Of a stretch of DNA of 64,000 nt, positions 1-64,000 are shown one piece after another. The stretch's first letter is position 1; every line of letters starts with the position of its first letter. The position numbers were made by a program, and so were the translations under genes. The stretch comes from Thelephora terrestris (Eukaryota; Basidiomycota; Agaricomycetes; Thelephorales; Thelephoraceae). The stretch is from positions 1,736,001 to 1,800,000 of the forward strand of contig WIUZ02000005.1 in the NCBI GenBank assembly GCA_015956445.1. Reading direction: 5' to 3'. Under the pieces are notes generated by a model that saw nothing but the letters and a program-made list of their open reading frames with translations, was not told the origin of the DNA and ran no database searches.

Positions 1-744
1 TTGCGGGCCAAGTAAACTTAACGAGCTCTTACCGGACGAACCTGACCGCGGATCTCCTCCCGGAGCTTTGACACCTCCCCGTCAATTTTGGAAACTGTTG
101 CTTCGGTTTTCGAGGCTGTCGCGTTGGTGTCTATGGCCAACTCGGTCTGAAAGATGATAAATGAGTGACGACCGAGTAAAATGGACTGGGCGTACGTGGA
201 AGACCTGAAGAATCCTGTTAAGTTCTGACCACCAACCCGCGATCTGGTCCTTATCGTTTCTAGAACGGATGAATCTGGAAACCGGGTGGCGCCCACTCTG
301 CTTGGTGACTTTCCCTTGGATCTCCTCGACAGTTCTGCGGTCAAAAGCGTTGTTAGCGGTCCACCCAAACGATTTTCCATCGACCCGACTTACGCCTTCA
401 GCTGAGTTATCGCCTCGCATAAGCATTTGCTGAAGTCTTCTTGCTTCGTCTTGTCCATCCCCCGCCTGAGGGTTTCGCAGATCTTGGCGCAGTGCAGTCC
501 GAGGTCGACGTAATCTTGTTCGTTGGCCATGGTGTCCTGGGCGAACGTGAAGCGGGTGCACATCCTCGCAGGGTGGAAACGAATTTACCTTGATCATACC
601 CAGGAGGATGCTGACCGAACCGAAAACGGCCTTGGCGGGTGTGGCACTCGAGATCTCCTTCGCAAGACTGAAACCATCGATGGCCACATTCAACGCGGAG
701 ATGGCGCCGTCCCGTCCCTTTGGCCGCTTGTATTTCGTAGCCAT
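1..744 (-). CDS. NLR-like NTPase, 5' part only (runs off left edge)
   Basis: First four exons of an NLR (NB-ARC/TPR) gene reading leftward; the NTPase and repeat part lies outside the window. The start is the ATG at 744 (MATKYKRPKGRDG). Exon 1 ends near 589 at a GTAAAT donor, exon 2 begins at 536 after CCCAG, and further exons follow near 330-210 and 151-43. The encoded part is a helical N-terminal domain with the TPAKAVFGS motif also found in the three complete NLRs here. It is nearly identical to the N-terminus of the NLR at 3602-6480 (Ala/Asn-Leu type changes only), so the two are recent duplicates. It is divergently oriented to the pseudogene at 1399. Whether the missing 3' half is intact cannot be seen. 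Confidence 0.8.
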
Positions 745-1398
745 CGTCGAAGGTCGTGGTGGTTGCGATAACACTGCGTGGCAGACCCAATGAAAACTAA
801 TCCTGTGCAAATAGCGCCATCTGATGCGCCGGCGGATTTCAAGCCACGCGCACCATTGTTTCCTGTTGAAAGACCTGCGTCGGAGCCTGGGGAAGTTTCC
901 CTCTGGATCAGATGAGCGCCCCTTCGTTCTTCGCGCCGGATATCGCCACAGAACCCGGATGATACTGGAGGACACTGTATCGATCAACTCCCCAACTCCG
1001 TATTTCCACACCGACGGAGTTCCTCTTCTCATATCTCTCCCACTTCTCCCAGGAGCTCTTCGTCCGGGCGCTTTTCACCTTCGTGCACGCGCGTTATTCC
1101 GTATCTTCTTTTTTTCCATTGCTCGTTCACATCTTCGCTGTGTTTGTGCCGAATCCATTTGCTCTGTAAACACCCTGTTCCGCTCGATGGATCGTCGAGA
1201 TATGGCACACGGGACAATGATTGGATATCGAACGTTGAACATTGAGGGCGTGAATGCGATCGAAGGGGAGGAGGGGTTAGACCATTCATGGCGTGAGGGA
1301 ACAAGTGGCTGACCTATCCCGCCTCGTCGCTTATCCTTACTTCAAGTTCGGTTCCGATCCTTGCTCATACCCTGCGCGCCGCACAACCCTCTCACAGC
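745..1398. other. Divergent intergenic region of NLR pair A
   Basis: This stretch separates two head-to-head NLR genes and must hold both promoters. It is clearly related to 6481-7337, the equivalent gap of pair B, for example around 1010-1110 against 6870-6970, with a few insertions in B. No coding exon is supported. No defined promoter motif was recognised. Confidence 0.6.
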
Positions 1399-2760
1399 CA
1401 TGCCGGGTTCCGACCACGGATATGCTGCCTCAACGACCAAAGGAGCGGGAAGAGCCTTGAACGTGGTCATTGAAGCTGTCGATATCGCAGAGCAAATCGC
1501 GAACCCCACGCCAGCCAAGACCGCTTTCGGCTCCATCAACGCCATTTTCCTTATATGTTCCCTGAGGACTCACGCGAACCGGTTGTTAACTAAGGCACAC
1601 AGGATTCTGTGATCAACGAAATGGAATACGTCGACCTAGAGCTGGCTTGCGCCGATGTGTGCAAAACGTTAGACCGGGGATTGAAGGGAAGACGGTCGGA
1701 CGAGCTCAAATAGTCGGTTCTCGAGGCAAGACTATCGAACAATTGTCGACGTGCGTGAACTCGGCAGGAGTGCATTCCATCTAGCACTTGACACATCTTT
1801 CGATCACGCAGGACTACGGAAGAGATCCAGAGAAAGATCGTAAAGTGGGGCAAGAGAAGCGTGGTCACCCAGCTGCTACACACGAAGAACCATAACCTCG
1901 AGAAAGAGGCGATTGATACCTGGAGGTCGGACCTCAAGAAGGGTCTCGGAGTCTTCGAGGTGCGTTCCGTGGCTTCCTCGTGACCCTCATTGACCTTACA
2001 CGTCCAGACCGAACTCGAGATAGAAAAACTAGTACCCGTGAGCAATACCCATCAAGACGCCCCGGACTCCCGCACCTCCGCCTGTATCATCCATCACGAT
2101 ACTTCGAAAGCCCACCACGAGTTAAACTCTGGCCCTCCTGTTTCTGAGGTGCAACACCCGTACCATCACTCCTGGTGTTCGTAGTAACGCGCCGACAAAC
2201 CGCGAGGATCACGACGGCCACAATCGGGCGGTAAATGTTATTCACACTGCAACTTTAACCCTGTAATTACTTACCACTACTCAGACTCATGCTAGGTCGG
2301 CGGTCTTGGCACAAGGAAATCCGTGTCCGACGTTTGCCCAACATTGCGCTGAACCTCAAAAACGATGGCGCGGCTCTTCGCGATGTCCTTGACACTCATG
2401 TCATGCTCTCCGACATTCACTGTGGCATATTGGAGGGTGGGGAATGGGCCGATGGTCAACGTTGTTCGGTGAGCATCTAAGGTGTTCCGTCAATGGTCAA
2501 GGCACCCGCCGTTACCCAATCTCAAAAGAGGTTAGCGTTTCCAATGGCTAACGGGCTCATTGTTGGTTTTGCAGAGGGACTTACTCCAGTTTCTCTGATC
2601 GGCGCTGGCGTGACTGGGAAGACATCCACAACGATCACGCCAAAAAGCTGTTTGGCAACAACCGTAGGTTCACGCGTTGCGACCAATTTCCCGCATCGCT
2701 CACTCACTTCCTCGATCGACTTTCCAAGTTGCGATCAGCTTCCTGCAGCGCGCCCGTGAG
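1399..2760 (+). pseudogene. Decayed NLR-like gene, copy A
   Basis: Remains of an NLR gene homologous to the better kept copy at 7338-9187. Exon 1 resembles the shared N-terminal domain (NPTPAKTAFGSINAIF), but the ATG used by copy B reads ACG here and the exon has lost about a dozen bases. Exon 2 (from about 1608) carries an in-frame TAG after GRRSDEL. Exons 3 and 4 are recognisable to about 2150. Around 2570-2740 lies an NB-ARC remnant: LTPVSLIGAGVTGKTS (a P-loop that still has GKTS) followed in another frame by the FTRCDQFPAS region. Everything after this, the kinase-2 motif through the TPR tail, is missing. Truncation at the same place as copy B suggests the gene was already broken before the pair was duplicated. 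Confidence 0.75.
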
Positions 2761-3601
2761 TTTACCTCAGCCAAATTTCCAAGGATATCCGCACAGGTAT
2801 TGTGAGTTTGACATCTCCATATTTGTTCCCGTCATCGAATGTGATGGTTAATCGTGGGTGGCGCAAAATCTATTCTTCGGGTACAGGAGGCGGATGTTGG
2901 GGAAATCTAGGACGAGATGGGCTAGCTCGGCAACAGCTGTCTTTATAGCACCTCCGTGTTTTTGACCTTTCTGGAACATCGCGAAAAGACACCATCCCAT
3001 GGTTACGTTCGACACCACCGTTCTGTCAAACCCATGTGGCTCTGGTCCTGTGAAGTAAGAAGTTTCCTAGGCTGATGCACTGGGACGTGGGGCCATGGGA
3101 AGGCCAGCTGAGAGAATTTTCTGCATTGTGTCCTTCCGCGGGTATCCTTGTCTTTATGGTAGATGCACAGGAGATTCAGTATAAACGGACACCGTATCAA
3201 CCGTTCCCCGCCCTCCTTACATATTTTTCACTTACTGCGACTAACTCTGATTAATACTGGAATCACAGATAGTGTACAACGGTGGTAAAATATGAAACAG
3301 AAGTCGGAGTTGGGCAGTGTGGGATACGGATCAACGCCGAGTGGTGGGAAACATACAGTGTGGAATACAGTCATTGGAAGTAAATCAAGATGGGGAAATG
3401 GCTTCTGGGAGAAGAGGGAAGAAGGAGGGTGACAGTGATGATGAAGGGTGTCGTGTTTGGGGATGGGGTGTGCCTCCAAATGCAGGGTCTGCAACTTGGA
3501 GTGCTGGTGTTTGCCTTAAGGAGAGGGGGAATGCTCAGAGGTGTCGAAATACGTAAAATGCGCTAAGGGGGAAACTCAACAGGTGTAAAAAGTGACATCT
3601 T
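2761..3601. other. Intergenic, no gene recognised
   Basis: Follows the truncated NLR copy A and precedes the tail of the leftward NLR. Short open frames occur on both strands but none has domain similarity or convincing splice partners. It may contain unrecognisably decayed NLR sequence. Confidence 0.5.
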
Positions 3602-6480
3602 TCACATACACTCACAATCAGAATCTGTTTCATCGGAGGCAGCCTGACCCTCCTTCGCTTGCTCTATATTCCAGATGAGATCTTTGCAGTTCTCTACATC
3701 CTTTGCTGCTCCAATATTCTTGTATGCCTCGAGCGCGCACAATACCTCAGACATCGCCTCTTCAAGCTTGCCCTCTTCAAACAGGATATCAGCCCATTGT
3801 TCCATCACGCGGCCCTGTAAATACACATCATTGACAGCGCATGACTTGGCTTGTTCGATGTGAGCGTGTGCATCGTTGAACTGGTGTTTGCCAGAAAACA
3901 GCTGCGCCATGGCGTAATGGATCCAAGACTGCTCATCGGGCCATTTAAAAGAGGTCGCGATTCTGAGGGCTTCCTCGAGATGGTGTATGGCCTTCGCTCC
4001 CTCGCCCTTCAAACGATATATGCGACCAAGAACACGATGAGATTGACAGGCCTGAAATTCTTCGCCTTTCTCCGGGAGGAGTCCAATCGCACGAGATGCG
4101 GCCTCTTCTGCAGCATCATACTGTTCATTGTCATATAGCAACCGAGCAAGGTTCAGCTGACATTCTGCTTGTGCCGCTGTGTCGCCGAGGCGTTGAAAAA
4201 TGGCCAACGCTTCCTTTGCGTGTTGTATTCCTTCCTTGTGGAGGCCCAGTTGCCGGTCTGTATCAGAGAGCGAAAGTAACGCGTTAGCAATGGAATCATC
4301 ACTCCCACATTCTCTCCTGAGCCCCAGGACTTGAGTAAGGAGTCGGTGTTCTTCTGATAGATTTCCGATTTCTCCAAGCAACCGTGCGAGGTGAAACAAG
4401 CAATCACGCTTGGGGGGATGTTCATCGGGAAGCCCTTCTATCTTTTGCCTCAGTACGGTGTACCGCGGCTTGTGCCAATAGAGGTGCAACAAAAACTTTC
4501 TACATGCATTCCAGACGTCGTCCGAGTTTGCGTCGATAGATGTGAAAACATTGAGAAGGTGCTCGACATTGACATCTTCGGACACGATCCACCGCGTATC
4601 CCCAAAAGTGGGTAGGTTAGGATCAAGTTCTGCCGACAACCGGGTGAAGTAATGTTCCTTGACTGTGCAGAGGAGTGGGGAAGACGTGGGATCCTTGGGA
4701 GAAAGGTAATCGCGGAGTGGGGCGAGCATCGTGACGAATTCCTCGTTTCGGTACGTCAGAGAAAGGGCGCAGAACGCGTCGAGGATGGTGGATCGGTTGA
4801 AGATGGTGGGGAATAGCCAGTCAAGATTGTTCTCGTCGACCCCTTGTGGGAAGAACGCGATGACTCCGAGCAGCCCCCGGGTGTCGGGGCCAAGTGCTTT
4901 GAACATCGGAGAGGCAAGTGAGAGCTCGATCGTATCGGCAAGGCTCTTGTTGTGCCCTGTCTGAAGCACACCCGTTTGGCGTCGCTCCCACTCCCTGGCC
5001 AACCGATTGTTGTTCCACACATTTCGCCAGGCGACGGTTGCCAGCAAGTTGATTGAGAGCGGGTGAAAGTCGAGTTGCTTCAAGATGTCGCCAACAACAT
5101 CCGACCGGCCGAGGTCGTAGATACCATAGAATTCGTCGCACCCGGCCTCCACCGAGAGGGTTGGGATATTAAGACGTTTGCAGTCAGGAGGGATGGTGGT
5201 GATGCGGGATGTGATACAGAGACAGATATTGCGGAATTGGGTTAGCTCCTCCACCGCGTCGTAGATCTCCTTCCCGCCGTCTCCCGGTGGGTCGAGGATG
5301 GATTCTGCGTTATCGAGAACGATAAACATTGGTTTGGAGGATAGGTATTGTCGAAGAGAGGCCAGGTCCTCTGGGGTTTCGATGCCGGCACCGGTGACCT
5401 TGGAGAGTTGAGCGAGGAAATTGGTTTGCGAAGCTGGGAACTGATCGCAACGGATGAAGCGTCGGTGATCACCAAACCGCTCCTTGATACGAACGTGGTG
5501 GAGAACGGTGAGGGCGATGGATGTTTTCCCGATCCCGCCTGCGCCAATGAGGGCCATCGGATGGAGCTCTTCGGCGAGATCGACGATCCTCTTGATCAGG
5601 TCATCGCGTCCGAAGCAGGCCCTCGGCATAGGGGGAGGCAATTCTCCAGGCGTGCTAAACTGGAGCGTAAGGTACTGGATCGCTTGAAAATTGAAGTCCC
5701 TGACCTAGTTTGATTCTATGCAGTTGTCAGTATTCTTGTGGGCCGAGTGAGCCTCACGAGCTCTTACCGGGCGAACCTGACCACGGATCTCCTCCCGGAG
5801 CTTTGAAACCTCCCCGTCAATTTTGGAAACTGTTGCTTCGGTTTTTGAGGCTGTCGCGTTGGTGTCTATGGCCAACTCGGTCTGAAAGATGATGAATGGG
5901 TGACGACCGAGCAAAAAGGGACTGGGCGTACGTGGAAGACCTGAAGAATCCTGTTAAGTTCTGACCACCAACCCGCGATCTGGTCCTTATCGTTTCTGGA
6001 ACGGACGAATCTGGAAAGTGGATGGCGCCCACTCTGCTTGGTGACTTTTCCTCGAATCTCCTCAACAGTTCTGCGGCCAAAAGCGTTGTCAGCGGGCGAT
6101 CCAAACTATGTGCCGTCGACCCGACTCACGCCTTCAGCTGATCTATCGCCTCGCATAAGCATTTGCTGAAGTCTTCTTGCTTCGTCTTGTCCATCCCCCG
6201 CTTGAGGGTTTCGCAGATCTTGGCGCAGTGCAGTCCGAGGTCGACGTAATCTTGTTCGTTGGCCATGGTGTCCTGGGCGAACGTGAAGCGGGTGCACATC
6301 CTCGCAGAGTAGAAACGAATTTACCTTGATCATACCCAGGAGGATGCTGACCGAACCGAAAACGGCCTTGGCGGGTGTGGCACTCGAGATCTCTTTCGCA
6401 AGACTGAAACCATCGATGGCCAAATTCAACGCGGAGATGGCGCCGTCCCGTCCCTTTGGCCGCTTGTATTTTGTAGCCAT
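3602..6480 (-). CDS. NLR-like STAND NTPase, NB-ARC with C-terminal TPRs
   Basis: Complete five-exon gene, about 890 residues. Exon 1 starts at the ATG at 6480 (MATKYKRPKGRDG) and ends at a GTAAAT donor near 6325. Exons 2-4 encode the rest of a helical N-terminal domain (about 190 residues). The last exon, from about 5711, begins VRDFNFQAIQYLTLQF. It carries the NTPase: P-loop GAGGIGKTS, FIRCDQFPAS, kinase-2 MFIVLDNAES, sensor CITSRITTIP, a GLPL-like FHPLSINLLA, and a winged-helix-like part (GVIAFFPQGVDENNLDW). The C-terminal 250 residues are TPR-like helices (EGIQHAKEALAIFQRLGD, AIHHLEEALRIA). Such proteins are known to act as cytoplasmic switches in fungal self/non-self or immune-like responses; the ligand here is unknown. 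It is head-to-head with the pseudogene at 7338. No lesion was seen. Confidence 0.9.
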
Positions 6481-7337
6481 CGTCGAAGGTCGAGGTAGTT
6501 GCGATAAGACTACGTGGCAGACCAAATGAGAACTAGTTCTGTGCAAACAGCGCCAACTGATGCACAGGATCTCGAGCCACACGCACCCAACGTTTTGGCC
6601 ATTGTTTCCTAGTTCGGACACCGGCACGGTCCAGCAGGGACCAGTTTCATTCCAGCCAGTCGAGAGTTTCAACTGGATTGTTCGTGCCCGTCAGAGAAAG
6701 ACCTGTGTCGAAACCTTGTGCGGTTTTCTGGATCAGATGAATCGTATGGCTTGCAGCGCTCATTCATTCTTCGCGCCAGATGTTGTCACAGAACCCGGAT
6801 GATAATGCCCAAATACATCCTGACTGGAGGACACTATCGATCAACTCCCCGAGTCTGTAATTCCACACCCACGGAGTTCGTTTTCTCATATCGCTCCCCC
6901 TTCTCCCAGGAGCTCTTCGTCCGGGTGATTTTCACCTCCGTGCGCGCGCGCCATTCCGGGTCTTCTTTTTTCCTTGCTCGTTCACATGTTTGTAATGATT
7001 ACATGTGCTCTTTGACACTCCGTACCACTCAATGAACAGGATACGCTGAGGATCATACCCTCCGACAACACCAGTAGAACATTATCCGATAGATCGTCGA
7101 GATTTGGCACACGAGAGCGAGGATAGAGGGCGTGAATGCGATCGTTCTGTTCTGAAGGGCTCGAGGGGTTGGACCAGGTCACCATTGGTGGCGTGAGGGA
7201 ACAAGTGGCTGACCGATCACGCTTCCGGGAATCCGAGACGAACAGCCCGCCTCGTCGCTTATCCTTACTTGGGTTCCGTCCCTTTCTTATACCCTGCGCG
7301 CCGCACCCTCCTCTCACAGCCACGCCGAGTTTCGACC
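6481..7337. other. Divergent intergenic region of NLR pair B
   Basis: Gap between head-to-head NLR genes, homologous to 745-1398 but about 200 bp longer, mostly through extra sequence around 6590-6730 and 7000-7080. It must contain the promoter of the intact leftward NLR at 6480. No exon and no named motif was identified. Confidence 0.6.
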
Positions 7338-9187
7338 ATGGACTCGATGCCTCAACGACCAAAGGAGCGGGAAGACGCCATCCTAGCCTTGAACGTGGCC
7401 ATTGAAGTTATCGATATCGCAGAGAAGATCTCGAGCACCACGCCAGCTAGGGCCGCTTTCGTCTCCATCAACGCCATTCTCCTCATCATTAGAGTATGTT
7501 CCCTCCGGATCCACGCCGGTCGGTTGTTAACTAAGGCACACAGGATTCTGTGATCAACGAAATGGAATACGTCGACCTAGGACTGGCTTGCGCCGATGTG
7601 TGCAAAACGCTAGACCGGGGATTGAAGGGAAGACGGGCGGACGAGCTCAACAAGTCGGTTCTCGATGCGATTGAACAACTGAAGACGTGCGTGAACTCAG
7701 CAGGAGTGTATTCTATCCATGATTTACAGCACTTGACACATCTTTCGATCATGCAGGACTACGGAAGAGATCCAGAGAAAGATCGTAAAGCGGGGCAAAA
7801 GAAGCGTGGTTACCCAGCTACTACATACGAATACGAAGAACCATAACCTCGAAAAAGAGGCGATTGCTACCTGGAGGTCGGACCTCAAGAAGGTTCTTGT
7901 AGTCTTCGAGGTGCGTTCTGTGGCTTCCTCGTGGCCATCATTGACCTTACATGTCCAGACCGAACTCGAGATAGACAAACTAGTACCGGTTTCCAATACC
8001 CGTCAGGACGTCCCGGACTCCCGCACCTCTGCCTCCAATATCCATCACGATACTTCGAAAGCCCACCACGAGTCAAACTCCGGTCCTCCCGTTTCCGGGG
8101 TGCAGAACTATGGTTCAAACACCCGTACAATCACTCCTGGCGTTCGTAGTAACACACTGAGACACCGCGAGGACCACGACGGTCAAAGTCGGGCGGTAAA
8201 TGTCACCCACACTCCAACTGCAATTCTGTAATCACTCACCACTGCTCAGACTCGCGCTAGATCGGCGATCTCTGCAACAAGTGGATCTGGCCTCTAATAT
8301 GGTTTCTAGTGCGCCCCGAAAACTAGCACCTGCATCCTTAAGAAACACATCTGGGAATGTTTCCGATGCGTGATCCAGACGGTCGAGAATGGGAGGACGG
8401 GTTTGGCGGTTGTTTTGTCGAGCCCGAGGAGGCGTAAATAGGATGAGCGAGATTCAGACGAGAACAGAGACGAGGAGTTTGATTCAGAACAAGACGGAAC
8501 CGGAGCCGGAGCCGGGATTGAGGATGTCTGGTACAGTGCTCCGAATACCGTGTAGGGCGAAGGGCAAGGGCCACAATGGATTCGAGGCTCGGGGGAGTGA
8601 TATCGATGGAGAAATGAAATGCGTGTCGTTCGACCGTGGACGGAATCGCTTGATCCGCGAGTGACTGCAGGCTCGGGTGAGGCGTCACACCAACGTTCGG
8701 CTCAACGCCGTGGAAAGCCGTGCCTAGGTTTATGAGGTTCATCGCAGTGACCTTAACCCACGGCTTCCGGCATCCGTTGAAAGCGAGGAAGGGACAGATG
8801 GTCAAAATTGGTTGGTGAGCATTACTGGTGTTCCGTTCGTGGTCAAGGCGTTTACCGTTACCGAGAGGTCAGCGATTTCAATGGCTGACAGGCTCATAGC
8901 TTTAACTAGTACGCCTGAATAATCCCCGCCCTCTTCACCGAGGATGATTCGACTGGAGAGATCGTTGGTCTCGCAGAGCGGCTCACTCCAGTTTCTCTGA
9001 TCGGTCCTGGCGGGATTTGGAAGACACCCATCGCCCGGCCACCGTCCCCCACAACGATCGCGTCAAAAAAGATCTTGGTCACAACAACCGGTTCATGCTC
9101 TACGACCAGTTTCTCGCCCCCCTCGCTCACCTCCTCCTGCTTGATGTCTTCGGATTTCTCGATGCCAATTCGGACGATGTCCGAGGC
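7338..9187 (+). pseudogene. Decayed NLR-like gene, copy B
   Basis: Rightward NLR with four well preserved 5' exons. Exon 1 starts at ATG 7338 (MDSMPQRPKEREDAI, with TPARAAFVS). Exon 2 follows AAGGCACACAG near 7552 (EYVDLGLACADVCKTLDRG). Exon 3 follows CATGCAG near 7757. Exon 4 follows CATGTCCAG near 7961 and runs open to 8231. The NTPase is only a ruin: around 8920-9150 one reads LTPVSLIGPGGIWKTP, where the P-loop glycine before KT is Trp, then a degraded HNNRFMLYDQF segment. Kinase-2, the winged helix and the TPRs are gone. A short protein ending at 8231 (N-terminal domain only) remains possible, because exons 1-4 join in frame. It shares its truncation point with copy A. Confidence 0.75.
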
Positions 9188-9640
9188 CTTTGATTTGTGT
9201 CAAGTTTTTGGAAGCCACCAGCCAATTCTGGGAAGCCCTTGGCGTTGCGTCCTCTTTCAACTGGAATATACGGCTGTTCTGGGACCGCCATTCCCTAGCG
9301 AAGGCGGGTTCGGCGACACGAATGGGACACCGAACGCATAGAGTTGCAAGGGTCAACCACACATACCTTTTGGGACGTTCGATGCAGCTACAGGCTAGAG
9401 TTTGCTATTGAAAACCTAGGATCGAAGAGGCGAAGCCCGGGACTTTAGGCCTTTGTCGTGTCTTGTAGACCGCGTATCATGTCGATGGTTTTGTCGTAGA
9501 CGTCTGGATGTCTCTTCCTCACCTTGATTGATAATGGTCCTGACACAAATTCATTCGTGGTCATGTCCCAATGCCGAGCCACTATGTTCTTAGTGAGACC
9601 TCCAGCGCCGAATGCGCCACACCGACCGAGCAATAAGTTA
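9188..9640. other. Intergenic, unassigned
   Basis: No gene recognised. A 75-codon leftward open frame covers 9445-9672 (GLTKNIVARHWDMTTNEF), but its start lies in the SH3BGR fragment that follows, so it is probably a chance or fused frame. The right edge at 9640/9641 is a rearrangement breakpoint (see the next entry). Confidence 0.45.
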
Positions 9641-9687
9641 CGAGTGTTGCAGGTCAAGAAGATACCCTTCACAAGCTACGATTTAGA
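9641..9687 (+). pseudogene. Fragment of SH3BGR-like exon 2
   Basis: About 47 bp encoding RVLQVKKIPFTSYDL, nearly identical to exon 2 of the intact SH3BGR-like gene at 22052-23123 (opposite strand). It starts exactly where the other fragment, at 13655-13754, stops, so one exon has been split and its halves placed on either side of the NLR gene at 10062. Similarity ends just before the codons for ASDEDA. Confidence 0.8.
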
Positions 9688-10061
9688 CGTTCGATCGGTA
9701 ATCGCGTGGACCACAAGCGGTTCCTCACCCACACCTTGAGACTCAGGAGGTGGAATCGCGAACCATGTGGCGCAAAACTAACATTTCGTACGCTCCCATG
9801 CACACGCCTGTGCGCTTTCACGAACCCGGCCCAATATCTCTCTCATGAACCCGGGTGTTCGGCCGATTGGATGGATGCTCGGGATCAAAGGCGTCCACCA
9901 AACCGCGCTGGCCCAGTAGTACGGCTATTCATCAAATCTCGGATGCCGGGCCTGCTTGCGCGAGGCGTGCAAAATGAGATTCACCGCCCATCTGTATTAG
10001 GGTTCTCGTTCTTTCCTCTCTTACGCCACGTCCTCTCCTTGCAACTACCACAACCTTGACG

Positions 10062-12985
10062 ATGGGCCCAAAACCTCAGCGAAAGGAAGGGCGCGATGGT
10101 GCCATCGCGATGCTGAACGTGGCCATCGATGCCCTGAATCTCGCGAAGGAGGTATCGAGCGCCACACCAGCCAAGGCCGTTTTTGGAACTGCTGGTGTCC
10201 TTCTGTCCATGATCAGGGTGAGTTCCCTCTCGAGCCGTGTTTGTAGGCCGATTTTCGGCTAACGTGCGCAGGATTCTGTGGCGAACAGGGACGATTATGT
10301 CGCCTTGGGGCTAGCCTGTGCCGATGTCTGTAGGGCCCTCGAACGTGGATTGGACGGCAGGCGAGCGGATCAGCTCACCCGGTCAGCATTGGAAGCGATC
10401 GGGCAGTTGACGAAGTAAGTCATGCCATTGGAGATGCTCGGTGTTTCCGACTCGCTCACCGGCCATCCGATCGCAGGGCCATGGCGCAGATCCAGAGGAG
10501 TGTCATCAAGCTGGGCAAACGAAACCGTTTCTCTCGTGTTCTCCACGCGATGAGCGATAAGGACGCGGTCGCTGGGTGGAAGTCGGAACTCGATAGAATC
10601 CTTCAAATCTTCAAGGTTCGTTCCATCTTCCCTTCTCTGTCCACGCTATTGACCGCCAATTTCCAGACCGAACTCGCGCTACACACGGACGTGGAAGTTT
10701 CTGATACTCGCCAGGATGTGGCGAACACTCGCAAGCTGGTTTCTGATATCCACTGTACCGTGGTGAAAGGCCAGGAATGGAATCAAAAGGTGGGTAGCCA
10801 CTGCGCTCCATCCATTATTTTCAAAGCCTTACAATCGCTTAGACTCGAGCCAGGTTTGCAATCTCAGTTATCGCAACGTATCCGGGCCCTTACATTTGAA
10901 CACAGCATTCCCGGGGAATCACCTCCCCCACCGCCACGGGCTTGTTTCGGACGGGATGAGCTGATCGAGAAGGTCGTCGGTCGTGTCGAAAGCCTCACTC
11001 CGATCGCTCTCATTGGTGTGGGCGGGATCGGGAAAACATCGGTCGCCTTGACCGTCCTCCACGACGATCGCATTAAGAAACGGTTTGACGAGAACCGGCG
11101 GTTCATCCGCTGTGATCAGTTCCAACCTGCGTTGGCCGATTTCCTCAGCCGGCTCTCAAAGGCCGTAGGTGCTGGCATCGAAAATCCAGAAGACTTGACC
11201 CCCCTTCGACCGTTCCTACTCTCCAAGGAAATCCTCATTGTGCTTGACAACGCCGAGTCGATTCTCGACCCACAGGGATCCGATGCGAAGAAAATCTACA
11301 CAGTCGTGGAGGAGCTGAGCAGAATGGACAATATTGGGCTCCTCATCACGTCCCGGATCACCACGATACCTTCGGATTTCAAGCGTTTGGACGTCCCCGC
11401 GATTTCGATGGATGCCGCGCGCAGCGCTTTCTATCGGATTTACGACAAGGAGGAACGGCCCAATGTGATCGACAACATCCTCGAACGACTCGACTTCCAT
11501 CCGCTTTCGGTCACTTTACTGGCCACTGTTGCGCATCAGAACAATTGGGACAGCAGTCGACTGGCCAGTGAGTGGGAACTGCAACAAACGAACATGCTTA
11601 GGACGGAACACAATGACAGCCTCGCCGCGACAATCGAGCTCTCCCTCTCCTCCCCTCTGTTCAGAGAGCTTGGCCCTAATGCCCACGAATTCCTGGGAGT
11701 TGTCGCCTTCTTTCCACAAGGTATCGATGAGAACAACCTCGACTGGTTGTTTCCCTCCATCCCCGACAGAAGAAACATCATTGACAAGTTCTGTATTCTG
11801 TCTTTGACGTCTCGCAGCAACGGCTTCATCACCATGCTGGCGCCGCTACGAGACTATCTCAGTCCACAAGACCCAAGGACATCTCCCCTCCTCTGCACAA
11901 CAAAGGATTGTTACTCTAGCCGGCTCCGGTTACTGGGTGATCTCGAACCCGACCAGGCGGGGTTCAAAGAATCACAGTGGATCAGATCGGAGGACGTGAA
12001 TGTTGAACACCTGCTCAATGTCTTTACATCCTTCGGCATGGATTCGGACGACACCTGGGACACCTGTGCTGATTTTGTGAATCATCTCTGTGAACACAAG
12101 CCACGGTTCACTGTGTTGATGCCAAAGATAGAAGGACTCCCAGATGACCAAGGTTCCAAGCGTCAATGCTTATTCCGGCTCTCGCTGTTGTTTTATTCAC
12201 TTGGAAATGTTGTGGAAGCAAAGCGGCTCCTTACTCACACCTTGGAGCTAGAGAGAAGGCAGGGGAATGATGATCGGGTTGCCCGCACATTACGGAGCCT
12301 AGCTGACACAAACCGGATGCTAGACCTCTACGAGGAAGGGATACGACAGTCAAAAGAAGCATTGGAAATTTACGAACGGCTTGGCGATGGAGAGGGACAA
12401 GGAAAGTGTTGGAATTTCCTTGGTTGGTTGTTGGTTGATGACGATCAACTCGACGCGGCGGAAGAAGCTGCGTCTCACGTGATGAAACTCTTTCAGGACC
12501 AACACAGAGGATTTTGGATCTGCGATTCTCATCGTCTTCTAGGTAAAATATATCGCAAAACGGGCGAGAGGGAGAAGGCCATCCAACATTACGAGGCAGC
12601 CATCGGAATCGCATCTTCCTTCAACCGGCACGAGGAACTGTTTTGGATTCATTGGTCCCTCGCACAGCTGTTTTACGATGAAGACGAGTTTGACATTGCG
12701 CAATCTCACATTGACCAAGCCAAGTCACACGCGGGTGACAATGATTATTTCCTGGGTCGTGCGATGGAGGAGCAAGCTTTGATTTGGTATAGACAAGGCC
12801 GGCTCGAAGAGGCAAGAGCCGAGATTCTGTGTGCAATCGAGACCTTTGAAAAACTCGGGGATACAGATGATGCGGGGCAGTGCAGAGATCTCCTTCGGTT
12901 GATTGAACAGGCGGCAGAGAGTTCGGACGATTCTGATTCTAATAGTAAGTTTTTTGGATATGATGCCACTTCCTGTCCCTGTTGA
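10062..12985 (+). CDS. NLR-like STAND NTPase, NB-ARC with C-terminal TPRs
   Basis: Complete gene, about 890 residues. Exons: 10062-10217 (MGPKPQRKEGRDGAI, then TPAKAVFGTAGVLLSMI), 10272-10414, 10478 to about 10614, 10666-10789, then 10868 to the end. The 78-nt intron at 10790-10867 keeps frame if retained. NTPase motifs: FGRDELIEKVVGR, P-loop GVGGIGKTS, FIRCDQFQPA, kinase-2 EILIVLDNAES, LLITSRITTIP, FHPLSVTLLATVA, VVAFFPQGIDENNLDW. The C-terminal third holds TPR-like pairs (EGIRQSKEALEIYERLGD, KAIQHYEAAIGIA) and an acidic/Ser-rich end. A GTAAGT at 12945 with a CCTTAG at about 12996 could add a last exon ending at 13133. It is nearly identical to the NLR at 23873-26724 in the other repeat arm, and more distant from the one at 3602. 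Confidence 0.92.
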
Positions 12986-13654
12986 CTCCCTCCTTAGGAT
13001 GTGGTACACCGCCCAGCACCTCTACGAGCACATCCGGGTGAATGTCTCGTTTGTAGACACCGCTCCGAGTTGCAGATCATGCAATTGGGTGAAGGCCCTC
13101 TCACCACCACCACCTCCATCACCTCTTCTCTAAGATATCTTATATCATACTGGTCGACTTGTAACTTGGTACTACCATCACTCTTTGTTTGTTCCACTTC
13201 TCGTCGGTGATCTGCACCACGTATCGCCCATCTCTTTGTCTCCCATGCTGTATATTCCTCGCTTTTCGCGCACCACGGACTGCCACAATAGACAGACGCT
13301 CGGGGTGCCGATGTCCATGATCACAGGAGGAACCTGGCCGGCGATGTGCTGACCTAACGATTTCAGCCTTAGAGCCTGGAGGGACGTAGTTTTGGCTGAA
13401 CAGGGGCATTAAATGTGACGACGAGATACTGTAGATATCTCCTACCCCTTCCACTCAAACACCCACAAAGACGAGCTGCCCTCCTATTCATATTACAGCG
13501 CGCCTTCAAAGAAACTTGATGGATGATCGAGACTCATTTGATCATCTCAGCGCTCGTCTGCGATCAACTGCTTCTACTGTCCTGCTACGCTACCACTCGA
13601 ATCCATACACACAGCCGATATTCGAGTCTTCGACTAGAAAACCAACCGGCATCG
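12986..13654. other. Intergenic part of the left repeat arm
   Basis: No separate gene recognised. The stretch is conserved with 23124-23860 on the other strand, and conserved reading in frame just after the NLR (VFVCSTSRR-like in both arms) may reflect a shared alternative last exon of the NLR genes. The part nearest 13500 corresponds to the promoter of the SH3BGR-like gene in the other arm. Confidence 0.5.
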
Positions 13655-13754
13655 ATGTCTCCCCCAATCGAGATATTCCTCACGACAATCGTTCCGTCTC
13701 CCGCTCTACGGCAACGACAAGGTGATCTGTCCGACGGCGTAGAGTATATTCTGC
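13655..13754 (+). pseudogene. SH3BGR-like exon 1 and start of exon 2, fragment
   Basis: The ATG at 13655 opens MSPPIEIFLTTIVPSPALRQRQ, matching exon 1 of the gene at 22052-23123. The intron is reduced from 111 nt to about 21 nt, keeping only its two ends, and the start of exon 2 (EYILR) follows. Homology stops at 13754, exactly where the fragment at 9641 resumes. The intron remnant argues against a retrocopy. Confidence 0.85.
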
Positions 13755-13820
13755 GAATAACATTATACATATCTGATCCGGAGACGAAATCAACGGCTAT
13801 CTGCAAAAAGAAAGCTTGAG

Positions 13821-15940
13821 CTAGTAAGAAGAGCCAGGTAGGGGATCAACCCAAGACCCGTTCGGGAAGAACGAGGCCGCCTTAGTGTAATCTCCCACAT
13901 CGTTGCCACTCGTGAACTAATGAAGGCCAGAATCAGCCAAAGCACTGCGGAGAGGGAGGATAGATTGACTCACAGCAAGCCTGAAGAAATGAGGCAAGCT
14001 CTGATTGAGCAACGCCAGCGAGAAGCTGGTCGCTGTCCCCCGGAACCTCTCCACATCGTCGATGAGTAATGAGAATCCGTCCCAGCCGTCGCTGTTTGAC
14101 GGCAAGGCCTCCCAAAGCAGAGTCGTATTTTGCAATGGCACTGAGGGGTCGAATGTCGTAGAGTTTGTGAGGAACGCCGGGATCCCAGAGCCGAGGGTCG
14201 CATCTTGACGAAGCTAGAACGCAAGTGTCAACACAAAGAACGATGGGGGTTCCCATTTTGTAGGTCACGAACCTCAATTGCGGTCTGCAAGATCGAATCC
14301 CACCCGAAGGCCGCGCCATCGTTTACAACAAGTCCCAGTAAGAACGCTTGATAAACGGCGGACAACCGCGTAGGAAACGCGGTAGCGGGCAGCAGTAACA
14401 GAGCGACGAAGTAGTGGTGAAGCCTCAACGTCAAACCAGGAAGCAGTGCCAGCACGAGCAGCACAAGTCCTCCTGCGAAGTACCACCCCGCGTAGTGAGG
14501 CAACCAGCCCGTCTTTCGGATGACCCTGACTTGATTAAGGACAATGACCAACACGACGATGACGATGATCAACAGGGCAGTTAACGCTCCAGGTCTGCTC
14601 CTGATATCCGACGCGAGCAACCGGTTGATCGGGATCTTGCCAAACGTCACATTCGCGAGCACGCCAACCCAGTATGGACCGATGTACCAAACCGTAGCTT
14701 CAAGCGGCATCGCCATGAAAGCAGGCAAGACAAACCTGAAGGCCACTCTCCATACGCCATACGCCATGAAGAGGCCAGGGAGAAAGTCCGCGAACGCGCT
14801 GCTTATTGAGGGAGGGACGGTACGGGGTTGAGAAAAGATGATGATGTGCCAATATCCTACGGCGAAGAGACACCAGAAGATAACGATGGGCTTGGGGCGA
14901 AAGAAGAGGAAAAGGAAGGAGGTGAGGATGACGTTCATCGCGAGTGCTGGAATCCGATTGTCTGTACACAGCGAGGAATTGGATGATGAGGATAGTCGGA
15001 ATCCGATGGGGAATGTGGTTGGGAAACCTATGCTGTCGAACCCATGGCCGCTGGTGGGAATGAAGTTGCTGTAGTTGGCGATGAGTTGGATACTCCCGCA
15101 GCCACCCTTCGACAAGGACACGATCCCACTATTGGATTGAACGAGGTTATCGGCACCTGTACCCCGGCTTTCACAACAATCGCTACGCACGCTTGGACCG
15201 CTGCAGAACAAACGAAACTATCGCCACGGTACGTTCCGTTCACATCTCCGCCTCCTACAATAAGAGGGACATATTTCTGGTCTTGATTCCCCACTGTCCT
15301 CGGGTTCTGCAGAATGACGTGGCACCCAGCCGGACACCTAAAATCATAATTTCCATAGTCCGTTGGCAGGCAGTCCTGTCCGTTCAGCCCACACTGGCTA
15401 TTGGCTAGCCAATAAGTACCCGTACAGCCGAATAATGTGTCTGGAGGTGTTTCGAACCATTGGGCTCGTGCAAAGAACGCGAGACCGATGACATAGCCGA
15501 CGACGAACAAGACGAAGAGAAGGGGATGAGTGAAGAAACGTGTGAATCGAATCCACAATGGTTCCAAAAGGAGCGACCACGTTCGATGATTGAAGTTGCA
15601 CGTCAATGAAAGGAAGGGAACGGGGGCTGAAGATCCCGGGAGCGACAATTCAGAAGGTGACTTCTGTTAGATCGAAAAGCCGCGTTGGTGTCACAAAGCG
15701 GCACGCACGGTTTAAATCCCGCTTGGGACGGGGCCCTCTCAAGTATAAGAACGCTTTGGAGGTTATCCGGTATGTTCTGGGAAGATTGCGAGCGAAAGCC
15801 AGTTTGGCCCTGTGTGATATGGGCCTCTCCTGGGTCTGTGCGCCATCAAAGTCGTTGGCACCAAGGATTGGGACGTCCAAGCGAGAGCCTTCTTCATCCT
15901 TCTGGCTCTTCCCTATGGAGTAGGAGATTTCAGAAGACAT
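13821..15940 (-). CDS. LCCL-domain multi-pass membrane protein
   Basis: About 600 residues. Exon 1 starts at ATG 15940 and ends ...RPKRDLN at a GTGCGT donor. Exon 2 begins near 15627 (PPVPFLSLTCNFNHRTW). A first membrane helix (FVLFVVGYVIGLAFFA) is followed by the LCCL domain: CTGTYWLANSQCG, FRCPAGCHV, then FVCSAAVQA joined across a short intron (about 15195-15135) to GIVSLSKGGCGSIQL. At least six further hydrophobic segments follow (about 15000-14300), then a lumenal C-terminus ending GDYTKAASFFPNGSWVDP with the stop at 13821-13823. The fungal family is membrane-bound with the LCCL domain outside the cytoplasm; its role is not established. All joins keep frame. The next gene lies about 300 bp upstream on the same strand. 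Confidence 0.88.
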
Positions 15941-16254
15941 TGGTCGGTCGGAAGGAGCGGCGGGGGGAAGGGAGCATGAATAGATTGAGGGGGATGAAAT
16001 TGACGATCTGATGAAGTCGATTTCACCGCCGGCCCCGCAGCCGCCTCACCCCTGGCGACCACAGACACGGCATCGACAACGATCAACAGCTCCACAATAT
16101 TCTCATGCGTATATATCTACAGTCGGACACCGTATCATACATCTTGGTCAGGTATTACAACTTGGGAATCGGAAGCCAGCTCTGGGAGGTCAACTCCATG
16201 CGGAAGACGGGTTTGCGAGGTATACTAAGAGATTCCGCTATCACCCCTGAAATG

Positions 16255-16951
16255 CTAGGCTTTCGTAACGTCGAAGCTGGCATCGCAGTAGTCGTATACC
16301 AGCCGAACCTCCACGACTTCGCCTTTCTCCGTCGTAAGCTTGACGTGCCGAACAAATCGTCGATCGCCAGCGATATCTTGGAAACCCATCGTCTGACGAG
16401 ACGCCTGAGCGCAACCCTGAATGCAAAAGTCCAACGAACGTACCTGTTCTTCAATCCATCTTCGTTTGAGATCTCCACGAATGTACCCCTCCACTTTGGT
16501 GTAGATCGCGCTATGGGAGAGAACATCGTTCACCCATCCCCTCCTCAGAAACTGGTCTTTGATCTCCGTCGTCCGAATCTTCCATCCCCGACTGACCGCA
16601 GGGCGCCCGCACACGTCGTCAAACTCCAGCGGCCTTCCATCCAACGCGTACCGCTCTGTCGTTGTCGAGTTCCTCTTGTGAAACATCTCATCAATCTCGA
16701 GGTACTCTCTGCCACGTTCTCGGAAATGCCTTATCCATGCAGTCACTATTGGCGCACTGGATAGTCTTAGTCGGGCGATCCACCCAACGCCCTGCTCCTT
16801 GAATATCTTGTCTGTGCTGTCGCTCAACCGTTTGTTCTAGTGCATAGCGTGAGCATCCCGAAGTCCTAAATCCCAAGTATCACGTGTAGATACTCACGAG
16901 GATGTATTTCCCGCTTAGATCTCTCGTTGTCAGAATGGGTGGGGCAGACAT
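16255..16951 (-). CDS. Fungal lipocalin-like protein, paralogue 1
   Basis: Three exons, 194 residues: 16951-16898 (MSAPPILTTRDLSGKYIL), 16836-16444 and 16392-16255. Exon lengths sum to a whole number of codons. Key conserved segments are LSDSTDKIFKEQGVGW, the charged strand YLEIDEMF, LDGRPLEFDD, WVNDV and the C-terminal VRHVKLTTEKGEV-VRLVYDY. It is a paralogue of the next gene (17434-18160) with the same exon plan. I know this as a widespread small cytosolic fungal family with an expected beta-barrel (lipocalin/FABP-like) fold; the ligand and function are unknown, and the fold is an inference from family memory, not from a search. No signal peptide. Confidence 0.82.
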
Positions 16952-17433
16952 GCTCCCCTGATAGTAGGGTACGGAGGTTGCTCGATGACGCATCTTGCAG
17001 TAAGGTGAGGGTTGAGGGAGGGAGGGAAGAACAAGACTGGTTGGGGGACGGGTATTACGTCCTTTTTATACCACGGCGACTTGATCCACGAGCCCAGGCC
17101 AGGTGAATCTGATGCTTGTCTGGATCCGATGAGTAAGTTCTGCTCAAGCTCCCCTTCACGTTGTTCACCACCCGCAAAATTCGCGGAAATACGCCAGCCA
17201 GCACGATACGGCACCGGGAGTGCGGGACTTTGGTTTTGGGGGGGACCACGCCATCCAGGCATGTTCGGACCTAAATTTCTTTTTCCAGCTTTCCCTGATC
17301 ACACCGGTTCCAAACGGGAAGCCTGCAGTGTATTGGAGAACATAACGGTCCTACAGTGCGTACCCACATCTGTACTAGTTGTGAGCATGGGTACGCGGTG
17401 TTTAGTATTTTGTCTGATCTCAATTGGTCCCGG

Positions 17434-18160
17434 CTAGCCAGTTACAATGAAAATCTTGAAAGCCCAAAATGCCGGCGACATACCGTAATCGTAGACGAGA
17501 CGAGCCTTGATGTCTTCACCTTTAGGACCTGTGAACCTGATCCTTCTGGTGTAGCGACGTTCTCCCTTGATATCTTCGAAACCCCATATCTATGTTGCAT
17601 CATTACGTCAACCCATGCGGTGTCCACGACCCATAAATGTGGAGTGAATCCACTCACCATGTTAGATTTCCAGGTGTGAGAGTTTTTCTCCTTGTCCGAT
17701 TCTGCGTACGCCTCGATCGCGCCGTCCCTGGATACGTCAGGGAGCCAGCCTTGCTTGAGATACTCATCGGTGATCTCTGCGACTGGAATCCTGCGAGACT
17801 TGGCGATAGCAGCCCCAAAGAGACTGTTGTCGACCTTCCTCAGAGTCCAGTCGAGGGTCCTGTCTTCAGGAGACGCCGTGAGACCGCCAGTAAGGGTTTG
17901 TTCGATGTCGATGTGCTCTACACTTTGGTCACTCTTGTAGTGTTTTATATGAAGGGTGATAGTGGCGCTTTTGATGATCTTCCTAGTTACCCAACCAACG
18001 CCCTGCAAGCTCAAGATTTGGTCGGTATCGTCACTGAGTGAATGATTCTGTGGGCGATTGATAAGATCTCCGGTCTCAGCTCTCCGTCCGTAATCTGAAA
18101 ACTTGCCTGAACAAACTTTCCGCTAAGATCGAGGGTGCTGACGTTGTCTGGAGCGGCCAT
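17434..18160 (-). CDS. Fungal lipocalin-like protein, paralogue 2
   Basis: Tandem paralogue of 16255-16951 and closer to the family consensus. Exon 1 starts at ATG 18160 (MAAPDNVSTLDLSGKF) and ends at CAG|GCAAGT, a GC donor. Exon 2 begins NHSLSDDTDQILSLQGVGW and runs through VEHIDIEQTLTGG, RTLDWT and EYLKQGWLPD to WKSNM. A GTGAGT-CATAG intron (about 17653-17602) leads to IWGFEDIKGERRYTRR and GPKGEDIKARLVYDY. The end is uncertain: read through, the stop is at 17434-17436; with one more intron (GTATGT to GCTAG) it falls at about 17420. The ligand is unknown. Confidence 0.82.
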
Positions 18161-18182
18161 TTTGCAGGTAGATTACAGCAGA

Positions 18183-18830
18183 CTACTTCGAGGAGGAGGA
18201 AGAGGGTTGTGGGGGTAGAGGGGGATAAAACGAGATGACTTTCCAATTCGCATCTTTCCCTTTATCCCATGCCTGGGGACCTCTCGCATGATCACCGAAC
18301 TCGACCATGACACCTTCCTTAGTCCACTCACACCATATATTGATTGAATATGGACCGGCTCCACCGCCCTTGCGGTCTGGTTCGCCCAGTTCAGCCACGA
18401 AGTCCTTTCCGATAGTCTCTGCTGACACGGACACCGACTTTGGTTCGTGTGAAAAGGTGATCATGAGGGGCAGGTCGGGGTATTTGGCGAACTTGGGTGG
18501 TTCCGTCTGTCGTGACGGTATGGAAGGAGGGCGAGGCTCGTCGCGGGGAAAGTTGTAGATGTCGATTTTGTCTAGTGCGAGACTGTCCGTTTGTAATTCG
18601 GCGATAGATTGGACGTTGGGAGGCGGTTTGTACCCGTCCGTGGGTCGATATTCGATGCTGCAGCCGAGAGCGTAGTAGTTGATGAACACCGCGCCTGGGT
18701 ACGTCTTGACTTGAGCCTTATTATCGTTTCCGACGTGCGCGAGTGAAGAGAGAGAGGAAATGTACTCTTTCACCCTCTGCGATGTCGGAGGCTGGCCAAA
18801 GAGGCTGCTGACGTCCATTTTTGCGGTCAT
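18183..18830 (-). CDS. Hypothetical protein, single exon
   Basis: 215-residue intronless frame starting MTAKMDVSSLFGQPPTSQ. No domain recognised. It has a Pro-rich middle (DEPRPPSIPSRQTEPP) and an end that looks folded (SINIWCEWTKEGVMVEFGDH), closing with a Ser run. The sequence is low in Cys and has no signal peptide or membrane helix. It is divergent from the seipin gene, whose start lies only about 95 bp away, so the two probably share a promoter. Codon use and the even spread of hydrophobic residues favour a real gene. Confidence 0.7.
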   Translation of the reverse strand: MTAKMDVSSLFGQPPTSQRVKEYISSLSSLAHVGNDNKAQVKTYPGAVFINYYALGCSIEYRPTDGYKPPPNVQSIAELQTDSLALDKIDIYNFPRDEPRPPSIPSRQTEPPKFAKYPDLPLMITFSHEPKSVSVSAETIGKDFVAELGEPDRKGGGAGPYSINIWCEWTKEGVMVEFGDHARGPQAWDKGKDANWKVISFYPPLPPQPSSSSSK

Positions 18831-18923
18831 CGTCGCCGTTTCTTTCTAACCCAGCTCTTGGCTTTGACTGATCATCATCCTCCTCATCACTCACGCGGGG
18901 TCGGCTGGAATCACTGCGCTGCG

Positions 18924-20161
18924 ATGGCCGACGAAGACGATAAGACTCTCATGGACGCCAGCGTAGACAAAAAACCTCCCCCCGGTTTCATTTCGAGAGT
19001 AATATGGCTTCCGTTCACGCTCACTTCGAGGGTGCTCGCCTCTTTAGCTCTATCGGTTCGACCATTGGTCCCCCATCTCATACCGTTACTCGTCGGGCTG
19101 TCGATAGTACCCCTCCTTGCGCTCTTGTCTTCCGGTGCGGGGTTCTACGTGTGGAAAACTGCTGCGGTTAGTTGGGAAACTCCGTTGTTTTTACAATACG
19201 GGTGAGCGCCGACAGTTGCAGTGTTTCAATAACTGTTCCTAATCTGAATGATATTCTGCCCATCTCAGGGACGGTATCATGCCTTATGCTGAGGCACAAT
19301 TGGCGCTCTCTCCTCGTCACCTATATGATATTTCTTTGGATCTGGTCGTACCGACTACAGAGGCAAACATCGCGTTGGGCAACTTCATGACGACCCTCAC
19401 ACTAACCACAACCTCAAACAAGACATTGGCTTCCGTTCGTCGGTCTGTACGTCACCACTACCAAGGTTTTCGGGCTTCAGGTTGAATGTGGACTTTCCAG
19501 GCGATTGTTGTCCCAGGGGCTCGGTATTCAATAACACGTCTACTGCAACCCGGGACCTCAAAACTCAAGGTGTCCCTGATAGATCGCTTTGTGGCCGGAT
19601 CAAATTCGGTATTGGCGAAGATCGACCTTGGGAGGAGGGACGGGTGGAAGGGGATCGGACGTGGAGAGGGGAGAGAATTGAGTGTATACTCTGCCACTCT
19701 CAGGGGGGCCCTTAGACATCGGGGCATACGGTTCGTCTTCGCAGAATCCCAGCTATGTGCGTGCATGCTCACGATTGAACCCGTTTAGAGGACTGGTGTC
19801 CAGATTCCCGGTGTTCTTTGGTCTCGTTGCTGCAACAGCTTTCTTCTTCATATCTTCTTTGTGCCTCACCGCCCTACTCCTGCCTATGGTGTTTTGGGCA
19901 GGCCGTCTGGGACCCGAGGACCGCTCACCTGTCCGGCCGGACTCCTCACCAAAGCGTGAACCTAAATCCCCTGGTCCTCCCAAACCGAGGAGTAGGGTAA
20001 GGTATGAGGACGAGCAGAAGAAATTTAGGCGACAACGCCAGTATACTGCTGGCACTGTCGGGCCGAGCAGGAGCAGGTCGAGCAAGTCGAGTCGTCCAAG
20101 TCTGGTTGGTCTGCCTTGCACCCCTTCTGAATGCACACGGCTGACGAGTGCTTTAGTATAG
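18924..20161 (+). CDS. Seipin (lipid-droplet biogenesis)
   Basis: Seipin family (yeast Sei1, human BSCL2): an ER membrane protein that organises lipid-droplet assembly. Four exons: 18924-19201, 19269-19446, 19501-19730 and 19789-20161, together 353 codons with stop, all in frame. The N-terminal membrane helix is at about residues 50-80 (LVGLSIVPLLALL...FYVW). The lumenal beta-sandwich carries the family signature YDISLDLVVPTTEANIALGNFM and continues through VPGARYSITRLLQPGTS. The second helix is FFGLVAATAFFFISSLCLTA, followed by a basic, Pro/Ser-rich cytosolic tail (RSRVRYEDEQKKFRRQRQ). It is divergent from 18183-18830. A further small 3' exon cannot be excluded. Confidence 0.9.
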
Positions 20162-20564
20162 CAGTGAAGGAGTACCACTGGTTGGGGAGCCTGTCGCCTC
20201 TGGAAGTACAACACTTCGAAGGAGAGGCTCACGAAGGCTCTCTGAGCAAGATTGGGAAGACGAATGAAACGACTTGTGGGGGGTTTTATATGCGCACCTC
20301 CGAGCATTGTTTCTCTAACATCTCTTGTAACCGCTCTGGTGTAACTCCGCTAGCATATTTATACTCGTGGATGAAGGATGATGCTCATCACGATGCTCCG
20401 TTTCATCGAGCCATCCGTAGGTACTCCGGACCTTGTGGCCAATTCACGCGTCTCTCGTTCCTTCCGGCATCGGGTATTCTGAACTTCCGTGGGGCTTTGA
20501 TGCCATTTAAACCTGGCGCTGGTGCCCGAGCTCTGAAAAATCCATTCTCGAACCTATAGCCAGT

Positions 20565-21894
20565 ATGTCCTCCTTCGACGTTCAGAACCTCTTCAGTGTC
20601 AGTGGTAAAGTTGTGCTGGTCACCGGCGGGAGTCGCGGTATCGGCAAAATGGTGTGTCTTGCATCCGTTTCCCCCGTCCGCTTGCCCTTCGGGATTTTCG
20701 GACATATCCGTGTGGTTGGAAAGCTGACGTGAACGATACTTCTCAAATCCGAAAGATTGCCACTGGATTCGTGAAGAACGGTGCCAAGGTACGCGGTTCC
20801 GCACTTAACCCCTACCGTCCAGCCCGACCTCTCATGACTGGACGCCCTGTGCTTTATTCTACAGGTCTACATCTCGTCTCGAACGGCCAAAGACTGCGAA
20901 GAAACCGCTAAAGAGCTCAACGCCCTCGGACCCGGAAAATGCATCCCAATCGCGGCGGACATGCAAAAGCTCTCGGACGTCGACAAGCTCGTGAACGCGA
21001 TTTCGTCCCAAGAGAAGGCTCTGCACGTCTTGGTCAATAACGCTGGAGCCGCTTGGGGAGACAAGTTCGATACTTATCCTGTACGTCCCAACTTTCGAGT
21101 TATCCCTGATGGGGATTGAGTTTTAACTGTGCGGTTAATAGGACCACGCTTGGACCAAAGTCTTGACGTTGAACCTTCACCGGGTGTTTACCCTCACTCA
21201 GAAATGTTTACCTCTCCTTCGAGCTGCTGCCAAGGAGGGTGGAAAACAGGGTGAAGCATATCTTGACCCTGCTCGTATCATCAACGTGGGTGGTTCCTCC
21301 CGCTTCCTCTCGCCATTGTTGCATCACGCTCACCCACGATTGTCAGATTGGTTCGGTTGAAGGTATCACAGTCCCGGATCACGAAACCTACGCCTACAGT
21401 GCAAGCAAGGCAGGTCTTCATCACCTCTCTCGGACAATGGGCGGCAGGCTCGGATGGGAGGGTATCACCAGCAACATCATCGCTTGCGGTTAGTGCTTCA
21501 CTCCTTCGGCTTCTTCGATCACTCGAATTCGACCATTATTGAACTCATCGGCTCTAGGTCCTTTCCCCAGCAAAAGTTCGTAGCCAAGTTGGCATACGTT
21601 GACCTTACTGATGCCGTTTCAAACAACCTTCTTTCCACGGCTAGTGACCGCATGGAGCTTTGAGAACGAGTGGGACGACATGTCTGAGAAAATACCCCTC
21701 ACGAGGGTTGGAACCCCTGAAGACGTTGCCGGTACAGCCTTATTCTTGGCCAGTAGAGCTGGGGCCTATGTCAACGGTACGCCAATGACTCTTCCGTCTT
21801 CTCTGCGCTTTGCCTGACTGGGTCGTGTTTCGCAGCCGCTACGGTTACTCTCGATGGTGGTATGACCTCTACATTTCCTCGCTCTCGATTGTAA
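20565..21894 (+). CDS. Short-chain dehydrogenase/reductase
   Basis: Rossmann-fold NAD(P)-dependent oxidoreductase with about eight exons, roughly 300 residues. Starts MSSFDVQNLFSVSGKVVLVTGG at 20565, with the cofactor loop TGGSRGIG in exon 1. Later segments are IATGFVKNGAK, VYISSRTAKDCEETA, LVNNAGAAWG, RIIN joined to IGSVEGITVPDH, and the active site YAYSASKAG (Tyr-x-x-x-Lys). Next come GITSNIIACGPFPSK, then MTAWSFENEWDDM, VGTPEDVAGTALFLASRAGAYVN and the end AATVTLDGGMTST. Every join uses GT-AG and keeps frame. It resembles the RhlG/3-oxoacyl reductase-like group common in fungi; the substrate is unknown. It follows seipin on the same strand. Confidence 0.88.
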
Positions 21895-22051
21895 GTATCC
21901 CTGGCATCCGCTAAATGTCCGCCCCTCAATTGGGGTATTGGCTATCCGTACAAAAGTACATTCAAACATAACCCATCCAAATGTCATATCGCCCGTGCAA
22001 CCGCGCATCTACCCTTGCAAACTCAGAAAGTCAATGTGAAAGAAGCTCTGC

Positions 22052-23123
22052 TTAGGAAGCAGCCTTATCAGCGTCAGAGGGTGTAGCCTCTGTGACAAGG
22101 TTGTCCTCCTGTTTGACCTCTGGTGGCCCTTCCGTAGGTTTAGTGTCGGGTTCGGGCTTGGTGCTCGGCGGCGTCGATTTGCCTTTCTCCTCACTGAGTT
22201 TGGCTTCCTTCAGTTTCCCGGCGAGCTCTTGAACAACGGCGTCGTGCCCCTCCTTCTCTGCCTTCTCTTGTTTCGCAGGGGCCTTGAAACCCCTCATCAA
22301 ATCTCCTGCCCCCTCTTCCCCGATCAACTCGCTCACGAGATCCATCAAATCCTGTTCGTCAACAGTGACCCCCTCCAATCCGTACTCGCCTAATTCTTCG
22401 CCGACGTTGACTTCCCTTGTACGAGATTTGTCCTTGGGTTTCGTGGGCGTGGGGTTGGGGGAGATCGTTGGTTTGTGCGAAGGATTCATCTCCAGAGGGG
22501 AGTATGCGCCGGGGACTCCGACGGGTTTGGCCTCGAGCTTTTTGGAGGGAGCAAAAAGCTCTTCATCCCATTCTTCGTTGCGGCGGAGGTACCTGTCGAG
22601 GTCGTCGCACTCTACGGCTTCTTCGCTAATTTGAGTCGGACCCCGGTGTAGTCACACACAATAAATGGGGGGCGAGAATTAGGAATGGGGGTTGCATGGA
22701 AGTAGGTGAAACGCACAACTCTTCGTAGCCACCAGGATACACTCCACCAATTAGCATTCCGGGCAGCTGCTGTTTCGCTGAACCCAATTAGACCGATCAT
22801 CTGTTGGTTAACTATTGAGACAGTTGGTTGTTGCACTCACACAACGGTACCTTCCTCCTCCACACCTTCTTCGCATCCTCATCCGAAGCTAGATCGTAGC
22901 TTGTGAAGGGTATCTTCTTGACCTGCAACACTCGTAGAATATACTCTATGCCGCCGTCAGACAGGATTAGAACAAACCAAAATTGGTAGAAGACAGTCCA
23001 AATCGTGTGCGTGATTAGTGTTGGTGGTTGGGGAGACGTGTCGTAAACAGGATCACCTTGTCGTTGCCGGAGAGCGGGAGATGAAACGATTGTTGTCAGG
23101 AATATTTCGATTGGGGGAGACAT
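22052..23123 (-). CDS. SH3BGR-like thioredoxin-fold protein
   Basis: Exon 1 (23123-23057) MSPPIEIFLTTIVSSPALRQRQ; a 111-nt intron; exon 2 from 22945, EYILRVLQVKKIPFTSYDLASDEDAKKVWRRKVPL; then SKQQLPGMLIGGVYPGGYEE and FEEAVECDDLDRYLRRNEEW. This is the full glutaredoxin-like SH3BGR domain (about 95 residues) with no CxxC, as usual for the family. A long acidic, Lys/Pro-rich tail of about 150 residues follows (EQDLMDLVSELIGEEGAGD). The family is a small cytosolic adaptor without known enzyme activity. The gene lies at the edge of the right arm of the NLR inverted repeat; broken pieces of it sit at 9641 and 13655. Confidence 0.9.
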
Positions 23124-23872
23124 CGACTCTGGTTGGTTTTCTAGTTGACGACTCTGATATCTGCTGTGTGGGGATTCGAGTGGTAGCGTAGAAGGACGGT
23201 GGAAGTACTAGTAGTCTGATCGCGATGATCAAATGGGTCTCGATCATCCATCAAGTTTCTCAAGGCGCGCTGTATGAATCGGAGGGCAGCTCGTCTTTGT
23301 TGGTGTTTGAGTGGAAGGGGTAGGAGCTATCTACAGTATCTCGTCGCCACATTGAATACCCCTATTCAGCCAAAGCCACGTCCCTCCAAGCTTACGTTCT
23401 AAGGCTCAAATAGTTAGAGTTACTTATGTTAGCACATCTCCGGCCAGGTTCCTCCTTTGATCATGGACATCAGCACCCCAAGTGTCTGTCTATTGTGGCA
23501 GTCCGTGGTGCGCGCGAAAAACGAGGGATGTACAGCACGGGAGACGTGGAGATGGGCGATTCGTGGCGCAGATCACCGACGAGAAGTAGAACAAGCGAAG
23601 AGTGATGGTAGTACCCAGTTACAAGTCGACCAGTATGATATAGGATGTCTCAGAGAAGAGGTGATGGAGGTGATAGTGAAGGGGCCTTTGCCCACTTGCA
23701 TGAATTGCAAATCAGAGCGGTATCTATGAACAGGACATTCATCCAGATGTGCTTGTAGGGGTGCTGGGTGGTGTGCCACATGCTAAGGAGGGAGTCAACA
23801 GGGACAGGAAGTGGCATCATGTCCAAAAAACTTACTATTAGAATCATGATCTTCCGAACTCTCTGCCGCCTG
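23124..23872. other. Intergenic part of the right repeat arm
   Basis: Lies between the SH3BGR-like gene and the tail of the leftward NLR and is conserved with 12986-13654. It should contain the SH3BGR promoter. No independent gene recognised. Confidence 0.5.
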
Positions 23873-26724
23873 TCAGTGTTCAAAAAACCGAAGGAGATCT
23901 CTGCACCACCCCACATCGTCTGTAGCCCCGAGTTTTTCAAGGGTCTCGAGTGCACACAGAATCTCGGCTCTTGCCTCTTCGAGCCGGCCTTGTCGATACA
24001 AAATCGCAGCTTGCAGGTACATCATGCGACCCAGGCAATATGCGTCGTCAACCGCGTGCAACTTGGCTTGGTCCACGTGAGATTGTGCGTTGCCAAACTC
24101 GTCTTCGTTGTAAAACAGCCACGCAAGGGCGTGATGAATCCAAAACAGTTGAATGTACCAGTCGAAGGGGGATGCGATTCTGATGGCTTCCTTGTAATGT
24201 TGGATGGCCTTCTCCCTCTTGCCCTTTTTTTGAGATATTTTACCAAGAAGACGATGAGAACTGCAGACCCCCAATTCTCTGCGTTGGTCCAGAAAGAGTT
24301 CCATCGCCCGCAATCCAGCTTCTTCCGCCACGTCGAGTTGATCGTCATCCACCAACAACCGTCCAAAGTGTTTCCAACACTTTGCTTGTCCCTCTTCATC
24401 GCCAAGCCGTTTGTAAATTGCCAATGCTTCTTTTGCCTGTCGTATCCCTTCCTCATGGAGGTTTAGCATCCGGTTTGTGTCAGCTAGGGACTGTAATGTG
24501 CGAGCAACCCGATCATCATTCCCCTGCCTGAGTCTCTCTAGCTCCAAGGTGCGAGTAAGGAGCCGTTTTGCTTCCACATGATTTCCAAGTGAATAAAACA
24601 GCAACGAGAGCCGGAATAAGCATTGGTGCTTGGAACCTTGGTCATCTGGGAGTCCTTCTATCTTCGGCATCAACACAGTGAACCGTGGCTTGTGTTCATG
24701 GAGATGATTCACAAAATCAGCACAGGTGTCCCAGGTGTCGTCCGAATCCATGTCGAAGGATATAAAGACATTGAGCAGGTGTTCGACGTTCACGTCCTCC
24801 GATCTGATCCACTGCGATTCTTTGTACCCCGCCTGGTCGGGTTCGAGATCACCCAATAACCGGAGCCGGCTGGAGTAGCAATCCTTCGTTGTGCGGAGGA
24901 GTGGAGATGTCCTTGGGTCTCGGGGACTGAGATGGTCTCGTAGTGGCGCCAACATGGTGATGAAGCCGTTGATGCGAGACGTCAAAGACAGGATACAGAA
25001 TCTGTCAACGATGTTTCTTCTATTGGGGATGGAGGGAAACAACCAGTCGAGGTTGTTCTCATCGACACCTTGTGGAAAAAAAGCGACAGCTCCGAGGAAT
25101 TCACGGGCGTTAGGGCCGAGCACTCTGAACATAGGGGAGGCGAGCGAGAGCTCGATTATCGCCGCGAGGCTGTCATTGTGTTCCGTCCTAAGCACATTCG
25201 TTCGTTGCAGTTCCCACTCTCTGGCCAGTCGACTGCTGTCCCAGTTGTTCTGGTGCGCGACAGTGGCCAGTAAAGTGACCGAAAGTGGATGAAAGTCGAG
25301 TCGTTCGAGGATGTTGTCGATCACATTGGGCCGTTCGTCCTTGTCGTAAATCCGATAGAAGGCGCTGCGCGCGGCATCCATCGAAATCGCGGGGACGTCC
25401 AAACGCTTGCAATCCGATGGTATCGTGGTGATCCGGGACGTGATGAGGAGCCCAACATTGCTCATTCGGCTCAGTTCCTCCACCACAGAGTAGATTTTCT
25501 TCACATCGGATCCCTGTGGGTCGAGAATCGACTCGGCGTTGTCGAGCACAATGAGGATTTCCTTGGAGAGCAGGAACGGTCGAAGGGGGGTCAAGTCTTC
25601 TGGATTTTCGATGCCAGCACCTACGGCCTTTGAGAGCCGGCTGAGGAAATCGGCCAACGCAGGTTGGAACTGATCACAGCGGATGAACCGCCGGTTCTCG
25701 TCAAACCGTTTCTTGATGCGATCGTCGTGGAGGACGGTCAAGGCAACCGATGTTTTCCCGATCCCGCCCACACCGATGAGAGCGATTGGAGTGAGGCTTT
25801 TGACACGACCGACGACCTTCTCGATCAACTCATCGCGCCCGAAACAAGCCCGTGGCGGTGGGGGAGGCAATTCTCCGAGCATGCTGTGTCTAAACGTAAG
25901 GCCGCAGGTCTACTACTTCGGTCAAAATTGCAAACCTGAGTCGAGTCTAGGCAACTGTAAGCAGTTTTCAACAATGAGTGGGGTAAAGTGGCTACCCACC
26001 GTCTGGTTCGTGATATCAGCCCCTTCCTGGCTTTTCACCATGATGCGTTGGATGTCGGAAACGATCTCACGAGTAGTCGCAACTTCATGATGAACGTTGG
26101 AAACTGCCACATGCGTATGTAGCGCAAGTTCGGTCTAGAAACGGATGGTCAACGGTATGGTCAGATAGGGGACATTGTGACGCACGTCGAATACATGGTG
26201 GATTCTATCAAGCTCTGATCTCCATGCAGCAATCGTCTCTTTGTTGCTCCTCGCATGGAAAATACGAGAGATGGAACTTCGTTTGTCCGGATCGACAACG
26301 CTCCCTTGTATCTGCGCCACAGTCCTACAATTAGAGGGCGTCGTAAGCAAGTCTGGAACAATGAGCATATCCACTTGCTCACTCACCTTGTCAGTTGCCC
26401 AATCGCCTCAAGTACAGGTTGTTTCAATTGATCCGCTTGTGCGTAGGCCAACCCTCGATCGAGAGCTCCGCAAACATCAGCACAGGCGAGCCCTAGCTCG
26501 ACGTAATCCTTTCTGTCGACAACTGAATCCTGCACACGTTAAACAACGATTGGACGTCGACCGACAGACACGGTGGAGAAGGAGCTTACTCTGATGTCAG
26601 AGAGAAGATCGCTGGTCGAACCGAAAACGGCCTTGGCCGGAGTGTTGCTCGGTACCTCCTTCGTACGATTTAGAGCTTCGATAGCCACATTCAATCCTTT
26701 CTGTCGCTGAGATTTCGTGCTCAT
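23873..26724 (-). CDS. NLR-like STAND NTPase, NB-ARC with C-terminal TPRs
   Basis: Complete gene. Exon 1 starts at ATG 26724 (MSTKSQRQKGLNVAIEAL, TPAKAVFGS) and ends at 26590 before GTAAGC. Exon 2 encodes DYVELGLACADVCGALDRG, exon 3 FHARSNKETIAAWRSELDR and exon 4 HEVATTREIVSDIQR. The last exon follows GTAGTAG and begins near 25890 (TFRHSMLGELPPPPPRACFG). NTPase motifs: GVGGIGKTS, FIRCDQF, EILIVLDNAES, LLITSRITTIP, FHPLSVTLLATVA, AVAFFPQGVDENNLDW. The TPR-like tail (EGIRQAKEALAIYKRLGD, KAIQHYKEAIRIA) ends ...RDLLRFFEH. A small change near 23880 gives it a shorter end than its twin at 10062. Same proposed role as the other NLRs here: a ligand-gated oligomerising switch. Confidence 0.9.
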
Positions 26725-27174
26725 CGTCGAAACTCGGGATAGCCGCGAGGGGATGGTGTGGTCTGAAGGTTGGGAGGGAGAACCCGAACCGCAATACAAG
26801 TGGGCGGTGCCTAGTGCGAGCAGCCTGCCAGCGTCTGATGAGTATATCCCCTTTTAAACCGCGTTATTCTCACCTCTGAATTCAATGCTGGATTCCAGCC
26901 TGGTCGGTGGTAGATTTCAAGCTACAGAATCCACCAAGATCTCGCTTTCAACATCGTGTCCCAAAGCAACGTGAACGCGGGCCGCCCCACTCGTCTCGCC
27001 CCCGCTATACCTTCTTTTGCGCAAATAAAGCCGATTGGTTGAGAGGTTACCAACATCCAACGTCCGCAAAACTAACTTAAGCAACAAAATAAGTCCAAAT
27101 GAGACGTCCCAAAACCACACATGCGAACAACACTCCTCCGTTACAACACGGTGCTTAGCAGCACAACAACCCAG
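26725..27174. other. Intergenic, NLR promoter side
   Basis: Upstream of the leftward NLR and downstream of the CAS1-type gene. The part next to 26725 is conserved with the upstream region of the twin NLR. It contains a TTTAAA-like stretch near 26852. No gene recognised. Confidence 0.5.
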
Positions 27175-30149
27175 CTACACGCTCTCAGCAGCTGGCCACA
27201 TCAAATTTAAAATCCACATCGCAACCAATCCAAGCGACAACCTCCCCACCAACCCAACCTCCGGCCACTCCTTCCTTCGCGACAGGAACGCCGTCGAGCT
27301 GGCATCCCTCGTCGTCGTAGCAGGACTCTCCGCCAACCTGTCCACCCATCGAACAGGTCGTATCGGGGTATCGGGTTCGAAAGGTATCCGCTCACCGCTC
27401 CCGTCCTTTGGCTCGTCTTGATCGTTGTCAGTGATCAGCGGTAGCGATTCGGACGGAGACGCGGTGGCGGATGTCCTTCCGGAAGGCGTTAACATGTTTG
27501 AAGACCCTCCACCAACACTGGTGTTGGCGTTGGCGTTGGCGTTGTGGGTCGGCAAGGAAGACGGTTCGGAACCCTTCCCAGATCCACATATCCAACCGGT
27601 AAACACCGTCGTGGCTTGCGCAACCTGGTTCGATAACCACACGAAGATCGTCGTCGTAACGATCACGTTTGGTATTCTCCACCTCGTCCAGGGAATGACG
27701 ATCAGCAGTCCCTTGGTATCCGCCGCCAACCACAGGTGGTACTGCATTATGAACGTCTCCAGCGAACATTTCCCGATAAACCCGAACACCTGGGAAGAGG
27801 CAGATCGTAACGTAGGATTGGCGTTTCTGAGAATGGCAAACGAGATGACCGGGATCCACGAAATGTATGGGTGCCAGTGGTTGTAGGTGAATTTCGATGG
27901 TTGCAGCAGTTCAAAGGCGAAAAACCAGACCATCCCCACCGCGGAAACCCCGATGGACACCTTGACGACCATCGGCCATAGGGGGTGGTCAGTCAGCCTG
28001 TGATCCCGAACCTTCATATACGCGATGGCGGTCAACATCCCGAAGTAAACGATCCAGTAGTCGAGCTGAAGTCGAAACGAGGATTCCTTCGCCGACCAAG
28101 GGATGTTACACGCTCCCTCCAGCACGGAGAAAATTTCCTTCAAAATCCATTCCTCGTTGATGATAAATGTCGTGACGCTCATAGCAGCGAGGACCTTGCA
28201 TATGAGGAACACGGTTCGGTCATTGTACTGAGAGCCGATAGCCATGGTGACGTAGACGACGATGTACCAGAACGAGACCAACGGCGCAAAGTAGTAGAAA
28301 AGGTAGTCGGTGTTCATCACGTATGCGAGGATGATGGTGAGCAAGTTCAGCCTGACCATGACCTAGATACAAGTAAGCACGACTAGGATCATTCATGAAT
28401 GAAACGGTCACCTGTGCAATGCGAAGGAAGCCGTAGTCGGCCTTCTTCACGTAGAAAACGGTGTGGCCATAACCTGTCATGAAGAGGTACGCGGCCACCA
28501 AGACACGAATTGGGTTGTAAATACCGGAGATCTTGGAGGCTCCGGTGTAATGGTAGATCAAGATAGCGACTGCAGAACCAGAAACATCAATCCAGCGACG
28601 GTGTGGAGAAGTTCGTCAGGAGACCAACTTTGCATCCAGCCTTTCCATTCGTCCGTTTGTTCTCGATTGAGGAAGCCGAGGTCTTTGTCGGCCCTCTTGA
28701 CGGTCGCGAGCCCAACAAGCAAAGCCAGGACGGATGAAGAACCAAAGAACCAGGGATCGAACTGTTTTTGTTCCTTGAACCAGAAGCTCGTCCGGTCAGC
28801 GACATACATGAGTGCCACCGCTCCACTCATGATGAAAACCGGTCGGTGCTCGTCACTGATCCAAGTTGCAGGGTTGATTTTACCTGCAGAAGTGGAGTAA
28901 GTACTCTGGTCACTCAAGTGAGGTGGAAAGACCGACCCGCATGATAAGAATAATACCAGGACACTGGAGCAACAAGGCACACGATAGATATAACGAAGAA
29001 ATGCGGCCACGAGGGGCTAGGGTAACTCCTGCAGCAAGTTTTATCCATTGGGTATCTCTTGGGCAAAAAGTCATTGCACCGGAAATTCAGAAGTAGATTC
29101 GCCTGAGCCTTGATAATGGGGGTCGAAAAGTGTAACCCATCCGTCGTCTGTGAATCGTGTAGCATATGATTCAATACCGGTGAAAGGGAAACGCGGTGGG
29201 GAGAGCGCAGTAGTTTGGTCGAGAACGAATCGTGTGGGGAATAGATGCGATGGAACAGGTCCGAGTTCATAGCGTCCACATCGGATATGCGAATTGTGTT
29301 TGCTCGTTCCGGTGAGAGCTTTGAGATCACGGGTTCTTCGACAGGTAAGAAGACGATTTGGTCGGCGAGTGGAGGTCTTGCGTTTCTGATGGTCTCGATG
29401 ACAGCCTCCACGCGGGCTTCCCATGCAGGAAGACCACCAGAGTCCTGATTCCTCAGATACCACAACCCAGTACCCAACACCAACAACGCCGGACGATCTG
29501 AATTCAAGGAGGGTGCTCGATCGGTACCAGTGGGGTGAACCAGTCGCGAGTATGACGAGTTCATGTATGGATCCCAGTAGAAAGACAGCTGGACTTTGTT
29601 TTCCGCGTCGAGGGTATAGTTTGAGTGTTTGTGGTCGTCATCTGGCGGTGCGTCTGGTAGCTTTGGATCGACGATGTTGGCAAATTGGAAAAAGAGCTGT
29701 CTCGTGATGGAATCTCCGACGAAGACGACTTGTCTTGAGCGGAAACACGTCGAGGTGTCTTGGGGAGTATATATGTTCAGCATACAGCCTGCATGTTTCA
29801 GTCCGTTAGAACGAGGTCGACAACATCGCAAGTGCCAGCTCACGTACCATCCGGCTGCCAGTTTTTGAAGACGGAATCAAGCCATCTGCCTCTATGTAGC
29901 AAAGCGTAGCATTTGAGAGGATCCGACTGGTCTGCAGAAGTAACCAAGGAAAAATATTGAATGCCCAGAGTGAGGGCCGGACCGCGCGTCAATTGGATGG
30001 TATTTGATGACGTTAGTATCGAGCGGGATCCACGTACCAAGCACAAGGCCAGCGAGTCCGAGAATCACGATGGAGCATATGAAGAATAATGACAGATATT
30101 GAGGGAACAAAGGATTCAAGTGCACTTGAAGACGTCGTGACGAGCCCAT
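27175..30149 (-). CDS. CAS1-type glycan O-acetyltransferase
   Basis: About 870 residues, homologous to Cryptococcus Cas1p and human CASD1: Golgi multi-pass enzymes that O-acetylate glycans. Exon 1 starts at ATG 30149 ([19 protein letters not shown]) with a signal-anchor helix. It then reads [25 protein letters not shown] joined to [15 protein letters not shown], and the lumenal SGNH-type hydrolase domain with [14 protein letters not shown] (nucleophile Ser), WYLRN and TTDGLHFS (Asp-x-x-His). About ten or more hydrophobic segments follow ([51 protein letters not shown]). The tail is Ser/Pro-rich and contains an Asn-Ala repeat from a TTGGCG hexamer run near 27516-27542. Both catalytic motifs are present, so it is probably active. 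Confidence 0.92.
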
Positions 30150-30519
30150 GAAAGAGGGAAGGACGGCCAACGCCTGCGGTGAGCCTGAGTGCTGTGCGGG
30201 CAGCGCCTTTCACAAAGTGATCGGCTCTAAGCGTTGGCAATTCTCCCACATTGGGTACGAGTTGGCAGACGAATTGCTGAGGCAAGAGAACAACCTCGAG
30301 CACCCTGTACTAGAATCTGGGCGTTGTTCCCTCATGGTACGACAAACGATTCAGACGGAGATACAACTCTGCCTCTTTCGACCGAGCGCAGCAAGGATGA
30401 AACACAAGTGCCTCCACAATCTCCACAAAAATCGAGCAATAAAAGACACGATCCACCCGGACCGTTTTCCGCAGAATCTGGCCCCAACTTGCCTTGGTAT
30501 CAGTGGTGGGTATCTCTGA

Positions 30520-30825
30520 CTACGTTCTCAGCCTGCTGGGGGTCACTGTAAACTCGCGAACGGGCAAATGCCGAGGTGCGGGTCGGGTATCAACGCGATC
30601 AAAAGGTAAAGACGAAAGCGACTCGGAGGTGTATTCTGTGGAAGACATTAGCCGTCTATTTACATACAAATGGCTGTAGCAATCCTCGTCTTGGTGACCA
30701 CCACTTGCCACCTGCTCCACCTCGTCAGCGTCTCCGCATCGGAGGCGACGTAGACTGACGTAGGACGGGGTTCGTGAGAAGTTCTCGGCAACAAATGGCC
30801 ATACGCGGGAATCGCTAGGCGCCAT
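30520..30825 (-). CDS. Short hypothetical frame, doubtful
   Basis: Open frame from ATG 30825 (MAPSDSRVWPFVAENF) to 30520, about 100 codons, divergent from the ThiD gene about 100 bp away. No domain or signal recognised. On the other strand of 30150-30750 a competing frame (PPQSPQKSSNKRHDPP) also looks weakly protein-like. One of the two may be real; neither is well supported. Confidence 0.2.
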   Translation of the reverse strand: MAPSDSRVWPFVAENFSRTPSYVSLRRLRCGDADEVEQVASGGHQDEDCYSHLYVNRRLMSSTEYTSESLSSLPFDRVDTRPAPRHLPVREFTVTPSRLRT

Positions 30826-30925
30826 TCTGTAATTACCCAGGTTCTTCACTGTCGGGAGCCCGAAAGTCTCCGAAAGTTCAACGCCAACATCCACCAGCCT
30901 CTTCGTCACCACCTTTGCCTCTAAG

Positions 30926-32165
30926 ATGTCTTCACCTGCTGTCCTAACTATCGCTGGTAGCGATCCTTCTGGGGGTGCTGGAATACAGGTCAGCACGGCA
31001 TTCGCCGAGGCCTTCGTGGAATTTGACTCATTCCTGTTGTCGTTACAGGCAGACCTGAAGACCTTCACTGCCTTGAAATGCTATGGAACCAGCGTCATCA
31101 CAGCACTCACCGCGCAGAACACTGTCGGTGTGCGAGGAGTCCACGCGTGTCCCCCGGGATTTGTCAAAGAACAGGTGCGTTCTGAATTCTTGCCAAATCA
31201 TTCGACGATAACTTAGTTTCATCAGCTCGAATCAGTGCTTGACGATACAAATATTGTCGTGATGAAGACGGGGATGCTGTTTGACGAAGCAACCATCCGA
31301 GTCGTCGCTTCGACACTGAGGAAATATTACACGGAGAAACCCCTTCGACTCGTGTGTGACCCCGTGTGTGTATCCACCTCCGGGCACGTACTACTTGTGG
31401 ACAGCGCACTCGGATCCCTGATCGATGAAATGCTACCACTGGCCACCTTGATCACACCGAATAAATCCGAGGCTGAACACATCCTTTCGCACAAAGGGCA
31501 GATGGTCGTCATCTCCAGCTTGGCGGATATGGTCTCTGCATCGACGGAGCTTCTGGCTATGGGTCCAAAAGCGGTTTTACTGAAAGGTGGCCACGTAAAG
31601 TCGACGATTGCGGAGGTCCATGGGTTAATAGCAGAGAACCCCGCGATTTCTGTGTACACCTACGAGCTGGACGAGAACCTGAATGCCCCCAAAGTTGGAT
31701 TCAGCGGGGAACACCAGCTTGCTTCCCTCGTCGTTGATGTTTTGCAGCACTCCACTGGGTCCAGGGGAGGCGTAGAGACATCAATTTTCATCCGGCCCAG
31801 GATTGATTCGACGAGTACCCACGGAACGGGTTGTACGCTGAGCGCCGCAATCACATGCGGTCTCGCAAGGGGGTTGTCAAGTAAATTCTCCTTTCTTTCG
31901 CTTTTCTCAAGACTAACCCTGGCCTACCCAGTTCCCGAGGCAGTTCGCGATGGGACGATTTACACGCATCTTGGGATCCTCCACGCTTTCCCTGTCGGCG
32001 CCGGTCACGGTCCATTAAACCACACCCATTCGCTGGTTTCGAGATTTGTGCCTCGGTAAGTTGATATATTCTTGGTATTTCGGACACGCTAAAACGTTCC
32101 TTCGCCCGCGTGACAGGTACCGCAGGATTTCCCCGTTAAACCCCAAGGTAGCCCGCCACCCTTGA
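30926..32165 (+). CDS. Hydroxymethylpyrimidine (phosphate) kinase, ThiD type
   Basis: Thiamine biosynthesis: phosphorylates HMP and HMP-P. Exons: 30926-30988 ([16 protein letters not shown]), 31049-31172 ([20 protein letters not shown]), about 31225-31880, 31931-32055, and a short last exon from 32117. Ribokinase-fold motifs: GSDPSGGAG (substrate loop), [34 protein letters not shown], and the anion hole [12 protein letters not shown] with catalytic Asp replaced in register by the GTGC context typical of the family. About 330 residues. Yeast Thi20/21 and many fungal homologues continue into a TenA thiaminase-II domain; here the frame stops at 32163-32165, soon after the kinase domain. It is divergent from 30520-30825 or from the CAS1-type gene. 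Confidence 0.9.
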
Positions 32166-33379
32166 ATGGGTCATTGCCTCGCTCCGTGCCATTGGTGAAT
32201 TGAGCGAGGCCAGCCTCCGCCTTGGGCGAATCCTCTCCTGACACCGACCACCGCATGCAACCACGCAAACTTGTTATTGCCAGGTCAACTCCGTTGCGCC
32301 ATCCCCACTCCTTATTTTATGTTTACGCCCGACGGTCCCACACGATACGAACTGCTGTTACCTTAGATTTACGGCTTAGATTTCCCACCACACCTTAATT
32401 GTTTCCCTTTCCCCCTCACGCTCGATACGCTCTCTCTCTCTCCATTCCATCAAACTCCACCACGAACCAAGCCATTATGGCGCCGCGAATGTAAATATGA
32501 ACCGAGATCGATTCATTCACTCCTCCCCAGGGGAGTCGTTTTTGTCGAAAAAAACCAAGGTTTTCTCCATCCCGACCGCTACCTCGGGGCTGACTAGTGT
32601 TTGACCAAATTCACCACCGCGAAAGATGACGCTCAGGTGGCGAGCGACGTGAATGACAATGAGATTGAGATCATCGTGGGGAAGACTGTTTGCAACGAAT
32701 TCCCACCCTGTTAACTGTTGCCCACACTACAGTCACTCATGGGATTGCATGCGTTCGCCCAGCGCTCAGCCCAAGGGTGCACCCAGGAGGGGCGTCCTAC
32801 CTTCGCTGATCTCTGGTGTCATTCACCGCCTGATATTCTCTCCCGTGGCATTTCCTGTGATATTATGTGCCCTGCCGCTCTTGGGCATCACAAGAAGGTT
32901 CGAAAGTGTGGGCCCTCCATCTTCACGATTAACCGGAACGGGGTCAGCCGCCCACAGTTCCCATCTACGACCAGTTAGTGCCACTGTCGCGCCCGCTGGC
33001 GATCATCCCCAGGCCCCACATCCTCCTCAACTTAGGCCGTCGGGAGAAAACAACGTGGCGAAGCTTCATGGGGACTGTTATACCAGAATTGACACTGGAG
33101 CCGCCCCAAGTGGATGAATATCACAGTATATTCCCAGAAGATTCGATGCCATGCCTGAAGGCCTCCTTGGATTCAATCGTGTGGCCTTCAGGCATGCTTT
33201 CCTCGTCGTATGCTGTAGTATGATTTGTGATGCAGTTATTTACAGCACTGGAGACGAACTGCGTGAAGGGCGTGATGCAAGGCGAAGTATCGTCTCATAC
33301 TCTCGAACGAAATTTCCCCCAGCTCATCGAACTGGAGTGTAACATCTTCCAAGTGCCCTCGGCGCATCCGCGTCCTTCA
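32166..33379. other. Intergenic, no gene recognised
   Basis: Contains a CT dinucleotide run near 32430-32445 and pyrimidine-rich sequence before ATG-containing stretches, which looks promoter-like, but no supported gene follows directly. A perfect 14-bp inverted repeat lies at 33150-33196 (separate entry). The right end may hold the lost N-terminus of the decayed F-box gene. Confidence 0.45.
33150..33196. repeat. Perfect 14-bp inverted repeat, 19-nt loop
   Basis: CATGCCTGAAGGCC at 33150-33163 and its exact complement GGCCTTCAGGCATG at 33183-33196. It could form a stable hairpin in RNA or a cruciform. It is just upstream of the decayed F-box gene. It is not followed by a T run, and its function is unknown. 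Confidence 0.8.
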
Positions 33380-34250
33380 AGATATGTCAGGCTTTCAGTT
33401 TGCAAACTCCCTCCCGATGCACTCACCACCATCTTCAAATTTGTCACAGGTGACACCCTCACTGGAGGACATCGACTCTATCCCTACTTCCAAGAACCTC
33501 GTGGCGTTTCTTCATGCCTGCCGTTATTGGAGGGCTATAGTGCTCGGCCGCGGCAAGGCGTGGTCAAACGTCCATCTCAAGGGCCAGGACCCTGGATTTC
33601 TAAGCATTTGTGAACAGCATTCGACAACACAGACACAGGGTTCGAAGTTTATCGGTCCACATCACCGAGTTCCGCTCCTTCCGTAACTTCTTTGATGTCG
33701 AGCTTCCCAGCCTTGGGGAGCTCGTTTCAAGTGGGAAAGCATGGGTAAGGGCTCGCCCGACACATCTCCGCGGTTCGGCTTGGGACTGGGGCCCGGTGTT
33801 TGTCTGTAAAAGGGACTCTGGATTGGCCGATGAAAGCTTTAACCAGAAACGATACCCATCAACTCTTCCCAACATAACCACGCTTTCGTTCCGTGATGTC
33901 GTGCATGGATATTTGGTGCCATCGTTGGGCCTGCCGACATCCAAAACGCACCGTTCGAGAGGTAATCGCAATGGTCTCGTATCATGGATAGGGCTCGCGT
34001 CACAGGGACCGATGATACGCATACCCGTTCGCAGACCTTTACGGAGCGCTCACTTGGTACGCGGCACGACCACTAACCCACGTTACCATCTCTGCTGCGA
34101 ACCTCGGGAGCCTTCCGAATTTGAGGCACATGGATTTATGCTGGTGATGCTTGAACAATCAGATCATCGCACAGCTGTGATACGAATGTCCGGTGCTGGA
34201 GGTTTGAGGGCGAAGACAACGTATTTGGCTTGTCCTACGACCCCTGATTT
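33380..34250 (+). pseudogene. Decayed F-box/LRR-like gene
   Basis: F-box signature CKLPPDALTTIFKFVT near 33400-33450, followed in another frame by NLVAFLHACRYWRAIVLG and WSNVHLKGQDPGFLS, then in a third frame by RVRSLSVHITEFRSFRNFF and, near 34080-34130, AANLGSLPNLRHMDLC, a leucine-rich repeat-like piece. The frame changes at about 33455 and 33605 have no plausible intron (the gap would be a few bases), so I read them as frameshifts. The family is a common basidiomycete F-box group, SCF ubiquitin-ligase adaptors. The N-terminal coiled part usual in the family is not seen. Confidence 0.6.
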
Positions 34251-37200
34251 AGTGTTCAGGATGGCCCGGGCTCGAGCGGGTTCTGGAACGCCGCTTAGCA
34301 AGATCGAATGCGCCCCCGCTGAAGAGATAGGCGGTTATACTGAGGGAACTAGAGATCTTTGGGATGGTACCACGCGAGACGCAGAAGTCGTCCGCTATGG
34401 GTGAGCAAAATCTGCGTCATGCCTCTGGGCACTTCTAAACACATTTTGCGTTAGGGGCGCTATTAGGCAACAGGAATCAACAGTTACTTAGCAACCTTGC
34501 CGCTCGCCGGCGTCGGCGGGGGCGACTCGCCTCAACCATTGTGCGCAAATTCATTCATATACGCTGTACATCAACGTAAAAATTGAAAACTCCCCGCGCT
34601 CCGGTTGTCTAAGGCGATTTCAGCAATGTCACATTCTGATTGACGCAATACTTGATTAATTGGCCAGACGAATTTGCGTCTTGAGCCAGCAGGGGTGTAA
34701 CCTCTGGTCTCCGGGTCTTTGGTGTTGCTTTGGCCGAGGCTTGCGGAGGTCCCGAGATTTTTCTACGTAGCTAGATACACAAGTCCAAATAGGCGGAGAA
34801 TTCAATGAGTACTGCCACTCAACGGTCATCTACGAGCTCAAACTCACAGATGCGATCAGAACCTCGTACCGCCACTGGTATAAGCACGATGTATTTGCAC
34901 ATGACCGCATGCAAAATCGAACGAATCGAGGGTTAGGGGTGGAGGAACCAGAAGCGCCTATGGGCAACAGGGTTCAGATGAAGGATAGTAGGGTCCCAGC
35001 GGGTTGGAACTTCAATCGTGTGAAGGAATTCGGAGAGGATGTATTGAATTTCATGACCATCATGGCCTGCGGTAAGTCACCGTACAGGAATGGGAAGGCC
35101 TAGCAAAAGTACTTGCACCCAGGTGCAACTGCTCGACACGAAACTGTCAACCGTCAGAATGCCTGATGTGGCATATGGCTCAACGCTCAGCGGAGGACGT
35201 CATACAATCGCCAAAGCACATGAAACGGAGGGATGACGGAGGGAGGAAACACACCAGGAAACCGAAATCGTCGGCCTCAGGCTCGCGGATAGCGTTATTA
35301 GATAATTGACTTGATTCCCAATCACTGCGCGCCGCGGAGTTTCAACGAAAACACGCTAACCAGGATCGCTGGAGGTACTGGCGCCTAAAGCACCCGGGTG
35401 GCGACGGTCAGCGAAGATCTCGTTGGAGGAGATTGATGGTTGGGATCCTGTTTCCTCAACACACGAGACGGTCTCAGCGTCGAGGGTTCACAACACCCGA
35501 TCAACATCGGATTTGGGCCCAGCCATGGGGAGGGAATGGTCGAGGATGAAGCAGGGGTTTGGGGGAGGGATTTGCACGAGATAAGGCAAGATACCTAGTT
35601 GTGGTGTGTCGCGTTTTTAGGATGGGATAGGGAAGCCACCGGACGGTAGGGCGAACACACGGTATGTGTTTCTGGAGGCCGAACAGAGCTGAGACTCCCT
35701 ATGCCAGATACGCTGGTCGTTCGCGGGGCAGAGAAAAAGATGGCGAGGGAAGTATCGGAGAACCTGTCGAGATGAGATTTGAGTGGTGCCAATTGTGCTT
35801 AAAGACTCGCGTTCCAGGGTTCGCGCCTTGGGAAGCAGAAACAGGAGATTGTATACGCGTTACGGCCCTTAATCCATGGACACGGAGCAGCACCCAGCCT
35901 GAACTCACCTTTGAAATCCTTTTGAAGATGGTACCAGGAACGTGGTCGGTTCCCTCAATGCTGAAGCCCTGCTCCACTAGGGACACCCGTCCATTCACGC
36001 TCCCTTCATGGATGTGGTAAAAGCTTCACTTTCGTGTGGGCGGAGATAGGCAAGCAGGCGAGGAGTGAGACGATGTCACATTGTGGGTTGCTTGTCATCC
36101 ACGTCAGCGAGGAGGGAGAAGTGGAGGATCAAACGTGGGTGTCTGTAGGAGAAGTGTTGACGAGTGAAATCACGCAGGAAGTAGGCATTGTAGATTCGAG
36201 AGGAAATAAGAGACAGGAAGGGGTCAAGGAGTGGAAATGGGCCAATTTCCGCGAGGCGGAAGTAAAACCGGGGACAAAGTATAGATTCCGTAACCTATTC
36301 TGTCCAGCACGCGCAACCCCCTCATACTTAACACAAACCCTCGTCAGAGCCGGTCTGGAGTCACCTCTCCTCATCAAGAAAGGACCATCCTTCAAGCTCC
36401 TAGGACAAGTCACGGCTCTGTCTAGATGCAGCCTCCGAAGGTGGGTCACTGGAGAAGGATCATGAATCAATGAGCCAAGGGATAGTAAGGCAACAAGGCC
36501 TGGCGACGACATGACAATCGTCGCTCTCACTCTCCCTTGGCCAGGATGACAAAGATACACTTCAGGATGCCAACTAGAGTACCACCAGCACCAGGTAGTC
36601 GATATACGAGTGTTGGGCTCTAAGTGACCCATCTCGACTGTCCAACCTAATCATCGGAGACACAGCCTCATTTTTGGTAAGTACCGTGACCATCGAAATA
36701 ATTGCCCTAAAAGATATCCTGGTACACATACGTCAGCACAACGACGCCTTCATCACAGACACCAGATGACGCGATGACGCCTCGCTGTTAGGCACACTGG
36801 CAATTGACAACCGTGACCACAGTCACGTACCATCAGTCACAAATCACGGGTAGGTAAATCTGCGCGATGGGGCGTACATTCCAGGTGGCGATTGATCCAC
36901 AGCGCGTCGATACCAACGTCCATGACTTGGCTCATGTTTGTGAATCTAGATTTTCAGACGATGTCGCTCGATAAGAGTGACTTCAAGGGAGTACAAACTC
37001 ACGACGTATAGCAAGAAATGCAAGATCCACGTCGTGAGCAGGTTCAAGAACGAGAACCAGCTAACGGTGCAAGACACAGCGTCGTCTGCAAGAGAACAGG
37101 ATGCTGGTTTACTCACCTGCTTTTCCCTTTACAATGCCTCGCCCCTGAGGCCGTTCTGTGTCGCGCGCCCATCGCTGGCTGTTCTTCTGGCCGACTTCCA

Positions 37201-40200
37201 CTTCTCGTTAAGCAATAGTAAGGGCTGCTTCTGGCCGGTTTATGCGCTGTGAATCTGTTGGCAATCTGGCGAGGTTCGAGACTCGAAATATGTGCAGGAG
37301 GAAGGTAGCTGGCGACCGTGAGCCGTGAACCTGGTTGTGTCGCCTTTGGGCTGGTGCAAGCTGCAGGAATGCCGTCCGCCAAATGAAGGACCTTGAGCCC
37401 TTGTTGGCCGTCATTTTCAATGGTGAGGGCTGGTATCTGAGGTTGTGGGTGGGGGCGGCGAACAAACTGTTCTAATTCGCTCCAAAACTCCGACAATGGT
37501 TCTCCGCTACAACTTTTTCATCGCAGCGGCGTAGATACAGTCCTGTGTTTCTTCCAGGCGACCCGGCGCAACCTCCAACCGCCAACTCGACGATCCCCCT
37601 ATTTTTTTCTGCCATTCTTGCCTGAAACTGTTCAGTCCGGTCCCCTAACCACCTTAATCCAGCTCCAATGCCGCCTGTGATATCCCACAGCATCTCTCAA
37701 CATCCCCCATAACGTTCAGACGGCGTCACGGGCACCAAGGAATGACCGTCAGCAGAGAAAGCCTTGCGACACCGGAGAGAAACTTCAGAACGAAGGATGG
37801 ACTCGAGGTTCGCCCATGCTCACATTGCCTCTACTTACGCCACCTCCGGGACTGTAAAACGACAAGGACTTCAAACTTCCCTTCGCCGCTATGGTCAAGG
37901 TGGCCTACAGTGCAAGAAAATTTCGTTTTCTCTCTTTCCAGACAAATGAATCCTCTTCCTCCCACGTCCACCTGGCCGATCACCCACCGCGTCGCCTACG
38001 AACCACCCCGACGGCTCCTAGCCATCCTACAAACCTCCACCGCCGAGTGTCGAAGACACCGCTGACTCCACCCTCCGAAGTCCTAGCAGAGCAAACCTGC
38101 GGCTCTATACCGTGGCCACTATCGTCTGTGTGGAGCAACAACCCTAATGACCTCACCCACGCGCTTGACACGGAACTCCTTGTCACCGGGGACGTCGTAA
38201 CAAATTCGGCGTTACCTTTCGGTCGCAGCAAGTTCCGGACTCAATTCGGATCACAGGACCCCCTTCGCCTGGCCGCACTCGGTATAGAGTGTCAACATCA
38301 TGTTTTCCTCACGCAATCCCTTCGAATACAATGGATACACACTCCCCTCCCCCGACCTCTTGCACAACGTACATGAAAATAAGGGGCGCTTGTTACGTAA
38401 ACACTTCCATTTTCCGCCAAGCCTCAACGTTTCAACCTCAATGGTCTGGGAAAGTCGAAGTCGACCCTTCTTCTCGCCGACATCCCCGTAAGTCTCTTCG
38501 CCTGCTCTCTTCGCCAAAAAATGAAACGATAATATTGGGACCCGACAGTAGCACGCCTAGTTTTCGCTGCCTGCCCTGAGCGAGTCAGCAGTGTCGTTGA
38601 TAATCTTGAACATCTGCTCCCGGACATAGTACTACCAAGTCCGCTATGAAGACCATTTGCGCCACTCATCAGAGAATCTTCTGCCGCGCTCGTCCGATCA
38701 GCGTGGGACTGTTTACTCCCGGGTGAGGCGGGCGTTTTATCCTTCGCTTGGGTTATCGGCCGATCTGGCCCACCAGCTAAGCACGCAAGATCATCAATCA
38801 AGGTAGCGAGGGGGTCGGTAGTTACAGGTTGTTGTACTCACGGAGAGTGTCGACTTGTGCACCCGTGGTACCCCGTCCACCAACGTGTACACACGTCCGA
38901 CCGAGCAGGGTCGCAGACCTAGGCCCCACAGGCTGCGGTCGCGCAGGGAACTTCCACTCGTCCCGAGGGCTGTCGGGAGCCTTGAATTTGTTGTGATATG
39001 ATTTTTTTTGCCAACCCCAAACAATATGCTCAGTTCGCAATTATGAATAATATCGCCCCCGATCGCCCATCTAACTTAATTTCCGCTCTCATCGCGGCCA
39101 AGCGACATGATGCCACCAGGTGGTAAATATTGAATAAGACCAAACGGAGCTACCTTCTTACGAAACTTAGTAGACGTGGGCGAGGAGGTGGTGACATGTA
39201 CCGCGCACACGTGGTCAAGGCGTGGGATCGAATAGACAAACAGCCTGCCCTCGCCTGTATCCCTGAAGGCGCCTTCAAACGGATTCCCGCTGGTGCTCAG
39301 ACTACTCCTTAGCCCCCTTTATCCAGCCGTTGCCCGATAGGTATCTCTGTCCAGCCTATAGTTGGGTCAAGAACGTAGGAGTCGTAGAGTAGGCATCGGG
39401 GCTCTCCGTCGACCGGGTTAGGGGGCTAGAAATCGATGTCTGGGCGCGTGCTTCTTGATGGTGTGGACGCTTGCACGGCCAGGTGCGCGAATCTCCACGA
39501 CGCTGGCGCTGTGTCCCTTCTCTGCTTAAACCCTAGGTTCGAGAAATTAAAAAAAAAGCGATCAGACTGACCGAAGTTCGGTCCAAATATCGCCCAACGA
39601 AGAGTAACAAACGGGTCCACATCCGACGTCAACGAGTGCTCAAACGTGCAGGAGGAATTCCGGTATGAGTGTTCGTGTTCTGCGCATCTTTCTTCGAGGA
39701 CGAAAGCGGGGTCCCTCATATTAAGCCGAACCTATAGCAACCGGTATCCAAAGCTCCTGAAAGACACCCCCCACCTGGAACCACCAAAGCCAGACGTCAT
39801 GCTACCGGAGATAAAGTCAGGACCTGTGTCAAAGATGCCATGATATCGTTGGAATTTTTTAGCGTTACAGTAGCATTAGTGGCTCCAGATGTGGATGCCG
39901 CCGGTCTTAAGAATGGCAAGGTACTCCAGAGATCGGAGAGAAAATGCCCATGCAGAGCATCCTGAGAGCATCTTTTGAGAACAAGTGGATTAGACAGGAC
40001 GCTGGGCAGGCCGATTGTAAGACTCTAAGAGGTGGGATAGTGGTCCCTGGCTCTGGCACTGGCCTCGCGGCGCCGGTGCCGGGGTGGCTTGGCCTTTGAT
40101 CCGGGTTTGCCTCGTGTACTTTCGGCCTATGACGCCATCGTCCCACGGCATGTCCCCAGCCAATGATAAGCGTGACAAAAACCCGCCAAAAACTGTTTCC

Positions 40201-40707
40201 TCCCCAGCATCCCCCATGCTGAAGAGCCAGTACGTATACAACAACATGTATATGGATCGGGCGATACGCTTCACCGTCAAACTTCGGTCACCGTGCATGA
40301 GATCATTTCGACGATAGGCGACTGCACGGAGGAAATTACCTGGCGAAAAACCGGTTCAGAATCCGCGACGGGATATATCCAGCACGCATCGTGACATTCA
40401 AATCGCACAAGTATAGTAAATACATACAGCCTAAGTCTGAATACATTCTAGCAAAAAAAAAAAAGATAGACAAATCGCCTGGAAGCATCCAGACCCAGGT
40501 CGATGGTATATAATACTAGCCTGGTGTACAAGATACCCGTGTCGCGAGATGCGTGTGTTCCTCCTGGGATGCCTCTAACACTCGAAAGAAAGAATAAATG
40601 AAAGACTTTGTTTGAAGAAAAGGAGCGGTGTAATTTCTGTGCAACCTTTTTCGCCCTTGCCTGGCCACCAGTGCGTCTAGTGTCCAAATGCTGGAGAAAG
40701 ATCGAAC
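34251..40707. other. Gene-poor stretch, no recognised gene
   Basis: About 6.5 kb without any domain I can name. Longer open frames: 35664-36020 and 36034-36465 (+), adjacent and possibly parts of one unknown gene (FRNLFCPARATPSY); 37742-38580 (+), several overlapping frames (SRNPFEYNGYTLPSPDLLHN near 38300) with possible but unproven splicing; and 38251-38517 (-). There is a 12-A run near 40450. No terminal repeats, transposase motifs or tRNA-like folds were seen. It may be decayed sequence or hold lineage-specific genes. Confidence 0.4.
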
Positions 40708-42146
40708 TCAAGCCGCTTGGTAGACGGAGATGTAGTTGACGTTGATCTGGGCCCCTGTAGTAAGAATTGACGTGAGCGATGGTCCATAAGAATGACTGAG
40801 GGTGTTCATACAATCGTAGTTGGTACTATTCGCAACAGCGTCGGCACAGGTTCCTCCGTTATTACCGTTGTTGAAGTCGGCGCCGGCCCAATCGCCACAG
40901 ATAGAGATGTTGATGACGACTGGAGGGCAAATAAATAACTCAGCCAAGTCTGGAGAAATAGATCACGAGGGACGTACGACTGAGATCCTGGAAGGAGGCG
41001 GCAATGTTGCACGAGTCGTTGGACCAAAGGGCGACTGGGGTTCCCCAAGAGTCAGGGTTAGGGTTACCGTTCTGAATATCTTGAGGGATCTGGTTTCGCT
41101 CGAATCGCCAGATGGAAATCTGCGTGTCATCCCAAAGGGTGGCGAAAACACCGCCAGCAGCCACGTTGAAGGGATGACCGGCACTTCCTTCTCCGTCGGT
41201 GAAAGCGCAACCGTTGTTGTTACTGCCAGAGCTCAAGCATTGAGTTGAGACGAGGTTTCCAGTAAAACTCTGGGTGGCCGTGCCGTTCGCACTCTTGTAC
41301 AAGGGTCCGACGTTGGGGTTAGACGTGCAGACACCATTGGTGCCGGTATGAAGGGTGTTCTGGTTGGTCGTGTACTCGTTAACGAATTCAACGATGTCGA
41401 TCTGTAAGGAGGCTTGGAATCAGCATGTCGTGTCAGAAACGATGAGATGGTGGTCACCTCTCCGCCGTTTGGCCAGTTCGGGCTATGAATAGGAGCCTAG
41501 GTTAGAATCATGCATAAGCACACGGGAAACGGGGAGAACATACCCTACAGCTGAAAATGCATCAAATGTAAGCATCACATTTCCTCAAAGTACAAATCTG
41601 ACGAAAAAACTCACCCCAGAAGGCCGGCCAGACAGTGGGACCGTGAGCAAACCTCCAGAAATCTGCGATTACAAGAGCGCCGTTATAGGAAGCCTTGCTG
41701 GTGATGCGGACACTGAGACGCGCGGGTGAGTTCCTGAGTTCCGATCAATTATCACACGGAAGCTTACGAGCGTCTGTTGCCACCAGGGGCAACGGTCGAG
41801 ACATTGTCAACCTTCAAGACAGCAGTGCCATCCGGCTGAACGTAGGCAAGATCTTGAGCGTTTTCCTTGGATTCGTATATCACATTTCCGTGAGTTGGAT
41901 CAGCCTGAGTGAAAAAATCCCATCCACTTAGATAGGGAACCGATCAGCGAAAGACAATTAAAGGGGTCAGTGGGCGGCTCACTCAAAAAACGTCTGGCCC
42001 TGAAACTTGTCCTGCAGTTTGTACACGGTACTTCGGGAGTGGTTGTGGTGTCTTGAGCGGTGGGTTTGAGGATTCCGGTGGACATGCATGCGAGCCATCG
42101 ACGCCACTGGAAGGACGGCGACCAAAAGGAGTGACAAAAGGTGCAT
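40708..42146 (-). CDS. Secreted GH16 endo-1,3(4)-beta-glucanase
   Basis: Glycoside hydrolase family 16, laminarinase-like, acting on cell-wall or storage beta-glucan. Starts at ATG 42146 with signal peptide MHLLSLLLVAVLPVASMA. Exons continue YKLQDKFQGQTFFE, WDFFTQADPTHGNV, TSKASYNGALVIADFW, then PNWPNGGE and IDIVEFVNEYTTNQ, giving the catalytic signature GEIDIVE (nucleophile and acid/base Glu). An intron cuts this motif right after the first Glu (about 41460-41400). Further on: NNNGCAFTDGEGSAGHPFN, FATLWDDTQISIWRF, NISICGDWAGADFN, and the end INVNYISVYQAA. About 320-340 residues, with no GPI or CBM part seen. Both catalytic Glu are present, so it is probably active. Confidence 0.92.
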
Positions 42147-43145
42147 TGTTCGAGGAGTGCTAGAGAAGGAGAAGTGAAAAGATAGGGAGACCGTCAAGGG
42201 ACAGGAGAAGGAATGTGGAGAGATGAAGGGGGTGCGATTCCCGTGCAGCGACCCGACACCTTTTATAGGAACGAGCGAGTTCGCCTCTGCGTGCTGGGCA
42301 TGGTCCCGACCGGTTTCTTTTCAAAACCTCCTAGATCGGAAGGATGCATGGCGACCGAAAAAGACCAGGCCCGCTCTATTGAAGGTGTAATCAATCGACC
42401 GTTTTGCTTTTTTGGTGACCTGGCCCCCTTTGCCTTGGAGCCATGGCTGACAGTCCCAAAGCCTACGGGACAAAGCAACGTTTCGCAGCAATACGCGACT
42501 CCTTTGTACCAGACACGCACGGACCCTTGGCTGGGGAGGTGATCGGTTCTGTAAAGGCACCCATGCGCTGCGGGTCGGTTGCAGCTCGGGACCAGTGATC
42601 CGGGGGATACAACGCTCGGCGCTCGCTGCGAAGCACTCTTATAAATCTATCGTCCCCATACCCGCCCAATCCCGCCATAATGATGCATGTCTCTACACGT
42701 AGCAGCTCTCATTTGAGGAGGCAGGGTGCCGAGTCTGCTAGATCAGCGTTGTTGCCAATGTCCACCCAAATCAGTCATATAATAAATAATTGACCCATAG
42801 AGTAACCATGACTGCTACAGCTCACGAAAGCTTCCTTCACGACACGGGCGTTCACGCATGGTATCGAACCGAACAAAAAAGCCATAATTTCGCGCAAACG
42901 TGACTTGATGGCTGTCAGGCGGAGTGCGTGTAAGACCTATCTCCCACAGCGTGGCGTGGTACCGCAGGTCGAGGTACATAAGTCGCGTTCAAGGTCTGTC
43001 CATGAAGGTCACCACGCGTCGGACATGGGAGCGAGTATGAGAGGTTTTCGGTTTTTCCCGACCAGTGAGATAAGATTGTACTCCCGTTTCAAATTACGGG
43101 CCTAAGTCAAGAACCACCCATCATTATCGTAACACCGCTGTATCC
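42147..43145. other. Intergenic, no gene recognised
   Basis: Upstream of the leftward GH16 gene and of the rightward small membrane protein, so it should carry both promoters. Short open frames on both strands lack domain similarity. A TATAAAT-like stretch occurs near 42640. Confidence 0.45.
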
Positions 43146-43624
43146 ATGGCCCCGGGCGGTCAGCAGATTCTCGAACATCTGGTTGCGCAACGCGAGAGCT
43201 AACACGGAGAGAACAGGCGCACGACCTTCTCCAAAACCCCAACCTCTGACAGGCATCCCATTCATCTTCCTGTTCACGACATGTGCGCTGTGTGCGATTT
43301 TCCTTCTGTGGCGAAAATCCGACGCGTTGAGGACAGTGGTTTCTCACAGGTGGGTAACCAAGGACGGTACGCTGAACGAAGCTTGATTGATACACTTCGA
43401 AGGCTTCAACCTTGGTCGGAAGGCGGTCGTATTCGACTCTCTGAGGATGACGGACCAGCTGCTACCGAGTTTCTCGACGATGACGAGGACGAGGACGATC
43501 AACCAATCGTGCTCGGAGGGAGCCTACCGGACGTGGAGTCTGAAGCTCATGAAGCTTGGGAACGGGAAGAGGGTAGAAACCCCTCCCCATCGCAAACACC
43601 AACCTCAGCGGCTGGTCGGCAATA
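43146..43624 (+). CDS. Small single-pass membrane protein with acidic tail
   Basis: The ATG at 43146 gives MAPGGQQILEHLVAQRES. The continuation is a basic/Pro stretch, a membrane helix IPFIFLFTTCALCAIFLLW, then RKSDALRTVVSHR. A GTGGGT donor at about 43348 and an acceptor at about 43400 (CTTCGAAG) join SHR to LQPWSEGGRIRLSED and DGPAATEFLDDDEDEDDQ, ending TPTSAAGRQ at 43624. About 125 residues. The first 18 codons are one base out of frame with the helix part (at about 43198), and no credible intron fits except one of 35 nt or less, so either an unusual tiny intron, a sequence error or a frameshift is present. I believe similar small proteins occur in other basidiomycetes, but no function is known. 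Confidence 0.55.
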
Positions 43625-43720
43625 ATGCGGCGGAGGCGGGCCGGACGGTTTTAAAGACTTGACCGAAGCCGGGACCAGATTACATACTCTTCCATTACCT
43701 TCTTCGTTGTTTACCTCGTC

Positions 43721-45368
43721 ATGTCACTACCTCCCGAAATTCTCGAGGACATTGCTTTCTGGCTGGCTACTGAAGACACATCAATCGCACCTCCGAAAAA
43801 CCTGATCCCCCTTCTCCTGTTGAACCGAGAAACGAATCGGTTCCTGTCCTCCAACTCCAATCATTACCTGTACGCCCGTATCTATGCAGCGAAATTCGAC
43901 ACCAAGACCAGCACTCGAAGACTCGGGAAGGGGAGGTTGACCGCTTTTGGTCTGACTGCGGAACTGAAGAAACGGTGTATGCATTTGCGGGCCATACGCA
44001 ACTTTTCCTTCGAGCTAGAGTTGATCGAACCAGCGATATGGACGGCTTTTGTTATGATGCTCGAGAATGATGGAAAGAATGAAAGGCTCTTGCTCGAGTA
44101 CGCTCATATAACACATTGGCTGAAGCACTATTGGATCGCGATATCAAGCGCTCTCGAGAGGGAGGGCTGGCCCTCAAACAGTCTCCTCCACTCGGCCTGC
44201 ATGTGGCTCCTGTGTAACTTTTACCCCGAAGGTGGGTAATAAACCCTCGATGGTTAATCGTTTTGACCCCGGTTTGTAGGGGACTACGGGCGGGAGACAC
44301 TGAAGATTCTCGTGAACGCGATGAAGCTCTTCTCCGTAGGGGCGCACCATTACCCCATTTGTCACCTTCCCTGGACGGACTACACTCCGCAAGGACGTGC
44401 TGCATCTCCGCCATCCCAAGAAGTTACTCTTTACGGAGAACGGGTGAATTTGACCCCCCTTCCGATCGCGATCCCAGCAACGATAGCTTACCTCGGCATC
44501 GCCGAATCCCTCGACAATAAGAGTCAGCTATCTCCCATTGAAAACAATCTCGGAGATACCGAATGGAACAGGGTGTTCGGTCTCGTTGATAATAATTTAG
44601 CCAAGGTCCACACGATCGGGAGTCTAGAGGGAGTCTGGGAAGGCGCTTTTACAGTAAGTAACACCTAGGCTCAACTCGCCCATTCGTTGGCGGATAGTAT
44701 CCCACGTAGCTTACCCGTGTTCGACAGTACACGGATTTCACAGTGTACGATGCCCTCCTCAGGGGAACGAGCTCGAACCTCGTGGTCCATACACCTTTCG
44801 CACGCCACCGTCAGGCGTTCAAAGCACGAGAATACGTCGTGTTTGAGTCCCCTAAACTCCCTATAGGGGATACCCTGCATGCCTTCCTACCAAGGAGACC
44901 CACGATCAACAAGACGCCATCGGGGATTGAAATAGAGGGGGTTGAATACCTGGCCGCCGCTGACCTGACGGAAGAACAGAAGGAAAGGGAGGCAGTGCAG
45001 GACGTAGTCATTCTAGGAGAGGTGACGGTCCACGGAGTTCCAGTCTTATCGTCATGCTCATGGCCGGATCCAACAGGGACATTCTTCGTGGGGTCAATTC
45101 CGTATTCTTGGCCGTGTGAGACCGTACGACGGGCTAGTCAGCTTTCTCAAGGACTATGTACGTCTCCCATGTGCTTCTATACCAGACATCACTCTCAGAT
45201 CCCTCGTTGCTCGCTCGATAGATGGCAGACGATCGGGGAATGTGGTTGTATCGAGGGTATCTCATTGGTGATGCGGACGGTACGGTGGTTGGGCGGTGGA
45301 GAGACACTTTTAGTCCGCCAGACTTTCTTGGTTACGAAGGATCATTCATGATGACCCGTAGACAATGA
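43721..45368 (+). CDS. F-box-like protein (basidiomycete family)
   Basis: About 480 residues. Starts MSLPPEILEDIAFWLATED, a divergent F-box (Leu-Pro-Pro-Glu-Ile, then LIPLLLLNRETNRFL). The following helical and mixed domain has the family landmarks HYLYARIYAAKFDT, FVMMLENDGKNERLL, HHYPICHLPWTDY, YGERVNLTPLPIA, GVWEGAFT joined to YTDFTVYDALLRG, RQAFKAREYVVF, DVVILGE joined to GHSSWGQFRILGRVRPYDG, SFLKDY joined to MADDRGMWLYRGYLIGD, and the end GRWRDTFSPPDFLGYEGSF. Four introns, all GT-AG and in frame (the last two near 45024-45081 and 45167-45223). The family is expected to bind Skp1 and present substrates to SCF ligases; the substrate is unknown. Unlike the F-box relic at 33380, no lesions are seen. 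Confidence 0.85.
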
Positions 45369-47549
45369 ACGTTCGGACTGTTGCGAGGGGGGGACACGGT
45401 TAGCCTAGGGACCGACAAACACGATGCATCCTCTCATCTGCATGTTAAGCGTTCGCGTGGTGAGATTTGAAAAACTCGACGGCGGGTTGCCCACCCAGTG
45501 CAAGCCAGTGCCATGGTCCGCGGAATTAGCTTCCCGAACACATCACGTAGATCGGCTGGAGTTACCAACTTTAACAAGTGTCGAATGAGAGCGCTCAATC
45601 AGATGGGCAGCCAAGCATCAAAAGATTGTGGATGCCCCGCACACCGAAAAAGAAACAGACGATCCATGCAGCATCAAAATACTACGGTGGAGAGCGTCCG
45701 TGGGAAAATCTACCTCCGTCCAGGTGCGTGGCCGTGAGTGACTTGGGGATGGGGGAAGCAGGAAGCACGAAGGAGATGCGGCTTCTTCCGCGGCACGGCC
45801 CGCCCGCCATCCAGTACTGCGAGGCTTTTCACCTACACGCCGATAAATCCTCAGGGCGATATTGAATCCCTACGCTTGTTCCGTTCCCCCGAATACATCG
45901 AACGTCTCCAACTCCTGGTGGAGGCCTGTCTCCCGACTTGGCCGACTCGCATCAGGGTGGCGTACTGTATTCCCTTGTAGATGTATATTGACCGCGGCCG
46001 GAGTGGAGGATTTTTCCGCCTCGGTGTGGTATAGGCTATTATACAGTAGCAACTTGAAATGTTATCGAGTGGTCAGGCACTGTCTTCCATACAGTACGTT
46101 GCAGATGTATGCTGTAGATCTGCGAGCATTTTCCGAGTGTTCAGTATCATCACATCGATCGAGACGCCGCGTTATATCTCTAAACCTCTCTGTCGAGTTC
46201 CGCGGCGTTTCCAAGTTAAAAGAGCGGCCGGAATGTCTTCCTTCTCAGATTATCACCGTAAAATCTATACAGTAGCAAAGCTTGGCTGAAAATGAGGCTA
46301 AACATACCGCCTTTCAGGTAAGGGCCCACATCCAGTACCGCTGCACCGACTAAATTCCAGTCGGTTCAGTCGAAAACACGACCGGAACTGTGATTTCAGT
46401 CGCCGTTCGCTGAATTCAAAGCGCTGGATTCTTCACAGTGAGTTCCTTACAATTTGTGTCCACAGGGCCCTGTAGCCTTGGGGACAGTCACCCATTCAAA
46501 CCTCCTTTATCTTGCGCGCGGGCGGAAAGTGAGTGGCTGTCCGTCGGGTTTACATTGGGTATACACGTATACAGAGGAATGTTGATCCCTCATAGGAACT
46601 GTCAGAACCTCAACCGTAGTGTGATATCGCCTCCAAACCTCCATCTGGGATTCACAAAGTAGACGGCTGTATCAAGACCGCGCTACCCGGTAGGGGGTCT
46701 AGCGGTGCTTTTTCTTTAGTTTGCTTTGACCCCCAAGGTGTGTGGGTCCTCCTTGTTTGCAGTCATAATCTACCTCAGCTTGAACTTTGAGTATGTTTTA
46801 TCACTCAGGAGGACTCCGCACCTCGCATCAATACATCATCGTGGTCTGCCCTTCCACCGGGAAGTAACACTTGCTTGTGATCACCCCCGCGGACAGCGTT
46901 CAGGCCATTGAACCTCAGTCGATTCAGGTAACCGAATTTTGAGTGTCATATTTTTCCCAAAGTATATCATCTCCGCCCGCGCTTATTGATTCCATAGTCG
47001 GTTTGCTCGACGCTCATCCGACCGTGCGGCTCATGTAGTCAGGAGGGGTTTTGATCTCACCTATTCCTGTCCTACTTATTCCTGCCTCACTCTATTCCCG
47101 TCCTACTAGATGTGAGTCGGTAACCGGGCTGACGTTCAACCACTCAATTTCACTGATATGCGCGGAATGCGGAAGACTCGAGATATTGAGAAACAAAACT
47201 TTCCAGGACATAACCGGTGGGTTGAGGCGTTGATCTCCCCCATTGGATGGAGTGTCCGTATGTGCCCGCGGCTCAGGTGGACGGTGCGTTGTCTGGATGT
47301 AAGGGCAAAACCTTTTCCAGAGGCGTAAAGCATGCCATTACACAACGGCCATCATGATGGTGAGCGAGTTCTGACGTTCCTGCTTCGAATTCGTGAAACC
47401 AACGAGGTAACAGCCGTTGAATGGTCTCCGCAAAACTTGCGTACTATCTATGGCTACGTTTCATGGACAACAACGTTTTTGGAACCTCGATTTAGACTAG
47501 GGGGGAATGAGAGTATAAAACCTTCCTACCTGAAGAAACTAGTCCAGCA
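45369..47549. other. Intergenic, no recognised gene
   Basis: About 2.2 kb of scattered short frames without domains. A three-copy tandem repeat lies at 47062-47108 (separate entry). A TACAGTAGCAA string occurs at about 46040 and 46269. The stretch before 47550 should hold the methyltransferase promoter, including GAGTATAAAA near 47511. Confidence 0.45.
47062..47108 (+). repeat. Three-copy 15-16-bp tandem repeat
   Basis: Imperfect copies TATTCCTGTCCTACT, TATTCCTGCCTCACTC and TATTCCCGTCCTACTA follow each other directly. It is minisatellite-like, pyrimidine rich and non-coding, about 440 bp before the methyltransferase start. Confidence 0.8.
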
Positions 47550-48566
47550 ATGGACACCTTCGACGAGTTCGCCCCCCTCAGCCTCTTCGCCTTCTTGACT
47601 GGGACCTTGATTTACGCCTTTCGAGAGTTCTATGTCGTCCTACTCAACGTGAACAAGCTCGAGGATGGTCGGACTGGATACATGAATTACGGTTTCTGGA
47701 ACGAGGGTCAGTCCACCAAGAACCCCCACGCCAACCTCGTGAAAGCCGTCATCGGCCAGCTGGACACCCGAGTTCTGAACGAGAACGCAAAGAACGGGCA
47801 GGTGCACCTCCTGGAGATTGGGTGTGGGCTAGGCCAGCCCGCGGTTGACGCAGTGTCTTCCTTGGGTACGATCTTGCCGCCAATGGTTTCCTCATGCCCG
47901 TTACTAATACGACGTCCGCCAGGTTCCAATGTCACCGTTACAGGCGTGAGCATCAGCCAGGGACACGTTGCTTCTGCCAACAAGCTTGCCGCCTCCGCCG
48001 GGCTCTCATCCAAGATCACCCACCACCTTCTCAACGCATCAAAAATCAATCTACTTCAGGATGCTCCGTTCTCCGGTGCTTACTCGTGCGAGGTCCTCTC
48101 CGAGATTCCGGATGACGATCTACGTGCTTGTTTCGCCGCGCTCTATGACGCACTTCCACCTGGCGCGGAATTTTCCTACGCCGATATTGTCAAGACTGAA
48201 CCCGCCACAAGGAAACGTTCCGATCCGTCGCGCGGGTTCCTCGAGAGATTCCTCCTGCTGATCGCGCCGACGCTCGTCACAATGTTGTGGGGAGATGATT
48301 GGCGACCTGCTTCGAGGTTTAGCTCGCTCCTCAGCCAAGCCGGTTTCGAGGTCGTGTCCACGGAATCCATCGGTGATCGGGTATTCGTTCCGACCTGGAA
48401 CCACGCGCGGGAGAGGATCCGGAAGCAGCCAAGCCTTGGGGTGAAAGGATCACCATTCAAACGCTGGTTGTTGAGGTTCCTCACCAAGGCTTCCTTGGGC
48501 GGTTTAGCTTTGTTGTGGGAGGCTGGACAGGTGGATTATATTCTCGTCAAGGCGCGCAGAGGGTAA
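47550..48566 (+). CDS. SAM-dependent methyltransferase, class I
   Basis: Starts MDTFDEFAPLSLFAFLTG with an N-terminal hydrophobic helix (about residues 8-30), then GYMNYGFWNEGQ, motif I LLEIGCGLGQPAVDA, and VTVTGVSISQGHVASAN (acidic-loop region). Also SGAYSCEVLSEIPDDD and a C-terminal half (FEVVSTESIGDRVFV, VDYILVKARRG). One likely intron, GTACGA to CGCCAG at about 47868-47932, lies between SSLG and SNVTV; the frame also stays open if it is not removed. About 315 residues. It resembles membrane-associated fungal methyltransferases related to sterol or natural-product enzymes; the acceptor substrate is unknown. The TATAAAA at about 47514 is well placed for a core promoter. Confidence 0.83.
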   Translation: MDTFDEFAPLSLFAFLTGTLIYAFREFYVVLLNVNKLEDGRTGYMNYGFWNEGQSTKNPHANLVKAVIGQLDTRVLNENAKNGQVHLLEIGCGLGQPAVDAVSSLGTILPPMVSSCPLLIRRPPGSNVTVTGVSISQGHVASANKLAASAGLSSKITHHLLNASKINLLQDAPFSGAYSCEVLSEIPDDDLRACFAALYDALPPGAEFSYADIVKTEPATRKRSDPSRGFLERFLLLIAPTLVTMLWGDDWRPASRFSSLLSQAGFEVVSTESIGDRVFVPTWNHARERIRKQPSLGVKGSPFKRWLLRFLTKASLGGLALLWEAGQVDYILVKARRG

Positions 48567-49958
48567 ATTGGTGACTGTCCCGCAGGTTGGGGTATGATCA
48601 AATTCCACTTGTGGATACTATGATCGCGTAGAGTTCGGGCGTCCCCCCCTCCCGTATCTCGCACAATACTCGACCTGTTCCGTTGAAAATATTCACCACG
48701 ATAGTAGTGTGTGTAGACGCAAGATGTATATGGCTGGTTTCTTTTTCTTTGTGCGCCTGGGGCTCCCGAAGCCAATGTATTTCAAAATCCACAACTTTTG
48801 GAACGGAACCTAAGTCAAGCGGAGGTCCGGATTGATTCCGCACCCATCCGGGGCGTTCTGTGCCTGTGATCCTTAATATTGTGTGTTGTCCGCTGGCAAA
48901 TCAAATCTCCGGCCATACAAGTGCGAGTGGGGACGCAACCGAAGAAGTGAAGAACGTGCTCTTCGGGAAGGATTTTTAGAGCTCCGGTGGCAAACCGTGT
49001 TAGCTTCCGGCCAGGATTTTGATCACCTTTGACTTTGGGGATTAAAACCATTCCTGTTACTATAAACGTAACTTGGAATTCACTATGGGTAGTTTAGGGT
49101 GCTCTCTCTGGATTGGTCGAGGGTTTAGGCGGAGTATGCGACTCTCTATAAGCAATCTACGATCACACCTTTGGGGTATTAATTCCGAGCCTCTACTACG
49201 GTGGCACATGTATCTGTCCTAGAAGTGTACCGCTAGCCGTGTATCAATGGAGAGCATTCGGGTGCTGTCCCTCGGAGTATCCACGAGACAACAGTACTTT
49301 TCGGTGTTAAGAAGGACCACACGATGATGCGCTCGGTCAAAGGGGTTTGGAAGAAACTCCCCATCCTGCGACGTGTTTTGATGTATATCTCGTGTGTTAT
49401 GGTTACTTATGTATGGGTTCCAGACGAGGGGTTTAGAGACAATACCGACGTCTCATGTACTCGGGGTCCCAACAGTTCCATCAATGAGGTTCTGGTAGTA
49501 AAACGGCATCTGGTTGACTCTGTTGGCTCAGACAGGTTCGTGAAATCCGTAGTGATGATGAGCAGCCTCAGTGCCTCTGCCCCCAGGCGCGGCAGTCTCC
49601 AGGCCACATCCATACCACTGACGATCGCCGCCGAGGGATGTAGCGGTGTACCCTCGTTCTGCAAGGCAATAGAGACGGTATGTGATAAGACAGGAGCTCA
49701 ATCAACGACCACGAGTTGCGTTGGTCGGATAACATGAAAATACAATCCACACGAAAAACGAACAAAAGGAAAACAATAGGTGCTCCTTCCTGTCTATCAG
49801 AAGGTTTCGTGCAACAAAACTCCTTCGATAAAGGTCGGTAAAAATACGGTAATACAGTGACACCAGCAAGCTTCAAAGCAGATGCCCATGTGGGGGTGTT
49901 AGTGGTGAAAGGAGTGGTGGGGACCTCGTCCATGCGGATTACGATGTTAAGGGGGCAA
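48567..49958. other. Intergenic, no recognised gene
   Basis: Convergent gap between the rightward methyltransferase and the leftward NoxA gene, holding both 3' ends. Open frames such as 49324-49737 (+) have no domain similarity and lie opposite others of equal quality. Confidence 0.45.
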
Positions 49959-51955
49959 TCAGAAATGTTCCTGGAGATAGGGAACAGATCGAACGTCAGC
50001 CAAAATTCCCACGAACGACCGGGGAGAACGGATCTAGGAGACAACGACTCACCTTCGCAAAAGTGAACCGAACAGTGCTGCTCGTCGCATCATCCGTTGC
50101 CTCCTTGATCGCCTTCGCCAACGCTCCAGGTCCACAAAAGTATGTGGCAACGGTCGTCTTCAATTGCGACTGGCTTCCCGGAAGGTACGTCCCATTTTCA
50201 ATCGCCTCCCTCATTTTACCATAGATCGATTTCCAATCCGGCCGTCCGAACGTGGTACGACTGCGAAGGAGAGTGAGGGGATCATACTCCGCTCCAGCGT
50301 CGTTGATGGCGATGTTCCACAGCATGTCCTCTCCGACCTTCTGGGTGAGGTAGATGTTGATTCGGAGGAAGTTAGGGTCCACCTGGGCGGCCTCGACTTC
50401 CTGGAGCAAAGTCTGGAACCAACCGAACGAAGGAGTGTCCCTGCACACCCAGAAAAATTCGACACGCTTCAACGAACCGATGTTGCCCTTCTTCTGTCTG
50501 TACCAGATGTGCTTCAAGATCGATGCGAAGGGAGTGACACCAATACCGGCACCAATAAGGATGGCAGCCTCGCAGCGGAAGAAATCCTCAGCGGGGGCGC
50601 CGTAAGGGCCATCGATCCTAATAACGGGCAATTCGTAATTCGCGAGGGTAGGGTCAATTTCGACGAAATCTCCGCGGCCAATTGGGTTCCCTTTCTCTTT
50701 CTCCGATCCTTTCATCGCGGCTGAGGTGAGGGCAGCGACGACTGCTGGTCCCGCGCCGAGGCGCTCTCCAAGGGCTTGGGTCCAGTCTCCGACCTGACGG
50801 ACGTGCACGGAAACGTAAGGATCGTCTGGTGCGGAAGTGATTGTGAACTAAAGGAGAAGGTTGTATGAATTGGGAGTTTCCCGGGCAGGAACAAGGGGAT
50901 GGATGACTTACGGGATGCCATTGATAGCTGGAGAGATCGGGAACCTGGATGAAGAGCCACTGACCGGGGACGTATTTAAGGCTTGGTTTGATGATTCGCA
51001 ATTCCATTGCCCCTGAGAAAACGAGTCCCGGTCAATCACACTAGTGACCGATCAGAGGGCCATGGGATGACATACCGCTGGGATGGATGAGGACCTTAGA
51101 GAGACGGGTAGCTTGCCTTGCCCTGATTTCCCTCCAAACTCTCTCACCGAAGTAGAGGATTCCGGGCCAAATGATGAATCTCCAGCTGAGATATCCAAGA
51201 CAGTGTTCGGTGGAGTAGAAGGGGAAGGTGGAGATATAATCGGGGTTTACGGTATCTCGAACGAAACAGCCGGTGGCATGTGTGTAGAGTGCAATCATGA
51301 AGAAAAATGCGAGGTGGTGGGTGTACCAAAACGCTTCGAAGCACTGGCGGCGGATCTTGTGGTGTGCGGTCGTGTACATTATGACCATGATGAGCAACAT
51401 AAAGTGACCAGTGATGCCACCAGGCTGCGTGTAATGGATGTCTAGTGCGCTCTCCTTGCGAATCTCTGCATCGTAGATTAGATAATAAGCCCAAAGGACG
51501 TCACATCAAAGACGCACGAGTTCTCTCGACATTGATGAAATTGACGTAGTGGGCCGTAGTGTGGACCATGGCCCAGAAAGCCATAGAATAGGCTACTTGC
51601 CTATGGAACCAGACATTCTCATCGGCAGGGAAAAGCCAGCTCAATTTCGGACGGACGAAACGAATAATGTTCCGCAACATAGGAATGAGGATCAAACCCC
51701 CATCGAAAGCGAGGACGAGACCAGCGCCGCGAGAGGTCCACACAGACCACTTGAGAGTGTTGAGACCGGCAAGCCGGGCATTGGTTGCCTGTTCTCTTGT
51801 GTGAGATCTGAGTGGGAGGACAATAGTAGAAATGTGCGCACCTGAGTGTACCAACCATACGCAAAGAAGAAGAGATGTAAGCCGTAGAAGATGACATTGA
51901 AGGCGAGTCTTCTCGGGGTGAGAAACTCTCTTTGGAACCAAGACTCTCGGGCCAT
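49959..51955 (-). CDS. noxA: NADPH oxidase, NoxA type
   Basis: Superoxide-generating flavocytochrome of the fungal NoxA group, a gp91phox homologue needed in fungi for cell fusion, differentiation or host interaction. Starts MARESWFQREFLTPRR at 51955. The ferric-reductase membrane domain has heme-ligand histidines in FHRQVAYSMAFWAMVHTTAH and YTHHLAFFFMIALYTHA, plus the family-typical DIHYTQPGGITGH. FAD-binding HP|FTITSAP (the motif is split by an intron) is preceded by YVPGQWLFIQVP. NADPH-binding segments are IDGPYGAPAEDFF, LIGAGIGVTPFASILKHIW and YFCGPGALAKAI. A last micro-exon encodes only EHF and the stop (49959-49970), giving the conserved FTFAKEHF end. About 545 residues in eight or so exons. 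No EF hands, so not NoxC. Confidence 0.94.
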
Positions 51956-52248
51956 TTATAGATGAAGCAGAAACTTCCAATAGGCGTCTGGCGTCTGTTT
52001 TACGGCTGATTGAGAAAGACAGCACCAGGCTGAGCACCAGGCGGAAAGTGAAGAGAAACGAGGAAAAAAATGAAGGAACGACGAGGGAATGAGAGGAGAG
52101 CGGAAACGAGGACCAGGTGGACCAGGTGGCCAAGGCCTTTATAGTAACGGCTTCGGATCGTGCCAGACCGCCATTGTTATGGTGACTGACTTGGTCGCCA
52201 TGAAGCACAATCATTTCGCACGACATATATAATACACAAAGACGGCCA

Positions 52249-53124
52249 TCACGACCCTTCATATCGGTACGCAACCATAGCTTCAATTCTGTGAACATCC
52301 GTACTGAAACTTCGCAGCTTGACCTGTTGACTCTTGCCGGCTTCGATCGCTAGTGGGTCAGTGTCAACCCACTCGTCGGCGGGCACCTCGGCGGATTGTG
52401 AGGTGTATGCGAGGATATTGAAGACAGTTGGCTCGTCGATAATTGGCAGGAAAGTCACACTGGACACGATTTGTTTGAGGATAGATCTGATTTCTGCCTG
52501 AATCTCTTCCTCGGGCTTGTTCGACACCGCTTCCCTGTGACGGAACCGGTTATAAGTGATTATCCGAAACGAACGGCACGGCATGCTCACTTTGCGTCTG
52601 TACCCTCTTCGCCTTCGGTTTGAACAAGGTTGATATCAAACACCCAACGTTCAAGCGGTGTGCGAGTGTCCTTCGAGATGATGGCGAGGACCAGTTGGGT
52701 GATCGACCCAGTCAGCAGCCACCCTAGGACAATCATCTTACTTGATCGTCATCCATCACAACCGGGTACTCACTCTGTATCTGCTTCAATATCCTATGCC
52801 GTGGTCGTTAAAGAACAGTGTGTGGGACTGGAAGCGAGAACACGAACTTGTCGAGATATGCCTCGAGTGCAGCGTCCTGAGTGATTAACACGGTCTGACC
52901 GTATTTCTTGACCATCTGGAAGTCGTCTGAAGGGTATACGCCTCGTTGAAAGAGGATCCTGGAAGGGAGAGGCTGAGCGAGAGTCCGTTGGTCAATGGGT
53001 TGGATTGGACATACGTGTTGGCGGCATACTTGAAGAATTCTGTAACGAGCTTTGTTGAGCCCTTGAGAGTGATAGCTTGACGCGTCGGAGCGGTCTTCTG
53101 CCTTTGTTTCGCTGCGAGTGGCAT
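52249..53124 (-). CDS. MAD2: Spindle checkpoint protein Mad2 (HORMA)
   Basis: HORMA-domain protein that inhibits APC/C-Cdc20 until kinetochores attach. Starts MPLAAKQRQKTAPTRQ at 53124. Core: ITLKGSTKLVTEFFKYAANT joined to ILFQRGVYPSDDFQMVKKYG, then EAYLDK. A 20-nt micro-exon (52774-52793) supplies ILKQIQ, followed by RWLLTGSITQLVLAII and SKDTRTPLERWVFDI. The C-terminal safety-belt part is FLPIIDEPTVFNILAY and SFSTDVHRIEAMVAYRYEGS. About 205 residues, the usual Mad2 length. Only 160 bp separate it from the divergent nucleoporin gene, suggesting a shared promoter. Confidence 0.95.
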
Positions 53125-53283
53125 CTTAGGTGGTGAGAGTCGTCTCGTGAGTGAAGGTGAAAGATTGGTTGACAACGCGTCGGTCACGAGCCGAGTTTCA
53201 CATATTGCTTGGGGACATTGAGACGCGACTGGATTTGTGCGCGCCTAGTACACACGATCGTCCTCAGGCTGAACGACCACTCC

Positions 53284-56200
53284 ATGTCATTTGTCTCCTT
53301 CAGTACCCTTCAAAACCCCTCCTCAAATGTTCTCACCATCAAGCAACAGCAACCGCCACCTGTAGTCGACCTCGACGTTCTCCAGGCCGCGAGCAGGGTC
53401 TTGCAGGAACAACTGCTCAAAGACGCTCAAATCATCCCAGACCATGGGGAAATGTTCGCATACAGTGCGTACCTCCGTCTCCTTATTGTCCGAACCTCCT
53501 TTCCTTATATAAAATAGCTGGAAGTTCTGGCCAGTACAGCGTTTTCCCGGATGATTATCGAGTGCCATTCCTCAAGAGAAAACTTGCAGGAGTTCCAGAG
53601 GGTTTATTCCAGTATTTCACCGGCGCGTGACTATCCAATATTGTTCGCTGCGATCTTCTGACCTTGCATATAGCCGCGAACATGGTTTCACACATGGGAC
53701 TGATGCCTGAAATCGACCGTGCTTGGGTGACGATGGACAACAAGCTGTTTTTGTGGGACTACGTCGAAGGGTGAGCTGACCATTATCTTTACTCGAGCTT
53801 CGGAACTGACTTTCCTCCAAACAGCGAAGAGATCAGCTCATTCTCCGACCAACCCGACGTCATAACCCATGTTGCCACCGTCCAACCCAAACCCGGCGTC
53901 TTCATCGACGAAATTTCCCAACTCTTTGTGCTCTGTACTCCAATAAGCGTCCTCTTGATCGGAGTCTCCGTTTCTCCCGTCGCTGGCCAGGACGGCAGGG
54001 TACACAAGGAGATCAAGATGTATGCCACTGATATGTCTGTGTCAACTGACGTCGAAATGACATCAGTGGTCGGGACCCCAGATGGGAGGATATTCATGTG
54101 CGGCTCACAAGATGGCTGTCTATATGAGCTGCATTACCAAGAGAAAGAAGGGTGGTTTGGGAAAAGGGTGCAGTTGATCAACCATTCCATCGGTGGAATG
54201 CAAACGCTTTTCCCGAAATTGATGGGAAAAGCTGACGGTGCGCAAAGCCCGAATTGCGTCCTCCAACAGAATTGACCCTCCTACAGATCGCATTATCTCT
54301 GTTGTCGTTGACAAGAAACGTGGCGTCTTTTATGCGCTGTCGTCCAGCAGCACGATTTCGGTGTACAGGACAAGTGGAGATAAAGCCGTCCAACACCTGC
54401 AGACCCTTTCCAACGTTTACAAACTTGCCCAGGATAAAGCTCTTTCCTCACCAGCACTCTCGGCGAAGAACTTCTCTATCGTGTCCATACAAGTAATCGA
54501 ACCCGAAGAATCTCGTGGTCACATTCAGCTGCATCTCATGGCGATCACGACCAACGGGGTTCGGCTCTTTTTCTCTCCCCAAGCCTCGCTGGGAGGTTAT
54601 GGTTACTCTAATGCTCCTGGGGCGTACAAACCCCTGGGTGTACAACATGTCAGGCTACCACCAACCAACCTGTTGCATCCCGATGAACAGACCAATCCGG
54701 CGCATTCACAAACCATGAACTCGTACGCCCTTGTCCAAGCCACCCCACCTCCTGCCACATCCCGACCGTATATCCTCTCTGCTATCGAAAATGCCTCGTA
54801 CTTTGCCGGGTTAACAATAGCCACTCAACAAGGGGATGCAGACACCTTTGACCACATCCTCCTGCTTTCGCCAGATTTGCCGAAAATTGGTTCGTTTGGC
54901 CAAACCCAGCCACCACCTAGCCAGCAAGTGACCTCTAACCAAGCCCCTTCTTACTCCGGATATGCGGGTCCGCAAGGCTCCCAACGACCACCATTGACAG
55001 AACAAGCCACTATCCTACCGATCCCAGGACGGACGTGGGCGATGTGCCCCGCGCCCCGCGATCCGCATGACGAGGTGTATGCCGCCCACGATCCGGTCCT
55101 CACGAACGAGCTCGTCTACCAGTTTACAGAGCCGACTCGGGAATTTATCGTGATGACAAACGTTGGGTTATCATTCTTGGCGAAGCGACGGCCCATAGAC
55201 GCGTTGAAGGTTGCCGTCGATGAAGCTACGGCTGGAAATACAGGTTCGATCATACATTTCCGAGATAGGCAAGTCACCCTGCTACTTCCATATTGATTTA
55301 TCGCCCAATAATGACATAACACTCCCAAAACCATCTTTATGTTTTTCATTCCTTTCTTTCAGTTATGGCAGAGACCAGACTTGCGCGATGCTATTGGCGA
55401 TCGCTTCCGGAAACACCTTCCTCGACGTCACGCCCAGATCCGCCTCCACTGCCCTCACGCTCCGAAACGGGCTCGGGGGTCTCGGAATAAGCAAGGGTCC
55501 ATCTGTCCAGGGTGACTCAACTAACACAGCGAAGCAGATTTTTTATGATTTCGGGGAGAGGCCAATGTGGGCCGAAAGGTCCTACGTGACAACTCCGAAT
55601 TCTGGCGTCGCTATCTTCAGCGGCAGACGCGAGGGTCTGGCGATCTATCTGGCTCGGCTCGTACGGCCTTTCTGGAAGTCCAAGCTGGTCAAGGCTGCGT
55701 GAGTGGATAATGCAGACGTGCTGGAGCTCACACGTCTGAAGCTAACATTCTTTTCGGTAAAGGGCGTTTGGCCTGGCCGAGTCTGCGGTGTATGAAAACG
55801 TGTACATCACTGCTCAGAAGAACCTGTACGCTCTAAAAGAACTCTTGGACACCAATCCTCAGCTGTTCCATTCAACTCCTGGAGACCAGGCAGGTGCGAG
55901 AGGCGCGACAACTAGCGAGCAGGAAGCATGGAAGGCGGAGCAGAGCTCCGTATCCCAGATGCTCTCACTGTTGACTAGAACGATTGAGGCCATCTCATTT
56001 ATCCTGTTATTGATCGACCACAGATGGGGCGAGCTCATCGCTCAATGTGACCCATCTGTGCAAAAGTCATTGGCAGATATGACCTTTGAGGACCTAGTTG
56101 CCAGCCAGAACGGCGTGACCGTCTCCAGAGCACTTGTTAATGTTGTCATTGACCAGCAAATTGGTCAGCAAATAAGTGTAGGTCCCTTTTTGTCCGCGTT

Positions 56201-58745
56201 TTCCCCCTGTATTCCTCTTCTCACGCCTCGAGGCCTCATGGTTTGGGCCCGGCGGCGAGTTCATGACGTTGCTCCGAACCACGGACCTCGTTCCTTTTAT
56301 CGCGCATTCTTTTCGCGGATCGTACCCATGCTCCGGGCACCGGGACTAACCCTCGTCTTCTATGTTGGCATCACCATCGGGGTGTAGGTTGACACGATTA
56401 GCGACGTATTACAACAACGATGCGGATCATTCTGTAGCACTGACGATGTTTTGTTGTACAAGGTGAGTGCGGAAGTGCGCTGCCTGCCGCTGCGCTAACT
56501 GATCCCATAACAGGCGAAGGAGAACGTGCGCAAGGCTATAGAAACCAGGAGCCCCATGGAGAGACAGAACTGGTTGGGGGAGGCGCTGAGGTAGGTGTGA
56601 CGTAATGCAGCGAGGTGTGAGGCACTGATTTGCCGTTTGCCTACCAGACTACTGATCAAAGGCGCGCGAGTTCTCGAGTTTGACAAACTCAGTGAAATCT
56701 GCGGCCATTTCCAGGATCTTAACTTCGCAAAGGGTAAGTGTAATTTATTGAACCTTCAATATGACCCTGAATTACTGGCTCAAGGTGTTGTGGAGCTTCC
56801 GCTGAGATGCGCCCAGACGGCTGATCCGGACTCCGTTGGTAGGGAGTATTGGCATGAGGGATCCACGGATGCTTCTGACCCAAGGGCGAAGTTTTGGGAA
56901 CTCCGGAAAAAGTGCTACGACCTAGTCCTCCAGTCGCTTCAGCACTTTGAAGACAAGGGTGCTGGATCTTCCAAGGGCCTTGGTGCAGACCAAACAGACG
57001 ACCCAGAGGTTGCGAGGTCTCATGCTTACGAACTGGCGTTCTCGAGCGAGGATGAGCTGTTCCATTCCACCTTGTACGATTGGTTGATTGGCAGGGGGTT
57101 GGCAGACGAGTTGCTGGAGGTGAGGGTGTTGTTCGAGGTTCAATTGGTTGGATTCTGAGGTCCCGCCTTGCAGATGCGACCAGCATACCTCGAGGCCCAC
57201 TTGAAGAGGGAGCCGGGGACGGTGGAGAAGTATCAGCTCCTCTGGCAATTCTACGTCAAAGACGGTCAGCCGCTTCGAGCCGCGGAGGTTCTTGCCGCTC
57301 TTGCGAAATCGACAACGTGAGGACGTCCGGTGTTTCCGGGTTGGGAGAACCAAACACCTGACCCTTAATCTTTTGGTGTATAAGGTTCGATCTGACTCTC
57401 GATGAGAGGCTAGAGTATTTGACTTTGGCTGTGGGAAACGCCAAGTCGCATCCCGTGGCTGTCGGAGGTCGGCACGAAGACGCTATCTCATTTTTGACCG
57501 AGTTAGAAGAGGAGCTCGAGGTGGCGCAGGTCCAACTCGAAATGTATCACACCCTTGCTCCGAGGATAGATGAAGCCGGTGAAGTCGCAGAAAAGATTAA
57601 GTTCCTGACAACGAGGCTGTTCAACGTTACCGAGGTAAATCGGCCGGTGTTTTCCCGATTAATTTTTTTTCTGCCCTGGGCTGGGTAACAAGGAGGTGCT
57701 GACAGGTGCTACTTGTCTTTGTCCTTGCGGTAGCTTTATCAGGGGTGGGCTGAGCCGTTCGATCTGGTCACAATGAAGCTCCTTATCTATCACGTCTCGG
57801 AACATCGGGATGATAACTTGGTGCGACCCCTTTGGAGCAGAATCTTTGACGAAAGTGAGGATCATTTCGCTCTCCACCCTGCATTCCTTTTTGATGTTCA
57901 TTTCGGCGTTTTCCCTGCTTTGACAATGTAGCACTAGAGGGCGTCGATCCGAGCGAGGCAGCTGATAGACTGGTGGCTAAGGTGATCCCTCTTGGCCAAA
58001 GGTTCTACCCATCAGAGTGTGCCTTCCCGCTGCGTAAGTGAAGGTCGGGGGAAGGAACGGAAGGTTGCTGACGAATTTGTTGCCTCATGCCATCTGCGAC
58101 ACATCTAATAGGTCACGTTGCTAATCTTCTGGTGCGTTTTGCTCTAGCGAGCGATAAAGTTGTAGCTGCGGGGTGGGCGCCCAGAACCCTCGTACAGTGT
58201 GGAGTTGCGTACCCCGAGATTTGGGATATTCTGCATGGCATGTACGAATCACAGGTAGGTTTTCATTCCTCTCCTTTTCCCCTCTCCCTTCCATTTCACT
58301 TCGTTTCATTCCTCGGATTTGGCCCTCGCCCATCTGTGAAATATCAGATACGCCAACGAGTCCTCGACTTCCTTACGTTTTCGCCACCCTCCATTCGCCC
58401 TGTCTTCCCCCGTGCATTATCATCCGATCTCACCGTTTCCCCGTGTTGCTCCAAACGCTCCAGATACCCCCATTTAACCTTCAGCAAAACGTACAAGCGA
58501 TTTCATGTGACATTGCGATTCTGCTCAACGATTGGCTCGAGGAGGCCAAGCGGTCGCGCCACTCGCATTCCTATGGAGGTGGTCTTGGGGCATCTGCCTC
58601 TGGTTCCGGGGTTCGGGAGGACGAGTTCCCGGTGTTCAGGATCGATCAAGCAATCGACCAATATCTTGTAGAGCTGGAACCGAGCAGGACAGAGACGAAG
58701 GCCATGTATGAGGGTGTCAGGCGACAGCTGAGGCGGAGCTTCTGA
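53284..58745 (+). CDS. Nucleoporin Nup155/Nup170 family
   Basis: Large inner-ring scaffold nucleoporin (human Nup155, yeast Nup157/Nup170). Many exons, roughly 1,400 residues. N-terminal helix LDVLQAASRVLQEQL, then the beta-propeller: SVFPDDYRVPFLKRKLAGVP, MVSHMGLMPEIDRAWVTMDN (family signature), KLFLWDY, DGRIFMCGSQDGCLYELHYQ, RIISVVVDKKRGVFYALSSS, RTWAMCPAPRDPHDEVYAA. From about 55380 the alpha-solenoid begins (SYGRDQTCAMLLAIASG, AERSYVTTPNSGVAIFSG, VYENVYITAQKNLYALKELL, RLLIKGARVLEFDKLSEICG, ELAFSSEDELFHSTLYDWLI, FLTELEEELEVAQVQLEMY). It ends MYEGVRRQLRRSF at 58745. Start by ATG 53284 (MSFVSFSTLQNPSS). Divergent from MAD2. Confidence 0.95.
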
Positions 58746-59321
58746 AGTCCCGGCTTCCGCACAACAATTAGACGATAGCATACGGGAACTTCCCCCCCCC
58801 CCTCATCTCTCACAAAGCTACCTATGATAGCTGATCTATTTTTTTCACGCACCACTGTCCCCCATAGTTTCGTCTGACATGATCCGTCGTACATTCATAC
58901 AAATCGAAGCACGGGAGCGTGAGCTGTGGTCATATGCCCTGGTCAGGCAGGGTTTTTTAAAGTGATATGAAAGAGCTCAGATGGTTTAGGCTTTTTTGGA
59001 CCCGTGACAGCATGGTTGGTATCCACTTTAAATTACTGGTTCGGATATTTACAACGATATGCGCGTCTTCCGTAAGATCTTAAATCCATCGGCTGATGGA
59101 CTGAGCCCGACGTCGATTGTCAGTCGAATGGAGGAGCGCGGGAAGGGAGCACAACGAATGCGAGGGACCTTGGGGCATGGCATAGGAGGATTAATAAAAA
59201 CCTACTTTCGATGACATGAAACAATTAGAGGGCGCTTCGATACATAGGAGGGCAGTGTACATTCAGATAAGCAAAGTTCACGTCGAAGTATCATGTGGGG
59301 TGGAATGTCCATCGACCCGCT
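58746..59321. other. Convergent intergenic region
   Basis: Holds the 3' ends of the nucleoporin and of the leftward RING-CH gene. Includes a C homopolymer of about 11-12 at 58791-58802. No gene recognised. Confidence 0.5.
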
Positions 59322-60335
59322 TCAGCTGACTTCAAGGATGATGTCCTCTGCCCGAAGGAGGAGCCGTTTGGCAAGCTTCTGAGTGAGGTCGTAAACCTTG
59401 GCGAGAGCCCTGGAAGTAAACGGGAGACGTTCAGCGTTCGAGCGCAGGTATAGTTTAGAATTGATAAATGAACCTAAGAGCGCCAATGACCATGAGTACG
59501 ATGACGATGATTGCTGTCATATCTCTGGAAGATCCCCTACGACCCCGAGAGGACCTATAGCGAGCGACCCAATGTACTGGGCCGAGGAATGGCATGGAGA
59601 GGATCATCTGAATCAGGGAACCGATGCCCACAAGCGGGAGACCGAGGAGGAACTTCTTGACCAATCTGACCATCAGGGCGTCTGGTTCGGTGAGGAGCGG
59701 GGTAGGGCGATTCTGGGATCGGTGGTGGGATCCCTCACGCAGCTCAATTATACCAAACTCGTCGTTCAGTATCGATAGAGTGGAGGATACGAGGTCTTTG
59801 AAGGTGTCAATCGGGTAAAAGTAGTACGAGATGTATGAATCTTCCGAGACCCCTTGCTCAAACAAGCTGATGCAGGCGGCGGTAACGAAGGAAGAGACGT
59901 AGACAATGAGCGTAAATATGATTGTTGAGACCGCGGCGATGACGACTAGAGAGCGGCCGACGTAATGAGAGGTGGACGCGAACAAGTTTGGGGGAGAGAC
60001 TTGCCTGGATTTGAAGCAAGCCCAGAAACCCGTGTCCTGGCGAAATGGTAGCGATAATGACATTGGGGACAGACCCAGAAAGCGTTCGTCGAGGCGGACG
60101 TGGTCCTCCACTGCTGCAAGCATTTGACGTGGACGTGCTAAAAGACGGGGAAAGATACAGCTTGCGATTTATGGTATCCGGCGTGGAGACATACACTTAT
60201 AGAGCCTTTGCAGAGGCACGGTCTGATCATCCTACCAAGCTCCTGGTCCGGACCATCGAAACATATCCTGCACTGGGGCGGCCCGGTCAAATTGGCAGTT
60301 GTGTCTACGGTTGAATCGTCAGTCCGAGTCTTCAT
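59322..60335 (-). CDS. RING-CH (MARCH-type) membrane E3 ubiquitin ligase
   Basis: Starts MKTRTDDSTVDTTANLTG at 60335. The RING-CH zinc ligands are all present: CRIC, CLCKGS, then after an intron HVHVKCLQQW and CPQCHYRY (C4HC3 pattern C-x2-C, C-x-C, H-x2-C, C-x2-C). The second intron uses a GC donor (CAG|GCAAGT, about 60004) and joins SGLASNP to VVIAAVSTIIFTLIVYVSSF, the first of about four membrane segments (others LLGLPLVGIGSLIQMILSM and TAIIVIVLMVIGAL). A last exon from about 59410 gives RALAKVYDLTQKLAKRLLLR and the stop at 59322-59324. About 290 residues. Expected to sit in ER, Golgi or endosomal membranes; the target is unknown. Confidence 0.9.
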
Positions 60336-60767
60336 GCTTGTGGTGCAGACTCAGCGCGTGCCACGTGAGAATCGATCGACAAATGATTCCGCCCGCCGGC
60401 GGTGACGGGTAGCGCTGAGATTCACCTTCTTTTCTCTACCAGAGATCCACTGAAGATTTGGATCTACTGAAAAATGGACGAATTAACGGGTGACCACCTT
60501 CGTTCTCTCCTTGTGGCGCACCAAGTTGCAAATTGTCCTCGAGGGTTCCCCGGAGGAACCGATTGGGGTCACGGATCTCTCAAAGAATTCTTCCATTATT
60601 GAAAAAATATTTCCAATCTCATCTTTCTGCACCCATATCACCGTGTCCCACCGCGGTAGCACACCATCCCGAGATTCCTCGACAGCCTACTTAAAGGCTT
60701 CAAAATCTTGCGGATTAAAATTCCCAACCGTGTTCGTTCGCCTGCACTGTCCTTTCTCCGCTGCTCA
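60336..60767. other. Intergenic, divergent promoters
   Basis: Between the leftward RING-CH gene and the rightward REX4-like gene. An open stretch from ATG 60475 (MDELTGDHLRSLLVAHQ) to a stop at about 60600 could be a 5' exon of the latter, but no in-frame splice to it was found. Confidence 0.4.
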
Positions 60768-61731
60768 ATGTCCTCCAGATATATTGCCCTTTCCACGCAA
60801 TCGGTCGGCGTTGGCCCAGGTATGCTTTCATATCAATTGCTGTGTTCCGAGCTTAACTCTTCTTCTTTTCTTTTTGATTTTGAAACAAGCTGGCTCTACG
60901 TCCATGCTCGCGTGGGTTATCAGCCCGTTCTATTACTCATGTCGATCCAGTCATCTGATAATCTCACACAGGCGGGTCGTAATAGTGGGATATAGGGGTA
61001 CCACTCTCATGAATGAATTCGTCAAACCAACTTTGCCCATCTCTGATTATCGAACGAATGTCACCGGTATTGTGCCCGGGATTTTGGAGTCCGGTAAGCA
61101 TGAAATACTATCTTCTTTCAAAGGGGACATCGCCGTCCGTCCGTCTTGACGCCTAAATGCCCTTGAACCGCAGACGACGCCGTCCCCTTCGATGAAATTC
61201 AAGCACGGGTGGCCATGCACATCGCCGATAAAATAATCATCGGCCACTCCCTTTGGAATGACCTTTCTGGTGAGTTTCCGTCCTCCTTGACTCGCCCTGT
61301 CCACCTCGCGTCCCACCAGTTCCTACCCCTGATTACTCCTCCTCGTTTATGTGCCTTACTAATCCTTTTTAGTCATTGGGCTCCCACACCGCGCAGTCGA
61401 CACGCGAGACGTCGCTCTCTATCGACCCTTCAGGGAGACCCTTCGCATGAACCAGCTTGTCGGCTTGCCCACTTTGATGTGGCATTTTATGAACCGTGAA
61501 ATTCAGAAGGAGCGCGTCGATCCCGTTAGTGTTTGCATTCCTCCGTCGACCCTCTTTTACATTCGCCCGGAGCTGATCCACTGCGACCATTCCTTGATCG
61601 TATAGCTGGAGAACGCGCGCGCGCTCATGGATCTCTACCGTTCCGCGGAAACAGACTTCGAAGGACCGATTTCCGGTGGTGAATGGCCGTTCCATCTCCC
61701 CCCTGAAAACTTTGCACGCTGTTATTTGTAA
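60768..61731 (+). CDS. REX4/ISG20-like DEDDh protein, catalytic residues lost
   Basis: RNase-T-like fold of the REX4 family (pre-rRNA-processing 3'-5' exonuclease). Exon 1, ATG 60768: MSSRYIALSTQSVGVGPG; then AGSTSMLA joined to RVVIVGYRGTTLMNEFV, LPISDYRTNVTGI, DDAVPFDEIQARVAMHIADK, IIIGHSLWNDLS, VIGLPHRAVDTRDVALYRPF, LRMNQLVGLPTLMWHFM, RVDP joined to LENARALMDLYRSAE, and the end ENFARCYL (61731). About 220 residues; all joins are GT-AG and in frame. Family motif I is Asp-x-Glu (ALDCEMVGVG), here ALSTQSVGVG, so both acids are gone. Motif III His-x4-Asp (HDPVEDARA type) is here VDPLENARA, so His and Asp are gone. Only the motif II Asp (NDL) remains. It is very probably a pseudoenzyme, unless an unseen alternative exon supplies the motifs. 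The start could lie further upstream. Confidence 0.8.
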
Positions 61732-62237
61732 TCCCGTTGCTCCGTCTCGCCTACCAATCCCCCTCCCGATATTTTGGCTCCCCACCTAATGTTTATGGGT
61801 TAAGATGGACTCAAATTCTTGCCCCCCTACTATACACGACTGTTCGTTTACCTTGCGGACGCTCTATCTATTGTAATATTAGTGTTTTTCACTTGTCCAA
61901 GTTTTTGGCGTTGTTGTCCGTTGCCGTGTATCCTCACCAGAAGGGCCACTAGCACAGGTGTCGCTTCTTGCCCCTCGAATCAATGATCTTGCTCATATGT
62001 ATCTCTCCCGACAAGTTCGCACAGGACCCCAGATAATCGGTTATGAGGTCCCATCCAAAATCCCCAAATCTTGGCGCTGCCGACCCCTCACAAGCTACGG
62101 ATGTCGGGAGTGGAAAGAATTCTCCCGCTCCAGTAAACCATTATTCGTGCTAAGTACCACCTTTCTAATGACAGACGGGGAGTATCGTTGGCGCAGTCAG
62201 TGAGGATAGTCGGGCTACTTAAGATTTCCAATCATAC
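61732..62237. other. Unassigned stretch
   Basis: Possible further 3' exons of the candidate gene at 62238-62704 (for example a leftward frame reading FGDFGWDLITDYLGSCANL near 62050), with a competing rightward frame at 61958-62203. I could not decide between them. Confidence 0.3.
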
Positions 62238-62704
62238 CTCCAGCAACGTAGATCTTGCTCGTGGCAGCCTTCAGTGCCCAGCTTGTGTCACCAAGTTTCC
62301 CGGCAGGTTTTTGGGATGTTGAGACTCTCTCGGGGATGCTATCCTAGCACCCTTCAGACTATCGCGTATGGCTTTGGCGGTGCGACATGCAAGAGCCCTC
62401 CGTGGCGCACTTTCTTGGTCTTGGGGTCAGGACCGTCGGGTGTGAAAATCGTGGACAAAAATACCTCATTTCGGTCCAGTTCTGCCATTACAAGCGCGCG
62501 CGGCAACGGCACCATTCTCTATCATGACAGACTCTGGTGCAGCCCTGAACCGAGTTTCTCTTTGGTTCCTTCCAGAATGTCACGAAGTGCACGAGATATT
62601 GTGCCTTTGACTTGCACGCTCAGTGTCCTTCGAAATATTTCCCGATGTAATGGCTCATTAAGAGAGCGCGAATGGGGATAGAATGTGTCACATGTGATCG
62701 GCAA
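62238..62704 (-). CDS. Unrecognised multi-exon gene candidate (internal exons)
   Basis: Three consecutive leftward exons join in frame through canonical short introns. The first ends at 62533 (LNEPLHREIFRRTLSVQVKG, SRALRDILEGTKEKLGSGLH) before a 51-nt GTCTGT...GGCAG intron. The second is 62481-62387 (KLDRNEVFLSTIFTPDGPDP, KKVRHGGLLH), followed by a 43-nt intron. The third is 62343-62238 (SQKPAGKLGDTSWALKAATS, KIYVAGG), followed by GTATGA. The sequence looks coding but I do not recognise the family. A possible first exon with a signal-anchor (MARRRPVCELALVICISMGF) begins near 63004 on the same strand. Start, end and exon number are unknown. Confidence 0.4.
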
Positions 62705-63073
62705 AGTTACAGCATCCGAGGGATGGCCGAGCGCCGAGCCAAGGCCTGGTCAAGTCCGGATCACACACATGGTGCCCTCGAAGGTCTCCGATTGGTCCGG
62801 ATTTACAGTAACTCAGACCTTTTTCGCCCAAAATAGAGTGTTTAGTGCGGGAAAAAACCATACCTCCATGCATGAGTCCACCCGATTATCTGGGGTCATG
62901 TTCGCACACGCTCAAAACCTTGTCCAAATGGTCACCTGTAAGGAAGCCCATGGAAATACAAATCACGAGTGCCAATTCGCAGACCGGTCTTCGTCTAGCC
63001 ATTTTTTTCTCGCTTGAGGAACTACCTAGGTTTGGAAAATATTTGGCGGGCTTCGAGGCAGGTAATAAATCAT

Positions 63074-64000
63074 CTAAATTAGCGTATGATAGGGTGCCAA
63101 CGTCCTAACTTTCGTTCTGTGTTGGTGGCGTACCGTCACCTGTCTCCGCGATGGTACGTACCACTGCGGTCTTTCCCTCATCAAGCGTGCACGTCTCCGA
63201 GCCATGGCCACCCCTTTCCACCTGACCTCGCCTGACGAAGATGAGCGTGCTAGGCACTTCCGAAAAACCCTTGGGTTGTTCTGCTTGATAGCGAGGCTCG
63301 CCAGCCGCAACCGGACTCGGTCGTCCTCCACCTCATCTCCGTATAGCATCCTGTACCTGGCTACTAGCCGAAGGCCGTTATCGGCGCATTTCGACGTCTG
63401 TCGTAAATGCCGCAACAGCAGCAGGACCGTTGTCGAATTGGGTGTAACCCTCGGATTGAGTTTCACTAGCTCATCGACCACCGCCTCCATTTCGCGGACC
63501 GAAGCGAATCCTTTTGGGGCAACCGGCCCTGCCTGCTGTTGTCCGTTCGGGAGCGGGAATGCGAGTGTTAGATACAAGTGGAGGAGCCTAAGGCAAGCCC
63601 GATTCCCCTTAGTGTCCGTCGCGGCTTTTTTGGACCCCATCTTTTCGAACCAGCTCCGAATGATGCCCAACGACCATTCCCGATCCCGCAATCGTAATCT
63701 GGCACGAACGAGGGTATAAATCGTCCGAGGCCGGACATTTGTAATCTGGGAATGATTGCGGTGGGGAGGTTGGCGCATCAGTAACTTGTGACGTTCTTCT
63801 AATCCAAGATCTCCGTCTTCCACCACGTCCCGAGTGTTTGGCCGTTCGCCGTTGGTTAGACGACTCCGGTTTTGTGATTCAGAAACAGATGGTGGCGGCC
63901 TTTCGACACTGTTGTGCGCCTTGCCCATAAACTCTATCCAAATAGCGTGCGGAAGTCCCTCGGACGCCAGCTGAGAAGCAGAAAGCTTAGCCATCTTCAC
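63074..64000 (-). CDS. Possible PPR-like protein, 3' part (runs off right edge)
   Basis: An open frame of about 300 residues enters at the right edge and ends at 63074. Helical, Arg/Leu-rich content: LSASQLASEGLPHAIWIEFM, TNVRPRTIYTLVRARLRLRD, EMEAVVDELVKLNPRVTPNS, TVLLLLRHLRQTSKCADNGL, VRLRLASLAIKQNNPRVFRK. The spacing of helix pairs, and phrases such as RVTPNSTTVLLLLRHL, recall the pentatricopeptide-repeat proteins that bind organellar RNA, but repeats are too degenerate to be sure. The very basic C-terminus (MARRRARLMRERP, RRQVTVRHQHRTK) fits nucleic-acid binding. No start is visible, so the true N-terminus lies beyond 64000. Confidence 0.55.
   Translation of the reverse strand: MKMAKLSASQLASEGLPHAIWIEFMGKAHNSVERPPPSVSESQNRSRLTNGERPNTRDVVEDGDLGLEERHKLLMRQPPHRNHSQITNVRPRTIYTLVRARLRLRDREWSLGIIRSWFEKMGSKKAATDTKGNRACLRLLHLYLTLAFPLPNGQQQAGPVAPKGFASVREMEAVVDELVKLNPRVTPNSTTVLLLLRHLRQTSKCADNGLRLVARYRMLYGDEVEDDRVRLRLASLAIKQNNPRVFRKCLARSSSSGEVRWKGVAMARRRARLMRERPQWYVPSRRQVTVRHQHRTKVRTLAPYHTLI

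Follow-up and report, generated by a model that had tools for sequence, protein, structure and literature searches.

In cattle, the duplicate found in the KIT colour-sidedness translocations Cs29 and Cs6 was reportedly ascribed by Durkin et al. in 2012 to a circular intermediate. These animal rearrangements are said to be much larger than the insert of Thelephora terrestris described here and to have a known phenotype. Among wine yeasts, region B of Zygosaccharomyces bailii (17 kb) occurs in circularly permuted order among its insertions (Galeote et al. 2011, PMC3053389). As presented in that report, its breakpoints are without repeats, 2-3 bases are shared at four junctions and the target is little changed, features that liken it to the present locus, and MMEJ was held to be unlikely. 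Region B was horizontally acquired and inserted independently in several forms, with a functional ARS shown in the same report, whereas a single insertion is seen here and its unit carries a hybrid NLR. In human, segmental duplications mediated by eccDNA were recognised by two blocks that keep the same direction and are swapped in order, as is also found here. Cases explicable by tandem duplication were left out, and in that account no human case seems to make a new copy of a coding gene (Takahashi and Innan 2020, PMC7188851). Magnaporthe oryzae is likewise a filamentous fungus and carries genes on eccDNAs; eccDNA-mediated translocations were sought in 306 genomes and none is reported in the account of that search, its pipeline being limited to non-repetitive regions (Joubert and Krasileva 2022, PMC9694575). 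Finally, MMBIR and templated insertions, as commonly described, join pieces of several loci at microhomology, as in the present case, but ends that abut in the donor are not predicted by the mechanism itself. The signature of a permuted insert is known from wine yeast and, as is said, from cattle; the hybrid NLR is the new element. A literature search at the level of titles and listings returned no report of a permuted copy of a fungal NLR.

Movement of single NLR genes, which resemble immune receptors, between fungal loci is rarely visible. In the window, a stretch of 64,000 nucleotides of contig WIUZ02000005.1 of T. terrestris, a bystander exon that is single-copy elsewhere acts as a ruler by which both ends of one insertion are placed to a few bases. 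The copied insert (9639-13756, forward strand, 4.1 kb) is inverted relative to its twin, the donor locus at 26970-22884 on the reverse strand (Table 1). Its right end lies inside exon 2 of SH3BGR and its left end consists of the next bases of the same exon, as read from base-level alignment; relative to the donor, the two blocks agree with each other in direction and are swapped in order. BLAST and base-level alignment thereby confirm the split exon and the pieces swapped around an NLR that were proposed in the initial annotation; the ends, first placed at 9641 and 13754, are corrected to 9639 and 13756. Across 10114-13730, the insert matches 26693-23047 of the opposite strand with 84.5% identity over 3686 columns. 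The twin exons 1 and 2 encode 54 residues that match SH3BGR (PF04908, E = 4.2e-7, 30.5 bits for a cut-off of 21).

Table 1. Features of the insert, its flank and the donor locus (window coordinates)
Feature	Position	Strand	Remarks
Decayed NLR relics, left flank, outside the insert	8959-9439	+	Matches to loci d and f
Left overlap copy TACGA, insertion junction	9639-9643	+	Alignment
SH3BGR exon 2, second part	9639-9686	+	47/48 identical to 22936-22889 (-)
Filler AC, 2 bp	9687-9688	+	
62 bp, coding frame of a further NLR (locus f; TPR part, read by eye)	9689-9750	+	
Upstream region of C58-type (K) NLR	9751-10061	+	
Open NLR gene, six exons, 893 aa	10062-13041	+	Hand model
Switch point, C58-type 5' half to twin-type 3' half	10899-10930	+	
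3'-half patch nearer C58a than twin	12301-12699	+	41/399 sites differ from C58a, 63/399 from twin
Twin-type spacer, upstream of SH3BGR	13042-13654	+	
SH3BGR exon 1 copy	13655-13721	+	6/67 differ from twin
SH3BGR intron 1 remnant, 21 bp	13722-13742	+	111 bp in twin
SH3BGR exon 2, opening 14 bp with TGCGA at their end (right overlap copy, 13752-13756)	13743-13756	+	
TACGA in twin SH3BGR exon 2, split point of the copy	22932-22936	-	
Twin SH3BGR exon 1 (23123-23057), intron 1 (23056-22946), start of exon 2 (22945)	22945-23123	-	
Twin NLR segment, between Cas1-type acyltransferase gene and SH3BGR	23734-26970	-	
3' part of acyltransferase gene, duplicated at locus d	26971-27583	-	

The two exon 2 pieces, the right one of 14 bp and the left one of 48 bp, abut in the donor with an overlap of 5 bp and no exon base was lost at the break. 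The left piece carries a single mismatch (whole-genome E = 5.5e-16); a genome query with 9601-9760 returned three matches, of which, apart from the copy itself, only the twin covers 9639-9686. At the right junction the letters read TATATTC TGCGA and then, across the break, ATAAC; at the left, AAGT is followed across the break by TACGA GTGTTG. A random join would share at least three bases by chance in 1.6% of cases and at least five in 0.1%, and for a unit of about 4.1 kb two independent ends would come to lie within 5 bp of each other in about 0.3% (11/4118; by arithmetic rather than simulation). The shrunken intron 1 was probably produced by a loss between two ATCCTGT repeats, read by eye.

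The left end was built from 48 bp of exon 2, 2 bp of filler and 62 bp of a third NLR, followed by C58-type upstream sequence. The 62 bp are identical at 59 positions to C45:1848501-1848562 in locus f, 9751-9982 differ from C58a at 26 of 228 sites, and twin upstream sequence can be aligned with the copy only from about 9982. An origin of 9688-9930 upstream of the twin NLR, raised earlier, is therefore not borne out, as 9689-9750 match C45 and 9751 onwards a C58-type upstream region. At the other end, the spacer differs from that of the twin at 78 of 613 sites over 12997-13625. The copy continues past 23734-23749, where loci e and d cease to match the twin, which identifies the twin side as the source. 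A date of copying later than the arrival of the NLR beside SH3BGR is also supported.

The predicted layout of the copied NLR is an N-terminal part, an NB-ARC/STAND NTPase and TPR repeats. TPR_12 is above its cut-off (E = 2.1e-20), and NB-ARC (E = 9.5e-5, 22.2 bits) and nSTAND1 (E = 2.2e-5, 24.7 bits) fall slightly under theirs of 23.5 and 27.1; a STAND NTPase domain followed by repeats is the arrangement by which fungal NLRs are recognised, and the copied gene shows it. The gene joins a C58-type (K) 5' half and a twin-type (T) 3' half at a homologous point. With locus e left out, K-type bases stand at 153 of 161 group-informative sites in 9983-10899, and T-type bases at 100 of 109 such sites in 10900-12300. 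In AU tests, grouping of the copy with the twin and d was rejected for the 5' half (p = 4e-38), as was grouping with C58a, b and c for the 3' half (p = 1.5e-4), so that a single shared history for the whole copied NLR is rejected. Owing to the patch nearer C58a, the 3' half is not twin-type throughout, and the tree of 12301-12940 groups copy and twin with a support of only 63. Trees were built from 11 sequences in the 5' half and 12 in the 3' half. They leave aside a broken NLR (C58:1910.5-1913.2k) and those more distant among at least 51 NLR matches (the best 40 of 172 candidates being scored), as well as, for the 5' half, locus e, which is interrupted by an element; its alignment row upstream of copy position 10326 is this inserted element, which affects its identities in that part and its 5'-half distances. 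None of the 11 loci with both halves in the trees is a reciprocal T5'/K3' hybrid.

Both halves of the copy are about equally diverged from their donors, by about 10% at third positions (22/194 to C58c in the 5' half, 48/467 to the twin in the 3' half), and noncoding divergence is alike (31/308 and 78/613), intron limits in the noncoding counts being preliminary, with intron 4 later extended to 10867. When the halves are dated apart, confidence intervals overlap and the order of events is not resolved. The copy shows no difference from C58c-like NLRs in the 54 sites of intron 1 and 10 in the 62 of intron 2, a contrast that makes later gene conversion from such NLRs into the copy likely.

Recombination between two NLRs would yield a circle that explains the hybrid, which plain excision does not. 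We lean, with modest confidence, towards a hybrid circle that arose from two directly repeated NLRs, opened at TACGA and was inserted by microhomology. A K-type NLR, pointing the same way as the twin NLR and SH3BGR, would once have lain downstream of both, and homologous recombination between the direct repeats, T5'-T3' ... SH3BGR ... K5'-K3', would release a circle holding the K5'/T3' hybrid, the spacer, SH3BGR and K upstream sequence. This circle would open at TACGA within exon 2 and be captured through microhomology-guided joining between 9638 and 13757, at a site with the same short sequence; the site before insertion would have read AATAAGT, a single TACGA and ATAACATT. The order expected is the second part of exon 2, K upstream, hybrid NLR, spacer, exon 1 and the first part of exon 2. 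The stretch from exon 2 to K upstream would have been trimmed to 112 bp, then or in the circle, leaving 62 bp of f-type NLR, and the outcome would be an open hybrid NLR reading frame beside a dead SH3BGR fragment. The homologous point at 10899-10930 could be where the circle closed. The closing point has no certain reading, since no more than 112 bp separate the left junction from the NLR upstream region.

The circle initially proposed is upheld in part, by swapped order, abutting ends, the single-copy exon marker, the lack of a tandem found and the date of the copy relative to the arrival of the NLR; its excision straight from the twin locus finds no support in that form, since the 5' half and upstream region belong to a different NLR type and a third NLR supplied 62 bp. 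The f-then-K order in the insert repeats known neighbours: NLR d at C45:1846-1853k has an f-type NLR immediately upstream of it, and C58c has an f-like one (67%) in the corresponding place. Against a circle of this kind, besides the missing reciprocal hybrid and the patch nearer C58a, none of the K or f NLRs found lies between SH3BGR and the insert today, and the C58-type NLRs found sit on another contig. If true, a circle would account for copying, relocation and domain swapping in one event, with a concrete product named, a circle of at least 4 kb with a K5'/T3' junction. It is possible, and proposed tentatively, that such a circle with a domain-swapped NLR was reinserted elsewhere and gave rise to a new receptor frame that combines the N-terminal half of one family with the NTPase-TPR part of another, and that circles thus copy and recombine fungal NLRs in one step. 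One locus is insufficient to show the general copying route for fungal NLRs that had been suggested at first.

The same block order would be produced by two-ended templated repair of a single break (MMBIR/SDSA type), which appears rather unlikely. Both ends of a staggered break would carry TACGA and anneal at SH3BGR exon 2; the left end would copy 48 bp outward, the right end would copy exon 1, the spacer and the NLR 3' half before switching to a K-type 5' half and its upstream region, and the extended ends would be joined with filler. No circle is needed in this reading to explain the homologous switch or the succession of short pieces on the left (48 + 2 + 62 bp), and the alike divergence of both halves suits one event, but the two ends would have to find, independently, the same 5 bp of one donor to anneal to and then copy apart.

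Separate events are improbable. Twin sequence would have overwritten the 3' half of a resident K-type NLR and what lies downstream of it, and the 48 bp of exon 2 would have come in independently as repair filler. NLR relics already present in the left flank and the likely gene conversion mentioned above are in keeping with such a history, but the filler must start by chance where the right end stops. These relics correspond to the NB-ARC part (8959-9113, 71% to locus d over 156 columns) and to near the 3' end (9371-9439, 75% to locus f over 69 columns).

A tandem [SH3BGR]-f-[K5'/T3' NLR]-[SH3BGR] formed by unequal crossing over, copied as a linear piece from the first exon 2 to the second and later lost, is the false-positive pattern that Takahashi and Innan name in their account (PMC7188851), and we hold it decidedly improbable. 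Many block pairs at these NLR loci are swapped in order (297 of 1060, each counted from both sides, in a scan of the 698 BLAST pieces left once those below 40 bp and the locus e foldback element had been removed), which favours this explanation and led us to reject swapped order alone as a sufficient sign. Donor ends within 10 bp occur in three of the 40 swapped pairs listed, all inside NLR sequence: two of these pairs belong to tandem NLRs that neighbour each other, and the third is an overlap inside locus e; by themselves, abutting ends therefore carry little weight within NLRs. The copy itself enters the scan with a gap of 110, because the long BLAST piece stops at 23047, short of the shrunken intron. 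Against the tandem, its ends must coincide within 5 bp by the small chance given above, and DNA searches of the genome with the best candidates scored found no second copy of SH3BGR, its spacer or its downstream sequence and no tandem copy beside donor or insert. An assembly artefact is highly improbable: the third-position divergence from each donor and flanks found nowhere else in the genome except for a short NLR relic indicate that the insert is not a mis-joined copy of either.

The genome itself holds no empty site, the right flank matching itself only and the 20 other matches of the left flank all falling at query positions 558-737, the short NLR relic. Joined at 9638/13757 with one TACGA, the flanks give a 95-codon frame, dropped as evidence since by eye it overlaps the 3' end of an LCCL-domain gene in a different frame. 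Its left piece weakly matches DUF6659 (E = 0.19, below cut-off), its right piece has no Pfam match and the joined frame no PDB match, and in the genome it finds its own two pieces only. At the twin NLR, a target-site duplication (GTTCA near 26971 and 23733) is only suggestive and is absent from the copy. At locus d, the fragment of the neighbouring gene ends exactly at the NLR boundary of the twin, and the circle process proposed above may have produced this locus too.

The window is part of contig C45 (1736001-1800000) in a genome of 40.6 Mb on 60 contigs. Its gene content, which we take to be fungal, includes two facing arms that carry an NLR and SH3BGR sequence. The two arms are 84.5% identical across 10114-13730 by BLAST. 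In the twin, the intact arm, an acyltransferase gene is followed by the NLR, a spacer and SH3BGR exons 1 and 2. The copy ends on its right, after NLR, spacer and exon 1, with 14 bp from the start of exon 2, while its left end, 5' of the NLR, holds the next bases of that exon (9639-9686). The exon split around an NLR that the initial annotation described thus holds, the two pieces adjoining in twin exon 2, with ends at 13756 and 9639 rather than at 13754 and 9641.

Position and orientation of the two arms
Arm	Position	Strand	Orientation
Copy	9639-13756	+	facing twin
Twin	26970-22884	-	facing copy

The junctions (marked by a slash) read ...TATATTC TGCGA/ATAACATT on the right and ...AATAAGT/TACGA GTGTTGCAGG on the left, and the matching point of twin exon 2 reads TATATTC TACGA GTGTTGCAGG. 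Compared with the twin, exon 2 was therefore broken at a single point, TACGA, present at both ends with one mismatch. Among 200,000 random joins, at least 3 shared bases occurred in 1.6% and at least 5 in 0.1%, and by arithmetic the chance of ends at most 5 bp apart on a 4.1-kb unit is 0.3%. The 48-bp exon 2 piece contains one mismatch, and apart from itself it matches only the twin in the genome. SH3BGR intron 1 measures 21 bp in the copy versus 111 bp in the twin; since this remnant was kept, the template was DNA and not spliced RNA. Around the insertion point, an LCCL-domain gene (PF03815, E = 2.1e-6) lies on the minus strand at about 13821-15560, its stop being by eye some 65 bp away, and decayed NLR relics (8959-9113, 9371-9439) are found immediately left of the insert.

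The copied NLR is a hybrid, with a 5' half of the type found at three loci of contig C58 (C58a, b and c) and a twin-type 3' half that is not uniform. Group-informative sites were those at which the twin agrees with locus d, a further NLR locus on the same contig (C45), and both differ from C58a, b and c, which agree; locus e, another C45 NLR, was left out. Across 9983-10899, 153 of 161 sites are C58-like, 4 C45-like and 4 neither. The switch falls at 10899-10930, close to the NTPase exon start, and C45-like sites then prevail in 10900-12300 (100/109, with 7 C58-like) and in 12700-12944 (17/19), the intervening 12301-12699 having 2 of 6 C45-like and 4 C58-like. Over 12301-12699, differences from the copy number 41/399 for C58a and 63/399 for the twin, and the tree built from 12301-12940 joins the copy to the twin at a support of only 63. 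Trees of the two halves conflict: forcing the copy with twin and d in the 5' tree costs 116 log units (AU p = 4e-38), and forcing it with the C58 loci in the 3' tree costs 164 (AU p = 1.5e-4). No recent replacement of the twin 5' half was seen in its differences from locus d (94/885 in the 5' half, 249/2023 in the 3' half). By a hand exon model, the copied frame is open over 893 aa. Of note, between copy and twin in 12300-12944, first and second codon positions changed more often (70/430) than third positions (27/215).

The left part of the insert is composite. The idea that 9688-9930 might match sequence upstream of the twin NLR was not borne out, the twin upstream being alignable only from about 9982. 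Two filler bases separate the exon 2 piece from 9689-9750, which is identical at 59 of 62 positions to C45:1848501-1848562, within a 681-aa open frame of NLR f. From 9751 on, the match is to the upstream of the C58 NLRs (26/228 sites differ from C58a over 9751-9982). The region where a closing junction of a circle was sought thus consists of 48+2+62 bp followed by C58-type upstream. Separately, some 55 bp lying 5' of the twin NLR (about 26842-26905) have many genome matches at 81-85% and are perhaps a short dispersed repeat.

Permuted order and hybrid NLR would both be explained by an extrachromosomal circle arising from recombination between two direct-repeat NLRs, a reading with slightly better than even chances. 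The starting array would have held a twin-type NLR (T5'-T3'), SH3BGR and a C58-type NLR (K5'-K3') in direct repeat. One homologous crossover would release a circle with K5' joined to T3', plus spacer, SH3BGR and K upstream; opened within SH3BGR exon 2, it would read exon 2 end, K upstream, hybrid NLR, spacer, exon 1 and exon 2 start, which is the order seen in the copy. The hybrid NLR, seemingly an argument against a circle, would then be its necessary cargo. The 62 bp of f fit this model: f lies directly upstream of d (C45:1846-1853k) and an f-like NLR (67%) directly upstream of C58c, so f ahead of K repeats an arrangement already seen. The model assumes that an f-K pair formerly lay downstream of SH3BGR and that the sequence between exon 2 and K upstream was deleted to 112 bp; DNA searches found no f or K NLR between SH3BGR and the insert today.

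Two features expected of circle duplication, swapped order in the same direction and abutting donor ends, are present in the copy. Since swapped order was seen in 297 of 1060 same-strand block pairs when NLR loci were compared (pairs counted from both sides), it carries little weight alone among these NLRs. Among 40 swapped pairs listed, 3 had donor ends at most 10 bp apart; by eye, two of them belong to tandem NLRs lying side by side and the third reflects an overlap inside locus e. The case rests on the SH3BGR exon, a non-NLR bystander that is otherwise single-copy. Two-ended templated repair, in which both break ends prime at the same TACGA and copy away from each other, yields an identical order and accounts for the short patches at the left end; it is rather unlikely, weighted at about half of the circle. 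Separate events are improbable and linear copying of a tandem donor slightly more so, abutting ends being a coincidence under either.

Permuted order is shared with the wine-yeast region B insertions, whose breakpoints lack repeats and of which four junctions share 2-3 bases (PMC3053389). The copy shows the swapped order used as a criterion in a human screen, which also warns of tandem duplication (PMC7188851). In Magnaporthe oryzae, a screen of 306 genomes is reported to have given zero circle-mediated translocations; its pipeline covered non-repetitive regions only (PMC9694575).

Regarding timing, third codon positions differ at 22/194 between copy and C58c in the 5' half and at 48/467 between copy and twin in 10900-12300, and noncoding differences amount to 31/308 on the C58-type side and 78/613 on the twin-type side. 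From these counts, whose confidence intervals overlap, the two halves may have come together at a single time. The comparison with C58c is patchy (0/54 differences in intron 1, 10/62 in intron 2), which suggests later gene conversion from a C58c-like NLR on top of the joining.

At locus d (C45:1850029-1855538), a piece of the acyltransferase gene that neighbours the twin NLR (88%; window 26971-27583) comes after the NLR with its 3' flank, and this piece ends at 26971, exactly at the start of the twin NLR segment; homology of locus e to the twin starts at 26970. The order at d is again swapped relative to the twin, with 126 bp absent between the ends. This arrangement is a second hint and may or may not be another circle product. 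NLR e carries a 5.8-kb foldback element (C45:1917777-1923568), apparently with inverted arms of roughly 35-bp repeats and flanked at both ends by GCTCCGCAAAC, a likely 11-bp target duplication. Finally, a tandem duplication in pieces (1-2315 / 5736-8281, 84-93% identical) adjoins a minus-strand NLR at about 3842-5656.
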